Shown piece after piece: positions 1 to 64,000 of a DNA stretch of 64,000 bases (the first letter of the stretch is position 1; the number at the start of each line of letters is the position of its first letter). The stretch spans positions 62,001 through 126,000 of the forward strand of contig NZ_CP015453.1 in NCBI RefSeq assembly GCF_003096095.1, written 5' to 3'. The notes under the pieces are model-generated. The model was not told where the DNA came from. It ran no database searches and was given only the letters and a program-made list of their open reading frames with translations. The position numbers were made by a program, and so were the translations under genes. This DNA comes from Dietzia psychralcaliphila. GTDB lineage: Bacteria > Actinomycetota > Actinomycetes > Mycobacteriales > Mycobacteriaceae.

Positions 1-746
1 TGACGATCAAAGTCCGCGAGAGCAACCAGGTCGTCAAGGCCGCCGTCCTGCTGGCCACCGGCGTCAACGGCGACGGCCACCGCGAGGTCCTGGGCATGCA
101 GGTCGCCACCAGCGAGACCAAGGCCTCGTGGAACACCTTCTTCGCCGACCTGGTCGCCCGCGGCCTGGGCGGGGTACGACTGGTGACCTCCGATGCCCAC
201 GCCGGGCTCGTCGAGGCGATCGCGGCGAATTTGCCGGGAGCCGCATGGCAGCGCTGCCGCACCCACTACGCGGCCAACCTCATGGCCGTGTGCCCCAAGT
301 CGATGTGGCCGGCCGTGAAGGCGATGCTGCACAGCGTGTATGACCAGCCCACCGCCACCGCGGTACACGAGCAGTTCGACCGGCTCCTGGAATACGCCGA
401 CGGCAGGCTGCCCGACATGGCTGACCACCTCGGCGATGCCCGCGAGGACCTCCTCGCGTTCACCACGTTCCCCGACGACGTCTGGCGACAGATCTGGTCC
501 AACAACCCCACCGAGCGACTCAACCGCGAGATCCGCCGCCGCACCGACGTCGTGGGCATCTTCCCCAACCGCGAGGCCATCGTCCGCCTCATCGGCGCAG
601 TCCTGGCGGAGCAGACCGACGAATGGGCCGAAGGACGCCGCTACCTCGGACTCGAAGTCCTGGCCCGCTGCCGACTCACACTGACCACCGGCACCAGCTC
701 GACGACGGAGGTGACCACCGATCCACTGATGCAACTACCCGCCTGA
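1..746 (+). CDS. IS256-family (mutator-type) transposase, 3' part
   Basis: This is the C-terminal part of a DDE transposase that cuts and pastes its own element; the reading frame is already open at base 3, so the 5' end lies outside the window. The opening residues [10 protein letters not shown] followed by [16 protein letters not shown] are typical of the IS256 family just after its first catalytic Asp. The second Asp is visible in VTSDAHAGL (codon at 192) and the catalytic Glu in [15 protein letters not shown] (codon at 513). The C-terminus continues to a TGA at 744-746. No frameshift or internal stop is visible in this part, so the element may be intact and mobile. Confidence 0.93.
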
Positions 747-797
747 TCACCAACGAAGGATCAAAAACCAGTTACACCACTACTAGGGGCTTGACCC
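747..797 (+). mobile_element. right end of the IS256-family element
   Basis: The about 50 bases after the transposase stop contain the GTTACACCACTACTAGGGG stretch followed by CTTGACCC, which resembles the right terminal inverted repeat of actinobacterial IS256-type elements. The left end and target duplication are outside the window, so the exact boundary (about 790-800) is an inference. Confidence 0.6.
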
Positions 798-893
798 TTC
801 AAACCAGACCACACGGACGTGATCGAACGGAACTTCAAGCTGACAGACCGCGCCCTCGGACGGAAGGCCACGCGCAAACCATATCGATCCTGA
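798..893 (+). pseudogene. 3' stub of an unknown gene cut by the IS
   Basis: Directly behind the IS end a frame runs without a start codon from 798 to a TGA at 891-893. It encodes a charged peptide beginning FKPDHTDVIERNF and ending RKATRKPYRS. A strong terminator hairpin on the same strand follows 20 bases later, which supports this being the true 3' end of a gene whose upstream part was separated by the IS insertion. I do not recognise the family, and a chance frame of 31 codons cannot be excluded. Confidence 0.4.
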
Positions 894-913
894 CCTGACC
901 TACCCCCTCAGCC

Positions 914-953
914 GGCTGGACCCCGACCGTCAAACGACGGCCGGGGCCCAGCC
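914..953 (+). terminator. hairpin terminator behind the gene stub
   Basis: Arms 914-931 and 936-953 (18 bases, two mismatches of the G.T type) flank an AAAC loop. The hairpin is very G+C-rich and lacks a long T tract, as usual for this group. Confidence 0.7.
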
Positions 954-1219
954 GCGTCCGTCACAGGCGATCCAAGCGGTACTTTCCGGGCATCCTCGGC
1001 AGCTCACGCCTACGGCGCGATCTCGGCCGGTGTGCAACAGCGCCGACAGAATCGGCGTTGACTGTCGGATGTGGCGGAAGATCGCGACTCAGGGCACAAA
1101 GCTGCAGGTCAGGTCTCGTAACCACGTGGAGTGATCCTTGCGGAACTTTCGGGCAAACCTTGCGGTTTCGCCGCGTGAAAACCACCCCAGTGCTCGACGT
1201 TTCAACTCCTCACCACAGA
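954..1219. other. intergenic region without a recognised gene
   Basis: Between the terminator at 914-953 and the hairpins at 1220-1299 only short open frames occur on both strands. None has a plausible start with a ribosome site or a recognisable domain. It may be decayed sequence next to the IS. Confidence 0.5.
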
Positions 1220-1299
1220 AATGCCCCGAATGCTGGTTCTCCAGGATTCGGGGCATTCCACGTTTCTAGGGTGCCGGTTAGTCTGGGACCCTAGAAACG
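1220..1299. terminator. two perfect tandem hairpins
   Basis: Two perfect 12-bp inverted repeats lie head to tail: 1220-1231 with 1246-1257 (AATGCCCCGAAT arm), and 1261-1272 with 1288-1299 (CGTTTCTAGGGT arm). The second ends four bases before the stop of the minus-strand secreted-protein gene and probably terminates it. The first may act on the opposite strand or as back-up. Confidence 0.75.
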
Positions 1300-1303
1300 G
1301 ACT

Positions 1304-1807
1304 CTAGAAGAAGTTCATCCCAGAGGAGATGAGGGCCGGCCCCTCGCTGACAATGCTCCCCATGGGGTTCTCGGCGCCACCGACGGCGATGGTCCTGGTG
1401 ACCGGGACGTTGTCCGTGGCGCAGTAGGTGATGAGCGAATGCACGCCGGTCGGGACGTCTTCGGCGGACAGGGTGACCGGACGGGTCACCACAGGGAAGG
1501 CGACGGGGTTGCCCGAGTCGGTACGCAGGACCGTGGTCCTCTCACCGGAGAGAGTGCCGACGATGTTGTCCAAGCTGATGTTCTTGATCATGTCGGCTAT
1601 GCCCTGGGCATCGTCGCGCTCGGCGATCACGGCGACGCATCCGTCGACGGGGGCGGTGAGCCCGGCCTTGAAGGTGGCCGAGACGGCGTTCCCGTCGACG
1701 TTGTAGCTGGCGGTGGCTGCAGAGGCGATACCGGCGGCGCCGACGGTGACCGCCGCGGAGGCGGCTAGGGCTGCGGCGACACGCGTGGCGATTCGAGAAA
1801 AACTCAT
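1304..1807 (-). CDS. small secreted protein of unknown function
   Basis: A 167-residue protein with a clear Sec signal peptide: charged start MSFSRIATR, an alanine-rich core, and probable cleavage after GIASAA near residue 31. The mature part is a beta-rich sequence with two cysteines (VDGCVAV and ITYCATD) that could form a disulfide, and it ends in SSGMNFF. The start has AGGAGCT about 5-10 bases upstream on the minus strand. It lies downstream of the giant Ig-like gene but has a 200-base gap and its own terminator, so it may be separate. I do not recognise the family; a surface or extracellular role is inferred from the signal peptide and neighbours. Confidence 0.8.
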   Translation of the reverse strand: MSFSRIATRVAAALAASAAVTVGAAGIASAATASYNVDGNAVSATFKAGLTAPVDGCVAVIAERDDAQGIADMIKNISLDNIVGTLSGERTTVLRTDSGNPVAFPVVTRPVTLSAEDVPTGVHSLITYCATDNVPVTRTIAVGGAENPMGSIVSEGPALISSGMNFF

Positions 1808-1964
1808 GGGAGCTCCTGGTGAGTGGGTGGGTGCAGGGTGGAAATGGTCGTGGCCCTCCGGCGACGGAGCCGGTTCGGACTGGCGAATAGTGCGCGGGCG
1901 GGACTCGTCGGCCTCACCGTCCTTGTTCTCTATCGGGAGCCCGCTGGTCGCACGAGCGGAATTT

Positions 1965-2003
1965 CGGTTCGTCCCTGCGGCAGCAGGCAGCGGGGACGAA
2001 CCG
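1965..2003 (-). terminator. terminator of the giant Ig-like gene
   Basis: A 13-bp stem (1965-1977 with 1991-2003, one mismatch) closes a 13-base loop five bases beyond the stop codon of the minus-strand gene. Confidence 0.7.
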
Positions 2004-2008
2004 GGCCT

Positions 2009-5000
2009 CTAGCTGCCCAGCGACCCGAGCGAGACCGCGCTGTGCAGGCCCACGCCGGCCGAGCCTATCGAGCCGATCAGCCCGATCAGCCCGATCAGGC
2101 TGAGTGAACCGGCGGCCGGCACTCCCGGATCGGTCCCGGGGTCCGATTCGTCGGTCACGGTGAGCGTCTCGGTGGCGGTGCTCGGAGCGTAGGCCTCGGG
2201 ATCCGTCGGGAGGAACTCGGCCCGGACCGTGTAGCTGCCACGCTCCCCGGCGACGTGGACCAGGGTGGCGACGCCGTCGATCACCGGAACGATCCGCTCG
2301 ACGCCGTCGATTGTGAAGCGGACGGTTCCCTCGGCGTCGGCGGGGTCCACTGTGGCGGTGAGGGTGACCTCCGCGCCCGCCTCGGCCGTCCCGGAGTCGA
2401 GCGCGAGGCTCGTGACCTCAGCGACGGCGTCGGCCTGCACCACCACGGCGCGGGTGTCGGTGCTGCCGCTGTAGCGGTCCGTGTCGGACGGGATGAAGGT
2501 CGCGGTGATGCTCAGCTGGCCTGCCGCGGTGGCGGGGAGCTCAGTCACTGCGACGCCATCCGTACCGACGGGAACCCTGATGCTGGTGCCCCCGGCGGTG
2601 AACTCGATCTCGCCCCCGACACCGGCCGGCGTAACGCTGGCCGTGGCCGTCACAGTCTCGCCGACGGTCACCTCGGCAGCATCCAGCGTGAGCGCGGTGT
2701 GGGTGGCCTCGGCATCGACGTTGACGGTCTCCGTGTCTGAGCTCGTGGTGTAGCGCTCGCTGTCGACGGGGACAAAGGTGGCGGTGATGGTCCCTGTTCC
2801 GGCTGCCTCGGTGGTGAAGTCCGCGGTGGCGGTGCCGTTGCTGACCGTGACGGTCTGGGTCTGGTCGCCGTAGTCGAAGCGAACGTGGCCGTTCGCGTCG
2901 GCCGGGGTGACGTTGGCGGTGGCGGTGATGGCGCCGCCCGCGGTGATCTGGACCGGGTCGAGTGTGAGTGCGGTGGTGGTGGTTTCTACCTCGACGTCGA
3001 CCGTCGCCTGGGCCGCGCTGCCGCTGTAGCGGTCAGTGTTGGCCGGGGTGAAGGTCGCTCCGACCGGGTACGTGCCTGCGGCGGTGAAGGTGTGGTCAAG
3101 GGTGGCCACGCCGTCGCTCACGGTGGCGGCGTACTCATCGTTGCCGATGGTGAAGGTCACGGTGCCGGCCGCGCCTGCCGGAGTGACGGTGGCGGTCAGT
3201 GTGGTGTCCTCACCGGCGCGGGGGTCGGCCCCCACGGTGAGCTCCGTCTGGGTGGCCTCGGCCTCGACGTTGACCGTCTCCGCGTCGGAGCTGGTGCTGT
3301 AGCGGTTCGGGTCGGTGGGCAGGAAGGTCGCGGTGACGGTGTCTGTTCCGGCTGCCTCGGTGGTGAAGTCCACGGTGGCGGTGCCGTTGCTGACCGTGAT
3401 GGATTGCGTCTGGTCGCCGTAGTCGAAGCGAACGTGGCCGTCTGCGTCGGCCGGGGTGATGGTGGCGGTGGCGGTGATGGTGCCGCCGGCAGTGACCTGG
3501 ACCGGGTCGAGTGTGAGTGCGGTCTGGGTTGCCGCCGCGGTGATGTCGACGGTCTGGGTGTCACTGCTGCCGCTGTATCGCTCCAAGTTGGCCGGGATGA
3601 AGGTGGCGGTGACGGTCAACTGTCCGGCAGCCTCGGCCGGGAGCACGGTGGTGGCCGTACCGTCGGCGCCCACGGGGACGCTGATGGTGGTCTCGCCGTC
3701 GGTGAACTCGATTTCACCCCCGGCGCCGGCCGGGGTCACGGTGGCCGTGGCCTGGATCATGTCTCCGGCGGTGACCTCGATCGCGTCAAGGGTCAGTTCG
3801 GTCTGGGTCGCCTCGGATTCCACGTTGACGGTGGCCTGGCCCCCGCTGGCGATGTAGCGGTTGGCATCGGTCGGGGTGAAGTGGGCGGTGACGGGATACT
3901 GGCCTGCGGTGGTGAAGGTGTGTTCCAGGGTGGCCACGCCGTTGACCACAGCCGCTGGGAGTTCCTGGCCGTCGATGGTGAAGGTGACGGTGCCCGCTGC
4001 GTTCGCCGGGGTGACGGTCGCGGTCAGCGTGGTCTCCTCGCCGGCGCGAACCGGATCGGCGTCGACGACGAGCGAGGTCGAGGTGGTGATCTGCTCGAGC
4101 ACGTTCACGGTCTGACTGTCCGAGCTGCCGGCGTAGCGCTCAGGGTCGGCAGGGATGAAGGTGGCCGTCACCGTCACCTGACCGGCGGCTGAAGTCGCGA
4201 GATCAGCGGCGGCGGTGCCATCAGCGCCCACGGGAACGCTGATGGTGGTGTCACCGGTGGCGAACTCGACTTCCCCCTCGGCGCCAGCGGGGGTGACACT
4301 TGCGGTTGCCCGGACAGTGCCCCCTTCGATGACCTCGGTCGAGTCCAGCGTGAGGCCGGTCTGGGTGGCCTCGGCGTTGATCCCGACTGTCTGGGTGTCA
4401 CTGCTTTCGGTGTAGCGCTCGGTGTCGTCCGGGAGGAAGGTGGCGGTGATGGTGCCCGTTCCGGCGTTGCCGGCGGTGAAGGTGGTGGTGGCCTGACCGT
4501 CGGTGACCTCGACGGTCTGGGTCTGGTCGCCGTAGTCGAAGCGGACCTCGCCGTCGGCGTCGGCCGGAGTGATCTGCGCGGTGGCGGTAATGGTCCCGCC
4601 TGCGCTGACCTCGACCGGGTCGAGGGCCAGGGTGGTCTGTGTTGTCTCCGCCTCGACGTTGACCGTCACCTGACCCGAGCTGGCCAGGTAGCGGTCGGTA
4701 TTGGTCGGGGTGAAGTCGGCGACGACGACGTGCTCGCCCGCAGTGGCGAAAGTGTGGTCGAGTGTCGCGGTGCCGTTCGTGACGGTCGCCGGGTAGGTCT
4801 GGTCGTCGATAACGAAGTCGACGGTCCCGGCTGCGGTCTCCGGAGAGACGGTCGCCGTCAGCGTGGTCTCCCGGCCGGCCCGGACCGGGTCCGCCTCCAC
4901 AGAAACCTCGGTCGAGGTCGAGGTCTGCTCGAACACGTCTACGGTCCGGCTGTCGCTGCTCTCGGTGTAGCGCTGTGGATTGGTCGGGATGAAGGTGGCG

Positions 5001-6061
5001 GTCACCGTCATCTCGCCCGTCGTATTGGCGGAGAGCTCGGCCGTGGCCGTGCCGTCGGCGCTGACGGGGACGATGGTGGTCGTGTTACCCGAGGCGAACT
5101 CGATCTCGCCCTCTGCGCCGGCCGGTGTGACGCTGGCGGAGGCCTGGACGGTGCCGCCTGCCAGGACCTCGACCGGATCGAGAGTCAGATCGGTCTGGGT
5201 GGCTTCGGTCTGCACTCGAACGGTTCCGGTGGCGTTGGAATTGTGCCACCTTGCCGAGGTGGTCGGACTGAACGATGCGGTCACCGGGAAGTTGCCGGCG
5301 GTATCGAATGTCGTTGTGGTGGTCGCAACGCCATTGCTGACGTTGGCGGAGAGATCCTGCCCACCGACAGCGAAATTCACCTGCCCGGTGGGGGTGTTGC
5401 TGCCCGCAGTGGAGTCGACGCGAGCCGTAAGGGTGACCTCTTCGCCAACGCGTATCACCGTGGGGCTGACGGACAGCGAGGTCCTAGTGCCGACCTGGGG
5501 AACGGTGAATCTCATGACGTTGTTCGTGGGGCCGTTCCAACTGCCGCCGGTCCCCAGGTGAGCCATGATTCCGAACTGGTAGGTGGTTCCGCCCTGCGTG
5601 TTCTCGGGGATCCGCATGGTCAGCCACCCGTCGCGAGTGCTACCTCGGCCCACCGACCGGTCGACGAGGCTGGGCTGCCCGCCCCAGAAGTTGTTCTGGG
5701 CTCGGCCGTGGTCGCCGACGCCGCCCATGTGATTTCCGCCGCCGCCGACACCCACAAACCCACTGGGCATCGTCACGCCGTAGGTGTTCAGGACCGATGG
5801 TGTGAAGGGAAATCCGGACTGGTGGTTACGCGCGAGCATGTTGATCCGAATCGTGGCGCCGGGCAGGCGGCTGTTTTCGGCGGTGGCGAGCGTCGCCGTG
5901 AAGTCGAAGTCGCCGAGACGGGTGGAACCCGACTGGGCTGAGGCCACAGGCGCGAGCCCGAGCACGAGCGCGAGCGCCGAAAGCATGACGATCGCGACTC
6001 GCGCGATTCGATTGGTCGGAACCGCGGTGCGAGACCGGGCTGGGCGGGTGTCAGTTGACAT
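2009..6061 (-). CDS. giant secreted Ig-like repeat surface protein
   Basis: A 1350-residue secreted protein. Residues 1-42 form a long signal peptide ending in PVASA. Residues 43-189 form an N-terminal domain with motifs NTYGVTMPSGF (about 92-102), FWGGQPS and GWLTMRIPE. About residues 190-1290 hold twelve Ig-like repeats of about 92 residues, and the C-terminus is a low-complexity tail ending SLGSLGS. I chose the ATG at 6061 because GGAG lies 8 bases upstream and the signal peptide follows at once; an upstream ATG at 6172 would add 37 residues before it. The repeats fall into three sequence classes. There are no catalytic motifs and no LPxTG anchor. It is probably an adhesin or envelope protein. 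The same N-terminal domain occurs in the 651-residue protein at 8914. Confidence 0.88.
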   Translation of the reverse strand: MSTDTRPARSRTAVPTNRIARVAIVMLSALALVLGLAPVASAQSGSTRLGDFDFTATLATAENSRLPGATIRINMLARNHQSGFPFTPSVLNTYGVTMPSGFVGVGGGGNHMGGVGDHGRAQNNFWGGQPSLVDRSVGRGSTRDGWLTMRIPENTQGGTTYQFGIMAHLGTGGSWNGPTNNVMRFTVPQVGTRTSLSVSPTVIRVGEEVTLTARVDSTAGSNTPTGQVNFAVGGQDLSANVSNGVATTTTTFDTAGNFPVTASFSPTTSARWHNSNATGTVRVQTEATQTDLTLDPVEVLAGGTVQASASVTPAGAEGEIEFASGNTTTIVPVSADGTATAELSANTTGEMTVTATFIPTNPQRYTESSDSRTVDVFEQTSTSTEVSVEADPVRAGRETTLTATVSPETAAGTVDFVIDDQTYPATVTNGTATLDHTFATAGEHVVVADFTPTNTDRYLASSGQVTVNVEAETTQTTLALDPVEVSAGGTITATAQITPADADGEVRFDYGDQTQTVEVTDGQATTTFTAGNAGTGTITATFLPDDTERYTESSDTQTVGINAEATQTGLTLDSTEVIEGGTVRATASVTPAGAEGEVEFATGDTTISVPVGADGTAAADLATSAAGQVTVTATFIPADPERYAGSSDSQTVNVLEQITTSTSLVVDADPVRAGEETTLTATVTPANAAGTVTFTIDGQELPAAVVNGVATLEHTFTTAGQYPVTAHFTPTDANRYIASGGQATVNVESEATQTELTLDAIEVTAGDMIQATATVTPAGAGGEIEFTDGETTISVPVGADGTATTVLPAEAAGQLTVTATFIPANLERYSGSSDTQTVDITAAATQTALTLDPVQVTAGGTITATATITPADADGHVRFDYGDQTQSITVSNGTATVDFTTEAAGTDTVTATFLPTDPNRYSTSSDAETVNVEAEATQTELTVGADPRAGEDTTLTATVTPAGAAGTVTFTIGNDEYAATVSDGVATLDHTFTAAGTYPVGATFTPANTDRYSGSAAQATVDVEVETTTTALTLDPVQITAGGAITATANVTPADANGHVRFDYGDQTQTVTVSNGTATADFTTEAAGTGTITATFVPVDSERYTTSSDTETVNVDAEATHTALTLDAAEVTVGETVTATASVTPAGVGGEIEFTAGGTSIRVPVGTDGVAVTELPATAAGQLSITATFIPSDTDRYSGSTDTRAVVVQADAVAEVTSLALDSGTAEAGAEVTLTATVDPADAEGTVRFTIDGVERIVPVIDGVATLVHVAGERGSYTVRAEFLPTDPEAYAPSTATETLTVTDESDPGTDPGVPAAGSLSLIGLIGLIGSIGSAGVGLHSAVSLGSLGS
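2150..5494 (-). repeat. twelve Ig-like repeats of about 276 bp
   Basis: Following the first, divergent repeat, the units can be sorted by their cores into class A (GEIEF...ISVPVGADGTA), class B (ADPVRAGEETTLTATV) and class C (HVRFDYGDQTQ). In protein order they read A B C A B A C B C A B. Class C copies are nearly identical at DNA level, for example around 2800-2890 and 3345-3435, indicating recent duplication or gene conversion. Confidence 0.85.
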
Positions 6062-6506
6062 CGAGAGACTCCGGACAGGTTCGGCGAGGGGAAGATTTGA
6101 GTGATCGGTAGTCGCGTCGATCCGGCCGGCTAGTGAGCGTGATCTCGACGAAGTAACGATCTTCATCCACATCTTAGCGGTAGAAACTCCTTAGTGAACC
6201 TATTTCGGTCAGGCTTCGAACGGTGAGTGACGATCGGGGACTCGTGATCGCAGTGGGCGGTCTGCGGAGTGCTTGGCTCGTTCGCGGAACGTCAAAGTGC
6301 CAGGTTGAGCGGACACAGTTAACGGAATGGGTACGCGATGCGACGTCCGGTACAACAGGTGTGGAGCAGCTGATGGACGAGCGTCCCCGTGGGAACGATT
6401 CGTCTCAGTTCCCTTGCGCGACTGAGAATGGCCTATATAGTCCGTTCAGACAGTTAGACAAGCGCCCAGCCCCTCCGGGCGCGCCCTCCCACATTCGAGG
6501 AATCTC
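6062..6506. promoter_or_regulatory. divergent promoter region of the Ig-like genes
   Basis: This 445-base region separates the minus-strand giant gene from the plus-strand pair and is less G+C-rich than its surroundings. It contains no convincing gene. A plausible plus-strand promoter (6414-6441) is listed separately. The minus-strand promoter could not be fixed. Confidence 0.6.
6414..6441 (+). promoter_or_regulatory. candidate promoter of the 794-residue Ig-like gene
   Basis: TTGCGC at 6414-6419 and TATAGT at 6436-6441 are separated by 16 bases. This would place transcription start about 60 bases upstream of the ATG at 6507, which has GAGGA at a good distance. Confidence 0.5.
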
Positions 6507-8891
6507 ATGCGCCGCGTTTTCGCGTGGTTCTCCGCCGTCGTCGTCACGCTCGGCGTCGCCACCGTCCCGACGGTGGCCACCGCTCAGACGTCCCGGTCAA
6601 CCACATCATTCGCCACCACCTGCTACATCGCCGCGCCCAGCGTCGCCGGGATGGGCGGACCGATGGACATCACCCCACAGAACCCGGTGCAGATCCATGT
6701 GACCGCCCCCGAGGCGGTCGACGTGGGCGACACCTTCGACGTGACGTTCGAGATCGATCCGATCAACGTCGCGCTCGACAGCCTTCCCTCGGCAGTCAGC
6801 CTTCAGAGAGCATCTCGACTCAAGCTGGATCTGCAGCGCCCTGCTGGAACCAAATTGCTCGGCTACAACTTCAGCGGCGGCAACATTCCCATCGCGGACG
6901 GTCAGGTAATCACGGTCAACGAGAGCGGCGCGCCCGATGCCAACGGCAACGTCCTTCGCCTGACCAACAGGGGCCACAACACGATTGGTAACGGCGGCAA
7001 CGTCTCGCAGTCGAGCCACGCTGGCCTCGGTATGAACTTGGCCGGAGCCAACTCGCTGGACTTCGAGTTCCCCCGGGTGACGCTCACCTTTGAGGCTGAA
7101 CGCGCCGGAAACGCCGCGATCGGTGTACGCACACAGGGCAACGCAGCAGGTTACGGACCGAACCCGGCAAGCTTCCTCACGCTGCTCGCGTCTGCGAGTG
7201 TGCCGCTTCTCGGTACGCAGTGGGTCCCCGGTTTTTGCAGCCCGAGAGGGTCGTCCACGGCGCCGATCGACCAGAATGCAGCGGCTATGAAGACCGTGGA
7301 GATCGTGGGTCTTCCCACCTCGGCCAGCCTCACCGGCCCCGACACCGTGTACCTGCGTACCCCTGCCGAGTTCATCGCCACCGTCGAGCCGAACATCCCG
7401 GGCGAGGTCACCTTTGTCAGCGGAGGCCAGCGCGTGACCGTCCCGGTATCTTCCGGCGAGGCTCGTGCGGAACTCACCTTCACCTCGCAGCCCGAAGGTC
7501 CGGTGCGCGCGATCTTCACCCCGACGGACCCCCGATACGCCACCGCGGTCTCTGAACTTCCGGTCACTGTGGAGCGACTCGCCACTGAAATGACCCTCAG
7601 CGCGCCCGCGACTGCGGACGCGAACACCCGAACCACGCTGTCGGTGAGCCTGCCCAGCGAGGCCCGTGGCACCGTCACTTTCACCGGGGGCGGTCAGGAG
7701 CGCACCGTGGATGTCCGTGACGGCCAGGCCACGACCAGCCTGACCTTCACCGAAGTCGGGCCCGCCGAGGTCGAAGCGGTGTTTACCCCTTCCGCGACTT
7801 CTGCCTACGCATCGGCCACGGCAACCGCCTCGATCGTCGTACAGGAGAGCACCAGCACCACGCTGGTCCTCAACGGGTTGGACACGCCGGCCTACGTAGC
7901 CGACCCGGTGACCTTCGAGGCCGTCATCAATCCGGCCGAGGGGACCGAGGACCCTCAGGGGCGGGTCGAGTTCATGGCCGGTTCGCAGACGCAGATCGTT
8001 GACGTCGTGGACGGACGCGCAAGCGCCGAGTTCGTCTTCGGACGTGCGGGCGATGTGGAGGTCTTCGCGACCTACCACCCGGCCGGGACCGAACAGTCCC
8101 GGGCAACCGACGCGGGGACACTCCAGATCCTCGACGCCGTCGCCACCGACTCGCAGCTGGTCGGGCCCGCCCGGGCCGAGCCCGGTGAGACCACCCCGTA
8201 CACGATCGTCGTCTCCCCGGCCGGGGCCGAAGGCGTGGCTGACGTGCGGATCGATGGCCGGGTCGTTGCCGCCGATGTGGCGATCGTCGACGGCGAGGGC
8301 CGCATCGACCTTGCGTTCCCACCAGCAGCCGCCACGGATCGACAGGTCGCTATCGAGTTCACCCCCACCGATATTCGGGTCCTCCGGCCGCACACCTCGG
8401 TGCACACGGTTCGGGTTGAGGCGTCGACGATCAACGAAGATGCACTGTCCATGACGGTGACCGGCCCCGATGGCGAAGTGCAGGCAGGAGAGACCACCGC
8501 GTTCCGCGTGGTGGTGGCTCCGACGGACGACACGGCCTCTTCGGCCACGCTTAACGGCTACCTCACGGTCAGCAACAACGGGGAGCCCGTTCTGGACGCC
8601 GAGGGCGAGCCGGTTCGGATCGCCGTGACCCGCGGCATCGCCGACGTGGACGTCACCTGGACCAGCGGGTACCCGCAGGCCAAGTTCCTCCAGTTCACCT
8701 ACCACGCCGCCGACGGGACAGAGCTGGTCTCCGGCGGGACCAACGTCACCGTCATCGGGGAAGGGACCGGCGGCGACGACGTCACCGTCAGCCCGGGACC
8801 CGGCGGAGGCTCGCTGGACCTCGGCTCCCTCATGGGCGATGGCGCCGGTTCACTCGATGCGGGCAGCCTGACCGGCTCGCTCGGCAGCTGA
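6507..8891 (+). CDS. secreted Ig-like repeat protein, 794 residues
   Basis: Residues 1-26 are a signal peptide (cleavage after VATA). Residues about 27-265 form an N-terminal domain with a conserved-looking core (VTAPEAVDVGDTFDVTFEI) and two cysteines (TTCYIA and PGFCSPR) that may pair. About five Ig-like repeats follow, with the VTF/VEF...FTPTD pattern seen in the giant protein. The tail is Gly/Ser/Leu-rich and ends in SLDAGSLTGSLGS. The start is ATG with GAGGA seven bases upstream. It is followed after 22 bases by the 651-residue gene, so the two are co-transcribed. Its N-terminal domain differs from that shared by its two neighbours. It is probably a cell-surface protein; no enzymatic motif was seen. 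Confidence 0.87.
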   Translation: MRRVFAWFSAVVVTLGVATVPTVATAQTSRSTTSFATTCYIAAPSVAGMGGPMDITPQNPVQIHVTAPEAVDVGDTFDVTFEIDPINVALDSLPSAVSLQRASRLKLDLQRPAGTKLLGYNFSGGNIPIADGQVITVNESGAPDANGNVLRLTNRGHNTIGNGGNVSQSSHAGLGMNLAGANSLDFEFPRVTLTFEAERAGNAAIGVRTQGNAAGYGPNPASFLTLLASASVPLLGTQWVPGFCSPRGSSTAPIDQNAAAMKTVEIVGLPTSASLTGPDTVYLRTPAEFIATVEPNIPGEVTFVSGGQRVTVPVSSGEARAELTFTSQPEGPVRAIFTPTDPRYATAVSELPVTVERLATEMTLSAPATADANTRTTLSVSLPSEARGTVTFTGGGQERTVDVRDGQATTSLTFTEVGPAEVEAVFTPSATSAYASATATASIVVQESTSTTLVLNGLDTPAYVADPVTFEAVINPAEGTEDPQGRVEFMAGSQTQIVDVVDGRASAEFVFGRAGDVEVFATYHPAGTEQSRATDAGTLQILDAVATDSQLVGPARAEPGETTPYTIVVSPAGAEGVADVRIDGRVVAADVAIVDGEGRIDLAFPPAAATDRQVAIEFTPTDIRVLRPHTSVHTVRVEASTINEDALSMTVTGPDGEVQAGETTAFRVVVAPTDDTASSATLNGYLTVSNNGEPVLDAEGEPVRIAVTRGIADVDVTWTSGYPQAKFLQFTYHAADGTELVSGGTNVTVIGEGTGGDDVTVSPGPGGGSLDLGSLMGDGAGSLDAGSLTGSLGS

Positions 8892-8913
8892 CGGCCAGGA
8901 AAAGGACACAATC

Positions 8914-10869
8914 ATGCTTCGTAAACTCGTCGTCGCCCTATCGGCGATAGCCCTGGTGGTGGGACTGGCTCCCACTGCAGCGGCGCAGAACACCGGATCC
9001 GTTCGCATCGGTGACTTCACCTTTAACGCCTCCATCAACTCGGGTCAGAGCCAGCTCCGCCCCGGTGGGCACGTTCGAATTGATCTCACCGCCACCAACA
9101 CGCATGGTGAATGGCAAGGTTGGCCACCTGCTGCCCCGGCCCGGGTTCTGAACACCTACGGGGTGACTATGCCGAGTGGATTCACGGGTCTATCCGGCGG
9201 CGGCTCCAATATGACCAACCTTGGTGACCATAGCCAAGCCAACTACTGGGGTGGGCAGCCGAGCGCGACTGATCGATTAGTCAATCGCGATAGCTCTCGC
9301 TCCGGCTGGCTCAGCGTCCGCATTCCCGAGGACGCCCAAGGGGGGAGCACCCATCAGTTCGGGCTCCGCGCCAATCTGGAAACTCTCCAGAACTGGCAAC
9401 CGACCCGCGAGAATGTCATTCGTTTCACGCTGCCGGCGGTGGCCACCAACACCTCGGTGACCGCCAACCCCGCCACCGTGGAGGAGGGCACCAACACCAC
9501 GCTGACCGCCGACGTGTCCGCGGTCCACGGCAGCAACGGCGTCACCGCCGGTGACATTGTGTTCGAGGTGAACGGCACCTCGGTCGGATCCGCGCCGGTC
9601 GGACCGGACGGTAGGGCGAGCATCCCGTATACGGTGCCGCTACTGGACAACCGGGACCCGATCACGCAGAACGTCACGGCCCGCTATTCGGGTGATGCAC
9701 CGAGGTTCGCCGCCTCAACCTCCACCACGACCGTCCGGATCGAGCCCGAGGCGAAATCCGAGGTCACCAGCACTGTCGACCTGGCCGCGACGCGTGGACT
9801 GGTCGAGAACGGACGACTACCGGTTACGCTCGACGTGGCGATCGACACGAGTGACGGTCTGGACCTACCCGAGGGCGCCGAGGTCGAGATCCTGCGCGAC
9901 GGCGTCGTCGTCGACACTCTCGCCGTCGACGGGGTCACGGCAACCTTCACCGATGACCTCGACGCCACCACCGACGCGACCTACGTCTATACGGTCCGTC
10001 TGCTGGAGACGGAGACCTACGACACCATTTACCGCTCGGCGGAATCCGAACCGGTGGAAGTGGAGGTCGCACCCGAGGTCACGCCCGAGGTGACGGTAGG
10101 CGTCGACTCGGCCGCCGTTCTCATCGGACGCGCCGTCGACATCACCGCCACGGTGACTGCAGACGGAACCCCGCTGCCGGCCGGCACCGTGGTGTCCATC
10201 CGGTCCAACGGTCGTGACATCGGTACCGTCACGACCGACGACGACGGCAACGCGGTCCTGGCCGGCCACGAGTTCGACACCCCCGGTGACAAGCGCATCG
10301 TCGCCGTGTTCGACGGTGGCCGGATTGGCGGCACCACCTACGGTGCCGTCACCTCCGCCCCCGCCACGGTGACGGTCGAGGCGCTGCCCGAGATCGACAC
10401 GGGCACCACCATCGAGTTGGAGACGGTGGCCACCGCAGGCGACGAGGTCACCATCACAGCCGTGGTGTCCCGCCTCGACGGAGGGGACCTCACCGACGCG
10501 GGAACCGAGAACCTCGGCTCTGTGTGGTTCTTCCGGGACGGGGACGCAATCGGCTCGGCTCCGGTCGTGATTGACACGGTCACCGGTGAGGCGACCGCGG
10601 TGTTCACCCACCGGTTCGCCGAACGCGGAGAATTCCGGATCACGGCCGACTACTCCGGTGCGTCCGGCTCGGACGAGGTGATCGCCCCGTCCGAGACCAC
10701 CGAGGCGACCGTGGTGACGGTGTCGCCGTCCGACATCGTCATCGACGAGCCGGGGCCGCCGTCCAACGAGCTCGAATTGAGCTTCGGCTCCCTCGATCTG
10801 GGTAGCGTCATGGACGCGATAGGAGAAGAAGGTCTGAGCAGCCTGGGAGGCCTGGTCGGTGGGAACTGA
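8914..10869 (+). CDS. secreted Ig-like protein, paralogue of the giant protein
   Basis: A 651-residue secreted protein. The signal peptide ends after PTAAA (residue 24). Residues 25 to about 175 are clearly homologous to residues 43-189 of the giant minus-strand protein: both carry NTYGVTMPSGF, a W-G-G-Q-P-S motif and GWLxxRIPExxQGG. About four diverged Ig-like repeats follow. The tail (SFGSLDLGSV...SSLGGLVGGN) has the Leu-Gly-Ser character of its neighbours. The start has AAAGGA about 10 bases upstream. It is the second gene of the plus-strand pair and ends before a hairpin terminator. A role in surface assembly or adhesion is inferred only from architecture. Confidence 0.87.
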   Translation: MLRKLVVALSAIALVVGLAPTAAAQNTGSVRIGDFTFNASINSGQSQLRPGGHVRIDLTATNTHGEWQGWPPAAPARVLNTYGVTMPSGFTGLSGGGSNMTNLGDHSQANYWGGQPSATDRLVNRDSSRSGWLSVRIPEDAQGGSTHQFGLRANLETLQNWQPTRENVIRFTLPAVATNTSVTANPATVEEGTNTTLTADVSAVHGSNGVTAGDIVFEVNGTSVGSAPVGPDGRASIPYTVPLLDNRDPITQNVTARYSGDAPRFAASTSTTTVRIEPEAKSEVTSTVDLAATRGLVENGRLPVTLDVAIDTSDGLDLPEGAEVEILRDGVVVDTLAVDGVTATFTDDLDATTDATYVYTVRLLETETYDTIYRSAESEPVEVEVAPEVTPEVTVGVDSAAVLIGRAVDITATVTADGTPLPAGTVVSIRSNGRDIGTVTTDDDGNAVLAGHEFDTPGDKRIVAVFDGGRIGGTTYGAVTSAPATVTVEALPEIDTGTTIELETVATAGDEVTITAVVSRLDGGDLTDAGTENLGSVWFFRDGDAIGSAPVVIDTVTGEATAVFTHRFAERGEFRITADYSGASGSDEVIAPSETTEATVVTVSPSDIVIDEPGPPSNELELSFGSLDLGSVMDAIGEEGLSSLGGLVGGN

Positions 10870-10896
10870 GCTATCCCGAGCTCTGCTCGACTGAGG

Positions 10897-10928
10897 AGCG
10901 GCCCGACTCCTATTGGGGGCGGGCCGCT
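10897..10928 (+). terminator. terminator of the Ig-like operon
   Basis: The arms AGCGGCCC (10897-10904) and GGGCCGCT (10921-10928) form a stem followed by TCTCTT, 28 bases after the stop codon. Confidence 0.75.
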
Positions 10929-11320
10929 TCTCTTGATCGAGTCACCACGGGTGCCAACCGGGCGGCTTTCCCCTACGGCGCGCAGGCTTGTGTCTCCAAC
11001 CTGAATCGGGTTCAATTGTTGGCGTGACGTAGGCTCACGCAGAAGTTCTCCCGAGGTCGGCGCCACCATGCCGACGCTCCGGAGAGCGAGGCAATCCCGG
11101 TGGACGGAGCAGAGATCACCCTCTCGCCCGCGCCACCCGTGAGCTCGCATCCCACGGTTGGTATCCCACAGCTCGGATCCCACCGGTGCCCGGCGTGATC
11201 GGCGGACCATCCCACGCCGGGACCCGGACACGATGTAATGAACGGACATTGTCTGAGTCGGCGCACGCGCGTCGGCTCGCCACAACGCTGTCGAACCACA
11301 ACGCTGTCGAAGGAACCCCA
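10929..11320 (+). promoter_or_regulatory. leader region of pntAB with a 16-bp tandem repeat
   Basis: No gene is evident in these 392 bases. Two adjacent identical copies of CCACAACGCTGTCGAA occupy 11280-11295 and 11296-11311, directly before the AAGGA ribosome site (11310-11314) of pntA. The promoter itself could not be assigned. Confidence 0.5.
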
Positions 11321-12934
11321 ATGGCCTCGAGCCTCGAAGAGATCCCCGATATGTCCCCGCAGACCGAGGTGAAGGACACCGCTGCCGCCCCCTCGGTAAT
11401 CGGCGTGGTCGCCGAGTCCGATGCTGCGGAGAACCGGGTCGCCGCGACGCCGGCGACCGTCGCCAAGCTGATCGGCCTGGGCTACCGGGTCGTGGTGGAG
11501 AACGGGGCGGGGACCCGCGCCGAATTCTCCGACGCGGCCTACGCCGAGTCCGGCGCGGACCTGGTCTCCGGTGACGTGGCCTGGTCGAGCGACGTCGTGT
11601 TGAAGGTCGCGGTGCCCACCGAGACCGAGGTCGCGCGGCTTCGGTCCGGCGCGACCCTGGTCGGTCTGCTGGCGCCCGCACAGAACGAGCGACTGCTGTC
11701 GGTCCTCGCCGAGCGCGGGGTCACCGCCCTGGCGATGGACGCGGTCCCGCGCATCTCGCGGGCCCAGTCGATGGACGTGCTGAGCTCGATGGCCAACATC
11801 GCCGGCTACCGCGCCGTGATCGAGGCCGCCCACCACTTCGGCCGGTTCTTCACCGGCCAGGTCACCGCGGCGGGCAAGGTCCCGCCGGCCAAGGTGCTGG
11901 TGGCCGGTGCCGGTGTCGCGGGTCTGGCGGCGATCGGCGCGGCCAGCAGCCTGGGGGCGATCGTCCGCTCCACCGATCCGCGTCCCGAGGTGGCCGACCA
12001 GGTCAAGTCGATCGGCGGCGAGTACCTGCCCGTCGAGGTCCCGGATGAGGAGAAAGAGGTCTCCACCGACGGGTATGCCAAGGCCACCAGCGAGGCCTAC
12101 GACCGCGCCGCGGCGGACCTGTACTCGGCCCAGGCGGCCGACGTGGACATCGTCATCACCACCGCGCTGATCCCGGGCCGGCCGGCCCCGCGTCTTCTCA
12201 CCGCCGCGGATGTGGCGTCGATGAAGCGCGGCTCGGTCATCGTGGACATGGCCGCCGCCCAGGGCGGAAACGTCGAGGGCAGCGTCGCCGACGAGGTCGT
12301 GGTGACCGAGAACGGCGTGACGATCATCGGGTACACCGATCTCGCCGGTCGCCTGCCCGCACAGGCCTCGCAGCTGTACGGCACCAACCTGGTCAACCTC
12401 ACCAAGCTCGTCACCCCGGACAAGGACGGGCGGTGGGCGCTGGATCTGGACGACGTCGTCCAACGCGGGGTCACCGTGGCCAAGGGCGGCGAGATCATGT
12501 GGCCGCCCCCGCCGGTGCAGGTCAGCGCCGCCCCCGCCGCGGCCGCCGCCGCGCCGCTCGAGCCGCGCCCGGAGAAGAAGAAGCTCTCGGCGGGGGCCAG
12601 GCTCGGACTGATCGCCACCGGAATGGCGCTGCTGCTCCTGCTCACGGCCGTCGCGCCGGGCGACATCCCGCGCCACATCACGGTGTTCGTCCTGGCGATC
12701 GTGATCGGCTACTACGTGATCGGCAACGTCCACCACGCGCTGCACACGCCGCTCATGTCGGTGACCAACGCGATCTCGGGCGTGATAGTCGTGGGCGCGC
12801 TACTGCAGATCGGGATCGACAACACCGCCGGCCTGGTCCTGGCCACCATCGCGATCCTCGTCGCGTCCATCAACGTCTTCGGCGGCTTCGCCGTGACGCG
12901 CCGCATGCTCGGCATGTTCTCGAAGGGAGCCTGA
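11321..12934 (+). CDS. pntA: NAD(P) transhydrogenase alpha subunit (fused PntA)
   Basis: The alpha subunit of the proton-translocating transhydrogenase, which passes hydride from NADH to NADP+ using the proton gradient. It has 537 residues. The N-terminal NAD-binding domain is of the alanine-dehydrogenase type, with a G-A-G-V-A-G motif near residues 196-201 and STDPR after the second strand. An alanine-rich linker (about 400-415) leads to three or four membrane segments (about 425-535), so this is the fused E. coli-like form rather than split PntAA/PntAB. I chose the ATG at 11321 because AAGGA lies six bases upstream. pntB starts four bases after the stop, so the pair is translationally coupled. 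Confidence 0.95.
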
Positions 12935-12938
12935 GGAG

Positions 12939-14363
12939 ATGTCACTCGTGACCGCCGCCAATGCGGCCTACCTCGTCGCCGCGCTGCTGTTCATCATGTC
13001 CCTGGCCGGCCTGTCCAAGCACGAGACCGCCCGTCGGGGCCTGAGCTTCGGCATCGCCGGCATGGCGTTGGCGCTCCTGGCCACCGTCGCGCTGGTGATC
13101 GACCACCAGCCCGCCACCATCGGGATCGTCCTCATGGTGGTGGCGGTGCTCATCGGCGCGACCCTCGGGCTGTTGCGCGCCCGCCGGGTGCAGATGACCG
13201 AGATGCCCGAGCTGATCGCCCTGCTGCACTCCTTCGTGGGCCTGGCCGCCGTGCTGGTGGGCTGGAACGGCTACCTCGAGCCCGAGCTGCACGGTGAACT
13301 CACCGGTTCGCTGCTGGACATCCACCACGCGGAGGTGTTCATCGGCGTGTTCATCGGCGCCATCACCTTCACCGGCTCGATCGTGGCCTACCTCAAGCTG
13401 TCGGGGAAGATGAAGTCCGCGCCGCTGGTGCTGCCGGGCAAGAACCTCATCAATCTGGCCATCCTGGTGGCGTTCATCGCGCTCACCACGGCGTTCGTCA
13501 TCAGCCCGGCACTGTGGATGCTCGCCCTGGTCACGGTGCTGGCGCTGGCCCTGGGCTGGCACCTCGTGGCGAGCATCGGCGGCGGCGACATGCCGGTCGT
13601 GGTCTCGATGCTCAACTCGTACTCCGGGTGGGCCGCCGCCGCGACGGGCTTCCTGCTCGGCAACGACCTGCTCATCGTCACCGGCGCACTGGTCGGCTCC
13701 TCGGGTGCCTACCTGTCCTACATCATGTGCAAGGCCATGAACCGGTCGTTCTTCTCCGTCATCCTGGGCGGCTTCGGCATCGAGGCCGCCTCGGGCGAGG
13801 GCAAGGACCACGGGGAACACAGCGAGATCGACGTCGCGGGTGCGGCCGAGATGCTCGCGGGCGCCTCGAAGGTGATCATCGCCCCGGGTTACGGCATGGC
13901 CGTCGCGCAGGCGCAGTACCCCGTCGCCGACCTCACCCGCACCCTGCGCGAGCGGGGAGTGGACGTGCGCTTTGCCGTGCACCCGGTCGCCGGTCGCCTG
14001 CCCGGGCACATGAACGTGCTGCTGGCCGAGGCCAAGGTGCCGTACGACATCGTGTTCGAGCTCGACGAGATCAACGACGACTTCTCGGACACCGACGTGG
14101 TCCTGGTGATCGGCGCCAACGACACCGTCAACCCGGACGCCGCCGAAGACCCGGGCAGCCCGATCGCCGGCATGCCCGTGCTCCACGTGTGGGAGGCCGC
14201 CGATGTGATCGTGTTCAAGCGGTCCATGGCCGCGGGTTACGCGGGTGTCCAGAATCCGCTGTTCTTCCGCGACAACACCCAGATGCTGTTCGGCGACGCC
14301 AAGGACCGTGTCGACGACATCCTGGGCGCGCTCAAGGAGCAGCCGGTCGGGGCGGGCCGCTAG
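12939..14363 (+). CDS. pntB: NAD(P) transhydrogenase beta subunit
   Basis: The membrane beta subunit of transhydrogenase. Roughly residues 1-280 hold about eight or nine membrane helices and the proton path. The C-terminal NADP-binding domain shows [12 protein letters not shown] (about 310), [10 protein letters not shown] (about 390) and [16 protein letters not shown] near the end. The ATG at 12939 touches the GGAG at 12935-12938, which is too close. The GTG at 12948 has a nine-base gap and may be the true start, shortening the protein by three residues. Length (474) fits the family. A strong terminator follows. Confidence 0.95.
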
Positions 14364-14387
14364 AACCGGTCGGAGAACCCGGCACGA

Positions 14388-14428
14388 CGACGAGGAGGCG
14401 GTCCCACCAGGGGACCGCCTCCTCGTCG
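14388..14428. terminator. bidirectional terminator between pntB and amt
   Basis: A perfect 18-bp stem (14388-14405 with 14411-14428) closes a five-base loop. The genes on both sides converge here. Confidence 0.9.
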
Positions 14429-14459
14429 CTGTTAGGGGTGAGCAGCAGCTACGGGCTGA

Positions 14460-15818
14460 CTAGGTCGAGGAGGTGGGCGGGGACGCGGTGGCCGCCTCCG
14501 ACTCCTCCTCCTCGGCCACGACCACGGCGTCGGTGCCGAGTCCGTCGCCCTCGAGCCCGTCCTGGAAGTAAGCCATCTCGCGGTGGTAGGCCTTGTCGAG
14601 GCCCTCCAGCTCGTCCTCCTCGGTGACCCGTAGACCCATCGTCTTGTCCAGGACCAGCGCGATGAGCAGCGTCACGGTGAAGGAGTAGGCGAGCACCGCG
14701 GCGGTGGCCAGCGTCTGGGCCCCGAGCTGCCCGAACCCGCCGCCGAACAGCAGTCCGGCCTCTCCGACGGGGGAGGCGGGATCGGCGATCACACCGATGA
14801 GCAGGGTGCCGATGATGCCGGCGACCATGTGCAGTCCGGCCACGTCGAGGGAGTCGTCGTAACCGAGCCGGTACTTGAGGCCCACCGCGTAGTGGCAGAC
14901 CACGCCGCAGATGAGCCCGATCGCGATGGCGCCGAGCGGGCTGACCGCCGCCGCGGCCGGGGTGATGCCCACGAGCCCGGCCACCAGGCCCGAGGCCACG
15001 CCCAGAGTGGTGGGGTGCTTGGCACGGACCTGCTCGGTGATCATCCAGGCCAGGGCGCCGCAGAGGCCCGCGACCACGGTGTTGAGCGCGGCCACGGCGG
15101 CGGTGTTGCCCGCGGCGACCGCGGAGCCGGCGTTGAAGCCGATCCAGCCGGCGAACAGCATGCCGGCGCCGAGGAAGGTCAGAGGAACGCTGTGTGGCCT
15201 GCTGATCGTGGGGAATCCGGCGCGTCGGCCGAGCACGAGCACCAGGGCGAGCGTCGCGACGCCGGCGTTGATGTGGATGGCGGTGCCGCCCGCGAGGTCG
15301 ATGGCGCCCAGGTTGTTGGCGATCCAGCCACCCGTGACCGAACCGTCGTCGGAGTCGAACGCGAACACCCAGTGGGCCACGGGGAAGAACACCAGCACCG
15401 GCCACACGATCGCGAACACCAACCAGGTGGAGAAGCGCATCCGGTCCGCCACGCCGCCGGCAACGAGGGCGACGGTGATCCCCGCGAACAGCAGGAGGAA
15501 ACCGGCGAACAGTGCCGGCGGCAGGCCCGGGGTCTCGGGCTCGGCCATGATGCCCCTCAGCCCCAGGTACTCGAGCGGGTCGCCGAGAAGTCCGACGCCC
15601 CCGATGGAGTTGCCGAAGGTCAGTGAGTAGCCGACCAGGACCCACAGCACGGCCATCACGGCGACCGCGCCGATCGTCATCATCATCATGTTGAGCGTGC
15701 TGCGGATGCTGACCATACCGCCGTAGAACAGGGCGAGGCCGGGGACCATGAATGCCACCGCGACCATGGCCGCGAGAACCCAGGCGGTGTCGGCCGCCGC
15801 TATGGCTACGTCCATCAT
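14460..15818 (-). CDS. amt: ammonium/methylammonium transporter
   Basis: An Amt-family channel of 452 residues with about eleven membrane helices. It carries the two pore histidines in GGTAIHINAG (His182) and LHMVAG (His330), and PGLALFYGGMV in the first helix. The start was set at the first of two adjacent ATGs (15818), which begins the first helix and has a GAGAGAAG stretch upstream; longer starts add only a basic tail. The C-terminal cytoplasmic tail (about 400-452) is acidic and Glu-rich. The gene is divergent from the type III glutamine synthetase, sharing a promoter region with GlnR-like boxes. Such channels conduct NH3 or methylamine. Confidence 0.94.
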   Translation of the reverse strand: MMDVAIAAADTAWVLAAMVAVAFMVPGLALFYGGMVSIRSTLNMMMMTIGAVAVMAVLWVLVGYSLTFGNSIGGVGLLGDPLEYLGLRGIMAEPETPGLPPALFAGFLLLFAGITVALVAGGVADRMRFSTWLVFAIVWPVLVFFPVAHWVFAFDSDDGSVTGGWIANNLGAIDLAGGTAIHINAGVATLALVLVLGRRAGFPTISRPHSVPLTFLGAGMLFAGWIGFNAGSAVAAGNTAAVAALNTVVAGLCGALAWMITEQVRAKHPTTLGVASGLVAGLVGITPAAAAVSPLGAIAIGLICGVVCHYAVGLKYRLGYDDSLDVAGLHMVAGIIGTLLIGVIADPASPVGEAGLLFGGGFGQLGAQTLATAAVLAYSFTVTLLIALVLDKTMGLRVTEEDELEGLDKAYHREMAYFQDGLEGDGLGTDAVVVAEEEESEAATASPPTSST

Positions 15819-16092
15819 TCTCTCTTCTCTCTGAGGCCACCGGGAGCGGGGCGACGTTGGGATCGTGCGTTTCACAGTGTGATCCGGGGTTGCTTTCTGC
15901 CAGGTACCGCGACGGTTGCCATTCGGTTACCGCACCGGAGCCGCACAGTGCCGGGGGCGGGTGTTTCGACGAAACCTGCACTACGACAGCCATTCTGGCG
16001 AGCTCGAACACGTAACACAGCGGTAACCACAGCGGGGTTTAGTGACAGTACATTTTGATCACCACGCAGAAACCCACGGATCAGGAGACGTC
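15819..16092. promoter_or_regulatory. divergent amt/glutamine synthetase control region
   Basis: This region between the two divergent nitrogen genes contains GTTGC-n6-GTTAC (15915-15930), GTAAC-n6-GTAAC (16012-16027) and the inverted repeat GTTTC-n3-GAAAC (15963-15975). Paired half-sites spaced by six bases resemble actinobacterial GlnR boxes (gTnAC-n6-GaAAC). TACATT at 16049-16054 is a possible -10 for the synthetase gene. The assignment is inference from pattern only. Confidence 0.5.
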
Positions 16093-17511
16093 ATGACAGT
16101 CACCGCAGACCCCTCCGTCGGGGTCGCCGACCGTGCGAACGGCGCGAGCAGGCAGTCGTCGTTCCCGACACTCGACCCCGACCGGGCCCCCGAATCCGCT
16201 CCCGGCACCCTCGCCCGGCTGGTCGCGGACTCCGGGACGCGATTCGTCCTGGCCGTGTTCACCAACCTCCGGGGCAAGCCGTGCGCCAAGCTCGTCCCGG
16301 CCTCCGCGGTGGATCAGCTGGAGGCCGGCGAGCTCGGGTTCGCCGGGTACGCCGCCGACGCGATCGGTCAACAGCCCAGGGATCCCGACCTCTTGGTGGT
16401 CCCCGACCCCCGCTCCTTCACCACCCTCGACTTCGTCAAACCCGGATTGGCCCTGGTGCACTGCGACCCCTGGGTGAGCGGGGAGCCGTGGCGATTCGCG
16501 CCGCGCGTCATCCTGGGCCGGATGCTCGCGGACGCGGCGAACGACGGGCTCGAACTCAAGGTAGGCGCGGAGGTCGAGTACTTCCTGGTCCGCAAGAACG
16601 CCGACGGGTCCCTGCGCACCGCCGACCCCAAGGACGACGAGTCCCACCCGTGCTACGACGCCCGCGGCGTGACCCGCATGTACGAACACCTGGCCGGTGT
16701 CTCCGACGCGATGAACGTGCTGGGTTGGGCGAACTACGCCAACGACCACGAGGACGGCAACGGGCAGTTCGAGCAGAACTTCGCCTACGACGAGGCGATG
16801 GTCACCGCCGACCGGGTCATGACACTGCGCTACATCATCTCAATGCTGGCCGAGCAGCGGGACATGATCGCCACCTTCATGCCCAAGCCGTTCACCGACC
16901 GCACGGGATCGGGGATGCACCTGCACATGTCCCTGTGGCGCGATGGGGACCCGGTCTTCCCCGCCGCCGGTGACGACCCGTACGGGCTCGGACTCTCGCC
17001 CACCGCGTACTCCTTCATCGCCGGAGTCCTCGCCCACGCCTCGGGGATGCACTCGGTCCTGTGCCCCACGATCAACTCCTACAAACGTATCGGGGCGCGC
17101 ACGACCGCGTCGGGGGCCACCTGGTCGCCGACCGACGCCACTTACGGGGGCAACGACCGGACCCACTACCTGCGCGTCCCCGACGGCAACCGCGTCGAAC
17201 TCCGCGGCGGCGACGGCTCGGCCAACCCCTACCTGGCCGTGGCGGTGCAACTGGCCGCCGGCCTCGACGGCGTGCGGAAGGACCTCGACCCCGGCCCCCC
17301 GGCCACGGTCACGGAGACCACCCACACCCTGCCGCCGACGCTCCTGCACGCCGTGGAGGAGATGTCCCGGGACGAGGTGGTCCGAGCCGCCCTCGACATC
17401 GTCGGCGACGGCGTGGCGGAGTACTACGCCGACCTCAAACGCGAGGAGTTCACCTCCTGGCACAACACCGTCACCCAGTGGGAGATCAACGAGTACCTGA
17501 CCGCGCTGTGA
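16093..17511 (+). CDS. type III glutamine synthetase (GlnT/GmaS family)
   Basis: A 472-residue ATP-dependent ligase joining glutamate with ammonia or an amine. Metal and substrate motifs are visible: EVEYFL (Glu160, Glu162), NGQFEQN (Glu227), GSGMHLHMSLW (about 273-283), and NSYKR with RTTASG. It lacks the Tyr adenylylation region of GlnA-I. I chose the ATG at 16093 because CAGGAG lies just upstream; a GTG at 16042 has no site. It is followed by the three mgs/glx genes, a setting known for gamma-glutamylmethylamide synthetase (GmaS). It could equally be an ordinary GlnT, because sequence alone does not fix the amine. Confidence 0.88.
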   Translation: MTVTADPSVGVADRANGASRQSSFPTLDPDRAPESAPGTLARLVADSGTRFVLAVFTNLRGKPCAKLVPASAVDQLEAGELGFAGYAADAIGQQPRDPDLLVVPDPRSFTTLDFVKPGLALVHCDPWVSGEPWRFAPRVILGRMLADAANDGLELKVGAEVEYFLVRKNADGSLRTADPKDDESHPCYDARGVTRMYEHLAGVSDAMNVLGWANYANDHEDGNGQFEQNFAYDEAMVTADRVMTLRYIISMLAEQRDMIATFMPKPFTDRTGSGMHLHMSLWRDGDPVFPAAGDDPYGLGLSPTAYSFIAGVLAHASGMHSVLCPTINSYKRIGARTTASGATWSPTDATYGGNDRTHYLRVPDGNRVELRGGDGSANPYLAVAVQLAAGLDGVRKDLDPGPPATVTETTHTLPPTLLHAVEEMSRDEVVRAALDIVGDGVAEYYADLKREEFTSWHNTVTQWEINEYLTAL

Positions 17512-17600
17512 GGCGCGGTGGCGGCTCGTGGGCCGCCAGGCCCGTCGGCCGCCAGCCCCCGACCCCCGACCCCCGACCACGACATCACCAGGAGAACCCC

Positions 17601-18503
17601 ATGTGCGGCATCGTCGGACTCCACCTGCGCGACCCGGACCTCGAACCCCGGCTCGGCGACCTGCTCACCACCATGCTCGGCGAGATGACCGACCGCGGTT
17701 CGGACTCGGCGGGAGTCGCCGTCTACGGCAACCCCGACTGGACCCCGGCCGGATCGGCCACCGTCACCGTGTTGGCCGACGGCGTCGACGCGCTGACCCT
17801 GTCCTCGCGTGTCGGCACCCACCTGGGGTGCGAGGTGCGTGGTCGTGAGCTGGGCGCGACCGTGCTCCTGTCCGCCGGGACCGGGACCGGCCCCGAGGCC
17901 CTGGCCTCCGCTGTGCGCGCCGCCGTCCCGGAGGCCGTCCTGGTGGGGCTGGGAAGCGAGCTCGCCGTCCTCAAGGGCGTCGGCCTGCCGCTGGACCTGG
18001 CCGCGGGTTTCGGACTGCCGGGAGCCTCCGGATGGCAGGGTGTCGGGCACACCCGGATGGCCACCGAGTCCGCCGTCACCCCGGCTGGTTCCCACCCCTT
18101 CTCCGTGGGCCCGGACCAGTGCATCGTCCACAACGGGTCCTTCTCCAACCACGCCTCGGTGCGGCGCGAACTGGCCCGGCGCGACATCCACTGCGACACC
18201 CTCAACGACACCGAGGTCGCCGCCCGGTTCGTGGCGGCGCAGATCGCACTCGGGGCCGGCATCGACCAGGCACTGGCGGAGATGGCCGGCGTCCTCGACG
18301 GTTTCTACACGCTGCTGGTGTCCACCGCCGAGGAGTTCGCGGTGTTCCGGGACCCGATCGCCTGCAAGCCGGCCGTGATCGCCGAGACCGACCGCTACGT
18401 GGCCATGGCCTCGGAGTACCGGGCGATGGCGCATCTGCCGGGCATCGACGAGGCGCACCTCTACGAGCCCGAACCCGGCCGCGTGTACCACTGGCACCGC
18501 TGA
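17601..18503 (+). CDS. mgsA: glutamine amidotransferase, MgsA/GlxB type
   Basis: A 300-residue class II (Ntn) amidotransferase with catalytic Cys2 exposed after Met removal (MCGIVG). It also shows DRGSDSAG, GHTRMATES and HNGSFSNH, as expected for the glutaminase half of glutamate synthase. It would release ammonia or methylamine from glutamine or gamma-glutamylmethylamide for the FMN subunit. AGGAGA lies seven bases before the ATG. It is one of three separate genes corresponding to the three parts of GOGAT; in the N-methylglutamate pathway these are MgsA, MgsB and MgsC, also named GlxB, GlxC and GlxD. The gene follows the synthetase after 89 bases. Confidence 0.88.
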   Translation: MCGIVGLHLRDPDLEPRLGDLLTTMLGEMTDRGSDSAGVAVYGNPDWTPAGSATVTVLADGVDALTLSSRVGTHLGCEVRGRELGATVLLSAGTGTGPEALASAVRAAVPEAVLVGLGSELAVLKGVGLPLDLAAGFGLPGASGWQGVGHTRMATESAVTPAGSHPFSVGPDQCIVHNGSFSNHASVRRELARRDIHCDTLNDTEVAARFVAAQIALGAGIDQALAEMAGVLDGFYTLLVSTAEEFAVFRDPIACKPAVIAETDRYVAMASEYRAMAHLPGIDEAHLYEPEPGRVYHWHR

Positions 18504-18585
18504 CACCGGCACCGCTGAACCCGCCCACCGGCGCGGCCCCGGCACCACCACAGCACCGCGGACACCCCACCAGGAAGGAAGAACG

Positions 18586-19335
18586 ATGACCGTCATGCCG
18601 GAACAGGCCTACGCGCCGGAGGACCTCACACCCGACGGGTATGCGCGGACCACACCCTCGCAGGTGATCGACGTCCGGGAGACCGGGTTGCGCGAGACCA
18701 ACCGGATCCTCCAGGAGTCCGACGGCACCGGCCGATATCTGCTCACCGAGCCGAGGGGGGCGCACGCGCTGGCCGTGGGTCTGGACCACCCGGACGAGAT
18801 CGTGATCGACGGGCCCACCGGGTACTACACCGCAGGGATGAACGACGGCGCCCACGTCACGGTCAACGGGAACGTGGGGGTCGGGGTCGCCGAGAACATG
18901 ATGTCCGGGACGGTGCGGGTCACCGGGTCGGCCTCGCAGTCGGCGGGGGCGACGGCCCACGGCGGCCTGCTGGTGATCAGCGGAGACGCCGGTGCCCGGT
19001 GCGGCATCTCGATGAAGGGGGTGGACATCGTCGTCGGCGGGTCGATCGGCCACATGAGCTGCTTCATGGGCCAGGCCGGACGCCTGGTGGTCCTGGGTGA
19101 CGCCGGCGACGCGCTCGGTGACTCCCTCTACGAGGTCCACATCTACGTGCGGGGCCGGGTCGAGTCCCTCGGCGCGGACTGCGTCGAGAAGGAGATGCGA
19201 CCCGAACACCACACCGAGCTCGGCGAGTTGCTCGACCGGGCCGGCGTCACCGGGGTCACCACCGGTGAGTTCCGGCGCTACGGCTCGGCCCGCACCCTCT
19301 ACAGCTTCGACGTGGACAACGCCTCCGCCTACTGA
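18586..19335 (+). CDS. mgsB: glutamate synthase beta-helix subunit, MgsB/GlxC type
   Basis: A 249-residue protein built of the right-handed beta-helix (GXGXG) domain that forms the C-terminal part of large glutamate synthase subunits. The repeated glycine turns are seen from about residue 75 to 200 (VNGNVGVGVAENMMSG, GGLLVISGDAG, MGQAGRLVVLGDAG). It has a structural role linking the amidotransferase and FMN subunits. The ribosome site AAGGAAG lies about seven bases upstream. It lies between mgsA and mgsC and is presumably co-transcribed with them. Confidence 0.87.
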   Translation: MTVMPEQAYAPEDLTPDGYARTTPSQVIDVRETGLRETNRILQESDGTGRYLLTEPRGAHALAVGLDHPDEIVIDGPTGYYTAGMNDGAHVTVNGNVGVGVAENMMSGTVRVTGSASQSAGATAHGGLLVISGDAGARCGISMKGVDIVVGGSIGHMSCFMGQAGRLVVLGDAGDALGDSLYEVHIYVRGRVESLGADCVEKEMRPEHHTELGELLDRAGVTGVTTGEFRRYGSARTLYSFDVDNASAY

Positions 19336-19368
19336 CCGCCCCGCCGCCATCCCCGACAGGAGCCCGAC

Positions 19369-20751
19369 ATGCCCTTCGACGGCCACATCCGATCCGATCA
19401 GGCCACCCACGCGCAGATCCCCGCCGGTGTCGACGACCCGACGTTGCGCGAGTCCGCCACCTTCCCCCGCTCGGTGATCCACGAGATCCAGCGCGCCGCG
19501 GCGACCGGGATCTACGACATCCGCGGGTGGGGCGCCAAGCGCAAGGTCCCGCACTTCGACGACCTGCTCTTCCTGGGCGCCTCGATGTCCCGGTATCCGC
19601 TCGAGGGCTACCGCGAACGCTGCGACACCGACATCACCCTGGGCACCCGGCACGCCTCGAAGCCTGTTCACCTGGACATCCCCGTGACCATCGCCGGGAT
19701 GAGTTTCGGGGCACTGTCAGCGCAGGCCAAGGAGGCCCTCGGGCGCGGGGCGAGCGCCGCGGGCACCTCCACGACCACCGGCGACGGCGGCATGACGGCG
19801 GAGGAGCGCGGTCAGAGCTCGACTCTGGTCTACCAGTACCTGCCCTCGCGATACGGGATGAACCCCGTCGACCTGCGCAAGGCCGACGCCATCGAGGTGG
19901 TCCTGGGGCAGGGCGCCAAGCCCGGCGGTGGGGGCATGCTCCTGGGGCAGAAGATCTCCGACCGGGTGGCGCAGATGCGGACGCTGCCCAAGGGGATCGA
20001 CCAGCGTTCGGCCTGCCGGCACCCGGACTGGACGGGCCCCGACGATCTCACCATCAAGATCCTCGAGCTGCGCGAGATTACCGGATGGGAGAAGCCGGTG
20101 TACGTCAAGGTCGGTGCCACCCGCACCTACTACGACGTCAAGCTCGCGGTGAAGGCCGGCGCGGACGTGGTGGTGGTGGACGGCATGCAGGGCGGCACCG
20201 CGGCCACGCAGGACGTGTTCATCGAGCACGTGGGTATCCCCACGCTCGCGGCGATTCCGCAGGCGGTGCAGGCCCTCCAGGAGATGGACATGCACCGGAA
20301 GGTGCAGCTCGTCGTCTCCGGCGGGATCCGCTCGGGTGCGGATGTGGCCAAGGCCATGGCGCTGGGCGCGGACGCGGTGGCCATCGGGACGGCTGCGCTG
20401 ATCGCGCTGGGGGACAACGATCCCCGGTACGAGCAGGAATACCGCGCGCTCGGTTCGGCGGCGGGGTTCTACGACGACTTCCAGGACGGCCGCGACCCCG
20501 CCGGCATCTCCACGCAGGATCCGGAGCTGGCGCGGCGGCTGGACCCGGAGGCGGCCGGTCGACGCCTCGCCAACTACCTTCACGTGCTCACGATGGAGGC
20601 GCAGACCATCGCCCGGGCGTGCGGCAAGTCGCACCTGACCCATCTGGAACCCGACGACCTGGTGGCGCTGACGATGGAGGCCGCCGCGATGGCGCGGGTG
20701 CCGTTGGCCGGGACCGACTGGATCCCCGGTCGCGCGGGGCGGGAGATGTAG
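19369..20751 (+). CDS. mgsC: FMN-binding glutamate synthase subunit, MgsC/GlxD type
   Basis: A 460-residue protein with the TIM-barrel FMN domain of glutamate synthase: SFGALSAQAKEALGRG, GDGGM, GAKPGGGGMLLG, YVKVGATRTYYDVKLAVKAG, VVVDGMQGGTAATQ and VVSGGIRSGADVAKAM. It would reduce the 2-oxoglutarate imine to glutamate or N-methylglutamate. The usual cysteine-rich Fe-S loop is replaced: at residues 374-379 it reads GRDPAG where classical GOGATs have a Cys-Pro-x-Gly. A flavin-only enzyme or a different electron donor is therefore likely. The stop codon abuts the start of the regulator gene (TAG-ATG). Confidence 0.87.
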   Translation: MPFDGHIRSDQATHAQIPAGVDDPTLRESATFPRSVIHEIQRAAATGIYDIRGWGAKRKVPHFDDLLFLGASMSRYPLEGYRERCDTDITLGTRHASKPVHLDIPVTIAGMSFGALSAQAKEALGRGASAAGTSTTTGDGGMTAEERGQSSTLVYQYLPSRYGMNPVDLRKADAIEVVLGQGAKPGGGGMLLGQKISDRVAQMRTLPKGIDQRSACRHPDWTGPDDLTIKILELREITGWEKPVYVKVGATRTYYDVKLAVKAGADVVVVDGMQGGTAATQDVFIEHVGIPTLAAIPQAVQALQEMDMHRKVQLVVSGGIRSGADVAKAMALGADAVAIGTAALIALGDNDPRYEQEYRALGSAAGFYDDFQDGRDPAGISTQDPELARRLDPEAAGRRLANYLHVLTMEAQTIARACGKSHLTHLEPDDLVALTMEAAAMARVPLAGTDWIPGRAGREM

Positions 20752-21504
20752 ATGACCGTCGCATCGGGGGACCGGACGGTGCCGAGCCCGGCGCCGGTGA
20801 CGGGTTCGGACTTCCGCCAGGGGGAGTCGATGACTACCGTCGAGGACATGGGAGCCGGCCGGGACGACGCGCGGAGGGTCGTCCACCAGGCGACGCCGCG
20901 TGAGCTCCCGGTGGACGTGCCGACCGGCAACGATCTCGAGCGGATCATCGGTTTCCACGTCCGCAGGCTGCGCCTGGGCGAGGGCCTGGGAGTGGCGGAG
21001 ATGGCTCAGCGGATCGGGATCTCCAAGGCGATGCTGTCCAAGATCGAGAACGCGCAGACGTCGTGCTCCCTGAACATGCTCGCCAAGCTGGCCACCGGCC
21101 TCGACGTCCCGGTGACCTCGCTGTTGCGCGGCGCGGACACCAGGCGCGACGCGGTGTTCACCCCCGACGGTCAGGGCGCCACGATCGTCGGACGCGGCAC
21201 GTCGGCGGGGCACGACTACGAGCTGCTCGGTGCGCTGCGTGGGTCCAACAAGCGCATCGAACCGGTACTGGTGACCCTGACCGCCGAGTCGGAGGCGCAT
21301 CCACGTTTCCAGCACCCGGGCACCGAGCTGCTCTACATGCTCTCCGGCGACATGATCTACCACCATGCCGAGTCGGAGTACCGCCTCCGCCCGGGGGATT
21401 CGTTGCTCCTCGACGGCGAGGGTGTCCACGGCCCGGTGGCGATGCTCGAGCTGCCCATCCGATTCCTCTCCGTGACGGCCTACCCCGACGGCGTCGACGG
21501 CTGA
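20752..21504 (+). CDS. XRE-family regulator with a cupin sensor domain
   Basis: A 250-residue transcription regulator. A helix-turn-helix of the XRE type spans about residues 66-122 (VAEMAQRIGISKAMLSKIE). A cupin_2 domain spans about 175-245 (HPGTELLYMLSGDMIYHH...GDSLLLDG) and probably binds a small metabolite. The ATG follows the mgsC stop with no gap. An inner ATG at 20830 preceded by GGGGGAG is an alternative giving 224 residues. PuuR-like proteins of this build often control amine or amino-acid catabolism, so it probably governs this cluster. Confidence 0.87.
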   Translation: MTVASGDRTVPSPAPVTGSDFRQGESMTTVEDMGAGRDDARRVVHQATPRELPVDVPTGNDLERIIGFHVRRLRLGEGLGVAEMAQRIGISKAMLSKIENAQTSCSLNMLAKLATGLDVPVTSLLRGADTRRDAVFTPDGQGATIVGRGTSAGHDYELLGALRGSNKRIEPVLVTLTAESEAHPRFQHPGTELLYMLSGDMIYHHAESEYRLRPGDSLLLDGEGVHGPVAMLELPIRFLSVTAYPDGVDG

Positions 21505-21521
21505 ACGGCCCCGTTCCGCAG

Positions 21522-21600
21522 AACCGCTGACCCGCTGAACCGCTGACCCGCTGAACCGCCGGGCCCCCGAACCGCCGAACCGCTGAACCGCCGTACCGCG
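21522..21600 (+). repeat. degenerate tandem repeat (CCGCTGAAC type)
   Basis: About ten imperfect copies of a 7-10-base unit (ACCGCTGA/CCCGCTGA/ACCGCCGA) fill the gap between the regulator and the amidohydrolase. Slippage within coding-like sequence is the simplest origin. Confidence 0.6.
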
Positions 21601-21703
21601 GCACCCCAGCGCCGCAGACCGCGGCACCTGACTCACGCCACCCCGATCGGGGCCGTGGCACACCCATCCCGTCTCCACCCTCCGACACCCCGAGGAGCAC
21701 GAC

Positions 21704-22939
21704 ATGACGACATCGGTCGCCACCACCGTCACCTCGCTGATGTCCGCGATCGCGGACGTCGGCACCGACCCGTCCAGGGGCGGGTACAGCCGCCCCGTCT
21801 ACTCCGTCGCGGAGCTCGAGCTGCGCGAGTGGTTCCTGGCCGAGGCGGCCGCACGCGGCCTGGACACCGAGACCGACCGCAACGGGATCATCTGGGCCTG
21901 GTGGAACCCGGCCCGCCACCCGCTGGAGGACGCGGTGGTCACCGGAAGCCACCTGGACTCCGTGCCCGGGGGAGGGGCCTTCGACGGCCCACTGGGCGTG
22001 GCCTCGGCGCTGGTGGCGGTCGACCTGCTCCGGGCCCGGAATCTGCAGCCGCGGCGGGCCCTGGCGCTCACCGTCTTCCCGGAGGAGGAGGGTTCCCGGT
22101 TCGGGCGGGCGTGTCTGGGTTCGCTGCTGCTCACCGGTGCGATGGACCCGGACACCGCGGCGGGACTGACCGACGACGACGGCACCACCTACGCCGAGCT
22201 GTGCGCGGCCAACGGGGTGGACCCGACCGCCCTGGGCCGTGACGACGAGGCGCTGGGACGCATCGGGCGCTTCGTCGAACTCCACGTGGAACAGGGCCGC
22301 GGTCTGATCGAGCTGGGCAGCCCGGTGGCGGTGGCGTCGTCGATCATCGGTCACGGCCGCTGGCGGCTGACCTTCACCGGCCAGGGCAACCACGCCGGCA
22401 CCACACTGCTGGCGGATCGCCGGGACCCGATGATCCCGGCCGCCCGCACGGTGCTGGACGTCCGGCGGATCGCGCGCGTCCACCGGGGGGCCAGGGCCAC
22501 CGTCGGGCGGATCGTCCCCACCCCGGGCGGAACCAACGTCATCGCCTCCCGCGTCGACCTCTGGCTGGACGTGCGCCACCCCGACGACGCCGTGACCGCG
22601 CGGATCGTCCACGAGATCACGGAGGCGGCCTCGATGGCGGCCGCGCACGAGGGCTGTGGGAGCACGATCGTGCAGGAGTCGCTCAGCGGTTCGGTCTCCT
22701 TCGACCCGGTGTTCCGCGACCGACTGCTCGACGAGCTGCCCGGGGTCCCCGTCCTGGCGACGGGGGCCGGTCACGACGCAGGCGTCCTGGCCGCCCATGT
22801 CCCCACCGCCATGCTGTTCGTCCGCAACCCGTCCGGGGTGTCGCACTCCCCGGAGGAGCACGTGGAGGACGCCGACGCCGAGCGGGGTGCCGAGGCCCTG
22901 GCCGACGTCCTCGCCGATCTGCTCACCGCCGAGCACTGA
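21704..22939 (+). CDS. M20-family amidohydrolase (AllC/HyuC-like)
   Basis: A 411-residue zinc-dependent hydrolase of the allantoate amidohydrolase / N-carbamoyl-L-amino-acid hydrolase group. Metal-binding motifs are GSHLDSVPGGGAFDG (His and Asp), PEEEGSRFG (Glu pair), ELHVEQG and a C-terminal GAGHDAG...SHSPEE. The dimerisation domain includes GQGNHAGTT. The ATG has GAGGAGCA eight bases upstream. In this cluster it may cleave an N-carbamoyl or N-acyl amino acid (such as N-carbamoylsarcosine or a glutamine derivative) upstream of the flavoprotein. The substrate cannot be read from the sequence. Confidence 0.85.
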   Translation: MTTSVATTVTSLMSAIADVGTDPSRGGYSRPVYSVAELELREWFLAEAAARGLDTETDRNGIIWAWWNPARHPLEDAVVTGSHLDSVPGGGAFDGPLGVASALVAVDLLRARNLQPRRALALTVFPEEEGSRFGRACLGSLLLTGAMDPDTAAGLTDDDGTTYAELCAANGVDPTALGRDDEALGRIGRFVELHVEQGRGLIELGSPVAVASSIIGHGRWRLTFTGQGNHAGTTLLADRRDPMIPAARTVLDVRRIARVHRGARATVGRIVPTPGGTNVIASRVDLWLDVRHPDDAVTARIVHEITEAASMAAAHEGCGSTIVQESLSGSVSFDPVFRDRLLDELPGVPVLATGAGHDAGVLAAHVPTAMLFVRNPSGVSHSPEEHVEDADAERGAEALADVLADLLTAEH

Positions 22940-22999
22940 ACCCCACGCACCGCTGACGCGTGCCGATCACCGACCACCAGCACGGAGAGAGTGACTCCC

Positions 23000-24208
23000 A
23001 TGACCGCCACAGCGCAAGTGACCACCACAGTGAAGTTCCTCGTGATCGGCGGCGGCCTCGAGGGGCTGTCGATCGCCTGGAACCTGACCGAGCGCGGCGA
23101 GACCGAAGTACTCGTCGTGGAGAGGGACACCCTCTGTTCCGGGATGACCGGCAAGTCCAGCGGCATCGTGCGCTGCCACTACGGGTCACCCACCATGGCG
23201 GCCCTGAGCTGGCACAGCATCCCGGTGTTCGAGAACGCGACCGAGTTACTGGGCGACGATATGGCGTTCCGCCAGTGCGGGTACGCGGTGATGGTGGGTG
23301 AGGAGAACGTGATCCCGCTCCGGGCGAACGTGGCCATGCAGCAGAGCCTGGGGATCGAGACCGAGCTCATCCCGCCGGACCGGATGGCGGAGCTGTGGCC
23401 CGGACTGAACGTGGACGACGTGGCAGCGGCGGCGTGGGAGCCACGCGGTGGTCGCGGGGAGGCGTACATGACGGGGATGGCGTTCGCCGCCGCCGCCCGC
23501 CGACGTGGGGTCCGGGTCCGCCAGAGCACCCGGGTCACGGCGCTGGTGCGGGGGCGCGGAGACCGGGTGGTCGGGGCGGAGCTCGCCGACGGCACCACCG
23601 TGTACGCCGAGCAGGTCGTCCTCGCGACCGGCGTGTGGGCGCCGCAGCTCGGCGCCACCGTCGGTCTGGATATCCCCGTCCGGGCCCAGCGCGCCCAGCT
23701 GGTGCTGGTCGACCAGGGTGAACCGCTGGAGCAGGTGCCCACGCTGTCGGACCTGGTGGGGCTGCAATACCTGTGCCGCGAACCCAACGGGGAGATCCTC
23801 GCCGGTAACTCCGACCACCACTCGCCGCAGTACATCGATCCCGACGGTTACTCGAACCGGGCCGACGAGTCGACCGTCGAGAAGGTCGTGGAGCGGCTCA
23901 TGCACCGCCTCCCCGACATGCCGGAACCGTCGATCACCGGCAGCTACGTCGGGGCCTACGACACCACTCCCGACTACAACCCGGTGATAGGTCCGTCACC
24001 ACTCGACGGGCTGTTCCTGGCGGTCGGCTTCTCCGGGCACGGGTTCAAGATGTCGCCCGCGGTCGGTCGGCTGGTCGCGGAGCTGCTGCTCGACGGGACC
24101 ACGACGATGTCGGGCGTCGACCCGGCGGACTGCCGCTTCTCCCGGTTCGCCGAGGGCAGTCCCACCACCAGCCTCAACCCGTACGTGGGCGCGGGCGAGA
24201 TGCGCTGA
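23000..24208 (+). CDS. FAD-dependent oxidoreductase, sarcosine-oxidase beta-like (DAO family)
   Basis: A 402-residue amine/amino-acid oxidoreductase. The N-terminal FAD site is VIGGGLEGLSIAWNL with ERD after the second strand. The SSGIVRCHYG segment resembles SoxB, and the C-terminal flavin loop is GFSGHGFKMSPAVG. I chose the ATG at 23000 because GGAGAG lies ten bases upstream; a GTG at 22991 is too close to it. It would demethylate or deaminate N-methyl amino acids such as sarcosine or N-methylglutamate. Other subunits of heterotetrameric sarcosine oxidase or N-methylglutamate dehydrogenase (alpha, gamma, delta) are not in the window. It may therefore act alone. Confidence 0.85.
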   Translation: MTATAQVTTTVKFLVIGGGLEGLSIAWNLTERGETEVLVVERDTLCSGMTGKSSGIVRCHYGSPTMAALSWHSIPVFENATELLGDDMAFRQCGYAVMVGEENVIPLRANVAMQQSLGIETELIPPDRMAELWPGLNVDDVAAAAWEPRGGRGEAYMTGMAFAAAARRRGVRVRQSTRVTALVRGRGDRVVGAELADGTTVYAEQVVLATGVWAPQLGATVGLDIPVRAQRAQLVLVDQGEPLEQVPTLSDLVGLQYLCREPNGEILAGNSDHHSPQYIDPDGYSNRADESTVEKVVERLMHRLPDMPEPSITGSYVGAYDTTPDYNPVIGPSPLDGLFLAVGFSGHGFKMSPAVGRLVAELLLDGTTTMSGVDPADCRFSRFAEGSPTTSLNPYVGAGEMR

Positions 24209-24249
24209 CCCCGGGTCGGGCCCGGGCCGTGCGGGCCGCGGTGGTGTGG

Positions 24250-25119
24250 TCATCCCGCGTGGATCTCCCCCTCCACGAGGTGCGCGACGTGCCCGGTCAC
24301 CCAGATGCCGGTGCCGGGGGCGTCGTCACATCCGGCGGCGATCTCCACGCGCCCCTCACGGCCGAGCACGGTGCCCTGCCGGGCGGTGTAGCGCGGGGGA
24401 AGCGTGCCGTTGCCGGTCAACCAGACCGCCAGTCCCGCATGGAAGCTGCCGGTCACCGGGTCTTCGAGCATGTCGGCCGAGACGGGGAAGAAGCGGACCT
24501 CGACCTCGACCCGGGGCTCATGGCCCGTCGGGTCCCCGTGCGTCGGGTAGGGGCCGACGACCCCGACCCGGTCCCCGTCCAGGGCCCGCATGTCGGGCCT
24601 GACCGCGAGGACCGCCTCGGCGTCGCGGAGCAGCAGTGCGCAGGAACCGGGACCGTTGTCCACCCAGGCGTGGTCCACCACGTCGTCGCGGTTCAGCCCC
24701 AGCCCCGTGGCCAGTCGCGCCACCTCCGACTCCTCGAGGGGACCTGATCTGAGCAACTCCGGCGCGGCGAAGGACCAGTCGCCGGCGCCCTCGTCGCGGA
24801 CGGTGACCGGCCCGATCCCGCATTCCTAAACGGTCCTGCCCGGTACCCGGGGTCGGCCACCCGCCGAGTGCCACGCGGCGCACGCGCCCAGCGTGGGGTG
24901 ACCGGCGAAGGGCAGTTCGGCGCCGGGGGTGAAGATGCGGACCCGGTAGTCGGCCGCCTCGGTGGTGGGGGTCAGCAGGAAGGCGGTCTCGGACAGGTTG
25001 GTCCACCTGGCTATGGCCGCCATCTCCGTCTCGGACAACCCGTCGGCGTCGTGGACCACGGCCAGGGGGTTGCCCCGGAACGGGACGTGGGAGAAGACGT
25101 CGACCTGTGAGAACCTCAT
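24250..25119 (-). pseudogene. PhzF-family isomerase interrupted by one amber codon
   Basis: Read on the minus strand from ATG 25119, the frame encodes a PhzF-type protein: MRFSQVDVFS, GNPLAVV, NLSETAFLL, FTPGAELPFAGHPTLG. It meets TAG at 24826-24828, and the same frame continues without shift through ECGIGPVTVR, the MLEDPVTGSFHAG segment and a normal C-terminus to 24250. The whole is 289 codons plus one stop, a usual length. In many relatives the residue before Glu-Cys is Gln, so CAG to TAG is a likely single change. It is either a recent pseudogene, a sequencing error, or a suppressed stop. The intact protein would be an isomerase-like enzyme of unknown substrate. Confidence 0.85.
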
Positions 25120-25185
25120 CCCCCGACGCTACGCCCGCCCGGCTGGAGGACTCCGATGAACCGGACGCGTCGGCCTACCCGGTCT

Positions 25186-25662
25186 CTAGCTCCCCTTGAG
25201 CACGTGGGTGCACGTCAGGCGCAGCTTCTCGAGCTGCCCACCGTGCTCGAGTGCGCGCTCCACCAGCGCCTCCAGGGTGGGACGGGGAAGTCGCGGGTCG
25301 TCGATATCGAGCAGTGCCCTGAATCCGAGCTCCTTGCCCCGCACGGCGATGGTGAGTGCCTCCACCTCGAGGAGATTGCTGAGGGGGGACCTCTGGGCGA
25401 ACCTCTGGTTGGGCTTGAGCTGGCCGAGCTTCTCCGCTGCCCGGGCCGGGAGGTCCTTGAGCGCCGACGGCGCCGTGCCCACCAGCGTCATGAGCTCTTC
25501 GAGGTTCCGGAGGTCCTCCTCGGTCTCGTCGCCGATACGCGAGAGGACCGCACGGATCTCCGGGTCGTCGTGCTCCTTGGCCACCCGCCGGAAGAGGTCC
25601 ACCCCGGCGGCGGCCCCGGCGTGGTGGTCCTGCATATACGTGTGCAACAACTCGGTGGCCAT
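25186..25662 (-). CDS. helical protein, possible ferritin-like fold
   Basis: A 158-residue protein predicted to be almost wholly alpha-helical. It begins MATELLHTYMQDHHAG and contains VAKEHDDPEIRAVLSRIGDETEEDLRNLEELM. His and Glu residues recur in a pattern compatible with a four-helix ferritin-like or hemerythrin-like bundle, but no canonical EXXH pair was secured. No signal peptide or membrane segment is present. It sits alone between the PhzF pseudogene and the acyl-CoA dehydrogenase on the same strand. I do not know its function. Confidence 0.75.
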   Translation of the reverse strand: MATELLHTYMQDHHAGAAAGVDLFRRVAKEHDDPEIRAVLSRIGDETEEDLRNLEELMTLVGTAPSALKDLPARAAEKLGQLKPNQRFAQRSPLSNLLEVEALTIAVRGKELGFRALLDIDDPRLPRPTLEALVERALEHGGQLEKLRLTCTHVLKGS

Positions 25663-25714
25663 GAGAGTGACGGTACGTCGATTCGGCGGCGGGGCAACCG
25701 CGAGACCTGTGGTG

Positions 25715-27016
25715 TCAGCGACCGAGAAGCCCCTTGGCGATGTGCGTCACCTGGATCTCGTTACTACCGGCGTAGATCATGAGCGACTTGGCATCCCTGG
25801 CCAGCTGCTCGACGCGGTACTCGGCCATGTAGCCGTTGCCGCCGAACAACTGCACTGCGTCCATGGCGACGTCGGTGGCGGCCTCCGAGGAGTACAACTT
25901 CATCGCGGACGCCTCCGCCAGCGACAGGGGCTTGCCCGCCCTCGCCCGCTCGATGGAGTTGAAGACCATGTTGCGCACGTTCATCCGCGCCACCTCCATC
26001 TTCGCCAGCTTGAGCTGGATCAGCTGGAAGCGACCGATCTCCTGGCCCCACAGGGTGCGCTCGCGGGAGTAGTCCACGCACAGTCGGTGGCACTCCTCGA
26101 TGATGCCCAGCGCCATGGTGGCCACCCCGATCCGCTCGGCGGTGAAGCTCGACTTGGCGGATTCGCGCCCGTCCCCGCCCCGGTGCTCCTCGGTCTCGCC
26201 CAGCAGTCGGTCGCGGCCGAGGCGGACGTCGTCGAAGAACAGCTCGCCGGTGGGGGAGCTGTGCAGGCCCATCTTCTTGAACGGCGCACTCTGCGTGAGG
26301 CCGTCCATCCCCTTCTCCAGAACGAACGTCAGGACCTTGCGGTCGCGCCTGGCCGCCACGGCGTCGGTGCCATCGGCACCGGCGGCTGCGCCCTCGTCGA
26401 GCTTGGCGTAGACGATCATCACGTCGGCGTGCGGGCCGTTGGTGATGAACGTCTTGCGGCCGTTGAGGATGTAGTCGTCGCCGTCCCGTCGCACGTAGGT
26501 CCGCATCCCGCCGAAGGCGTCGGACCCGGAGTCCGGTTCGGTGATCGCCCATGATGCGACCTTCTCCATGGTCACGATCCCCGGCAGCCAGCGTTCCTTC
26601 TGCGCCAGCGTCCCGCGCGACATGATGGTGGTGGCACCGAGTCCGATGCTCACGCCGAGCGCGGAGACCAGTCCCATGCAGGCCCCGGAGAGCTCGCTGA
26701 TCACCACGGCCATGAGCGAGTCCTGTCCCTCGAGACCGCCACCGGAGCCGGACCCGCCGCCGTCACCACTGCCCGCACCACCGCCTGCACCGCCGGAATC
26801 GGTCCCCGACTCGCGCGCCCGTTGCGTGGCCAGCATCTTCTCCACGCCGTCGGCGGCCATCGTGTCGATCCCGAACTCCGCGAACAGCCTGCGGATGATC
26901 GGGTACGGCGGCATCTCACCGCTCTCCAGGGCATCGAGATTCGGGCGGATCTCCTTGTCGATGAAGCCCCGCACGGCCTCACGGATCATCAGGTCGGTCT
27001 CGGACCACTCGTACAT
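25715..27016 (-). CDS. acyl-CoA dehydrogenase with a Gly/Ser linker
   Basis: A 433-residue flavoenzyme oxidising an acyl-CoA to the enoyl-CoA. Motifs are AITEPDSGSDAFGG (156-170), NGRKTFITNG and QLFGGNGYMAEYRVEQLARDAK. Residues 71-97 are a Gly/Ser/Asp-rich insertion unusual for the family, lying between the N-terminal helices. The common catalytic Glu of IYEGTxxIQ is absent (IYAGSNEIQ, 414-422). Glu294 in FTAERIG aligns with the base used by isovaleryl- and long-chain enzymes. The ATG at 27016 has GAGGAG upstream; longer frames are unlikely. It is divergent from the F420-type gene at 27142. Confidence 0.92.
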   Translation of the reverse strand: MYEWSETDLMIREAVRGFIDKEIRPNLDALESGEMPPYPIIRRLFAEFGIDTMAADGVEKMLATQRARESGTDSGGAGGGAGSGDGGGSGSGGGLEGQDSLMAVVISELSGACMGLVSALGVSIGLGATTIMSRGTLAQKERWLPGIVTMEKVASWAITEPDSGSDAFGGMRTYVRRDGDDYILNGRKTFITNGPHADVMIVYAKLDEGAAAGADGTDAVAARRDRKVLTFVLEKGMDGLTQSAPFKKMGLHSSPTGELFFDDVRLGRDRLLGETEEHRGGDGRESAKSSFTAERIGVATMALGIIEECHRLCVDYSRERTLWGQEIGRFQLIQLKLAKMEVARMNVRNMVFNSIERARAGKPLSLAEASAMKLYSSEAATDVAMDAVQLFGGNGYMAEYRVEQLARDAKSLMIYAGSNEIQVTHIAKGLLGR

Positions 27017-27141
27017 CGGTGTCTCGTCTCCTCGTTGCCACACCTCACGGCTGGAACACGTTCCTCCCCAGTCTGTCGCGGTCCGCCGCACGGGGCCGGG
27101 TTTCCCGCAGAACGCCGGGGCGTTCGGGCACACTCGGAGGC

Positions 27142-28116
27142 ATGAGCGCACTCCACGAGAACGCATCCCACGGGGCTGACGAGAACCTGGCCCGCAACAG
27201 TCAGGCGGGCCGCGGTCAGCTGGGGAGGGTCGGACTGTGGACCGGGTCGCTCGAGGGCGTGCCGCCGGCCGGGATCCCCGATCTCCTCGGGGAACTCGAC
27301 GAGCAGGGCTGGGGGTCGCTGTGGTTCGGCGAAGCCGTCGGGCGCGAAGCCTTCACCGCAGCTCAGCTCTATCTGGGCGCGACCCGCCGGATGGCCATCG
27401 GCACGGGCATCGCCAACATCTACGGCCGGGACGCCTCGGCGGCGGGGGCGGCCGCGCGCACCATCGAGGCCATGCACCCCGGTCGGTTCGTCCTGGGCCT
27501 GGGCGTGTCCCACGCCCCGCTGGTCGAACGGCACCGCGGGCACAACTACGGGCGTCCGCTCTCGGCGATGCGCGAGTACCTCGACGCGCTCGACCGGACG
27601 CAGCCCATGGCGGTGGGGGAGGACACCATGCCGCCGGTGGTCCTGGCCGCGCTCGGACCCAAGATGCTCGAGCTCTCCCGGGACCGCACCGCCGGAGCCC
27701 ACCCGTACCTCACCCTCCCCGAGCACACCGCGCGGGCGCGCGAGATCCTCGGCGGCACCGGGGAGGACGGACCGGCCCTGGTCGTGGAACACGCCGCGGT
27801 AGTCGCTGCGGGTGTAGAGGACGACGACGAGCTGTGGCGGTCGCGGGCGCGGGACCACCTCAACATCTACACGGGGCTGCCCAACTACCGGAACTCGTGG
27901 ACCCGCCAGGGATTCGACGAGTCCGACTACGTCCGCGGCGGCAGCGACCGCCTCAAGTCGGCCATGGTCACCCGGGGGGTCGAGGCCACCCGGGCACGGG
28001 TGCAGGAGCACCTGGACGCGGGCGCCTCGACGGTGCTCGTGCAGGTGCTCGGGGACAACATCCTGGTACCGCCGATCGAGGACTGGCGGCACGCGTACGA
28101 GGGACTCCTGGCCTGA
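27142..28116 (+). CDS. LLM-class F420-dependent oxidoreductase
   Basis: A 324-residue luciferase-like TIM-barrel protein of the TIGR03620-like group found in F420-making actinobacteria. Visible elements are WGSLWFGEAVGREAF, IGTGIANIYGRD, EAMHPGRFVLGLGVSH and a C-terminal STVLVQVLGDN strand. The cofactor (F420 rather than FMN) is inferred from family resemblance. The ATG at 27142 follows GGAGG with a very short gap; longer in-frame starts have no site. It is divergent from the acyl-CoA dehydrogenase across 125 bases, perhaps sharing a control region. The substrate is unknown. Confidence 0.85.
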   Translation: MSALHENASHGADENLARNSQAGRGQLGRVGLWTGSLEGVPPAGIPDLLGELDEQGWGSLWFGEAVGREAFTAAQLYLGATRRMAIGTGIANIYGRDASAAGAAARTIEAMHPGRFVLGLGVSHAPLVERHRGHNYGRPLSAMREYLDALDRTQPMAVGEDTMPPVVLAALGPKMLELSRDRTAGAHPYLTLPEHTARAREILGGTGEDGPALVVEHAAVVAAGVEDDDELWRSRARDHLNIYTGLPNYRNSWTRQGFDESDYVRGGSDRLKSAMVTRGVEATRARVQEHLDAGASTVLVQVLGDNILVPPIEDWRHAYEGLLA

Positions 28117-28133
28117 GGGAACCAGGGGCGGGG

Positions 28134-28670
28134 TCAGCCGGTGTAGCCGACCGTGTCCACGACGATCGGTCCCGCCACGGCGCCTCCGGTGGTGGTGAGT
28201 CGGTATTCGACCCGTCCTGCTCCGGTGGAGATGATCGCGTCGTACGGGTGCGCGATCGGATCCGGCACCCCGAGGGAGATCCGCGGGTGGGGGATCTGTG
28301 CGACCTTCTGCCCGGTCGCGCCGGTGTCGAGGTTGCGCCACGAGAGCGTGGCGGTGAGGTTGCAGGGGCCCACCCCGACCACCGCGAAGGCCCAGCTCAC
28401 ACTGGCCGAACCGGGGTAGCCGTCACCCTGCAGTGAGGTCGACACACCCCCGGCGCAGGCGCCGGTGGGAGATCCGCCCCAGGCGACCAGACGGTCCGGG
28501 GCGGGCAGGAGTTGTGCGATGGCCTCAGAGGAGCCCTGCGCGTTCGCGGTGGCCGGGGCCGCGAGGGCGGCGGAGAGCGCGACGGCCGTGGCGGCGAGGG
28601 TCGCGGTCACGGTAGCGGTGGGTCGGCGGGAGGCCCGCCGGGTCGTGCTGGTGGTGTTCACCTCTGCCAT
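28134..28670 (-). CDS. secreted protein of unknown function
   Basis: A 178-residue protein starting at ATG 28670. The N-terminus (MAEVNTTSTTRRASRRP, then an Ala-rich core ending ATANAQG near residue 45) is a long Sec or Tat-like signal peptide. The mature part has two cysteines (TGACAGGV and GPCNLTA) and beta-rich sequence ending GAGRVEYRLTTTGG...TVGYTG. It resembles short actinobacterial exported proteins without a named domain. It is divergent from the MFS gene across 104 bases. Confidence 0.75.
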   Translation of the reverse strand: MAEVNTTSTTRRASRRPTATVTATLAATAVALSAALAAPATANAQGSSEAIAQLLPAPDRLVAWGGSPTGACAGGVSTSLQGDGYPGSASVSWAFAVVGVGPCNLTATLSWRNLDTGATGQKVAQIPHPRISLGVPDPIAHPYDAIISTGAGRVEYRLTTTGGAVAGPIVVDTVGYTG

Positions 28671-28774
28671 GGTGGCACCGGGTGATGTGGACCACAAGGC
28701 CCCGGGGTGGAATGTCAACACGTTCGACACCTGTCTGTAGTGTCCGACTAAAGGGTTTCCGAGAGGACACATCA

Positions 28775-30193
28775 ATGGGCGGCAGGACGCGGGGCGGGGA
28801 CGCCGTACGGGCGGAGCAGAACGGACTGATCGTCGTCCTGGCCTTCGGCGGGATCGTCATGTCCCTCACCCAGACCCTGGTGATCCCGCTGCTGGGGATG
28901 CTGCCCGCCATCCTCGGCACCTCGGCGACCAACGCCGCGTGGGTCGTCACGGTGACCCTGCTCGCCGGAGCGGTGGCCGGCCCCATGATGGGCCGCCTCG
29001 GCGACCTCTATCCCAAGAAGAACGTCCTGATCGGCGTCACCGCGGTGATGGTCATCGGGTCCGTCCTGTGCGCCCTGTCCACCTCGCTGTGGCCGATGCT
29101 CATCGGGCGTGCGCTCCAAGGCGTGGGGATCGGCGTGATCCCGATCGGCATCGCGACGATGCGCGAGGTGCTGCCCGCGGCGCGACTCGGCCCGGCAATC
29201 GCCCTCATGAGCTCCTCGTTGGGGGTCGGTGGCGCGCTGGGGCTTCCGGCGGCGGCCGCGCTCGCCCAGTACGGCTCCTGGCAGTGGATGTTCTGGGGCT
29301 CCGCCGTGCTGGGTCTGGCGATCATGGTGCTTATGGCCCTGCGGATCCGGTCGCTGCCGGCCGCCAAGCCAGACGGAACCCTGGACCTCATCGGTGCCGT
29401 GGGTCTGGCGGTGGGTCTGATCTCGCTCCTCTTGGCGGTGTCCAAGGGTGCAGATTGGGGCTGGGCGTCCGCGTTGACGCTGGGCCTGCTCGCGCTGGCG
29501 GCTCTGGCGTTTCCGGTATGGGGCTGGTGGGTGCTCCGGCATCCGTCGCCGCTCATCGACCTACGCGTGGCGGCCCGCCGACCGGTCCTGCTGACCAACA
29601 TCGCCTCGATCCTCGTGGGCATGGGTCTGTACGCGCAGCTGCTCGTCATCCCGCAGATCCTCCAGCTCCCGGTGGCCACCGGCCACGGGCTCGGGCAGTC
29701 GATGGTCGCCATGGGGCTGTGGATCGCGCCCGGCGGGTTGGCGATGATGGCGGTGTCCCCCATCAGCGGACGTCTCATCACCACCCGGGGTCCCAAGCCC
29801 ACGCTTATCCTCGGCTCTCTGGTCATCGCATCGGGGTACGCCTCGGCTATGTTCCTCATGGGCTCGACGTGGGGCGTCATGATCGCGGCCGTCATCACCA
29901 GTTCCGGCGTGGGTCTGGCCTACGGCGCCATGCCGGCGCTCATCATGTCGTCGGTGCCGCACTCCGAGATGGGGTCGGCCAACAGCGTCAACACCCTCAT
30001 GCGCTCGATCGGCACCACCACGGCCGCGGCGGTACTCGGGGTGATCCTCACGCAGATGTCCATGGACTTCGGGGGGCTGTTCGTGCCCACCGAGACCGGT
30101 TTCCGCGTGGGCCTGCTGCTCGGGTGCGGCGTCGCACTGGCCGCTGCAGCGGTTGCCTCCATGATCCCGCCGCCGTGGGAGACGGAGGACTGA
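28775..30193 (+). CDS. MFS drug-efflux transporter (DHA2-like)
   Basis: A 472-residue major facilitator of the EmrB/QacA type with 12-14 hydrophobic segments. It carries the cytoplasmic motif MGRLGDLYPKKNVL after helix 2 and GIGVIPIGIATMREVLP in the helix 5 region (motif C area). The ATG at 28775 is preceded by GAGAGG with eight bases between; longer starts lie in the promoter region. It probably exports hydrophobic compounds with proton antiport; the substrate is unknown. The upstream region holds GACAC-n9-GTGTC (about 28723-28741), a possible repressor site. No regulator gene adjoins it. Confidence 0.88.
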   Translation: MGGRTRGGDAVRAEQNGLIVVLAFGGIVMSLTQTLVIPLLGMLPAILGTSATNAAWVVTVTLLAGAVAGPMMGRLGDLYPKKNVLIGVTAVMVIGSVLCALSTSLWPMLIGRALQGVGIGVIPIGIATMREVLPAARLGPAIALMSSSLGVGGALGLPAAAALAQYGSWQWMFWGSAVLGLAIMVLMALRIRSLPAAKPDGTLDLIGAVGLAVGLISLLLAVSKGADWGWASALTLGLLALAALAFPVWGWWVLRHPSPLIDLRVAARRPVLLTNIASILVGMGLYAQLLVIPQILQLPVATGHGLGQSMVAMGLWIAPGGLAMMAVSPISGRLITTRGPKPTLILGSLVIASGYASAMFLMGSTWGVMIAAVITSSGVGLAYGAMPALIMSSVPHSEMGSANSVNTLMRSIGTTTAAAVLGVILTQMSMDFGGLFVPTETGFRVGLLLGCGVALAAAAVASMIPPPWETED

Positions 30194-30322
30194 CCCGCGG
30201 CGCCTCAGGCCCCGCGGCGTCCCAGGCTTGCGGTGCGTGTCGGGACCGATCCCACAGCGTGACCGGGAGGCGGTCCGACATTCCGCCAGCGTAAGTCGAA
30301 GGGGCGACGCAGATGGGGCGGG

Positions 30323-30562
30323 TCAGTACGCGCCGGACAGGATCTGGTCCGCCTGGTCCCCGCTGATCTTGGTGGTCGATCCGCAGGCCGTGCACGTGGC
30401 GGAGAACGACGAGCCCAGAGGGATGATCGGGATGAAGAACACCGAGAACGCTCGCTTGTTGCGGTCGACCCGCTGGGCGGCGCGGTTGCCGCAGTGCGGA
30501 CACGCGGCCTGAGCCAACCCGAGGTTCCGGGACGAGTTCTTGAAGCCGAAGATGACGAGCAT
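30323..30562 (-). CDS. small zinc-ribbon protein
   Basis: A 79-residue protein beginning MLVIFGFKNSSR, with two CxxC knuckles (CPHC and CTAC) about 37 residues apart that would bind one zinc. Between them is a short hydrophobic stretch FSVFFIPIIPLGSSF. This arrangement matches a recurrent small actinobacterial family whose members start with M-x-I-F-G-F. No strong ribosome site is visible. Its role is unknown. Confidence 0.75.
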   Translation of the reverse strand: MLVIFGFKNSSRNLGLAQAACPHCGNRAAQRVDRNKRAFSVFFIPIIPLGSSFSATCTACGSTTKISGDQADQILSGAY

Positions 30563-30660
30563 GCGCCCAGCGTGACACCCGGCCGTCTCCCCCGCACCCG
30601 GTGCCGCGTGCATCCGGCCCTCCGCGCGCCCGGTGCCGCGTGAACCAGGTCGCGTGGGTG

Positions 30661-31548
30661 TCAGCTCCCGGCGCGGGCGATGATCTCGCGGGCCAGCTCG
30701 ACCGGACGCTCCTCGGGTATCCAGTGGCTCACGCCGCTCATCTCGACGAAGCGGTAGTCGGCGTCCACGTAATGGGCGGTCCGCTCGGCGCCGCCGCGAC
30801 CGAGGGCCGGGTCGTGGTCGCTCCAGACGAAGGTCGTGGGCACCCGGACGCGGGCGGTCGCCTTCTTGGGCGAGGCGAAGGGCACCGCGCGGTACCACCC
30901 CAGTCCGCCGGGCACGGCGCCGGCGGCGACCATCTCGGTGCGGAAACGCCCGATCATCTCCGGCGTCATACCCATCCCGGCCAGAGCCCGTTCCGGCCGG
31001 TTGCCGCGCGAGGTGAGCAACCGCTCAGGCAACCAGGGGAGCTGGAATAGTCCGATGTACCACGAGCGCAGTAGCTGGTCGGAGACGATCATCGCCCGAA
31101 GGAAGGCCGCCGGGTGGGGAACCGACACCGCGGTGAGCGACCGGACCCGGTCGGGGTGCGCAGCAGCCACGCCCCACGCCACGGCCGCGCCCCAGTCGTG
31201 GCCGACGACGTGGGCGGCGGGGAGGTCGGCACTGTCGAGCAGCGCGATCACGTCGCCCACCAGTTCGGGCAGTCGGTACGCCCGCCGGCCCCTGGGGCGG
31301 GCGGTGGCGCAGTAACCCCGCTGATCCAATACCAGCGTGCGGAATCCCGCCGCGTGGAGTCGAGGTGCCACCTCGTCCCAGCTGCTCGTGCGCTGCGGGA
31401 AGCCGTGGAGGAGGACCACTGCCTCGCCGTCGGCCGGGCCGGAGTCGATCGCCCGGAACCGGAGAGGGCCGCGGGTGAAGGTGATCTCTTCGGACCTCGG
31501 CGGTTCGGAACCCAGTGGAGTCGGACCTGGGGTGCTCGGGTCAACCAC
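30661..31548 (-). CDS. alpha/beta hydrolase, epoxide-hydrolase-like
   Basis: A 295-residue hydrolase. LLHGFPQ (oxyanion region) is followed by VVGHDWGAAVAW with nucleophile Asp118, and VSHWIPEE near the C-terminus supplies the catalytic His. The Asp nucleophile (not Ser) and HGFP signature fit epoxide hydrolases or haloalkane dehalogenase-like enzymes. The start codon overlaps the 3' end of the upstream START-like gene (stop at 31541), so the two are coupled. Confidence 0.88.
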   Translation of the reverse strand: MVDPSTPGPTPLGSEPPRSEEITFTRGPLRFRAIDSGPADGEAVVLLHGFPQRTSSWDEVAPRLHAAGFRTLVLDQRGYCATARPRGRRAYRLPELVGDVIALLDSADLPAAHVVGHDWGAAVAWGVAAAHPDRVRSLTAVSVPHPAAFLRAMIVSDQLLRSWYIGLFQLPWLPERLLTSRGNRPERALAGMGMTPEMIGRFRTEMVAAGAVPGGLGWYRAVPFASPKKATARVRVPTTFVWSDHDPALGRGGAERTAHYVDADYRFVEMSGVSHWIPEERPVELAREIIARAGS

Positions 31549-32095
31549 GGACGTATCCTCTCCGGACGGCCCGCTCGAGGATGCCCAGTGTCGCTTTGAG
31601 TGCCGACGCGTCCAGCACCGGAAGGATGCCGGAATCGCGCCACTTGGGATGGGCGTCGGACCAGTCGTAGTAACTCACGACCTCGGTACGTTCCCCTGTG
31701 TGATCCCCGCTTTCGTCCCCGCCGCCGAGCGGGGTCAGGCGGTACCCGTAGGTGTGGCCGATCGGCGGCTTGATGGTGCCGTCGATGGTCCAGGCGATCT
31801 CCTCGCCCGGTTCGAATCGCGTGATGATCACGGTCACGTCGTACCGACCGAGGTCGTAGTCACCGAGGGACTCCCGGTCCATGTGGACGACGAACCGGTC
31901 GCCCGACGCCGTGACCGTCGACCCCTCGGCGGACTGGAGCATGCCCGAGGAATCGATGGCCACGTGACCCTCGGGATCGCAGAGCACGGCGAACACCCGG
32001 TCCGCCGGCGCCGCGATGACCCGACTGGCCTCGAGGCGTGTCCCGGGGGCGGCGTCGTCGGCCCCGGACGAGCTGGTCGATTCGCTGTCCGTCAT
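31541..32095 (-). CDS. SRPBCC/START-like protein
   Basis: A 184-residue protein whose core (RLEASRVIAAPADRVFAVLCDPEGHVAIDSSGML) is typical of the polyketide-cyclase/START superfamily that binds hydrophobic ligands. The N-terminus is Ser/Asp-rich. It is the first gene of a two-gene minus-strand unit, with eight bases of overlap with the epoxide-hydrolase-like gene. A joint role in handling a lipid or xenobiotic is possible, but no specific ligand can be named. Confidence 0.82.
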   Translation of the reverse strand: MTDSESTSSSGADDAAPGTRLEASRVIAAPADRVFAVLCDPEGHVAIDSSGMLQSAEGSTVTASGDRFVVHMDRESLGDYDLGRYDVTVIITRFEPGEEIAWTIDGTIKPPIGHTYGYRLTPLGGGDESGDHTGERTEVVSYYDWSDAHPKWRDSGILPVLDASALKATLGILERAVRRGYVRG

Positions 32096-32149
32096 GCCGT
32101 TGACGCTACCCCCGGGGCATCAGCCCCTCACCTCGATCCGGGACATCAG

Positions 32150-32178
32150 GCCCGCGCAGGCGCCGGACCTGCGCGGGC
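32150..32178 (-). terminator. terminator of the catalase gene
   Basis: A perfect 11-bp stem (32150-32160 with 32168-32178) closes a seven-base loop 18 bases beyond the katE stop. Confidence 0.8.
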
Positions 32179-32195
32179 ACCAGCCCCCGCGGGAA

Positions 32196-34454
32196 TCAGA
32201 TCCGAGCGGGATCCGGCCGGTCCCACGCGCGGTGGGTCGCCAGCAGCGGCTTGAGCGCGGGCAGGACGCCGGCCGCCTCGTCCACCACCACGACACCGGG
32301 GGTGTCGGCGGTGAGCCCGAAGTCGACGAACTGGTCGACCGGTGCGAGTGAGGCGATCGCCTTCTTGTGGCGGAACATCTCGCTGATCAGAACGTCCGTG
32401 TTCGGGTCGGCGGGCAGGTCCACCACCACCAGCGCGTCGAACTCGATGGACCGCTGGGTGCGATAGGTGCGGGACACCGTGACCGTTGCGGGGTCGTCCG
32501 GATCGCCGCCGCCGAGTTTGCCGCCGGTCGGGGCGATCACGAGCGGGACCATGTCGTCGTCGAACACGGCCTGTTCGAGTACCTTCACCGCGGCGACGTC
32601 GGAGGCCTCGGTGACGAGGATCCCGATGAGGCGCCCGTCGGAGGGCCACTCGCGGCCGATCTGGGACAGCGCGGGGCTGGTGACGACCTTGGCCACCGGG
32701 ACCTTGGCAGGCGCGGGGAGACCGAGGCCGGTGGCGACGGTGACGGCGAGATCGTGGTCGATGTGGGCCAGCTGCTCGACCTGCCGGACCTTGATGTTCT
32801 CCTCGTAGCACTTGCCCAGCTCGAAGGTGTACGCGCCGGCGATGTGCTCCTTCTCCACCTCGGTCATGCTGTTGTAGAAGAGCGTGGCCTGCGAGTAGTG
32901 GTCGTCGAAGGACGCCGGCGCATCCCTGACCACCTGGGCGTCGGCGATGTGCTGCGCCACCTCGACGAGGGCACCGTCGTCGGCTCCGGCCAGGAACGGG
33001 CAGCCGCCGTCGAGGCTGTTCGGCTTGTACGGCGCGACCCCCACGTGGTCGGCGGTCTGGTGCATGCCGTCCCGCAGCATGTCGTTGACCGGGGCGTGCG
33101 GGCGGTTGATCGGGATCTGGCCGAAGTTCGGCCCGCCGAGGCGGGAGATCTGCGTGTCCAGGTAGGAGAACAACCGACCCTGCAGGAGCGGGTCGTTGGT
33201 CACGTCGATGCCCGGCACCAGATGGCCCGGGTGGAAGGCGACCTGCTCGGTCTCCGCGAAGAAGTTCTTGTTGTTGGCGTTGAGCGTCATGGTGCCGATG
33301 ATCTGGACCGGCGCCAGCTCCTCCGGGACGAACTTGGTCGGGTCGAGCAGGTCGATGCCGTGGAACATCTCGCTCACCCCGTTCTCGTCGACCGTGTCGG
33401 GGAACACCTGGATACCCAGGTCCCAGCTGGGGAACGCGCCCGCCTCGATGGCGTCGGCGAGGTCACGACGGTGCAGGTCCGGGTCCATGCCGGCCGCGAT
33501 CTGGGCCTCCTCCCACACCAGCGAGTGCACGCCGAGGTGGGGCTTCCAGTGGAACTTGACCAGGTTGGTCTCACCGGCGGCGTTGATCAGCCGGAACGTG
33601 TGGACGCCGAAGCCCTCCATCATCCGGTAGGAGCGGGGGATGCCCCGGTCGGACATGTTCCACATGGCGTGCGCCTGGCCCTCGGTGTGGAGGGAGACGA
33701 AGTCCCAGAACGTGTCGTGTGCGCTCTGGGCCTGCGGGATCTCACGGTCCGGGTGGGGCTTGCCGGCGTGGATGACGTCGGGGAACTTGATCGCATCCTG
33801 GATGAAGAACACGGGGATGTTGTTGCCGACCAGGTCCCAGGTTCCCTCCTCGGAGTAGAACTTCGTGGCGAACCCGCGGGTGTCCCGCACGGTGTCGGCG
33901 GAGCCGCGTGAACCGAGGACGGTGGAGAAGCGGACGAAGACCTCGGTCTCCTTGCCCTCCGCGAACAATCCGGCCCGGCAGACGCTCGCCGCCGCGCCGT
34001 TGGCCGTGAAGACACCGTGCGCACCGGTGCCGCGGGCGTGGACCACGCGCTCCGGGATCCGCTCGTGGTCGAAGTGGGTGATCTTCTCCCGCAGGTGGTG
34101 GTCCTGCAGCAGGGTCGGGCCCCGACGGCCGGCCTTCTGGGAGTGGTCGGTGTCGGTCAACCGTGCGCCCTGGGCGGTGGTGAGGAACTCGCCCTGCTGG
34201 CGTGCGGCGTCCTCGGTGTCGGCGGACTCGGCCCCGGTCGGGCTGAACGGCGTGGCGCCCTTCTGGTCCGGCTTGGGGGGCAGGGGGCCGGTCGGGGAGG
34301 TGGGCTCCTCGAGTGACGGGGGCGTGGGGGCCGGGACGCCGGGCACGACGTCTCCGCCGCCGATGACCTCGTCGGCGAGCTTGCCGGCGGCGTCGGCGAC
34401 CTTCTTGGCAGCGGCTCCGGCCGTCTTGGATGCGGCGGACTTCTTGTCAGACAT
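32196..34454 (-). CDS. katE: large-subunit (HPII-type) catalase
   Basis: A 752-residue haem catalase, the size of the large-subunit clade 2 class. Motifs are ERVVHARGTGAHG (distal His), RDTRGFATKFYSEEGTWDLVGNNIPVFFIQD (distal Asn region, read as two parts) and RLFSYLDTQ (proximal haem Tyr). A flavodoxin-like C-terminal domain starts near residue 600 (RLIGILVTEASD). The first 35 residues are Lys/Ala-rich and probably disordered. I chose the ATG at 34454 because GGAGGAG lies just upstream. It decomposes hydrogen peroxide. It is divergent from the AI-2E-family gene. Confidence 0.95.
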   Translation of the reverse strand: MSDKKSAASKTAGAAAKKVADAAGKLADEVIGGGDVVPGVPAPTPPSLEEPTSPTGPLPPKPDQKGATPFSPTGAESADTEDAARQQGEFLTTAQGARLTDTDHSQKAGRRGPTLLQDHHLREKITHFDHERIPERVVHARGTGAHGVFTANGAAASVCRAGLFAEGKETEVFVRFSTVLGSRGSADTVRDTRGFATKFYSEEGTWDLVGNNIPVFFIQDAIKFPDVIHAGKPHPDREIPQAQSAHDTFWDFVSLHTEGQAHAMWNMSDRGIPRSYRMMEGFGVHTFRLINAAGETNLVKFHWKPHLGVHSLVWEEAQIAAGMDPDLHRRDLADAIEAGAFPSWDLGIQVFPDTVDENGVSEMFHGIDLLDPTKFVPEELAPVQIIGTMTLNANNKNFFAETEQVAFHPGHLVPGIDVTNDPLLQGRLFSYLDTQISRLGGPNFGQIPINRPHAPVNDMLRDGMHQTADHVGVAPYKPNSLDGGCPFLAGADDGALVEVAQHIADAQVVRDAPASFDDHYSQATLFYNSMTEVEKEHIAGAYTFELGKCYEENIKVRQVEQLAHIDHDLAVTVATGLGLPAPAKVPVAKVVTSPALSQIGREWPSDGRLIGILVTEASDVAAVKVLEQAVFDDDMVPLVIAPTGGKLGGGDPDDPATVTVSRTYRTQRSIEFDALVVVDLPADPNTDVLISEMFRHKKAIASLAPVDQFVDFGLTADTPGVVVVDEAAGVLPALKPLLATHRAWDRPDPARI

Positions 34455-34639
34455 GTGACTCCTCCGATGGGTTGGGTGTGAGTTCACGGGTGTCACACCG
34501 ACTCTTCCACTCGCGACGAGTTGCGCAACCAGTCGCGGAGGACATGGATGGGGAGTATCGTCCGGCAGCCGATCACACCTTCCGACGGGCACGGACGATC
34601 CACCTTCTGACGGGCACGGACCCGCTTAAGGTGATCACC

Positions 34640-35914
34640 ATGACGACCCCGGGACCCTATGGCGACGACGCCGGTCCGGCCGCGATCGCCCGAGCCCATC
34701 TGCCCTACCCGGTGGTCCTCGCGGCGGCGTGGTCGGCGTGCCTGCTGCTGATCGCCGGAGGCGGCTGGATCCTCGGCGAGGCGATCGGCCGGGTCTCGTT
34801 GATCGTCGCGCCCGTCGCCATCGCGGTGTTGCTCGCGGCCATGCTCAGGCCCCTGGTGGACCGCGTGCCCGCGCGGGTCCCGCGGGCGGGGGCGGCCCTC
34901 GTCGTCGTCGTCGGGGTCCTGGTCCTGGTCATGGGAGCGCTGGCGGCGGTGACCACCCAGCTCGCCACCGGGTTCCCCGAGATGAGGGAGAAGATCAGCA
35001 GCGGCACCGACGCCGCCCTGCAGTGGCTGGAGGACGGCCCCCTCCACCTGACCGCAGATCGGCTGCAGGAGGCCGTCACCCAGGTGCGGACCTGGCTCGA
35101 GTCCAACTCCGAGGCCGTGGCCGCGGGTGCGGTCCAGTTCGGCCACAGCGCCGTCGACGCCGTGGCCGGCCTGCTCATCTGCCTGGTCACGCTGTTCTTC
35201 TTCCTCTACCACGGCGAGAAGCTGTGGGAGTTCTTCGTCCGCTGGTTCCCGCGGGCCAGCCGCGGCCAGGTCGACGGGGCGTTCCGCCGTGGCTGGGGCA
35301 GCCTCGGGGCATACACCCGGACCCAGCTCACGGTGGCCGCCATCAACGCGACCGGGGTCGGCCTCGGTGCGCTCGTGCTGCGCGTGCCGTTCGTGATCCC
35401 CATCGTCGTGGTGGTGTTCCTGGCGTCCTTCGTGCCCATCGTCGGCACCCTCGTCGCCGGCATGATTCCGACCGCCCTCGCGCTCGTGGACCGGGGGCTG
35501 GTGATCGCGATAGCGATGCTGGCGATCGTCGTGGTGGTGCACCAGATCGAGTCCCACCTGCTGCAGCCCATCCTCATGGGGCACGCCGTGGCGCTCCATC
35601 CGCTGGCCGTGATCCTGGTGGTGGCCACGGGAACGTACCTGTTCGGGGTGGTGGGCGCGCTGTTCGCGGTGCCCGTCACCGCCATGGCCAACACCGTGGT
35701 GAGATACCTGGCCGCGGGGGAGGGGCCGGGTGGGGAACCCGCCGGGGAATCCGCCGGGGGGCCGGGGCTGGTGCCCGACCGCGCCGAGGTGTCCGGGCCC
35801 GACTCCGACGACGACGACGCCGGGCGCCGGGACGACGACGAGGCCGGGCGCCGGGACGACGACGAGGCCGGGAACGAGCGCGCCGTCCCCGGCGGCGACC
35901 CCACCACCCGCTGA
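34640..35914 (+). CDS. AI-2E/PerM-family membrane transporter
   Basis: A 424-residue integral membrane protein with about seven helices. The conserved core is LVTLFFFLYHGEKLWEF, followed by FVIPIVVVVFLASFVPIVGTLVAG and QPILMGHAVALHPLAVI near the C-terminus. Members include Na+(K+)/H+ antiporters and an autoinducer-2 exporter, so the substrate is open. The last 40 residues are an acidic tail with a perfect 24-bp DNA tandem duplication (GRRDDDEA twice). The ATG has AAGGTGA seven bases upstream. It is divergent from katE. Confidence 0.88.
   Translation: MTTPGPYGDDAGPAAIARAHLPYPVVLAAAWSACLLLIAGGGWILGEAIGRVSLIVAPVAIAVLLAAMLRPLVDRVPARVPRAGAALVVVVGVLVLVMGALAAVTTQLATGFPEMREKISSGTDAALQWLEDGPLHLTADRLQEAVTQVRTWLESNSEAVAAGAVQFGHSAVDAVAGLLICLVTLFFFLYHGEKLWEFFVRWFPRASRGQVDGAFRRGWGSLGAYTRTQLTVAAINATGVGLGALVLRVPFVIPIVVVVFLASFVPIVGTLVAGMIPTALALVDRGLVIAIAMLAIVVVVHQIESHLLQPILMGHAVALHPLAVILVVATGTYLFGVVGALFAVPVTAMANTVVRYLAAGEGPGGEPAGESAGGPGLVPDRAEVSGPDSDDDDAGRRDDDEAGRRDDDEAGNERAVPGGDPTTR
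35819..35866 (+). repeat. perfect 24-bp tandem duplication in the AI-2E tail
   Basis: Two identical 24-base units at 35819-35842 and 35843-35866 encode AGRRDDDE twice in frame. Slippage can add or remove eight residues without disrupting the frame. Confidence 0.9.
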
Positions 35915-35939
35915 CCAACCGCCCCACCGAGAGGATCCG

Positions 35940-37151
35940 ATGACCTTCAGCATGGAACTGACCGAGGAGCAGCGCGAGCTGCAGAACTGGGCTCACGCCT
36001 TTGCCGAGGAGGTCATCCGGCCGGCCGCCCACGAGTGGGACGAGCGCGAGGAGACGCCGTGGCCGATCATCCAGGAGGCGGCAAAGATCGGCCTGTACGG
36101 CTACGAGATCATGGCGACGCTGCGGCAGGACGCCACCGGGCAGTCGTACCCGATCCTGTGCGAGGAGCTGTTCTGGGGCGACGCCGGGATCGGCATGTCC
36201 ATCATGGGCACCGGGCTCGCCGCCGCGGGTATCGCCTCGGCCGGGACCACGGAGCAGATCTTCGAGTGGGTACCCCGCTGCTACGGCACCGAGGCCGAGC
36301 CGGCGGTCGGCGGGTTCTGCTCGTCCGAGCCGGAGGCCGGCAGCGACGTGGGCAACATGCGGACCCGGGCCCGCTACGACGAGGCCACGGACGAGTGGGT
36401 GATCTCCGGCCAGAAGGCGTGGGTGACCAACGGCGGCGTGGCCTCGGTGCTGGTGGTGCAGGCGGTGGTGGACCCGGAACTCGGCTCCCGCGGCCAGGCC
36501 GCCTTCGTGGTGGAGGCCGGGACCCCCGGGATCGTGGCCGGCAACAGACTCAAGAAGCACGGACTGCGCGCCTCGGCGACGGCCGACATCTTCTTCGACG
36601 ACGTCCGGGTGCCGGGCTCGGCGCTGCTCGGGGGCAAGGACACGCTCGACGAGAAACTGGCCCGGGCCCGCGAGGGCGAGCGGACCGGGGGCCAGGCGGC
36701 CATGGCCACGTTCGAGCGGACCCGCCCCACCGTGGGAGCGATGGCCGTGGGCATCGCCCGGGCCGCACACGAGTACGCCCTCGAGTACGCCAAGGAGCGG
36801 GTGGTGTTCGACCGACCGATCATCGAGAACCAGGCCATCTCGTTCCTGCTCGCGGACATGGCGGTGGAGATCGACGCCTCGCGACTGCTGGTGCGCAGGG
36901 CGGCGTGGTTGGGCGCGACGCGGCAACCCATGGCCCGGGCCGAGGGCTCGATGTCCAAGCTCAAGGCCGGTCGTACCGCCGTGTGGGCCACCGAGCGCGC
37001 CATCCAGATCCTCGGCGGGGTGGGCTACACCCGCGAGTACCCGGTCGAGCGGATGCACCGCGACGCCAAGATCTACGACATCTTCGAGGGCACCGAACAG
37101 ATCCAACAGCTGGTGATCGCCCGTGCGATCTCCGGATTGCGCTTGCCGTGA
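35940..37151 (+). CDS. acyl-CoA dehydrogenase
   Basis: A 403-residue acyl-CoA dehydrogenase. It has EPEAGSDVGNMRTRAR in the flavin region, ISGQKAWVTNGG, ILGGVGYTREYPVERMHRDAK, and catalytic Glu383 in IFEGTEQIQ. The ATG at 35940 has GAGGA six bases upstream. The stop overlaps the GTG of the next gene (GTGA), so the START-like protein is translated with it. The acyl chain cannot be told from sequence. It follows the AI-2E gene by 25 bases and may be in its operon. Confidence 0.92.
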   Translation: MTFSMELTEEQRELQNWAHAFAEEVIRPAAHEWDEREETPWPIIQEAAKIGLYGYEIMATLRQDATGQSYPILCEELFWGDAGIGMSIMGTGLAAAGIASAGTTEQIFEWVPRCYGTEAEPAVGGFCSSEPEAGSDVGNMRTRARYDEATDEWVISGQKAWVTNGGVASVLVVQAVVDPELGSRGQAAFVVEAGTPGIVAGNRLKKHGLRASATADIFFDDVRVPGSALLGGKDTLDEKLARAREGERTGGQAAMATFERTRPTVGAMAVGIARAAHEYALEYAKERVVFDRPIIENQAISFLLADMAVEIDASRLLVRRAAWLGATRQPMARAEGSMSKLKAGRTAVWATERAIQILGGVGYTREYPVERMHRDAKIYDIFEGTEQIQQLVIARAISGLRLP

Positions 37152-37636
37152 GTCCGGGGGGTTCCCGGGGAACCGGGTCCGCGGTCGAGGTGGTGCGGTC
37201 GAGCGTGGTCCGCGCCCCGCGTGACGAGGTGTGGGCCCGCGTGGTCACCGCCGAGGGGGTCAGCGACGAGTTCCGGCCCCTGCTGCGCATGCGGTTCCCG
37301 GCGGGACTTGCGGGGGCCTCCATCGCGGACCTGCCGCTGGGACGGTCGATCGGGCGGGCCTGGATCCTGCTCGGCGGGGTCATCCCGGTGGAGTACGACG
37401 ACCTGGTGGTGGTGGAGATGGAGGCGCCCCGGTACTTCCAGGAGCGCTCGGAGCTCGGGTCGTGTCGGGTGTGGGAGCACCGACGCGAGCTCGACTCGCT
37501 GGCCGACGGCTCCACCCGGATCACCGACACCCTGCGGGCCGTGCCTCGTGCGCTCGTTCCCGGACCGGTCGTCCGCGCGGTGGTCAGCGCACTGTTCGAC
37601 CACCGGCACCGGCGGCTCGCCCGCGGATTCAGGTGA
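37148..37636 (+). CDS. SRPBCC-like protein coupled to the acyl-CoA dehydrogenase
   Basis: A 162-residue protein starting at a GTG that overlaps the dehydrogenase stop by four bases. The sequence AVEVVRSSVVRAPRDEVWARVVTAEGVSDEF and the later RYFQERSELG...RITDTLR pattern fit the START/polyketide-cyclase fold. It has no ATG start, so it is easily missed, but codon composition and the overlap support it. It may bind a lipid ligand of the dehydrogenase pathway. Confidence 0.8.
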   Translation: MSPGGSRGTGSAVEVVRSSVVRAPRDEVWARVVTAEGVSDEFRPLLRMRFPAGLAGASIADLPLGRSIGRAWILLGGVIPVEYDDLVVVEMEAPRYFQERSELGSCRVWEHRRELDSLADGSTRITDTLRAVPRALVPGPVVRAVVSALFDHRHRRLARGFR

Positions 37637-37756
37637 GGGTTCCGGCGCGGTGTGATAGAGAGAACTGCTCGCCAGGCCCCTGATGGCGCACAATGGGGTC
37701 TGGTACTCCTGGCGACGAGGTACGGCGCGGAGTCCGTCCCCGAGGGGGAATGCGAC

Positions 37757-38689
37757 ATGCAGAACGCCGATGTACACAAGACCGAGATGCAGCGGACAAG
37801 GCTCCACGGCCGCGAGCTGGCCTACCGCGAGGCGGGGGCGGGCGCGGGAAAGCCCACGCTGCTGCTCATCCACGGTATGGCGGGTAGTTCCATCACCTGG
37901 CGCGAGCTGATCCCGCGTCTGGAATCGAAGTTCCACATCATCGCCCCCGACCTGCCCGGTCACGGGGAGAGCTCACTCGACTTCGACGACTATTCGCTCG
38001 GTGCGATGGCGTCGGCCCTGCGCGACCTGCTGGTGGTCAAGGGCATCACGCGCTGCACGGTCATCGGCCAGTCGCTCGGTGGCGGCGTGGCCCTGCAGTT
38101 CGTCTACCAGTACCCCGACTTCTGTGAGCGCATCGCGCTGATCGGCAGCGGCGGCCTGGGCAAGGAGGTCAACTGGATCCTGCGCCTGCTCGCGGTCCCC
38201 GGCGCCGAGCTCCTGCTGTCGGCGGGCGCAGCCCCGTTCGTGGTGTCCGCCGGGGACAAGGCCCGCGGATTCTTCAGCGGCAAGGGTGTCCGCGCTATCG
38301 CCCTCCAGGAGCCGTGGGCGGCGTACGAGTCCCTCGGCAGGCCCGGCCACCGGCGCACCTTCTTCAAGACGCTCCGGGCCGTCGTGGACAACAAGGGCCA
38401 GGCCGTCTCCGCGAACAACCGGCTCTACCTGGCGGCGCAGCTGCCGTTCCAGCTGATCTGGGGCGACCGGGACCCGATCATCCCCGTCTCACACGGGCAC
38501 ACCACCCACGAGGCGATCCCGGGCAGCCGGCTCGCGATCGTCGAGGGCACCGGGCACTACCCACACGTCGAGGATCCCGCCGCCGTCGAGCGGATCCTCA
38601 CCGACTTCCTGGAGTCGACCGAGCCCGGCCACATCGATCACCAGCTCCTCAGCCAGCTCGTGACCGCGGGCGGCGACGCGGACCAGTAG
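37757..38689 (+). CDS. alpha/beta hydrolase
   Basis: A 310-residue serine hydrolase. LLLIHGMAGSS forms the oxyanion region, VIGQSLGGG carries nucleophile Ser106, and GDRDPIIP and EGTGHYPHVED supply the acid and His. It begins at ATG 37757 with a GAGGGGGAA stretch upstream. Similar actinobacterial proteins act on esters or C-C bonds of lipid or steroid breakdown, but no substrate can be named. A terminator hairpin follows. Confidence 0.9.
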   Translation: MQNADVHKTEMQRTRLHGRELAYREAGAGAGKPTLLLIHGMAGSSITWRELIPRLESKFHIIAPDLPGHGESSLDFDDYSLGAMASALRDLLVVKGITRCTVIGQSLGGGVALQFVYQYPDFCERIALIGSGGLGKEVNWILRLLAVPGAELLLSAGAAPFVVSAGDKARGFFSGKGVRAIALQEPWAAYESLGRPGHRRTFFKTLRAVVDNKGQAVSANNRLYLAAQLPFQLIWGDRDPIIPVSHGHTTHEAIPGSRLAIVEGTGHYPHVEDPAAVERILTDFLESTEPGHIDHQLLSQLVTAGGDADQ

Positions 38690-38730
38690 GGGCTCCGGAG
38701 CGCGGACCGGTGGGGGCCCGGAAATGACGT

Positions 38731-38762
38731 CAGCCCCGGCTCCCCTCGCGGGGGGCCGGGGC
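38731..38762. terminator. terminator between convergent genes
   Basis: A 14-bp stem with one mismatch (38731-38744 with 38749-38762) and a four-base loop lies between the plus-strand hydrolase and the minus-strand secreted gene. Confidence 0.8.
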
Positions 38763-38791
38763 TGAGCCGGGGCTGTTCTGAGCCGGGTCTG

Positions 38792-39238
38792 TCAGGCCTC
38801 GGCGTCGACCGCGTCGTCCTCGACGGTGTCGTCCCCACCGGTGTCATCGCTGCCGGTGTCGCCGCTGCCGGTGTCACCGTCACCCGGGACCTCGGCGTCG
38901 ATGCCACGGAGGATGTCGATCGCACCGGGGATGTCGCCGGTCATCGCGGTGGAGATGGCCAGATCGGCGTTCGCCTCACACTCGTCGCCCGACAGGCCGG
39001 GGGCCACGCCGCCCACGGAGCCGAGGAAGTCGTACGCGGAGATCGTGCCGCAGAGCTGCAGCGCGATGTCCGACACCTCGGCAGGGGTCTCGACGTCGTC
39101 GAGGTCCGTCTCGCCGGCCGCGGGGGCGCCCACCGAACCACTGTCGAGGCCGGGGAGGTCGCTCTGGGCGGCGGCCAGGCCGGCACCGGAGAAGGACAGT
39201 GCAGCAGCGGAACCGATGATCGCGATGGTCTTCTTCAT
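38792..39238 (-). CDS. small acidic secreted protein
   Basis: A 148-residue exported protein. The signal peptide MKKTIAIIGSAAALSFSGAG ends after LAAAQ. The mature part has two cysteines (LQLCGT and GDECEA) and a C-terminal acidic tail of imperfect GDTGS/DDTGG repeats. I chose the ATG at 39238 because AAGGTGA lies at a good distance. Family unknown. It is divergent from the maltokinase-cap gene. Confidence 0.8.
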   Translation of the reverse strand: MKKTIAIIGSAAALSFSGAGLAAAQSDLPGLDSGSVGAPAAGETDLDDVETPAEVSDIALQLCGTISAYDFLGSVGGVAPGLSGDECEANADLAISTAMTGDIPGAIDILRGIDAEVPGDGDTGSGDTGSDDTGGDDTVEDDAVDAEA

Positions 39239-39451
39239 GGTGGTCACCTTTCGATCGAGCACCGGGATCTCCCGGAGGCACGGCGGTCACCGTAACGGCG
39301 ATGGCCAGTCGCATGCTGTGACGGCGCTCACATCGTCCCGATCCGCGGTCGATGGAATCCGGCGATGCGCAGGAGCAACGCCGCCCGGACAAATTCTTCT
39401 TCATCTCGCCGAGTGTTTGCCGCGCCGCCGCTCTACAGGGATGCTTATTCC

Positions 39452-40054
39452 ATGAGCGGAACCGCCGAGATCTATGACGCAGTCCTCAGCCCGGGCAAGA
39501 TCGAGCTGCTCCGGGCGTGGATCCGCCACCAGTCCTGGTTCGACGGCGACCCGGCGCGACTCGAGCAGGTGACCGCCTACCGGTTCGTCGACCCCGACGG
39601 CGAGGTGGGCATGGAGTCCTTCCTCGTCACGGATGGCACCCGCACGTTCCACGTCCCCGTCACCTATCGGGGGGCGGAACTCCCGGAGGCGCAGGACGCC
39701 CTGGTCGGGACCATCGAGCACTCTGTCCTCGGGCGGCGCTGGGTGTACGACGCGCCGGCCGATCCCGTGTATGTCGCCGAGGTGCGCCGGGTCGTCAGCC
39801 ACCGGGACGCCGCCGCCGACCATCTGGCGGTGGAGGACGGCACCATCACGCCGTCGCCGGTGAACATCCGCGGCGGCGGGGACGGGTCCGTAGGAGACGC
39901 CGACGCCGATGCCGCACCGCAGGTCATCCGGGTGATCGACGAGGAGAACGACGCCGAGGCGGACTGCCCGCTCATCGGATCCCCGGGCACACTCAGCGGA
40001 ACCTGGCAGGACGCCGACGGCTCGCACACCGCGGTCTTCGTCGTCGTCCCCTAG
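39452..40054 (+). CDS. maltokinase N-terminal cap-like protein
   Basis: A 200-residue protein resembling the N-terminal cap domain of maltokinase (seen in AIYDAVLSPGKIELLRAWIRHQSWF-like order; also GMESFLVTDG...FHVPVTYRG) without the kinase domain. It is a stand-alone form known in Mycobacteriales. AGGGA lies about ten bases before the ATG. It is a single gene followed by a strong hairpin. Its function is unknown; it may bind sugars or regulate. Confidence 0.78.
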   Translation: MSGTAEIYDAVLSPGKIELLRAWIRHQSWFDGDPARLEQVTAYRFVDPDGEVGMESFLVTDGTRTFHVPVTYRGAELPEAQDALVGTIEHSVLGRRWVYDAPADPVYVAEVRRVVSHRDAAADHLAVEDGTITPSPVNIRGGGDGSVGDADADAAPQVIRVIDEENDAEADCPLIGSPGTLSGTWQDADGSHTAVFVVVP

Positions 40055-40123
40055 TCCGAACCCTGGCCCGTCACCCGGCCCGCGCACAGGCCCCGCCCTC
40101 GCCGGTCCGGACCGCTACGCGAA

Positions 40124-40163
40124 CAACGCCGCCCCCACCTCGTAGGAGGTGGGGGCGGCGTTG
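40124..40163. terminator. terminator behind the cap-like gene
   Basis: A perfect 18-bp stem (40124-40141 with 40146-40163) closes the loop GTAG between converging genes. Two copies of AACCGGGCGTCTC follow at 40168-40193. Confidence 0.88.
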
Positions 40164-40264
40164 CGCGAACCGGGCGTCTCAACCGGGCGTCTCGCCCGGG
40201 TTGCCCAGACGAGTTGCTCAGACGGGGGTCCAACCGGGGACTGCCCGCCCGGGCCGGGTCGGGC

Positions 40265-40816
40265 TCAGGCCTCCTTGATGGCCGAGAGCTCGATCTCGAG
40301 GGTGACCTTCTCCGAGACGAGCACGCCACCGGTCTCGAGCGCGGCGTTCCAGGACAGACCGAAGTCACTGCGGTTGATCACGGTGGAGCCCTCGAACCCG
40401 GCACGGAGGTTGCCGAAGGGGTCGGTGGCGGTGCCCTCGAACTCGAAGGGGATGGTCACGGACTTCGTGGTGCCCTTGATGGTGAGGTCTCCCGTGACGT
40501 CGACGCCGCCGGAACCGTTCGGGGAGATGGTGGTGGAGTGGAAGGTGATCTCCGGGTGGTTCTCCATGTCGAAGAAGTCATTGGACTTGAGGTGGCCGTC
40601 GCGGTCGGCGTTGCGGGTGTCGATCGAGGAGGCGTTGATGACGACCTCGGCGGTCGCGCCCTCGACGCCCTCCGCAGGGACGGTGACCTTGCCCGTGTAG
40701 TCGTTGAACGACCCGCGGACCTTGGTGACCATCGCGTGGCGGGTGACGAAGCCGAGGCGGGTGTGGGTCGGGTCGAGGTTCCAGGTGCCGGTCAGGTCGG
40801 TGAGGGTGGCGGTCAT
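40265..40816 (-). CDS. YceI-family lipid-binding protein
   Basis: A 183-residue protein of the YceI lipocalin-like family: WNLDPTHTRLGFVTRHAMVTKVRGSF at the start, HLKSNDFFDMENHPEITF in the middle, and DFGLSWNAALETGGVLVSEKVTLEIE at the end. It has no signal peptide and so is probably cytoplasmic. Relatives bind polyprenoid or amide lipids. AAGGAGT precedes the ATG. A good promoter (40877-40905) lies upstream. Confidence 0.92.
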   Translation of the reverse strand: MTATLTDLTGTWNLDPTHTRLGFVTRHAMVTKVRGSFNDYTGKVTVPAEGVEGATAEVVINASSIDTRNADRDGHLKSNDFFDMENHPEITFHSTTISPNGSGGVDVTGDLTIKGTTKSVTIPFEFEGTATDPFGNLRAGFEGSTVINRSDFGLSWNAALETGGVLVSEKVTLEIELSAIKEA

Positions 40817-40876
40817 GGTGACTCCTTCAGAGGATGTCCCGGCTGGACGCCGGGGCGTTTGGTTGTTGTGTCACCT

Positions 40877-40905
40877 ACAATAACGCGCCGATGGTGATGC
40901 GTCAA
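40877..40905 (-). promoter_or_regulatory. promoter of the YceI gene
   Basis: On the minus strand TTGACG (40900-40905) and TATTGT (40877-40882) are separated by exactly 17 bases, a near-consensus housekeeping promoter with the start about 55 bases before the ATG. Confidence 0.75.
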
Positions 40906-40926
40906 CAAGCAATGCGGAGAAGGCGG

Positions 40927-41838
40927 TCAACCGAGGTGACGGCGCAGGAAGTGCAGTGCGTGTGTCACCGCGAGCTCGTGGCACTGTCGCCCGGGGAAGA
41001 GGTCGAAGTGGTCACCCGGGTAGTGGCGCACCTCTGCGCGGGCAGCGAACGCCGCGTTGCCCGCGGAGTGTGGTGGCGCACTCCGGTCGAGGTCGGCGAT
41101 CTGCATCAGGACGGGGAGCCCGGCGAGATCCCCGGCTCTCGCTCCGGGCCGGAAGGAGCCCAGTACCGCCCCGACCCCGCCCCCGATCTCGTTGCGCCAG
41201 GTCGGTCCCGCGACCGAGCGGTAGGCATCCTCGTACCCCTCCAGGGAGAGCACTGCGTTCGATCCCGGCGGGCCGACCAGCGGGACCATCGGCTCCGTGC
41301 GGCCCAGGGCCGCCGCCGCCTTGGCCGCGAGTGTGGTGCCGGCCGAACGGAGCAGGGTGCCCGGCTGGTGCTGACGCGCGGCGGCCACCGCCGCGGCCCG
41401 ACCGTCGAGTAGCGGGACCACCGCGATCACCCCGGCGATGGTCGACGACCCACCCGGATCCCGCGCCACCTCGAGCGCGTGCCCGCCGCCCAGTGAGCAC
41501 CCCCACAGCACGATCCGGTCGGCGTCGACGTCCGGCCGGTCCGAGACCGCGGCGACCGCCGCCCGGAAGTCGTCCTGCTGCCGGGACGGCGACACGACCT
41601 GGCGGGGTCCGCCACCGGACCGGCCGAAACCCCGGTAGTCGAAGGCGAAGGCCGCGTACCCGGCCGCCGCGAAGGCCTCGGCGAACGGGAGCAGGCCCGA
41701 GTCGGCCGTGCCCCCCAGACCGTGGACCATGACCACGCAGGGTGCGGGATCGGTCCCGCCCGCGGGGAGGAACCAGCCACGGCAGGTGTCCCCGCCGGAG
41801 CGGAACTCGAGGTCGACTGGAGTGATCTGACTGGTCAC
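40927..41838 (-). CDS. alpha/beta hydrolase (third gene of the FMO operon)
   Basis: A 303-residue hydrolase of the DUF3887/dienelactone-like type. It shows VVMVHGLGG, FDYRGFGRSGG, nucleophile Ser115 in LWGCSLGGGH, and HYPGDHFDLF with the catalytic His. It starts at GTG 41838, which overlaps the stop of the TetR gene (GTGA), with AGGAG ten bases upstream. It probably hydrolyses an ester or lactone made by the upstream monooxygenase. That link is inference from the operon. Confidence 0.87.
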   Translation of the reverse strand: MTSQITPVDLEFRSGGDTCRGWFLPAGGTDPAPCVVMVHGLGGTADSGLLPFAEAFAAAGYAAFAFDYRGFGRSGGGPRQVVSPSRQQDDFRAAVAAVSDRPDVDADRIVLWGCSLGGGHALEVARDPGGSSTIAGVIAVVPLLDGRAAAVAAARQHQPGTLLRSAGTTLAAKAAAALGRTEPMVPLVGPPGSNAVLSLEGYEDAYRSVAGPTWRNEIGGGVGAVLGSFRPGARAGDLAGLPVLMQIADLDRSAPPHSAGNAAFAARAEVRHYPGDHFDLFPGRQCHELAVTHALHFLRRHLG

Positions 41839-42488
41839 GAGTGTTCTCCTGGATTGTCGACCGACGGGTCCGGACGGCCGTAGATGGCCCGGACCCACAG
41901 GTCGGAGGCGGTGGCGATCATGGGTTCCCGATCCGCACCGGGGTCATAGACGAGGTGTTCGAGCACCGATTCGTTGATCTGGATGAGGGCCGTGGCGAGC
42001 GAATCCGCATCGGCCCCATCGGGGGCCCGGCCGGCCGCCCGCTCCGAACGGATGTACTCGGCGATCGGTGCCGCCAGCTCGGCCCGTCCCTCGTCCCAGA
42101 GGCGGCGCATGGGCTCGTGCGTGGTGCGCGCGGTGAGCAGGGCCCGGTAGACGTGCGCGTTGTCGACCATCCGGTCCGCGAGGCGGCTCAGCGTGGCGGA
42201 CACGCGGGACCGGAAGCGGCCGTCGGAGTTCACCAGCATGTCGTTCGACTTGGCGGCGGTCGCCTGGATGGAGGAGAGCAGCACCGTCACGGCCGCGGCC
42301 TTGGAGTCGAAGTAGAAGTAGAACGCCGAGCGGGTGATCCCGGCCGCGTCGGTGAGATCGGCCACGGAGATGTCGTCGAGTTTGGTGGTGCGCAGTTGTC
42401 GGTCGAGCTCGGCCAACAAGGCCTCCCGTCGACGGTCCCCACGCGGGGAACCGTTCGAGCCCTCACCACCGGTGCCGCCCGCGCTCAC
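41835..42488 (-). CDS. TetR-family regulator
   Basis: A 217-residue repressor. The helix-turn-helix (ISVADLTDAAGITRSAFYFYFDSK) lies near residues 36-60. The ligand domain is poorly conserved, as usual. It starts at GTG 42488, overlapping the FMO stop, and ends overlapping the hydrolase start. It presumably binds the palindrome at 43923 in the divergent promoter and controls both flanking operons. Confidence 0.88.
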   Translation of the reverse strand: MSAGGTGGEGSNGSPRGDRRREALLAELDRQLRTTKLDDISVADLTDAAGITRSAFYFYFDSKAAAVTVLLSSIQATAAKSNDMLVNSDGRFRSRVSATLSRLADRMVDNAHVYRALLTARTTHEPMRRLWDEGRAELAAPIAEYIRSERAAGRAPDGADADSLATALIQINESVLEHLVYDPGADREPMIATASDLWVRAIYGRPDPSVDNPGEHS

Positions 42489-43840
42489 GCGGTCGCCGCC
42501 GACCGGATCATCCCGCCGAGGCGTGACGCGCGCTCCCTGCCCTGGGGGATCTCGTGGGTACGCAGATCGTGTTCGTAGAGGAAATAGTCCACCTGCTGCT
42601 GGTGTCGCGGGGTGTCGAGCATGTGACCGATGTACTTCTTCTCGTCGGCCACGATGACCTGCTCCATCTCCGCCCGCCCCGGGGTCCGGTACAGGCCGGC
42701 CGCCCACGCGGCGGCCAGCCGGGCCTGGGCCTCGACGAACGGGAACAGAGTGGGTGTGGACTGGGCGAAGCCGACCATCACGAGGTCGTCGATCCCCGGC
42801 GAGAACATCCGCTTGTAGAGCGGCACGTGGTTGTGCGCGTCGGCGCTGAGGAACTCGGGGTCGAAGAACGGGAACGAGGTGTTGTAGCCGGTGGCCTGGA
42901 TGACCACGTCGAACTCCTGGGCCGTGCCGTCCTCGAAGTGCACGGTCCGTCCCTCGAAACGAGCGATGTTGCCCTTGGCCGTGATGTCCCCCGAGCCCAG
43001 CCGCAGCGGCAACTCGACGGACTGGGTGGGGTGGGCCTCGAAGAACTTGTGGTTGGGCTTGGGCAGCCCGTAGGACTCGGGTCGACCCGCCGACATCGGC
43101 TGCATGGCCTGGATGGCCTTGCGCTGCCACGAATAGGGCAGGAACGGGAACGTGGCGAAGTACTTGTCGGCCGGTTGGCCGGCGATGTACTTCGGGACGA
43201 TCCACGCGCCCGACCGGGTGGAGATCACCACCTCGTTCCGCATCACCTTGGAGGACAGTTCGACCGCGATGTCGGCGGCGCTGTTGCCCAGGCCCACCAC
43301 GAGGACGCGCTTGTCCATCAGCTCCAGCGGGTCCCACGGGTCGACGTAGGCGTGCGAGTGGATCATCTCGCCGGTGAACTCGCCCGGGAAGTCGCCGAAC
43401 CGCGGGTCCCAGTGGTGTCCGTTCCCCACCACCAGCGCGTCGAAGCGACGGGTGCCGGTGTGCTCGGTGGTCAGCTCCCAGCCGCCGCCCTCGAGGCGCT
43501 CGGCGTGCAGCACCCGGTTCTCGAACTCGATCGATCGCAGCAGGTCGAAGGCCTCGGCGTAGTCGTCGAGGTACTGCTTGATCTGCGAATGGTGCGGGAA
43601 GTCCGGGAATTCCTCGGGCATGGGGAAGTCGCGGAAACTCAGCTGGTGCTTGGAGGTGTCGATGTGCAGCGACCGGTACGCGCTCGAACTCCCGTTGGGG
43701 TTGTCGAACGCCCAGTTGCCGCCGATCCGGTCGGAGGCCTCGAAGCACACCGCCCCGATGCCGTAGTCCTCGAGCATCTTCAGGGTGGTGAGACCACTGA
43801 TGCCCGCGCCGATGACGGCGACGGTGGGGATGGATGTCAT
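42485..43840 (-). CDS. flavin-containing monooxygenase
   Basis: A 451-residue FAD/NADPH monooxygenase. FAD site: VAVIGAGISG (Gly11-x-Gly13-x-x-Gly16). NADPH site: VLVVGLGNSAAD. The fingerprint FTGEMIHSHAY has Tyr at the last position, as in FMOs (FxGxxxHxxxY), rather than the Trp of type I Baeyer-Villiger enzymes. ATGYN near residue 320 is also typical. It may oxidise ketones, sulfides or amines. It is the first gene of the minus-strand FMO-TetR-hydrolase operon. Confidence 0.92.
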   Translation of the reverse strand: MTSIPTVAVIGAGISGLTTLKMLEDYGIGAVCFEASDRIGGNWAFDNPNGSSSAYRSLHIDTSKHQLSFRDFPMPEEFPDFPHHSQIKQYLDDYAEAFDLLRSIEFENRVLHAERLEGGGWELTTEHTGTRRFDALVVGNGHHWDPRFGDFPGEFTGEMIHSHAYVDPWDPLELMDKRVLVVGLGNSAADIAVELSSKVMRNEVVISTRSGAWIVPKYIAGQPADKYFATFPFLPYSWQRKAIQAMQPMSAGRPESYGLPKPNHKFFEAHPTQSVELPLRLGSGDITAKGNIARFEGRTVHFEDGTAQEFDVVIQATGYNTSFPFFDPEFLSADAHNHVPLYKRMFSPGIDDLVMVGFAQSTPTLFPFVEAQARLAAAWAAGLYRTPGRAEMEQVIVADEKKYIGHMLDTPRHQQQVDYFLYEHDLRTHEIPQGRERASRLGGMIRSAATA

Positions 43841-43922
43841 GGGAACCTCTTCGGGCCGGGGGACCGCCGCGCCGGAAAGCTATGGCGCGAATCACATTGC
43901 GGTCCTAGATTATGGCCAGGGA

Positions 43923-43936
43923 TTGACGGGCGTCAA
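43923..43936. promoter_or_regulatory. palindromic operator between the FMO and SDR operons
   Basis: TTGACG-GG-CGTCAA is a perfect 6+2+6 palindrome in the 158-base divergent region. It is flanked by the outer pair CAGGGA (43917-43922) and TCCCTG (43942-43947). It is a good candidate for the adjacent TetR protein. Confidence 0.65.
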
Positions 43937-43998
43937 CAGCGTCCCTGGCGCGCTGACGGGGCACCTCGCCCCGGGCCCCATCCCGGACGGAGGCGGAA

Positions 43999-44811
43999 AT
44001 GGCAGACGACACGACCGGTAGGCGGCACGCGGTGGTGGTCGGCGGCGCATCCGGGATCGGATGGGCCACGGCGCGGCAGCTCGCCTCGGACGGGTGGCGG
44101 GTGACGGTGGCCGACGTCAACGGCGACCTCGCCGAGGCGCGCGTGGCCGAGCTGGCCGAGCTGGCGGACTCGGCCGGCCTGGGGGCCTCGACCGGCCCCC
44201 ACGGTCCGGGTCACGACCACAGGGTCGTCGACGTGGTGGACGAGTCCTCGGTGGAGGCGCTGTTCTCCGGCACCGGCCCCGAGCTGGTTGTCACCACAGC
44301 CGGGGTGAGCACGCTCGGGCTGGTCACCGACCACGACACCGCGGAGTTCAGGCGTGTCGTGGACGTGTGTCTCACCGGCGCGTTCCTCGTGCTCAAACAC
44401 GCCGGACGGGTGGTCGGCGAGGGCGGGTCGATCGTCGCCATCGCCTCGCTCAACGCGCGGCAGCCCGGCCGGGGGATGGCCGCGTACTGCGCGGCCAAGG
44501 CCGGTCTGGTGATGCTGGCCCAGGTCGCCGCACTCGAGCTCGGGGAGCGGGGGATCCGGGTGAACACGGTCTCACCCGGGTTCCTGGTCACCCCGCTCAC
44601 CGAACCGGTCCTGCAGATCCCCGGGCTCGCCGAGGAGTACGCCGAGAACGCGGCGGTCCCGCACCGGGGCACCGCGGAGGACGTCGCCCGGGCGGTGCTC
44701 TACCTCGCGGACTCGCCCTGGATGACGGGGGAGGACCTGGCCGTCGACGGCGGCGCCCAGTTGCGCCGCTATCCGGATGTGCTCGGTCTGGCCACCAAGG
44801 CGTTCTCGTGA
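43999..44811 (+). CDS. short-chain dehydrogenase/reductase
   Basis: A 270-residue SDR. The cofactor motif is VVVGGASGIGWAT, with DVN after the second strand (NAD type). Active-site Ser lies in AIASLNAR and Tyr/Lys in YCAAKAG (YxxxK). A VNTVSPGFLVTPLT segment and WMTGEDLAVDGG at the end complete the classical fold. GGAGG lies six bases upstream of the ATG. It is first of two SDR genes, overlapping the second by GTGA. It oxidises an alcohol, probably linked to the FMO pathway. Confidence 0.9.
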   Translation: MADDTTGRRHAVVVGGASGIGWATARQLASDGWRVTVADVNGDLAEARVAELAELADSAGLGASTGPHGPGHDHRVVDVVDESSVEALFSGTGPELVVTTAGVSTLGLVTDHDTAEFRRVVDVCLTGAFLVLKHAGRVVGEGGSIVAIASLNARQPGRGMAAYCAAKAGLVMLAQVAALELGERGIRVNTVSPGFLVTPLTEPVLQIPGLAEEYAENAAVPHRGTAEDVARAVLYLADSPWMTGEDLAVDGGAQLRRYPDVLGLATKAFS

Positions 44812-45752
44812 GGCCGGGTCGGGGCCGCCGGGGAGACGGCCGCCGCAGGGGAAGCCGCGGTGACGGCCGTGGTGCCGCGGCGCTGCCAGGGCGGTCCGCG
44901 ATCGTCACCGGCGGCGGCTCGGGGATCGGCGCCGCGCTGGCCCGCGCCCTGGTGGCGGCCGGGGCCCACGTCGTAGTGACGGACATCGACCCGGTGGCTG
45001 CCCGGCGGGTCGCGGAGGAGATCACCGCGGGAGCCGGCGGCGCCGGGGGCGGGCCCTCGGGCGCGACGGTCACCGGAACCGCCCGGTCGGCGGCGCTCGA
45101 TGTCACCGATGCCCAGGCGGTGTCCGACCTGGTCGGCGAGGTGGTCGCCGAGCACGGGGGCCTGGACCTCATGTTCGCCAACGCCGGCATCACCTGGGGA
45201 GGGGACACCGAGCAGCTCACCCTGGGGCAGTGGGACGCGATCATCGAGGTGAACATCCGCGGGGTCGTGCACTGCGTCCACGCGGCGTACCCGGAGATGA
45301 TCCGCCGGGGGTCGGGGTCGATCGTGCTCACCGCCTCCATGGGCGGGTTGTGCCCTGCGGGCCTGATCACCAGCTACGCCATGACCAAACACGCCGTGGT
45401 GGGGCTCGGGCTCTCGCTGCGCGCTGAGGCGGCAGGCCACGGCGTCGGTGTGACCGTGGTGTGCCCGGCCGCGGTGGACACCGCGATCCTGGACAAGGGC
45501 GAGCTCGACGGCTTCGACGGCCGCCACTACTACCTCGAGGGTCAGGGCGTACGGGAACCGCTGGACCCGGATCTGTTGGCGGAGAGCGTCCTGCGTGGTG
45601 TCCGGGAGAACCGGGCGCTCGTGATCGAACCCGCGCGGGCCCGGGCGACGTGGCGGCTGCAGCGCCTGTCGCCCGCGCTGATGGACCGGATGCTCACGAG
45701 GTACGTGCGCGCGACGAGGCGCCGGCGGGACGAGGGTCCCGCCGGCGCCTGA
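44808..45752 (+). CDS. short-chain dehydrogenase/reductase, second SDR
   Basis: A 314-residue SDR starting at GTG 44808, overlapping the first SDR's stop by four bases. The N-terminus is an Arg/Gly-rich extension of about 30 residues before AIVTGGGSGIGAAL; DIDP follows strand 2. The catalytic Ser is in LTASMGG and the Tyr/Lys in SYAMTKHA. The C-terminal part (LIEPARARATWRLQRL) is longer than in the classical form and resembles SDRs used in lipid or terpene degradation. It has no ATG, so it is easily missed. Confidence 0.87.
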   Translation: MRPGRGRRGDGRRRGSRGDGRGAAALPGRSAIVTGGGSGIGAALARALVAAGAHVVVTDIDPVAARRVAEEITAGAGGAGGGPSGATVTGTARSAALDVTDAQAVSDLVGEVVAEHGGLDLMFANAGITWGGDTEQLTLGQWDAIIEVNIRGVVHCVHAAYPEMIRRGSGSIVLTASMGGLCPAGLITSYAMTKHAVVGLGLSLRAEAAGHGVGVTVVCPAAVDTAILDKGELDGFDGRHYYLEGQGVREPLDPDLLAESVLRGVRENRALVIEPARARATWRLQRLSPALMDRMLTRYVRATRRRRDEGPAGA

Positions 45753-45774
45753 ACCCGGCGCGTCGCCAGGCGCC
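45744..45774. terminator. weak terminator hairpin after the SDR genes
   Basis: An eight-bp stem (45744-45751 with 45767-45774) overlaps the SDR stop and faces the convergent cupin gene. Confidence 0.5.
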
Positions 45775-45806
45775 CCGGTTGTCGTCGACTCAGGGCGCGA
45801 CGTGCC

Positions 45807-46217
45807 TCAGTGCTCGTCGGCGTCCGACTCGGCCTTGGTCGCGTGGACGGTGCCGTGCTCGTGCTCCGGCGGGGCGTAGATCGAGTAGACCTTGAGCGGC
45901 TCGTCGCCGATGTTGGTGACGTTGTGCCACGACCCGGCGGGCACGAGGATCACCCAGTCGTCGCCGACCTCCTCGTCGAACTCCAACCGGTCCTCGGCCG
46001 GCCCCATCTGGACGCGGCCGCGACCCTGTTCGACCCGCAGGAACTGGTCGTGGTCCTCGTGTACCTCGAGTCCGATGTCGTCCCCGGGGGCGATCGCCAT
46101 GACCGTCATCTGCAGGTTCTTGCCGGTCCACAGCGTGGTCCGGTAGTTGGTGTTGCCGAGGGTCTCGTCCTCGATGTTGACGACGTAGGGGTGGGGTCCG
46201 TGATCGGTGGTGGTCAT
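45807..46217 (-). CDS. cupin-domain protein
   Basis: A 136-residue single-domain cupin. It has the motifs GLEVHEDHDQFLRVEQGRG (metal His/Glu) and PAGSWHNVTNIG. Such small cupins bind a metal and act as isomerases, dioxygenases or sensors. GAGAGGA lies about ten bases before the ATG. The start overlaps the stop of the upstream DUF1622 gene by four bases (ATGA). The C-terminus is acidic. Reaction unknown. Confidence 0.87.
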   Translation of the reverse strand: MTTTDHGPHPYVVNIEDETLGNTNYRTTLWTGKNLQMTVMAIAPGDDIGLEVHEDHDQFLRVEQGRGRVQMGPAEDRLEFDEEVGDDWVILVPAGSWHNVTNIGDEPLKVYSIYAPPEHEHGTVHATKAESDADEH

Positions 46218-46639
46218 GGTGTGGTCCTCTCGCTGTCGTGCACGTCGGCTCGCGCCGGGTCGCCTCCATCATGCCGGGCGCGGTCGGCTCGCGATCCGGC
46301 TCCCTTCTGCCACGGCCACCGCCCGGAGATCTCCAGCTCGAGCGACCAGCTGAGGAAGGTCCTGATGAGCACGACGAGCGCGAGCAACCCCACCGAGTTG
46401 TAGCTCGGTGAGATCGCGACGGTCCGGATGATGTCCGCGGCCACCAGGAGTTCGAGGCCCAGTAGGATCGCGCGGCCGAGTCGGCGACGGAACGCGGTGT
46501 AGACGTCGCCCTCGTGGCCGGACCGCCGACGCGGGTCCAGGGCGAACAGTGCCGCCACCAACGCCCCCACCACGATGGCGGCCACGCCGGCCGCATCCAT
46601 CGTCTTGCCGACCAGTTCCACGGCCTCGGTGAACGTCAT
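46214..46639 (-). CDS. DUF1622-like membrane protein
   Basis: A 141-residue protein with three hydrophobic segments (AGVAAIVVGALVAALFA, AILLGLELLVAADIIRTVAI, VGLLALVVLIRTFLSWSLELE), as in the DUF1622 family. The C-terminal tail is charged. The ATG at 46639 lies 82 bases from the divergent oxidoreductase gene. It is coupled to the cupin gene by a four-base overlap. Function unknown. Confidence 0.82.
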   Translation of the reverse strand: MTFTEAVELVGKTMDAAGVAAIVVGALVAALFALDPRRRSGHEGDVYTAFRRRLGRAILLGLELLVAADIIRTVAISPSYNSVGLLALVVLIRTFLSWSLELEISGRWPWQKGAGSRADRARHDGGDPARADVHDSERTTP

Positions 46640-46694
46640 GAACGAACTGTAGACCCGCCCGGCCGGGACGTCAGGGGTGTCCGCGGACCCTATG

Positions 46695-46714
46695 GTTGAC
46701 AGGTCAACTAATGT
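46695..46714 (+). promoter_or_regulatory. operator-like palindrome and -10 of a leaderless gene
   Basis: GTTGAC-AG-GTCAAC (46695-46708) is a perfect palindrome overlapping the region just before TAATGT (46709-46714). If this is the -10, transcription would start at or next to the ATG at 46721, which has no ribosome site. Confidence 0.6.
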
Positions 46715-46720
46715 GATGGC

Positions 46721-47839
46721 ATGACTCAGCACACCACTTCCGACACGACCCCCTCGTCGTCACAGTCCGTCGCCTTTGGCCTCGACACCTTCGGTGACAC
46801 CACCGTCGATCAGCAAGGCGCGCGGGTCCACCACGCCCAGGTCATCCGGGACGTCGTCGAGCAGGCGGTACTGGCCGACCAGGTGGGCGTCGACGCGTTC
46901 GGGGTGGGGGAACACCACCGGCCCGACTACGCCGTCTCCGCCCCGGATGTGGTGCTCGCCGGCATCGCGACCCGGACGAAGCGCATCACCCTCGGCTCAG
47001 CGGTCACCGTCCTGTCCAGCGACGACCCGATCCGCGTGTTCCAGCGCTTCTCCACGATCGACGCCCTGTCGAACGGGCGCGCCGAGGTCGTGTTGGGGCG
47101 CGGGTCCTTCACCGAGTCGTTCCCCCTGTTCGGCCTCGACCTCCAGCAGTACGAGCAGCTGTTCAGCGAGAAGTTGGACCTGTTCTCCGCGCTGCTGCCC
47201 GAGACGCCGGTCACGTGGTCCGGGGAGCTGCGGCGCCCCCTGGTCGACCAGCGCGTGTACCCGGAGACCGAGGGTGGGCTCTCCGCCTGGATCGCGGTGG
47301 GTGGCAGCCCCGAGTCCGTGGTGCGCGCGGCCCGGTACCGGATGCCCCTGATGCTGGCGATCATCGGCGGGGCCGCCGGTGGGTTCGCCCCCTTCGCCGA
47401 CCTGTACCGCCAGGCCAACGCGCAGCTCTCGGGCGCCGACGCGCCGCGGTTGCCGATCGCCGTGCACTCACCGGGCTTCGTCGCGGAGACCGACGAGAAG
47501 GCCGCCGCCCTGGCTATGCCGCACTGGCTGGTCAACCGCAACAAGATCGGCCGTGAGCGCGGATGGGGGGACGCGGTGGAGGCCGATTTCCACCGCGAGG
47601 TGCGGTCCGGGGCGATGTACGTGGGCTCACCCGAGACCGTCGCGCAGAAGATCGCCGCGACCGTCCGCACGCTGGGCCTGGACCGCTTCGACCTCAAGTA
47701 CGCCAGTGGACCCACCCCGCACGAGCACCTCATGAACTCTGTCGACCTCTACGGTCGCAAGGTCATCCCGCGCGTCCGGGAACTGCTGACCGGGGCCGGG
47801 TACGAGCCTGGTGTGCCGCAGCAGGTGTCCCGCGTCTGA
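46721..47839 (+). CDS. LLM-class flavin-dependent oxidoreductase
   Basis: A 372-residue luciferase-like protein of the group near bacterial FMN monooxygenases. It carries GVGEHHRPDYAVSAPDVVLAGIA (read as two motifs), RITLGSAVTVLSSDDP, DALSNGRAEVVLGRGSF and YVGSPETVAQKIA. No Shine-Dalgarno lies before the ATG; the promoter position suggests leaderless translation. Substrate unknown. It is divergent from the DUF1622-cupin pair. Confidence 0.9.
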   Translation: MTQHTTSDTTPSSSQSVAFGLDTFGDTTVDQQGARVHHAQVIRDVVEQAVLADQVGVDAFGVGEHHRPDYAVSAPDVVLAGIATRTKRITLGSAVTVLSSDDPIRVFQRFSTIDALSNGRAEVVLGRGSFTESFPLFGLDLQQYEQLFSEKLDLFSALLPETPVTWSGELRRPLVDQRVYPETEGGLSAWIAVGGSPESVVRAARYRMPLMLAIIGGAAGGFAPFADLYRQANAQLSGADAPRLPIAVHSPGFVAETDEKAAALAMPHWLVNRNKIGRERGWGDAVEADFHREVRSGAMYVGSPETVAQKIAATVRTLGLDRFDLKYASGPTPHEHLMNSVDLYGRKVIPRVRELLTGAGYEPGVPQQVSRV

Positions 47840-47899
47840 CGGCCGGTCCCGGTCGGACCTCGATCTGCGCCGCGCCGGGGAGAGGCCTACCGTGGGGCC

Positions 47900-48265
47900 A
47901 TGCTCTTCGCGTTCTCCGTCGCACCCACCACCACCGAGGACGCGACGGCGTCCATGAGCGAGGCCGTCGCCGAGGCGGTGCGGGTGGTCCGCGCGTCCGG
48001 TCTGCCCCACGAGACCACCTCGATGTTCACCACCATCGAGGGCGACTGGGACGAGGTCATGCCCGTCGTCCGCGCCGCCACCGAGGCGGTCCTGGCGGTC
48101 TCCCCGCGCGTGAGCCTGGTGCTCAAGGCCGACCTGCGACCCGGCCGCTCCGGTGAGCTGCGCGGAAAGGTGGACCGGGTGGAGCACCGCCTGCAACACG
48201 GCCTGGCGGCGGACCCTGGGGGTGGGACGACAGACGGCGACGACGACGAGGTGGTCGCCTCGTGA
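47900..48265 (+). CDS. thiamine-binding (MTH1187/UPF0045-type) protein
   Basis: A 121-residue protein with the small ferredoxin-like fold of the UPF0045 family: FSVAPTTTEDATASMSEAVAEAVRVVRASG, then TTIEGDWDEVMPVVRAATEAV and LVLKADLRPGR. Relatives bind thiamine or a related ligand. The C-terminus has an acidic Gly/Asp tail. The stop overlaps the start of the next gene (GTGA). Confidence 0.82.
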   Translation: MLFAFSVAPTTTEDATASMSEAVAEAVRVVRASGLPHETTSMFTTIEGDWDEVMPVVRAATEAVLAVSPRVSLVLKADLRPGRSGELRGKVDRVEHRLQHGLAADPGGGTTDGDDDEVVAS

Positions 48266-48729
48266 CCTCCCGCACTCCCTCGGATCACTCTGTGAACGAC
48301 TCCGGATCCGCCGGCCCGCACGGCGCGGACGGCCCGGCCCCGCGTGGTGCGCAGACGGTCGCGTACGTGGCGGCCACCGCGCTCGGCGGGATCGGCGCGC
48401 TCGTGGTGGCGGCCGTAGAACTGACCTCCCCCGAGGCCGGCACCCTCGACGTCCTGCTGTGGAGCGCGCTCGCGGTGTTGCTTTTCGCCGCGGCCGCCCG
48501 CCGGTGGTGGTTCGGGGCCAGCGGCGAGGACCGCTCGCGTCGCATCGCCTCCGAGCTCGGGGCGGCCGAGGTCGCCGAGGCGGTGCAGTCCTCGTCCGGT
48601 GAGGTCGACGCGGTCCGGCGACTCCGGGTGGCGCACCCCGGTCTCGGGCTCCGGGACGCCTACGAGCTCGTCCAGCGCCACCGCGGCGACCGTCGGAGCG
48701 TGGAGGGCCGCAGCAGCGGTATCGGCTGA
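48262..48729 (+). CDS. small membrane protein of unknown function
   Basis: A 155-residue protein starting at GTG 48262, coupled to the thiamine-binding gene. Two membrane segments (YVAATALGGIGALVVAAVEL and VLLWSALAVLLFAAAARRWW) are followed by a soluble C-terminus with VRRLRVAHPGLGLRDAYELVQRHRG. The latter resembles a short helical motif seen in other actinobacterial proteins. Function unknown. Confidence 0.75.
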   Translation: MTSRTPSDHSVNDSGSAGPHGADGPAPRGAQTVAYVAATALGGIGALVVAAVELTSPEAGTLDVLLWSALAVLLFAAAARRWWFGASGEDRSRRIASELGAAEVAEAVQSSSGEVDAVRRLRVAHPGLGLRDAYELVQRHRGDRRSVEGRSSGIG

Positions 48730-48774
48730 CCCGGCTCCGGCCCTCTCGAGGCCGGCGATCTCATCAGGCTGAAC

Positions 48775-49767
48775 TCAGCAGGCGCCCGCGCCGCCGAGTG
48801 CCCGGGCGACCATCGAGTGGGTCCGCGGGTCGAGCGCCATCCCGCCGTGGGAGGTCGGGCCGCCGCCGCAGGCCTGCTCCGGGACCCGCCACCCGACGCC
48901 GGGCCCCGGCACGAAGCTCCGCTGTGGTGGCAGGAGATGGTCGCCGCCGGTGGCGATGAGCGTGTACGCGACCCCGGGCAGGAACGGGGTGCGGTCGAGT
49001 CCGTACCAGGCGGTGAGCATGGGGCTCCCGGGCGACAGTTCGGCCAGACCCCGCAGGTTGGCGGCCCATAGCGCCGCGCCGGCGAGCCCCGGCGGCAACT
49101 GGTGGGGGATCAGCCCGCTGTTGTCGGCGCCCCAGTACCCGCCCACCGAGACCACCCTGCCCACCGCGCCGGGACGCAACACCTTGGTGGTGTACCCCGC
49201 GATCGAGGCGCCCTGGGAGTAGCCCACCAGGTCCACCTGGGCCGCTCCGGTGACCGCGCGCACGTGGTCGATCACCCCGGCGAGCTGCGGACCGGACGCG
49301 CCGACGATCGAGTCGAGACCTCCCCGGGCGGGGTTGCCCGCGTACGCGCCGAGGGTCGGTGCGATCACACAGAACCCCTGCCTCCGCAGCGGCTCGCCCA
49401 GTCGCGGCACGGTGTTGGGGCCGTTGTCGAACGTCCCGTGGACGAGGATCACCGGTCGCGGGTGGGCCGGGGTCGGTCGGCACGTGACCGGGGTGTCCAC
49501 GGCGGCCGGCGGGCCGGGGGCGCCGATGGGTCCGTTGATGCCGTTGAGTGCCTCGGTCACGTACGGCCCGAGCTCACCGGTGGGGTCCAGGTCCCCGACG
49601 AGGCCCGTCAGTGCGTCCTCCACCGGCCCGGCGGCGGCCTGCGGGACGAGCGTGGGCGCGGCGGTGATGGTCGTGACCGCTGCGGCGACGGGTACGGCCA
49701 GCGCGGCGGCGACGAGGGCGCCAGCCAGTCGGGAACGCAGGCGGCGTGGGGTGCGGGAACCGAGCAT
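48775..49767 (-). CDS. secreted lipase/esterase
   Basis: A 330-residue exported hydrolase of the actinobacterial triacylglycerol-lipase type. A signal peptide (residues 1-45) ends after PQAAA. VILVHGTFDNG, nucleophile Ser184 in LVGYSQGASI, and later HSMVARALG are visible. Cysteines (VTCRP, FCVIAP, ACGGG, GAGAC) could form two disulfides. The ATG at 49767 is preceded by TTGGGAGT. It probably hydrolyses extracellular lipids. Confidence 0.88.
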   Translation of the reverse strand: MLGSRTPRRLRSRLAGALVAAALAVPVAAAVTTITAAPTLVPQAAAGPVEDALTGLVGDLDPTGELGPYVTEALNGINGPIGAPGPPAAVDTPVTCRPTPAHPRPVILVHGTFDNGPNTVPRLGEPLRRQGFCVIAPTLGAYAGNPARGGLDSIVGASGPQLAGVIDHVRAVTGAAQVDLVGYSQGASIAGYTTKVLRPGAVGRVVSVGGYWGADNSGLIPHQLPPGLAGAALWAANLRGLAELSPGSPMLTAWYGLDRTPFLPGVAYTLIATGGDHLLPPQRSFVPGPGVGWRVPEQACGGGPTSHGGMALDPRTHSMVARALGGAGAC

Positions 49768-49782
49768 GGTGACTCCCAAAGA

Positions 49783-49796
49783 GTGTGAGGTCACAC
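49783..49796 (-). promoter_or_regulatory. palindrome upstream of the lipase gene
   Basis: GTGTGA-GG-TCACAC is a perfect 6+2+6 palindrome 16 bases upstream of the lipase ATG. It could be a repressor site. Its spacer of two rules out a normal Crp/GlxR site. Confidence 0.4.
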
Positions 49797-49826
49797 AAGT
49801 ATGCGAGTGCCGAGCGGGATCGGGTA

Positions 49827-49865
49827 CCGCACGGACCTCACGTTCTCTTCGCTCGGGACGACTAC
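49827..49865 (+). repeat. 39-bp direct repeat, copy 1
   Basis: 35 of 39 bases match a second copy at 51773-51811. The common start is CCGCACGGACCTCACGTTCTC read as two blocks. The copies bracket the SDR-methyltransferase segment. Confidence 0.85.
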
Positions 49866-49998
49866 TGCGGACGCCGTCGGCCGGGCGAGTGCCTGGGTCT
49901 GGTCGAACTCAGGTCGCGGACGCCAAGGTGACCTCTGCTCTCAACAAGGCTCAGTGCAACGCTCGAAAGGTGCCCCACGATCAGCTCGACGGGAGGCC

Positions 49999-50769
49999 TT
50001 ACTGGGCCAGGACCTTGTTGACCAGGCGCGTCGCGAAGTTGGGCGAGAACTTGGAGATGTTCGCGAGCACGGTCGTCTGCTCACCGACGCTGTAGGACGT
50101 GCGATGAAAGCGGCGGTCAAGGGTCGTCGGGTGGACGGACTGCCAGACCTTGTCCGCGACCTGCTCGGGAGTGATCTTGATGCCGAGCGTCCTGGTCGTC
50201 TTGGCCTTGGGGTCCGCGAGAGCGGTCTTGGCCCACAGCGGCCAGATCCCCACCACACGCACGCCGTGCGGTGCCCACTCGAGCTCCAACGCCTCGGTCA
50301 GTCCGGCGACATAGAATTTGGCGGCGCTGTACGTGGCGATCCCGGGCTGACCGTAGATCGCAGACGCGGACGCGATGTTGACCAGGTGTGACCCCGGCGT
50401 GGCCTTGAGGTACGGGAACGCGGCTTTGGCGCCGAGCGTCACGCCCAACACATCGATGTCGATCTGGGCCTTGACCGCGTCAGCCGAGATCTCCTGCAGA
50501 TCGCCAGCGACGAGAACGCCCGCGTTGTTGTCCAGGACGTCGAGGGTCCCACCGGTGTGCGAGGTGAACTCGCCCAGCGCCTTCTCCCATTGCTGCATGT
50601 CGCGGACGTCGAGCTCTCCGGTGATCCAGTCGGGATGCCTCGACCGCACCGTGGCCAGAGCGTCCTTGTCGACGTCGTACACCCCGACAGTCCATCCCTC
50701 GCGGCCGAATCGCTCCGCCGTTGCCAGACCGATTCCAGCCGCCCCGCCCGAGATGAAGATCGATGCCAT
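49999..50769 (-). CDS. short-chain dehydrogenase/reductase
   Basis: A 256-residue SDR. Cofactor motif: IFISGGAAGIGLAT. Later DNNAGV, IASASAIYG (Ser) and YSAAKFY (Tyr/Lys) are visible. The ATG at 50769 has GAGGACAGGGA upstream. It is on the same strand as the methyltransferase behind it, inside a segment bracketed by direct repeats. Substrate unknown. Confidence 0.88.
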   Translation of the reverse strand: MASIFISGGAAGIGLATAERFGREGWTVGVYDVDKDALATVRSRHPDWITGELDVRDMQQWEKALGEFTSHTGGTLDVLDNNAGVLVAGDLQEISADAVKAQIDIDVLGVTLGAKAAFPYLKATPGSHLVNIASASAIYGQPGIATYSAAKFYVAGLTEALELEWAPHGVRVVGIWPLWAKTALADPKAKTTRTLGIKITPEQVADKVWQSVHPTTLDRRFHRTSYSVGEQTTVLANISKFSPNFATRLVNKVLAQ

Positions 50770-50916
50770 TCCCTGTCCTCCACACGCAAGTCCGATGCGG
50801 CGTCCCGCCCGGAGATATCCGACTCTCGACAGTACCGAGCACCGGACGGGCGAGGGAAAGCTGTATAAGTGTCGATCCGAGGAGTCGCGACTCGCGATCA
50901 CCGCGTGGGATGAGTG

Positions 50917-51663
50917 TCAGCGCTTCATGAGGGCGAACACGCCCCATCCGAGGTACTCACGCGTGAAACGCGTGTAGCGGGCGGGCGCGGTGGCGAGTTC
51001 CTCACGCACCTCCGGGACCAGATCGTCGTCGGGGTTCCGGTCGAGCCAGAGGCGCAGGTTGAGCCATTGGGCCGCTGTGTACCGGTCCCAGCTGTCCTGG
51101 TCGGCGAGCATCATCTCGACGATGTCGTACCCGAGATCATGAAACGTCCCCATCAGGTCTGGGAGCTCCTGAAAGTCGGCGATGGCGGTGGCCTGGCAGG
51201 CGACGGCCGTCTCCTTGTCCGGCGGGGTCCGCCGCCAGTACGGCTCGCCGATCAGCATCACGCCTCCGGGACGCAGGCTGCGATCGAGCAACTCTGTCGT
51301 CCCGGCGACACCGCTGCCGATCCAGGTGGCACCGACACATGCGGCCAGATCAACCGGCTCGTCCGCCACATGGCCGGCGGCGTCACCGTGGATGAACTCG
51401 ACACGGTCGGCCACGCCGAGTTCGGCGGCGCGGGCTCGGGCTGCCTCGGTGAAGACCGTGCTGATGTCCACACCGGTGCCCGTGATCCCGTGATCACGGG
51501 CCCAGGTGCTCAACATCTCACCCGAGCCGCTGGCCAGGTCCAGTGCACGCGTTCCTGGGGCGAGCCGGAGGGCTGCCCCTAGGGCGGCGAGCTTGACCTC
51601 GGTCAGTGGATTGTGGATCCGATGGCTGCTCTCGCGGATGGTGAAGATACGGGGAAGGTCCAT
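50917..51663 (-). CDS. class I SAM-dependent methyltransferase
   Basis: A 248-residue methyltransferase. Motif I is LDLASGSGEML, followed by GVDIS, then FIHGDAAGH and LRPGGVMLIGEPYW (motif post III). It resembles SAM-dependent enzymes of small-molecule metabolism. The ribosome site GGAGGTGAG lies upstream of ATG 51663. It is divergent from the sigma factor gene. Substrate unknown. Confidence 0.88.
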   Translation of the reverse strand: MDLPRIFTIRESSHRIHNPLTEVKLAALGAALRLAPGTRALDLASGSGEMLSTWARDHGITGTGVDISTVFTEAARARAAELGVADRVEFIHGDAAGHVADEPVDLAACVGATWIGSGVAGTTELLDRSLRPGGVMLIGEPYWRRTPPDKETAVACQATAIADFQELPDLMGTFHDLGYDIVEMMLADQDSWDRYTAAQWLNLRLWLDRNPDDDLVPEVREELATAPARYTRFTREYLGWGVFALMKR

Positions 51664-51772
51664 GACCGCAACTCACCTCCATAGACAGCCATTCATCAGC
51701 GGTGTTGGTGGTCCGAAGGTATCACCCGCCGCGGGCGTCGACGTCAGGTAGAGGCCCCGGTTTCGCCTCCTG

Positions 51773-51811
51773 CCGCACGGACCTCACGTTCTCGCGGCTC
51801 GGAACGACTAC
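51773..51811 (+). repeat. 39-bp direct repeat, copy 2
   Basis: This copy differs from that at 49827-49865 at four positions. It lies between the divergent methyltransferase and sigma factor genes. Confidence 0.85.
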
Positions 51812-51887
51812 CTCCTGAGACCGGTGGCCGGGATGAGTGGCCGGGGCGTGTGAACGAGGCGGAAGGGACGAGGGGAGGATCTGACAC

Positions 51888-52499
51888 ATGAGGGCAGCCT
51901 TCGACGGTGCGGTGGTCCGGCACGGGCCGACCGTCCTACGAGTGTGCCGTGCGGTCCTGGGCCCCGGTCCCGATGCGGATGACGCCTGGTCCGAGACGTT
52001 CCTGTCCGCGCTGCGGGCCTGGCCGGACCTGCCGGAGGAGACCAATGTGGAGGCGTGGCTGGTCAGGGTCGCCCACCGCCGCGCCGTGGACGTGGTGCGC
52101 AGATCGGCGCGCATCGCAGCCCCGGCGGGAGGTGTGGACGACGTCGCCCTGCTCGAGGAGTGGGCGGGCGGTGGCCGCGGGAGGAGTGGCCGCGGGAGGA
52201 GTGGCGGCGGGCGGAGTGACGGCGGGTGGAGTGGCAGCCGTGCGGGCGACGACGACGAACTCGGCGACCACCAGATATGGGGCGCGGTCGCCGCTCTGCC
52301 CACCCGGCAGCGGCTCTGTGTGGCCTACCGGTATCTGGGCGGGCTGCCGTACGCCGAGATCGCCGCGCTCACCGGCGGCGGTGAGGCAGCCGCCAGACGG
52401 GCGGCCGCCGACGGGGTGGCGGCCCTGAGGCGGACCGTGGAGCGAGAGACCGTGCCTGACCAGACCGTGCAGACGACACCAACGATGGAGGAGCCATGA
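51888..52499 (+). CDS. ECF-like RNA polymerase sigma factor
   Basis: A 203-residue sigma-70-family protein. Region 2 (RVCRAVLGPGPDADDAWSETFLSALR...WLVRVAHRRAVDVVRRS) and region 4 (LPTRQRLCVAYRYLGGLPYAEIAALTGGGEAAARR) are separated by a Gly/Ser/Arg linker made by four 15-bp tandem units. GGAGG lies nine bases before the ATG. It overlaps the ogt gene by four bases (ATGA), which suggests that it drives or senses an alkylation or related stress. No anti-sigma factor gene adjoins it. Confidence 0.87.
   Translation: MRAAFDGAVVRHGPTVLRVCRAVLGPGPDADDAWSETFLSALRAWPDLPEETNVEAWLVRVAHRRAVDVVRRSARIAAPAGGVDDVALLEEWAGGGRGRSGRGRSGGGRSDGGWSGSRAGDDDELGDHQIWGAVAALPTRQRLCVAYRYLGGLPYAEIAALTGGGEAAARRAAADGVAALRRTVERETVPDQTVQTTPTMEEP
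52171..52230 (+). repeat. four 15-bp tandem units in the sigma factor linker
   Basis: Units start at 52171, 52186, 52201 and 52216. The first two are identical (GTGGCCGCGGGAGGA) and the others differ slightly. They encode the in-frame Gly/Ser/Arg linker, so copy number can change without frameshift. Confidence 0.9.
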
Positions 52500-53140
52500 C
52501 CAGGGACGACGTCATCGACACACTCCGCGGCGCTTCCGCGGACACGGGCCGGTTGCGCGACCGCCTGGCGCGGCAGGCGCAACAGGAGGGGCTGGTGGAC
52601 GTGCTGTTCCGGTCCGTCGACTCGCCGATCGGCGGGTTGCTCCTGGCGGCGACCCCGCAGGGTCTGGCGTACGTGGCGTTCGAGGGCGAACCCCGGGACG
52701 AGGTCCTGCAGATGCTCGCCGCGAAGATCGGGCCCCGGGTCGTGCAGGCGGGTGCCTCCGGATCGCCGGACGAGGCCACGGGTGGTGTCGATGCCACGGG
52801 AGTCCTCGATGAGGCCACCACGCAGATCCACGACTACCTCGCGGGTCGTCGGCGGGAGTTCTCCCTGCCGCTGGACACCGTCCTGGCCTCCGGGTTCCGC
52901 GGTCTCGTTCAGCACCGACTCCCGGAGGTGGGATACGGACACACGGCGACGTATCGAGAGATCGCCACCGCCCTCGACAAGCCCGGGGCGGTGCGCGCGG
53001 TGGGCACGGCGTGCGCCACCAACCCGCTTCCCCTGGTGTGGCCGTGCCACCGGATCCTGCGGTCGGACGGCGGACTCGGCGGGTACCGGGGCGGGCTCGA
53101 GGTCAAGAGGCGTCTCCTGGCGATGGAGTCCGCTGCGTGA
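52496..53140 (+). CDS. ogt: methylated-DNA-protein-cysteine methyltransferase
   Basis: A 214-residue O6-alkylguanine repair protein. The active site is PLVWPCHRILRSDG (Cys in PCHR), preceded by GYGHTATYREIATALDKPGAVRAVG (read as two motifs). An N-terminal helical extension of about 40 residues precedes the usual domain. It overlaps the sigma factor (ATGA) and the next gene (GTGA). It removes methyl groups from guanine irreversibly. Confidence 0.93.
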   Translation: MTRDDVIDTLRGASADTGRLRDRLARQAQQEGLVDVLFRSVDSPIGGLLLAATPQGLAYVAFEGEPRDEVLQMLAAKIGPRVVQAGASGSPDEATGGVDATGVLDEATTQIHDYLAGRRREFSLPLDTVLASGFRGLVQHRLPEVGYGHTATYREIATALDKPGAVRAVGTACATNPLPLVWPCHRILRSDGGLGGYRGGLEVKRRLLAMESAA

Positions 53141-53793
53141 CCGCGGGACAGGTCGCGGCGCTCTACGGAATCTGGGTGATCGCGGTGATCTCACCGGGGC
53201 CCGACCTCGTCGTCGTCCTCCACCGTGCGCTCGTCGGGCGACGCCACGGTATCGCCACGGCGGTCGGGGTGGTCACCGGAATCGCGATCTGGCTCGCGGC
53301 AGCGTTCGCCGGTCTGGCGGCACTGGTGCGTGTGTACCCGCAGGTCATGACCGGGCTGCAGGTGGCCGGGGGACTCCTGCTGGCGAGCCTGGGGGTACTC
53401 GGGCTGCGGGGCTGGTGGCGAGCGCGGTCAGCGGCAGGGGCCAGCCCCGACGCGATCCCTGACCCACACTCCGACGCGGGAGTAGCGGAACTGGTGCCGC
53501 GGACAGACTTCGCCCGAGGTCTGGCCACCAACCTGGCCAACCCCAAGGCCCTGGTGTTCTTCGGTGCCGTCCTGACCCCGTTCCTCAGCGGCGAGGTCCC
53601 GCCCGGGCAGTCGGTCGTGCTGGTGGCGGGGATGATCGCAGTCGCGCTGGTGTGGTTCTGCGCTCTCGCCGTTGCGGCGTCGCACCGACGTGTCAACGAG
53701 CGGGTCGGACGGGTCCTGCCGACGGTGGACGTGGTCGTCAGCGCGCTGTTCGTGGCGGTGGGGGTGGCGTTCGTGATCGAGGCGCTGACCTGA
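53137..53793 (+). CDS. LysE/RhtB-family exporter
   Basis: A 218-residue membrane protein with six helices. It has the family start WVIAVISPGPDLVVVLHRAL and the LATNLANPKALVFFGAVLTPFL segment. It starts at GTG 53137, overlapping the ogt stop. It exports amino acids or related small molecules; the substrate is unknown. It is part of the sigma-ogt operon. Confidence 0.9.
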   Translation: MTAGQVAALYGIWVIAVISPGPDLVVVLHRALVGRRHGIATAVGVVTGIAIWLAAAFAGLAALVRVYPQVMTGLQVAGGLLLASLGVLGLRGWWRARSAAGASPDAIPDPHSDAGVAELVPRTDFARGLATNLANPKALVFFGAVLTPFLSGEVPPGQSVVLVAGMIAVALVWFCALAVAASHRRVNERVGRVLPTVDVVVSALFVAVGVAFVIEALT

Positions 53794-53817
53794 CGATCGG
53801 GCGATAGGTTCTGCCAC

Positions 53818-54999
53818 ATGACAAGTCCGCCTACCGATCGCGCGTGGTTGCGCGCCGCCCTCGCGGTGTTCGCCGTGGGATGGGGCGCCAACCAGTTCGC
53901 GCCACTGCTGTTCCTCTACCGCGAGGAGCAGGGGCTCGGACAGTCCGACGTCACCGCGATGTTCAGCGTGTACATCGTCGGGCTGCTGCCGACACTGCTC
54001 GTGGCGGGCCGGTGGTCCGACGCCCACGGTCGGCGCGTGCTCATGCGGCCGGTCCTCGTCCTGTCCCTGGTCGCCACCGTGCTGATGCTGTTCGGCCCGC
54101 AGGACCCACTGTGGCTGTACCTCGGCCGCTTCCTGGCCGGGCTCGCGTCGGGCGCCGCGTTCGGTGCGGGGAGCGCCTGGGTGCGTGAACTCTCCGCGGG
54201 CGCCCCGCCCGGGACCGGAGCGCGACGGGCCGCGATCGCCCTGACCGGCGGGTTCGGGCTGGGCGGCCTGGTCGGGGGCCTGGTGGGCGAGTTCGCACCC
54301 GCTCCCATGGTGTCCCCCTACCTGCCCCACCTGGTGCTCGGGTCGGTCGCGCTGGTGGCGGCCTGGAACGCCGCCGACCCGTACCGGCCGCACGGAGGCT
54401 CCGCCTCGGCCGGGCTCATCCCCGCCAGTGCGGGCACCCGCAGGTTCCTGCTCGGGGTCGCCCCCTGGGCGCCGCTGGTGTTCGGCTGCGCCAGCATGTC
54501 GTTCGCGGTCCTGGCGGACCTGCTCGGAGGCGACGCCGGAGGGCTGCCGACCGCGTACGCCGGGGTCATGGTGGGCGTCACGCTCGGCGCCGGGGTGCTG
54601 GTCCAGCCCACCGTGCGTCGGCTCGCCGCGGCCTCGCCGCCGTCCCGGCCCCCGGTGATGGGACTGGCGGCCGCCGCGCTGGGCATGGCCGCCGGGGCCG
54701 CCCTGGCCGCGTCGCCCGACCTTCCGGGCCGCGCGTTGTGGCTCCTGCCCGTCGCGGTCCTGCTGGGTGCGGGCTACGCGACCCTGCTGGTGGCCGGACT
54801 GGTCGAGGTGGAGTTCCAGTCCGGGCCCCGCGACCACGCCGGACTCGTGGCCGTCTTCTACGTCCTGGCCTACCTCGGGATGGCCACGCCGTACGTGCTC
54901 GCGGTGCTCTCCCGTCTCGGCGGACCGGTGCCCTGGATCGCGGCCCTGGCGGTGGTGTGCGTGCTGCTCATCCCGCTCACGCAGCGGCAACTGCGGTAG
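53818..54999 (+). CDS. MFS transporter
   Basis: A 393-residue major facilitator with about 12 helices. After the second helix it shows VAGRWSDAHGRRVLMRP (motif A like), and RFLAGLASGAAFGAGSAWVREL in the helix 4-5 region. It starts 24 bases after the LysE-type gene and is probably in the same operon. No specific substrate can be inferred. The C-terminus is followed by a large inverted repeat. Confidence 0.87.
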   Translation: MTSPPTDRAWLRAALAVFAVGWGANQFAPLLFLYREEQGLGQSDVTAMFSVYIVGLLPTLLVAGRWSDAHGRRVLMRPVLVLSLVATVLMLFGPQDPLWLYLGRFLAGLASGAAFGAGSAWVRELSAGAPPGTGARRAAIALTGGFGLGGLVGGLVGEFAPAPMVSPYLPHLVLGSVALVAAWNAADPYRPHGGSASAGLIPASAGTRRFLLGVAPWAPLVFGCASMSFAVLADLLGGDAGGLPTAYAGVMVGVTLGAGVLVQPTVRRLAAASPPSRPPVMGLAAAALGMAAGAALAASPDLPGRALWLLPVAVLLGAGYATLLVAGLVEVEFQSGPRDHAGLVAVFYVLAYLGMATPYVLAVLSRLGGPVPWIAALAVVCVLLIPLTQRQLR

Positions 55000-55052
55000 C
55001 GGCCCGGCCCGGCCCCCGCCGGCCCCGACGAGCCCCCGCCGGCCGTCCCCCG

Positions 55053-55115
55053 CGTCGAGAAGAGTGTTTCGCGCATCGCTACTCGGGAAACGCGTTCGGA
55101 ACACTCTTCTCGACG
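55053..55115. terminator. large inverted repeat between MFS and ppc
   Basis: A perfect 16-bp stem (55053-55068 with 55100-55115) encloses 31 bases that hold further complementary parts. It lies between converging genes and probably terminates both. Confidence 0.75.
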
Positions 55116-55135
55116 GGGGTTGTGTCGGGCGGGGC

Positions 55136-58048
55136 TCAGCCCGAGTTGCGCAGCGCGGTGGCCAGCCCGTTCATGGTCAGTTGGATGCCCGTCCGGATGT
55201 CCGGGTCCCGGTCGCCCGCGCGGTAGCGCCGCAGCAACTCCACCTGCAGCACGTTGAGCGGTTCGAGATACGGGAACCGGTTGCGGACCGAGCGGGCGAG
55301 CGCCGGGTTGTCGTCCAGCATGGTCTCCTGCCCGGTGACGGCCAGCAGCATCTCGCGGGTGAGGTCGAACTCGTCGGAGATCACCCCGTGGATCCTCCTG
55401 CCCACCTCGGCGTCCGGCACCAGCTCGGCGTACCGGGCGGCCAGGCCCATGTCGGCCTTGGCCATGACCTGCGCCATGTTGGACAGTGTGGTCCGCAGGA
55501 ATGGCCAGTGGCGGTAGAGGCGCCGGAGCGTGGCCAACCGCTCCTCGCTGTCCGCACCGCCGGCTGCGCTGTGACCGTCGCCGGCATTCGCGTGACCGTC
55601 GGTCGCACCCCCGACGGTCTCACCCCCGCCGTCCTCGACCCAACGCCGCAGCGCGGTGCCGACGCCGAACCAGCCCGGCAGCATGACCCGGGACTGGGAC
55701 CACGACAGCACCCATGGGATCGCACGCAGGTCGTCGACCGTGGAGGTCTGCTTGCGGGAGGTGGGTCGCGAGCCGATGTTGAGCTCGCCGATCTCGCTGA
55801 GCGGGGTGGAGGTGGTGAAGTACTCGATGAAACCCGGGTCCTCGTGCACCAGCTCGGCGTAGGCCTCGCGGCCGAGTCGGGCCAGCGCGGCCATCACCGC
55901 GTAGGCCTGCTCCGCGTCGTCACCGAGACCCTCGACGTCGAGCAGCGAGACCTCGAGTGTGGCCGCGACGAGCGCCTCGAGGTTGCGGCGGGCGCGGACG
56001 GGCTCCGAGTACTTGGCGGAGATGATCTCGCCCTGTTCGGTGATCCGCAACGCTCCCTGCACCGCGCCCGGCGGTTGCGCGAGGATCGCGTCGTAGGAGT
56101 TGCCGCCACCGCGTCCCACGGCGCCGCCGCGACCGTGGAAGAAGCGCAGGTGCACACCGGCACGGGCGGCCGTGTCGACGAGCGCGAGCTCGGCCTCGTA
56201 CAGCGACCAGTTGGCGGCGAGGTACCCACCGTCCTTGTTGGAGTCCGAGTACCCGAGCATGATCTCGAGCACGTCGCCCTGGGAGCGGACCAGCGCGCGG
56301 AACTGTGGGAGCACCAGAGCCGCGTCGAGCATCCGGGCGCCGCCGGCGAGGTCGTCGATAGTCTCCAACAACGGGATGAGGCGCACGGTCGACCGGGGCT
56401 CGTCCGGGCTACCGGAGAACAGGCCGACCTCCTTGAGGAGCACCGCGGGTTCGAGCAGGTCGGAGACCGACCCGCACATCGACACGATGTAGTGCTGCAC
56501 CACGTCGGGACCGAGCCCGGAGACGGCCTCCGCTGCGGCCTTCAGCACGCCCATCTCCTTGGCCGCGAACTCCGAGAGCTCGGCCCGGGCGCCGAGCAAC
56601 GGCCGGTCGTGGGAGAGCTCACCGAGCAGGAGCTCGACGCGGGCGTCCTCGTCGAGCGCGGCGTAGTCCCCGGTCACCCCGGCGATCGCGAACACCTCGG
56701 TGAGCAGTTCCTCGTGTGACTCCGAATTCTGGCGCATGTCCAGGGACTGAAGGTGGAACCCGAACGAGTTGAGCGCCCACCGCAGGTCCCGCAGTCGCGG
56801 GGCGCGCAGCAGGTCGGATCCCACCGCGGAGAGCCCGGCGTCGATCGTCTCGAGGTCCGCCGCCATCTCCTCCGGATCGGCGTACGGAGGGTCGTCGTCC
56901 AGGCCGATCAGTCGCCCGGCGGACAGCAGCACCGAGCGGGGCAGCGAGGACCCCGTGGCGCGGGCCCGCGCGGCGAGCCGGCGACGGACCACCCGGACCG
57001 CCTGACGGAAGGGCACGTCCTCCCGCGCAGGGCTCCCCTCGACCTCCGTGTCCGTGAGGGAGTCGGCCAGTTGGGCTATCCCGGAGTCGACCTGCACGAT
57101 CCGGGCCGACATCGACAGCTCACGTTCGAGCAGGCGTAGCTGCTCGGCGTAGTGGCCGTGGAGCAGTTCGGCCGCCCGGTCGGTGGCGAACCGGACCACG
57201 TCGCCGGTGACGTACGGGTTGCCGTCGCGGTCGCCGCCGATCCACGAACCGGGGCGCACCATCGCGCGGCCACCGCACCCGAGGCGTTCGTCGATCTGGG
57301 CGTTGAGCGGCGGGATCACCTCGAGCAGAGTGGCCTCGTAGTACTGGAGTCCGGCCATCACCTCGTCCTCGATGTGGGGACGCTCGTTCCGGATGAGGGC
57401 GGTCTGCCACAGCGCGAGGACGAGCCTGCGCAGCTCGAGCTCGAGTTCGGCGAGTTCGGATTCCGTCACGGGATCCTGTTCCCCCGATCGCAGCACGTCC
57501 CGGCGGCCCATGAGGACGTGAACCCGGCGGGTGGCCTCGAACACCATCCGGCGTCGGGTCTCCGTGGGGTGCGCGGTGAGGACCGGGGAGACGCGAGCGG
57601 TGGCCCGAACGGCGGCCAGTCGCTCGTCGCCGTCCCCCTCCAGCAGCTCCGCGAGCCGGGTCCACGTGACCTCCAGGTCCCCGTCCGGCGGCGTCTCGCC
57701 GGCGGCCCTGTGCATCCGCCTGCGGCGCTCCTGGTGCAGGTCCTCCGCCACGTTGGCCAGCAACGCGAACAGGGAGAACGCACGGATCACCGGAATGGCG
57801 TCCGCGGCGCTGATGTCCTTGAACAGGGCCGACACCTCGTCGCGGTCGGCCTCCGAGCGCCGGACCGCGAACGCCGTCCGGCGGGCCGTCTCGACGAGAT
57901 CGAACACCCGGTCCCCGGCGTGCTCCCGGATCGTCTCGCCGAGCAGGGAACCGAGGAATCGGACGTCGTCCCGCAGCGGGGCCACCGCCCGGGCGAGAGG
58001 GTCGGTCCCCGAGTCGACTGCGGTGGGGTCCTGTGGGGTGTCTGCCAT
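55136..58048 (-). CDS. ppc: phosphoenolpyruvate carboxylase
   Basis: A 970-residue PEP carboxylase making oxaloacetate from PEP and bicarbonate. Catalytic His160 is in VLTAHPTETRRR. GYSDSNKDGGY and RFFHGRGGAVGRGGG are present. The C-terminus reads ALRNSG instead of the usual RNTG/QNTG. The ATG at 58048 begins MADTPQDP; no clear ribosome site precedes it. It refills the citric acid cycle. It is divergent from the DUF4870 gene. Confidence 0.96.
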   Translation of the reverse strand: MADTPQDPTAVDSGTDPLARAVAPLRDDVRFLGSLLGETIREHAGDRVFDLVETARRTAFAVRRSEADRDEVSALFKDISAADAIPVIRAFSLFALLANVAEDLHQERRRRMHRAAGETPPDGDLEVTWTRLAELLEGDGDERLAAVRATARVSPVLTAHPTETRRRMVFEATRRVHVLMGRRDVLRSGEQDPVTESELAELELELRRLVLALWQTALIRNERPHIEDEVMAGLQYYEATLLEVIPPLNAQIDERLGCGGRAMVRPGSWIGGDRDGNPYVTGDVVRFATDRAAELLHGHYAEQLRLLERELSMSARIVQVDSGIAQLADSLTDTEVEGSPAREDVPFRQAVRVVRRRLAARARATGSSLPRSVLLSAGRLIGLDDDPPYADPEEMAADLETIDAGLSAVGSDLLRAPRLRDLRWALNSFGFHLQSLDMRQNSESHEELLTEVFAIAGVTGDYAALDEDARVELLLGELSHDRPLLGARAELSEFAAKEMGVLKAAAEAVSGLGPDVVQHYIVSMCGSVSDLLEPAVLLKEVGLFSGSPDEPRSTVRLIPLLETIDDLAGGARMLDAALVLPQFRALVRSQGDVLEIMLGYSDSNKDGGYLAANWSLYEAELALVDTAARAGVHLRFFHGRGGAVGRGGGNSYDAILAQPPGAVQGALRITEQGEIISAKYSEPVRARRNLEALVAATLEVSLLDVEGLGDDAEQAYAVMAALARLGREAYAELVHEDPGFIEYFTTSTPLSEIGELNIGSRPTSRKQTSTVDDLRAIPWVLSWSQSRVMLPGWFGVGTALRRWVEDGGGETVGGATDGHANAGDGHSAAGGADSEERLATLRRLYRHWPFLRTTLSNMAQVMAKADMGLAARYAELVPDAEVGRRIHGVISDEFDLTREMLLAVTGQETMLDDNPALARSVRNRFPYLEPLNVLQVELLRRYRAGDRDPDIRTGIQLTMNGLATALRNSG

Positions 58049-58197
58049 GGCCGCCAGGGTAGGCGGGGCATGTGACAAGCGGGTGAAACGTGGGATAGCG
58101 GGGACCGCGGTGCCCGGAGACACGATCGGTCGCGGAACCGGACGACACGGGGGACATCCCTGATGCCACGCCGCCTCGAGAGGCGCACACTGGGGGC

Positions 58198-58614
58198 ATG
58201 ACCCAGCAGCCCGGATTCCAGCAGTACGGCGACCCCCGGTATGGACAGCAGCCCGTAGCCGGACCCGACGACCGCACCCCCGCCGCTCTGGCGCACGCGT
58301 CCAGCCTCATCGCCATGGCGCTGTCCGCCGGGTGGCTCTCCTTCGTCGGACCGCTCGTGATGTGGTTGATCTACAAGGACCGCAGCCCGTTCGTCCGGCA
58401 GGCGGCCGCGGGGTCGTTCAACTTCAACCTCGGCCTGTGGATCATGAGCATCGTGGGCTGGATCTTCATCATCACCGTGATCGGCATCCCGATCGGCCTG
58501 ATCCTGCTGGCCATCTCCTTCGTCCTGCAGATCGTCGGTCACCTCATCGGCACGGTGCGGGCGACCCAGGGTCGGACCATCAACTACCCGTTCCAGTTGC
58601 GCATCCTTCGCTGA
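58198..58614 (+). CDS. DUF4870 membrane protein
   Basis: A 138-residue membrane protein with a Gln/Pro/Gly-rich N-terminus and three membrane segments (ALAHASSLIAMALSAGW, FVGPLVMWLIYKDRSPFV and IMSIVGWIFIITVIGIP). FVRQAAAGSFNFNL is the family's conserved segment. Function unknown. Confidence 0.88.
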   Translation: MTQQPGFQQYGDPRYGQQPVAGPDDRTPAALAHASSLIAMALSAGWLSFVGPLVMWLIYKDRSPFVRQAAAGSFNFNLGLWIMSIVGWIFIITVIGIPIGLILLAISFVLQIVGHLIGTVRATQGRTINYPFQLRILR

Positions 58615-58644
58615 CCCTGCCGCTATTCAGACCCCCGCCGCTGC

Positions 58645-60384
58645 TCACACCCCGGACGGCTGCCGACCGTGGAGACGGTACTGGGCGAGTAGTGAGTCGC
58701 GGACCGCGCTGGTCAGCGGCTGGAACTCGTCGTCGTCACCGTTCTCGCCACCGCGCACGTACACCTCGCCGGGCTCGGTCCACGACTGTCGGCGCAGGCT
58801 GGGCTTGGCGATCTTCCGGGTGGCGGTGACCGGCATGGTCTCCATGATCCGCACGAAGCGCGGCGCCCACTTGGTCCCCATGTCGGGTTGGGTCCGGCAG
58901 AACTCGGAGAACGCCGCCGGGTCGAACGCCGCGCCCGGTTCGAGCTGGATGGCCGCCATGACCTGGTCGCCCGTGCGGGGATCCGGCACGGGGTAGACGG
59001 CCACCACCAGGACGCCGGGAAAGCGGTCGAGGATCCGCTCGACGGGGCCGGCGGAGAAGTTCTCGCTGTCCACGCGGATCTTGTCCCCGGAGCGGCCCGC
59101 GAAGTAGAAGAACCCGTCGGCGTCCCGGTAGCCCAGGTCGCCGGAGTGGTAGACCTCGCCGATGTTGCGCTCGGCTGTGGCCTCCGGGTTGCGGTAGTAC
59201 CCCTCGAACATCGCGGCCCCGGTGAGGTTGCAGATCTCGCCGATCGCCTCGCCCGCGTTGGCCAGGCCACCGTCGGCGTCGAACTCCGCACGCGGGCACT
59301 CGTGGCCGTCCTCGTCGAGGATCGCGACGTTCATGTAGGCGCCCGCGACGCCCAGGGCGTCCGGTGGGGTGTCCTCGGTGCGGCCGATCACGACCCCGCC
59401 CTCACTGGAGCCGTACGACTCGCCCGGTTCGACGCCGAAGCGACGGGCGAACTCGGCACGGTCGTGCGTCGAGGCCTCGGTCCCGAACACGGTCCGCAGT
59501 CGGGTCTGCTTCTCCTCCGGGCGCTCGGGCTGGGCGAGGATGTAGGAGAGCGAGCGGCCCACGTAGTTGAAGTAGGTGGCGCCGAAGCGCAGCACGTCGG
59601 GCAGGAAGCCCGAGGCCGAGAACTTCCGGCGCATCGCGAACGTGCACCCGACGAAGGCGGCCGGGGCGAACGCGGCGAACATCGCGTTGCCGTGGAACAT
59701 CGGCATCGCGCTGTAGGCGACGTCGTCCAGCACCAGGTTGCGGTAGTTGATCGTGCCGAGCATCGCGAGCCGGCCGGTCGAACACATCACCGCCTTGGGC
59801 GCTCCCGTGGAGCCCGAGGTGAACAGCAGCGCGAGCAGGGTGTGGGGATCGCGGGCGGCGTCGTGGAGTCGGGGCTCCGCCCCGGCGTGCCCGGCCAGCA
59901 GGTCCTGCCACCCGGCCGAGTCCACCTCGTGCACGGCCACGACGCCTCCCGACTCGTCGGAGAGGGCGAGGCCGTCGAGCAACTCGGCGCCGTCGGCATC
60001 GGTGACGATCACGTCGCAGTCCACCCCGCGGATGTCGGAGGCCAGTTCGGCACCGCGACGGGTGGGGTTGATGCCGATGATGGTCACTCCGGCCATGGAG
60101 GCCCCGGACAGGAGGAACAGGTACTCCGGGACGTTCTCCAGCAGGATGCCGACGTGTAGGTGACGGAACCGCTCGGGGCGGCCGGCGTACGCGTCGGCGT
60201 GGGTGGCGGACCAGTCGGACAGGATCGCGGCGCGGACCGCGCTCTCCGCCACGAACTCCCGCCACGTCCACCTCGAGTCCTCGAAGAGGAGCCCGGGATT
60301 GTCGTCGGTGGAGCGCTCGAGCAGGATGTCGCCGAAGGTCTCGTGACGCATCTCGTGGCCGGGGTTGAACTGAGGCGTGGTCAT
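58645..60384 (-). CDS. acyl-CoA synthetase (FadD-like)
   Basis: A 579-residue AMP-forming ligase resembling mycobacterial FadD17. P-loop LLFTSGSTGAPKAV (about 185-198), ESYGSSEGGV, GDLGYRDADGFFYFAGRSGDKI, and the C-terminal lysine in TRKIAKPSLR are visible. It activates fatty acids with CoA. Its upstream TAACTT ends seven bases before the ATG (60391-60396), with no ribosome site, so it may be leaderless. It is divergent from the cyclase gene. Confidence 0.92.
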   Translation of the reverse strand: MTTPQFNPGHEMRHETFGDILLERSTDDNPGLLFEDSRWTWREFVAESAVRAAILSDWSATHADAYAGRPERFRHLHVGILLENVPEYLFLLSGASMAGVTIIGINPTRRGAELASDIRGVDCDVIVTDADGAELLDGLALSDESGGVVAVHEVDSAGWQDLLAGHAGAEPRLHDAARDPHTLLALLFTSGSTGAPKAVMCSTGRLAMLGTINYRNLVLDDVAYSAMPMFHGNAMFAAFAPAAFVGCTFAMRRKFSASGFLPDVLRFGATYFNYVGRSLSYILAQPERPEEKQTRLRTVFGTEASTHDRAEFARRFGVEPGESYGSSEGGVVIGRTEDTPPDALGVAGAYMNVAILDEDGHECPRAEFDADGGLANAGEAIGEICNLTGAAMFEGYYRNPEATAERNIGEVYHSGDLGYRDADGFFYFAGRSGDKIRVDSENFSAGPVERILDRFPGVLVVAVYPVPDPRTGDQVMAAIQLEPGAAFDPAAFSEFCRTQPDMGTKWAPRFVRIMETMPVTATRKIAKPSLRRQSWTEPGEVYVRGGENGDDDEFQPLTSAVRDSLLAQYRLHGRQPSGV

Positions 60385-60506
60385 GGAGTTAAGTTAGCGC
60401 ATTAGATGTGATCCATCTGGCAAAGAGGAGTGCGATTCCGAGCGCGTGCGGTCCCCTCTCGCGCGACGATGGACACCCCATCCCCCGCCCGGCAGGACGA
60501 CTCCCC

Positions 60507-62105
60507 GTGACCACCCCCTCAGCGCACGCCTCCCGCCCGCCGTGGGGTACCCGCATGCTCGGGCTGGAGCGGGAGGAGCCCCCACGCCGGAAGAAGCGGG
60601 TCCAGCGGGTGCTCACCCGGATGCTGGTGGTCACCCACGGGCTCGGAGCGGTGGGTGTCTGGATCGTGATCGGCCTGCTGCTGCCCCTCGACCAGGTCCT
60701 GTCCGGACGGTTCAGTCCGGCGGCCCTCGTGGTGATCCCGTCGACCGCTCTCGTCGGGATCGTCTTCGGCTCCTGGTGGCTCCTGCGGGTGGTGACCAGC
60801 TGGACGAGGTGGGCAGACGAGAGCCGGCCCCCGACCGCCGCCGAGCAGGAGCGGTGCCTGTCGGCGCCGCTCGGAATCACCCTGCGGACCGGGGCGCTCT
60901 GGGCGGCTGGCGGGACGGTCGTCGCGGTGGCGTTCGCGGTCGAGGATCTCCAGGCCCTGTGGGTCGTCACGGGCGCGATCGTGGTGATCGGGTCCCTGAG
61001 CTGTGGCACGGCCTATATCGTCGCCGAGATCGCGCTGCGTCCGCTCGCCGCGCTCGCGCTGCAGGCCGGACCGAACCTGCACACCCCGGTCATCGGCGTG
61101 CGCGGCCGGCTGCAGGCCTTCTGGGTGGTGAGCTCGGGGCTCCCCCTCATCGGCCTCGTGTTGCTGAGCGCCTACGCCGCGGCGAACAACCAGTTCCCGG
61201 TCTCGCGGCTCGTGACCATCGTCGGGATCCTCGGCCTCGGGGCCCTCGCGGCCGGCTTCGCCTCGACCTGGCTGCTCGTCTCCGCCCTGCTCGCCCCGGT
61301 GTACTCCGTGCGCTGGGCCATGGAGGACCTCGCCGGCGGGGACCTCGACGCGCGGGTGGAGGTGTTCGACGGGACCGAGCTCGGGCAGCTGCAACGGGGG
61401 TTCAACCGGATGGCGGAGATGATCCGCGAGCGTCAGCGACTGCGCGAGCTGTTCGTCCGCCACGTGGGCAGCCAGGTCGCACAGGCCGCCGAGATCCAGG
61501 AACCCCACCTCGGTGGGGACACCACGTACGTCGGCGTGCTGTTCGTCGACCTCATCGGCTCCACCCGGCTGGCCTCCACGCGGCCCGCGAGGGAGGTCGT
61601 CGAGACACTCAACGCCTTTTTCGAGGTGGTCGTGGACCGGGTCGAGTCACACGGCGGGTTGCTCGACAAGTTCCAGGGCGACGCGGCGCTGGCCGTGTTC
61701 GGAGCCCCCGCGCCCATCACCGACCCCGCGACGGCGGTCCTCGCCTCGGCCCGGGACCTGGCGGAGGCGCTGCCCGAGCTCGTCCCCGACTGCTCCGCCG
61801 GGATCGGGGTCTCCTACGGCGAGGTGGTGGCCGGGTACGTCGGATCCGCGACCCGGTTCGAATACACGGTGATCGGGGACGCCGTCAACGAGGCCGCGCG
61901 ACTGTGCGAGATGGCCAAGGAGCACCCCTCCCGGGTGCTGGCCTCGGAGGCCGTCCTCCGGGCGGCGGCCGACGCCGAGACCGATCACTGGACCGCGGGC
62001 GGGACCGTGGAGTTGAGGGGTCGTTCCACTCCGACCACGCTGGCCTGGCCGACCGGGCCCTCTCAGGGGCACATCGCGTCGGGTCCCGGGGCGCGGGTGG
62101 AGTAG
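60507..62105 (+). CDS. membrane adenylate cyclase (class III, HAMP)
   Basis: A 532-residue cyclase with six membrane helices (about residues 35-270), a HAMP linker (about 265-320; GDLDARVEVFDGTELGQLQRGFNRM) and a class III catalytic domain (about 343-500). Metal Asp348 is in FVDLIGST. Lys388 (adenine-specifying) and metal Asp392 are in LLDKFQGDA. YTVIGDAVNEAARL carries the transition-state Arg. The build matches Rv1318c/Rv3645-type proteins of mycobacteria. I chose the GTG at 60507 because AGGA lies upstream; an ATG at 60555 is possible. Confidence 0.9.
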   Translation: MTTPSAHASRPPWGTRMLGLEREEPPRRKKRVQRVLTRMLVVTHGLGAVGVWIVIGLLLPLDQVLSGRFSPAALVVIPSTALVGIVFGSWWLLRVVTSWTRWADESRPPTAAEQERCLSAPLGITLRTGALWAAGGTVVAVAFAVEDLQALWVVTGAIVVIGSLSCGTAYIVAEIALRPLAALALQAGPNLHTPVIGVRGRLQAFWVVSSGLPLIGLVLLSAYAAANNQFPVSRLVTIVGILGLGALAAGFASTWLLVSALLAPVYSVRWAMEDLAGGDLDARVEVFDGTELGQLQRGFNRMAEMIRERQRLRELFVRHVGSQVAQAAEIQEPHLGGDTTYVGVLFVDLIGSTRLASTRPAREVVETLNAFFEVVVDRVESHGGLLDKFQGDAALAVFGAPAPITDPATAVLASARDLAEALPELVPDCSAGIGVSYGEVVAGYVGSATRFEYTVIGDAVNEAARLCEMAKEHPSRVLASEAVLRAAADAETDHWTAGGTVELRGRSTPTTLAWPTGPSQGHIASGPGARVE

Positions 62106-62218
62106 GGACGGAGCGACAACCGGTTCCGCAGAGGCCGCCTCGCACCGGCTCCCGCGATCCGGTAGGAACGGAGGGGCGGCGCGTCATCCGGGCGCGCGGG
62201 AGCCGAAGGGGACGCGGG

Positions 62219-63085
62219 ATGGGCGCAGACGCGCGCATGAACACCGAGGTCGATGCAGAGGCCGGCGCCGACGTCGAGACCGAGGCCGAGGTCGTCGCGG
62301 AGGTGGTGGGATCCGGAACGGCACCCGGTGACGTCCGACTCACGAGCGTGCACAACTTCCGCGACGTGGCGGGCCCCGGCTACTCGCTCCACCCCTCGGG
62401 GACCATGGCCCGCGGTCTCGTCTACCGTTCCACCACGTTGTCCGTGGGAGACGACGACCTCGGGGTGCTCGAACGGCTCGGGGTGAGCACCATCGTGGAC
62501 CTGCGGACCGACGACGAGATCACCAGACAGCCCGATGTGATCCCCGCCGGCGCCGACTACCTGACCATCGACGTCCTCGCCGGCAACACCTCCGCTGCCA
62601 CTTTCACCGGCGCCGGGACCTTCAGCGTGGAGGACGCGCGCCGTGAGATGGCCACGACCTACGACAGGTTCGTTCTCGGAGACCAGGAGCGGCTGGCGTT
62701 CGGCCGCGCCGTCCACGCGGTGGCGCTCTCGTCGGGCCCGGCCATCGTCCACTGCACGGCCGGCAAGGACCGGACGGGCTGGATCTCCGCCGTACTGCAG
62801 TTGCTCGCCGGGGTCAGGGACGAGGACGTGATCACGGACTACCTGCTCACCCGCGAGTTGTCCGCCGACTTCGTCACCTCCATCCGGACCTACGTCCGAG
62901 CCGACATGCCGGACAATCTCGAGGCGATCGACGTACTCATCGGAGTCGAGGAGAGCAACATCCGGCGTTCGCTGAACGCGTTGGACAGGGAGTTCGGCGA
63001 CATCCGCCGATACCTCGTGGAAGGCGCCGGGTTGGAGGACGCGCTGGTGGAGGAGTTGGGCGCCCGCCTCAGAACAGGACGATGA
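62219..63085 (+). CDS. tyrosine-protein phosphatase (PtpB-like)
   Basis: A 288-residue phosphatase of the Y_phosphatase3 family that includes mycobacterial PtpB. NFRDVAGPG, VYRSTTLS and IVDLRTDDE precede the P-loop HCTAGKDRTG (His178-Cys179...Arg184). The N-terminus is an acidic Glu/Val-rich stretch of about 35 residues. I chose the ATG at 62219 because AAGGGG lies upstream; an ATG at 62237 is possible. It dephosphorylates phosphotyrosine or phosphoinositides. Its 3' end overlaps the convergent gene by 17 bases. Confidence 0.88.
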   Translation: MGADARMNTEVDAEAGADVETEAEVVAEVVGSGTAPGDVRLTSVHNFRDVAGPGYSLHPSGTMARGLVYRSTTLSVGDDDLGVLERLGVSTIVDLRTDDEITRQPDVIPAGADYLTIDVLAGNTSAATFTGAGTFSVEDARREMATTYDRFVLGDQERLAFGRAVHAVALSSGPAIVHCTAGKDRTGWISAVLQLLAGVRDEDVITDYLLTRELSADFVTSIRTYVRADMPDNLEAIDVLIGVEESNIRRSLNALDREFGDIRRYLVEGAGLEDALVEELGARLRTGR

Positions 63086-63458
63086 CGGCGCCGAGCACAC
63101 CGCCGAAGGCGATCGCCTCGAGGACCACCGCGACGGTACGACCGACCTCGGACCGGGCCACGGCGTGCACCCTGGGGCCGGCCATGCTCAACGCGAACAC
63201 CAACACGATGACCGCCACCCCGACCAGCGTGTCCGCGAGCCGGGCAGCCACCCCGTAGACGGCCCCGAGCCCGATCAACCCACCCATCACCGCGGCCGAG
63301 ATCGTGGTCAGAGGCGCTGGGAAGACCGCGGCCGGGGTCGCTTCCCGACGCCCCGTGACGTCTCCGGCGGGCACGACCTCTGCCCGGGCGCCCTCAGCAG
63401 GAGGCGCCGGGGTGGACTGACTCCGGTCCCGGTCCTCGAGCATCAGATTTCGGTTCAT
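63069..63458 (-). CDS. small membrane protein of unknown function
   Basis: A 129-residue protein with a polar N-terminus and three C-terminal hydrophobic segments (TISAAVMGGLIGLGAVYGVA, LVGVAVIVLVFALSMAGP and VAVVLEAIAFGGVLGAVIVLF). The ATG at 63458 begins MNRNLMLEDRDRS. It overlaps the phosphatase 3' end. Function unknown. Confidence 0.7.
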   Translation of the reverse strand: MNRNLMLEDRDRSQSTPAPPAEGARAEVVPAGDVTGRREATPAAVFPAPLTTISAAVMGGLIGLGAVYGVAARLADTLVGVAVIVLVFALSMAGPRVHAVARSEVGRTVAVVLEAIAFGGVLGAVIVLF

Positions 63459-63700
63459 GGTCGTCGACCCTACGGCCCGTATCCGAGGTAATCCTTCGCC
63501 GTCCCTGTGGAATAGCTGGATAGTTGGAAAGTCCTGGTCAGCGACCTGAGGTGACCGGAGAGATCGGTCACAACCGTCCGTGGGGTCCGCGGCTGGGGCT
63601 GTGTGGCTGCATGCCCGTGAGAGTGTCGGCGGGCGTAGGATTCGCGTGGATCCGGTGGGGGCCGGGTCTGTTGCGTTGTAGAGAAGGTCGGGGGTCTGGT

Positions 63701-64000
63701 GTGGTCGCTTCGGGTGCGGTGGGAGGCTGGTTCGAGCCGGGGGACGATGCCGCGAGAGCGTGGGACGAGGCCGAGGCGGTGCTCCTGGCGTGCGAGGACC
63801 TCGATGCCGTGATGGAGACGATCCGGCGGGCGGAATCCCCGGTCGACGCACGGCGAGCCCTCAAGCTGGGGTTCGGCTTCTCCGGCAGGCAGGCCGCGTT
63901 ACTGCTCACCCTTCCGGTGCTGTCGTTCACGCGGTCAGAGCGTGACCGGATGCGCGACAGCCGCCGCGCACGGATGGACCTCCTCGCCGACGTCACCGGG
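63701..64000 (+). CDS. start of a GyrA/topoisomerase-like gene (partial)
   Basis: From GTG 63701 the frame is open to the window end. It encodes DEAEAVLLACEDLDAVMETIRRA, then LKLGFGFSGRQAALLLTLPVLSFTRSERDRMRDSR, which resembles the coiled-coil tower/exit-gate segment of GyrA (FxLSxxQAxxILxMxLxxLTxxExxKI) without the catalytic N-terminus. It may be a small GyrA-related protein known in actinobacteria. The start is uncertain because no good ribosome site was found. Confidence 0.55.
   Translation, partial: MVASGAVGGWFEPGDDAARAWDEAEAVLLACEDLDAVMETIRRAESPVDARRALKLGFGFSGRQAALLLTLPVLSFTRSERDRMRDSRRARMDLLADVTG

Follow-up and report, generated by a model that had tools for sequence, protein, structure and literature searches.

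Sortase-anchored Ig adhesins consist of a head, an Ig stalk and a C-terminal anchor. In bacteria with a mycolic-acid outer membrane (mycomembrane), proteins can be fixed in other ways: O-mycoloylation targets serines that lie in clusters close to Gly and Ala (PMC11066868), and the C-terminal ~27 residues of the S-layer protein PS2 anchor it in the mycomembrane (PMC12337289). Papers treating both mycoloyltransferases and Dietzia appear to be few. In the window, as we call the whole 64,000-nucleotide stretch of Dietzia psychralcaliphila DNA analyzed here, three genes encode proteins that each carry a signal peptide, a head, a stalk and a Gly-Ser-Leu (GSL) tail, with a fourth gene beside them.

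1304..1807, minus strand: D, 167 aa, a small secreted-type protein downstream of A
2009..6061, minus strand: A, 1350 aa, with signal peptide, head, Big_3_5 Ig stalk and GSL tail
6507..8891, plus strand: B, 794 aa, with signal peptide, a head of its own, stalk and GSL tail
8914..10869, plus strand: C, 651 aa, with signal peptide, A-type head, Big_3_5 Ig stalk and GSL tail

An ORF check of the window located A, B and C where an earlier note on this DNA had placed them. The open reading frame of A spans 1387 aa, and we set its true start at residue 38 (2009-6061, 1350 aa) because relatives in genomes G014 and G015 align from there; the residue numbers 43-189 used in the earlier note agree with this start. 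B and C are separated by 22 bp on the same strand and likely form an operon, from which A diverges, an arrangement conserved across genomes as the earlier note's divergent layout would have it. That note had also placed B, with its own N-terminal domain, between A and C in the operon; the separate domain stands, but A lies outside the likely B-C operon. Two promoter candidates fall between A and B.

6171..6198, minus strand: possible promoter of A, TTCACT-N16-TAAGAT, weak, found by eye and poorly conserved
6414..6441, plus strand: promoter-like element before B-C, TTGCGC-N16-TATAGT, kept in 5/5 full cassette copies

An exact match to the element before B-C is absent from loci L013 and L019 of genome G008, and we call it promoter-like from its conservation. 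A sigma-70 consensus scan reported zero sites, including neither candidate, and terminators in the consensus scan were at chance level.

We give about even odds to the reading of A, B and C as secreted head-stalk-anchor proteins held in the mycomembrane by their GSL tails. The signal peptides would direct export, the Ig-like repeats would lift the N-terminal head off the cell, and the C-terminal tail would secure each protein in the mycomembrane. As a sorting tail it would be portable and specific to the lineage, being placed by Dietzia on unrelated secreted enzymes too, and it would be held most likely by serine O-mycoloylation, carried out by a Cmt1/MytC-like enzyme, or failing that by inserting directly. 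A and C would be adhesins whose variable tips bind ligands, and B would be their constant partner, a division proposed because the A and C heads diverge fast while the B head is conserved, and all three would move as one cassette with D. Judged from sequence, such an adhesin-like role is plausible. What the sequences show directly is the domain build, the kinship of the A and C heads, the tail on unrelated proteins, co-occurrence, relocation and the unequal divergence of the heads; surface location, anchor chemistry and adhesion are inferred. The envelope-assembly system suggested in the earlier note is unsupported, A-D being without enzyme, transporter or chaperone family matches.

The heads fall into two types.

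5489..5932, minus strand: head of A (alignment A1), 55% identical to C
8989..9444, plus strand: head of C (alignment A1), A-type
6606..7244, plus strand: head of B (alignments A2 and A4), flanked by cysteines 39 and 244

Residues 3-174 of C align with A (E 8.6e-51) in a genome search whose two matches were A and C themselves, which bears out the claim of about 150 shared residues after the signal peptides, and the motifs reported for them (NTYGVTMPSGF, WGGQPS and GWLxxRIPExxQGG) are all found in both proteins. This domain had been described as unrecognised, and the profile check against Pfam agrees: among 12 A/C heads scanned at E<=10, none reached a curated cut-off. The head may resemble the DUF11 layout, and PF01345 is absent among the Pfam matches of the 12 heads at E<=10. 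The head is present in 7/23 Dietzia genomes and 0/38 other relatives, and seems to define a novel domain family restricted to the genus, with tips that change fast above a stalk that is conserved. The best Pfam match, Glyco_hydro_123_N_2 (6/12 heads, best E 0.0065), together with a related locus in G008 (L088) where a GH5 protein adjoins an Ig protein and a B-type protein, would fit heads that serve as carbohydrate-binding or glycosidase-accessory modules for glycan feeding rather than as cell or surface adhesins. We regard this as unlikely, since the matches are sub-threshold and Pfam finds no catalytic family in A-D; the Glyco_hydro_123_N_2 domain is itself a beta-sandwich.

The B head, bounded by the only two cysteines of the protein, had likewise been called unrecognised. 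It does stay below the Pfam cut-off, but shows weak likeness to DIP2116-like_N (PF22089) and to PDB 3LSO. In the window it scores 11.9 bits against PF22089 (E 0.18; gathering cut-off 27 bits); 6/8 rows match at E<=10 (best 2.2e-4), a partial-head, sub-threshold likeness, and the best E in a 13-row set of B-type heads is 0.0028. DIP2116 is presumably a Corynebacterium diphtheriae protein. The match to 3LSO has an E of 0.0043, or 0.018 with a broader alignment. A single family uniting the A/C and B heads was rejected at the sensitivity of a profile comparison (probability 0.3%).

That these are Ig-like secreted proteins, as the earlier note held, is supported for A and C by Big_3_5 (PF16640) matches of 377.6 bits over 12 stretches and 103.2 bits over 3 stretches, above the cut-off of 35.5. 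The Pfam scan gave no Big_3_5 match in B, whose stalk is Ig-like by eye and through weak BLAST likeness to A. Among relatives, the heads of A and C have changed more quickly than the stalks that carry them, the head of B more slowly. Faster divergence is expected of displayed binding heads, though relaxed constraint could also be its cause.

The proposed co-occurrence of the three genes holds, with A-B-C adjacent in 5 genomes. Among 23 Dietzia genomes, 7 have both head types, 1 has the B type alone and 15 have neither (p 3.3e-5, uncorrected for kinship). The block is a relocatable cassette, because in one of the 5 genomes it sits at another genomic place. Relatives of D adjoin A in G014, G010 and G015 at 64-80% identity, while in G009 the contig stops inside A and at G008 locus L019 none was found; from these neighbors, D is a gene that appears to travel with the cassette. 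A, B and C all match PHROG phrog_33716, of unknown function (B at E 1.9e-39 over residues 10-442). Despite this, a phage or plasmid origin is not supported: tblastn of the C head and the first 318 residues of B had zero matches in 50,697 phage records and zero in 72,556 plasmids, and a viral-contig scan with B heads gave zero relatives. An anti-phage defence role was rejected, with no PADLOC match for A-D at E<=0.01.

All three proteins close with a GSL tail.

2012..2113, minus strand: tail of A, Gly-Ser-Leu, terminating SLGSLGS
8805..8888, plus strand: tail of B, GSLDLGSLMGDGAGSLDAGSLTGSLGS
10786..10866, plus strand: tail of C, GSLDLGSVMDAIGEEGLSSLGGLVGGN, a looser form without the GSLGS end

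This shared C-terminus, absent from the earlier note, is the more general trait. Two to five GS[LIVMFA] occur within the last 60 residues of 21/22 A/B/C-type proteins, the 22nd being truncated by a contig end, and no Pfam or NCBIfam model matched the tail. Relatives of B in G386 have no GSL tail and finish with either a run of Ser or a hydrophobic segment. The tail also closes unrelated secreted Dietzia proteins: sulfatase, PhoX, CHAP, M23 and esterase. In the D. psychralcaliphila genome itself, 6/16 GSLGS-stop places terminate long frames, four of them unrelated to A-C (sulfatase, CHAP, PhoX and one without a Pfam match).

Frames of at least 150 codons ending in GSLGS were found at 18/28 Dietzia loci, which are not independent (about 12 families by reading, with PhoX counted 3 times), versus 0/30 loci from other families of the order. 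The 10 Dietzia misses comprise 5 Trp cases, two frames ending GSLGR (L131 and L132, 223 codons), one of 64 codons (L125) and two loci with no frame (L124 and L127). The 30 control loci include 16 Trp cases; L099 and L103 (197 and 225 codons) end GSLGW; L100 and L106 (115 and 116 codons) do end GSLGS yet fall below the 150-codon threshold. A GS-rich extension of PhoX was seen at 6/6 readable Dietzia loci, whereas 11/11 readable loci elsewhere end without one; 3/9 Dietzia and 10/21 other PhoX loci were omitted as unreadable because the longest frame there was a different one.

Counted as DNA, the GSLGS-stop pattern is not clearly enriched. The loose form occurs 16 times in the own genome versus 24 in controls, and the tight form 60 times in the genus versus 50 in controls and 8 versus 2 in the own genome, with patterns that also admit Trp and some non-Ser codons. 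Proof of the tail from DNA counts alone was therefore rejected. This weak enrichment, and the small, simple residues, would suit low-complexity drift at secreted C-termini with no sorting role, but an identical short ending on unrelated families within one genus, with the 0/30 outcome in other families of the order, and a PhoX extension limited to Dietzia among readable loci make drift quite improbable.

In other genera of the family, 11 GSLGS-stop places were read in 10 genomes, and none proved to be a secreted protein with the tail at its end; several resemble antisense frames. An [LI]FGS pattern searched in 201 genomes gave frames of at least 150 codons with such an end at 13/30 loci, in four other genera of the family (6 in g9, 5 in g43 and 1 each in g5 and g40). 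The remaining loci are 8 Trp codons rather than stops, including 5/5 of genus g37, and 9 short frames, of which L184 and L188 (37 and 44 codons) nonetheless end GSLGS[IL]FGS. We tentatively propose, as a reading with rather less than an even chance, that the tail serves mycolic-acid bacteria in general as a portable sorting signal at the C-terminus, ending GSLxxGSLGS in Dietzia or GSLGS[LI]FGS in other genera; mycolic acids attached to its serines would hold unrelated secreted enzymes and Ig-stalk adhesins alike in the mycomembrane.

The GSL tail is probably a mycomembrane anchor and possibly a site of serine O-mycoloylation. Judged by eye, the tails of A, B and C are Ser-rich, flexible segments flanked by Gly and Ala, like those of the O-mycoloylated proteins in the available part of the published account. 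This genome has 7 PF00756 matches. Among these proteins, L224 has Cmt1 as its best PDB match (E 6.2e-38) and is a candidate Cmt1/MytC-like enzyme, with a second enzyme, L222, scoring PS1 (1.3e-38) and Cmt1 (3.2e-38) alike; L225 matches PS1 first and L221 Ag85 first. The tail might instead anchor without acylation, by mycomembrane insertion or by binding a wall partner, leaving head-stalk display unchanged. PS2 offers a precedent with its hydrophobic C-terminus (PMC12337289), the A tail has a fair degree of hydrophobicity (hydropathy 1.86 for the best 19-residue segment among its final 60 residues), Lys and Arg are missing from the final 30 residues of all three proteins, and one G386 protein has a hydrophobic segment in place of the tail. 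The B and C tails, however, are weakly hydrophobic (0.51 and 0.71), and the constant feature of the tails is repeated serine, so that we think non-acyl anchoring doubtful, at roughly one chance in four. The final 70 residues of all three proteins lack an LPxTG-type sortase signal, and none of the proteins combines the C-terminal LPxTG, hydrophobic stretch and basic end of sortase substrates; A holds one LPATA match somewhere along its length.

The recurrence of the tail on unrelated secreted proteins, and its presence on PhoX in Dietzia but not at the readable PhoX loci elsewhere, might make some of the mycomembrane proteome predictable from sequence. If the acylated sorting tail is real, the mycomembrane, for which no targeting code is known, would have a signal that can be read from sequence as the lipobox and sortase signals are. 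The tail bears on how proteins are aimed at the mycomembrane, for which the published O-mycoloylome, in the part available, gives no strict site consensus (PMC11066868). The A/C head family, for its part, sits in a cassette moving as a unit.

Compared with sortase-anchored Ig adhesins, A, B and C have the same head-stalk-anchor build, but no LPxTG-type signal at the C-terminus. The A and C stalks belong to the Big_3_5 Ig-repeat surface proteins, with heads and tail outside that family and B below it. PDB 3LSO, a ‘putative membrane anchored protein’, resembles part of the B head weakly; unlike DIP2116-like_N and 3LSO proteins, B terminates in a GSL tail and not a membrane helix. PS2 is a helical protein for which a transmembrane helix is predicted (PMC12337289), whereas A and C carry Ig repeats and tails rich in Gly and Ser. 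For the O-mycoloylated mycomembrane proteins of Corynebacterium glutamicum, which include hydrolases and mycoloyltransferases, the available part of the account describes no fixed tail motif, unlike the Dietzia GSL tail with its putative acylation, but there too serines cluster beside Gly and small residues, in regions that are terminal or flexible (PMC11066868).

The locus consists of a block of four genes, followed from 11186 on by transhydrogenase-like genes that we take, by name, to be pntA and pntB. Its members are:

1304-1807, minus strand: D, a small secreted-type protein of 167 residues
2009-6061, minus strand: A, a giant Ig-stalk protein of 1350 residues
6507-8891, plus strand: B, a protein of 794 residues with its own N-terminal head
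8914-10869, plus strand: C, a protein of 651 residues with an A-type head

A Mutator-type transposase gene (PF00872, E 2e-78), truncated by the window start at 3-746 on the plus strand, adjoins the block. In both A and C a signal peptide (recognized by eye) precedes a head of about 150 residues, which is 55% identical between them (E 8.6e-51) and is followed by 12 Big_3_5 stretches in A and three in C. The earlier note was right to describe Ig-like proteins with a common N-terminal domain. No further A/C-type heads were found in the strain's own genome. The head of B, about 213 residues long and flanked by that protein's only two cysteines, is distinct.

The A/C head also stands as an unrecognized domain, as the same note had claimed: none of 12 heads reaches any Pfam cut-off, and the better of two PDB matches has an E-value of 0.55. 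At E<=0.001 it occurs in 7 of 61 genomes, all of them among the 23 from Dietzia (0 of 38 others), and the C head's only relative to bear a name lies on a 'Candidatus Dietzia' contig. Across 397 genomes of the order, a 12-row profile matched the own genome alone, with nine first-look candidates scored per genome among the matches listed, so that remote relatives could escape. The B head is present in 8 of 23 Dietzia genomes and in 42 of the 397 at E<=0.001, yet matches below 1e-10 come only from the own genome, G283 (six matches) and G386 (two), the remainder being weak and mostly partial. One weak match (C1:3275125, E 2.1e-7) is the second B-type gene of the own genome, a divergent copy at L084:5865-7451 ending GSLGALTGSLGSLTGS. 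The closest described kin of the B head are DIP2116-like_N and 3LSO, with a likeness under membership level. A, B and C alike match phrog_33716, a PHROG of unknown function, although no counterpart of the heads turned up in the phage and plasmid records covered.

Co-occurrence of the genes, proposed earlier as a check, is borne out: seven Dietzia genomes carry both head types, one (G018, fragmentary) the B type alone and 15 neither (p 3.3e-5, uncorrected for kinship). The divergent A / B-C arrangement is found in five genomes (G000, G009, G010, G014 and G015). G008 carries B-C, and the 11 kb preceding B yielded no A; in G001 one A-type gene and two of the B type share a strand. The B-C gap is 22-25 bp in 6/6 copies, and a 28-bp promoter-like element precedes B in 5/5 full copies. 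The distance from C to pntA is no more than about 3 kb in the window, G009, G010, G015 and G008. D-A-B-C appears from these sequences to be one cassette that moves together, because in G014 the block, at 2.84 Mb, is far from pntA, at 63 kb of the same contig, because the pntA upstream region of the six genomes examined that lack the block there (G002, G004, G012, G014, G016 and G017) begins to resemble the window only at 10996-11310, just past C, and because D adjoins A in all three other copies with a long enough contig (G014, G010 and G015).

Heads and stalks have diverged at different rates. In A, mean pairwise identity is 44% for the head versus 71% for the stalk; 8 of 10 pairs show 27-36% in the head against 62-76% over the stalk's first 400 residues, while the other two are higher in the head. 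The means for C are 61% and 74%, the head scoring below the stalk in 13 of 15 pairs, level with it in one and above it in one, while B is the reverse (81% versus 73%, head higher in 15/15). The head tree has long branches and poor resolution, seven of its nine inner branches being open. Rapidly diverging tips above a conserved stalk are consistent with binding heads under shifting pressure; relaxed constraint would give the same picture. Of the role suggested earlier, the adhesin reading is plausible, and the envelope-assembly part found no support.

The most useful new point at this locus is the C-terminal Gly-Ser-Leu tail. Two to five GS[LIVMFA] motifs lie within the last 60 residues of 21 of 22 A/B/C-type proteins (a contig end truncates the remaining one), compared with 0-4 in the entire remainder of each. 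Three or more G[ST][LIVMFA] in the final 40 residues are found in A and B alone among the window's 260 ORFs of 90 residues or longer; the tail of C is a looser form. The proteins scanned matched no tail model of this kind in Pfam or NCBIfam. Three genes in a row in G008 (L088:942-6371), for a GH5 glycoside hydrolase, a Big_3_5 Ig protein and a B-type protein, all have GS-rich C-termini.

A loose GSLGS-stop DNA pattern is less frequent in the own genome than in the control (16 places versus 24), and six of the 16 lie at the end of long frames, those of A, B, a sulfatase (PF00884), a CHAP protein (PF05257), PhoX and one without a Pfam match. The tighter pattern gives 8 versus 2 in the own genome and 60 versus 50 in the genus. 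Frames of at least 150 codons end in GSLGS in 18 of the 28 Dietzia loci returned by the pattern search, including an M23 peptidase, a PF00756 esterase, a metallopeptidase and PhoX, versus 0 of 30 loci from other families of the order (Fisher p 2.9e-8, rows not independent). PhoX allows an informative comparison: a GS-rich extension is present in all six readable Dietzia loci (of nine) and in none of 11 readable loci (of 21) from other genera. Four further genera of the family have frames of at least 150 codons that terminate in a GS[LI]FGS variant (13/30 loci). In L172, a locus of genus g9, a long GSLGSSGSLGSS repeat precedes GSLGSLFGS at the protein end. Four of seven own-genome PF00756 proteins, mycoloyltransferase-like (L221, L222, L224 and L225), have Gly/Ser-rich stretches resembling the tail, by eye, near one or both mature ends. 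No literature on the tail or these Dietzia proteins was found among open-access papers, which is weak evidence of novelty because the search was confined to one such collection.

In G283 the C-terminus is FGS or GSLGS in all six B-type proteins; the two from G386 finish with a run of serines or a hydrophobic stretch instead, and such replacements at the tail position suggest an anchoring role for the tail. Through its tail the locus becomes a test case for the route of proteins to the mycomembrane, where the tail would hold its protein by O-mycoloylation or by PS2-like C-terminal anchoring. A Cmt1-like candidate, at most a putative Cmt1 orthologue, was found in the own genome. In Corynebacterium glutamicum, according to passages of PMC11066868, Cmt1 O-mycoloylates serines that cluster close to Gly, Ala and Ser in flexible regions of proteins that include hydrolases and mycoloyltransferases, at sites without strict consensus, and the modification is thought to direct proteins to the mycomembrane. 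PS2, according to passages of PMC12337289, shows that a protein can be anchored in the mycomembrane by about 27 C-terminal residues. The Dietzia tail is compatible with either anchor, O-mycoloylation as in C. glutamicum or a PS2-type C-terminus.
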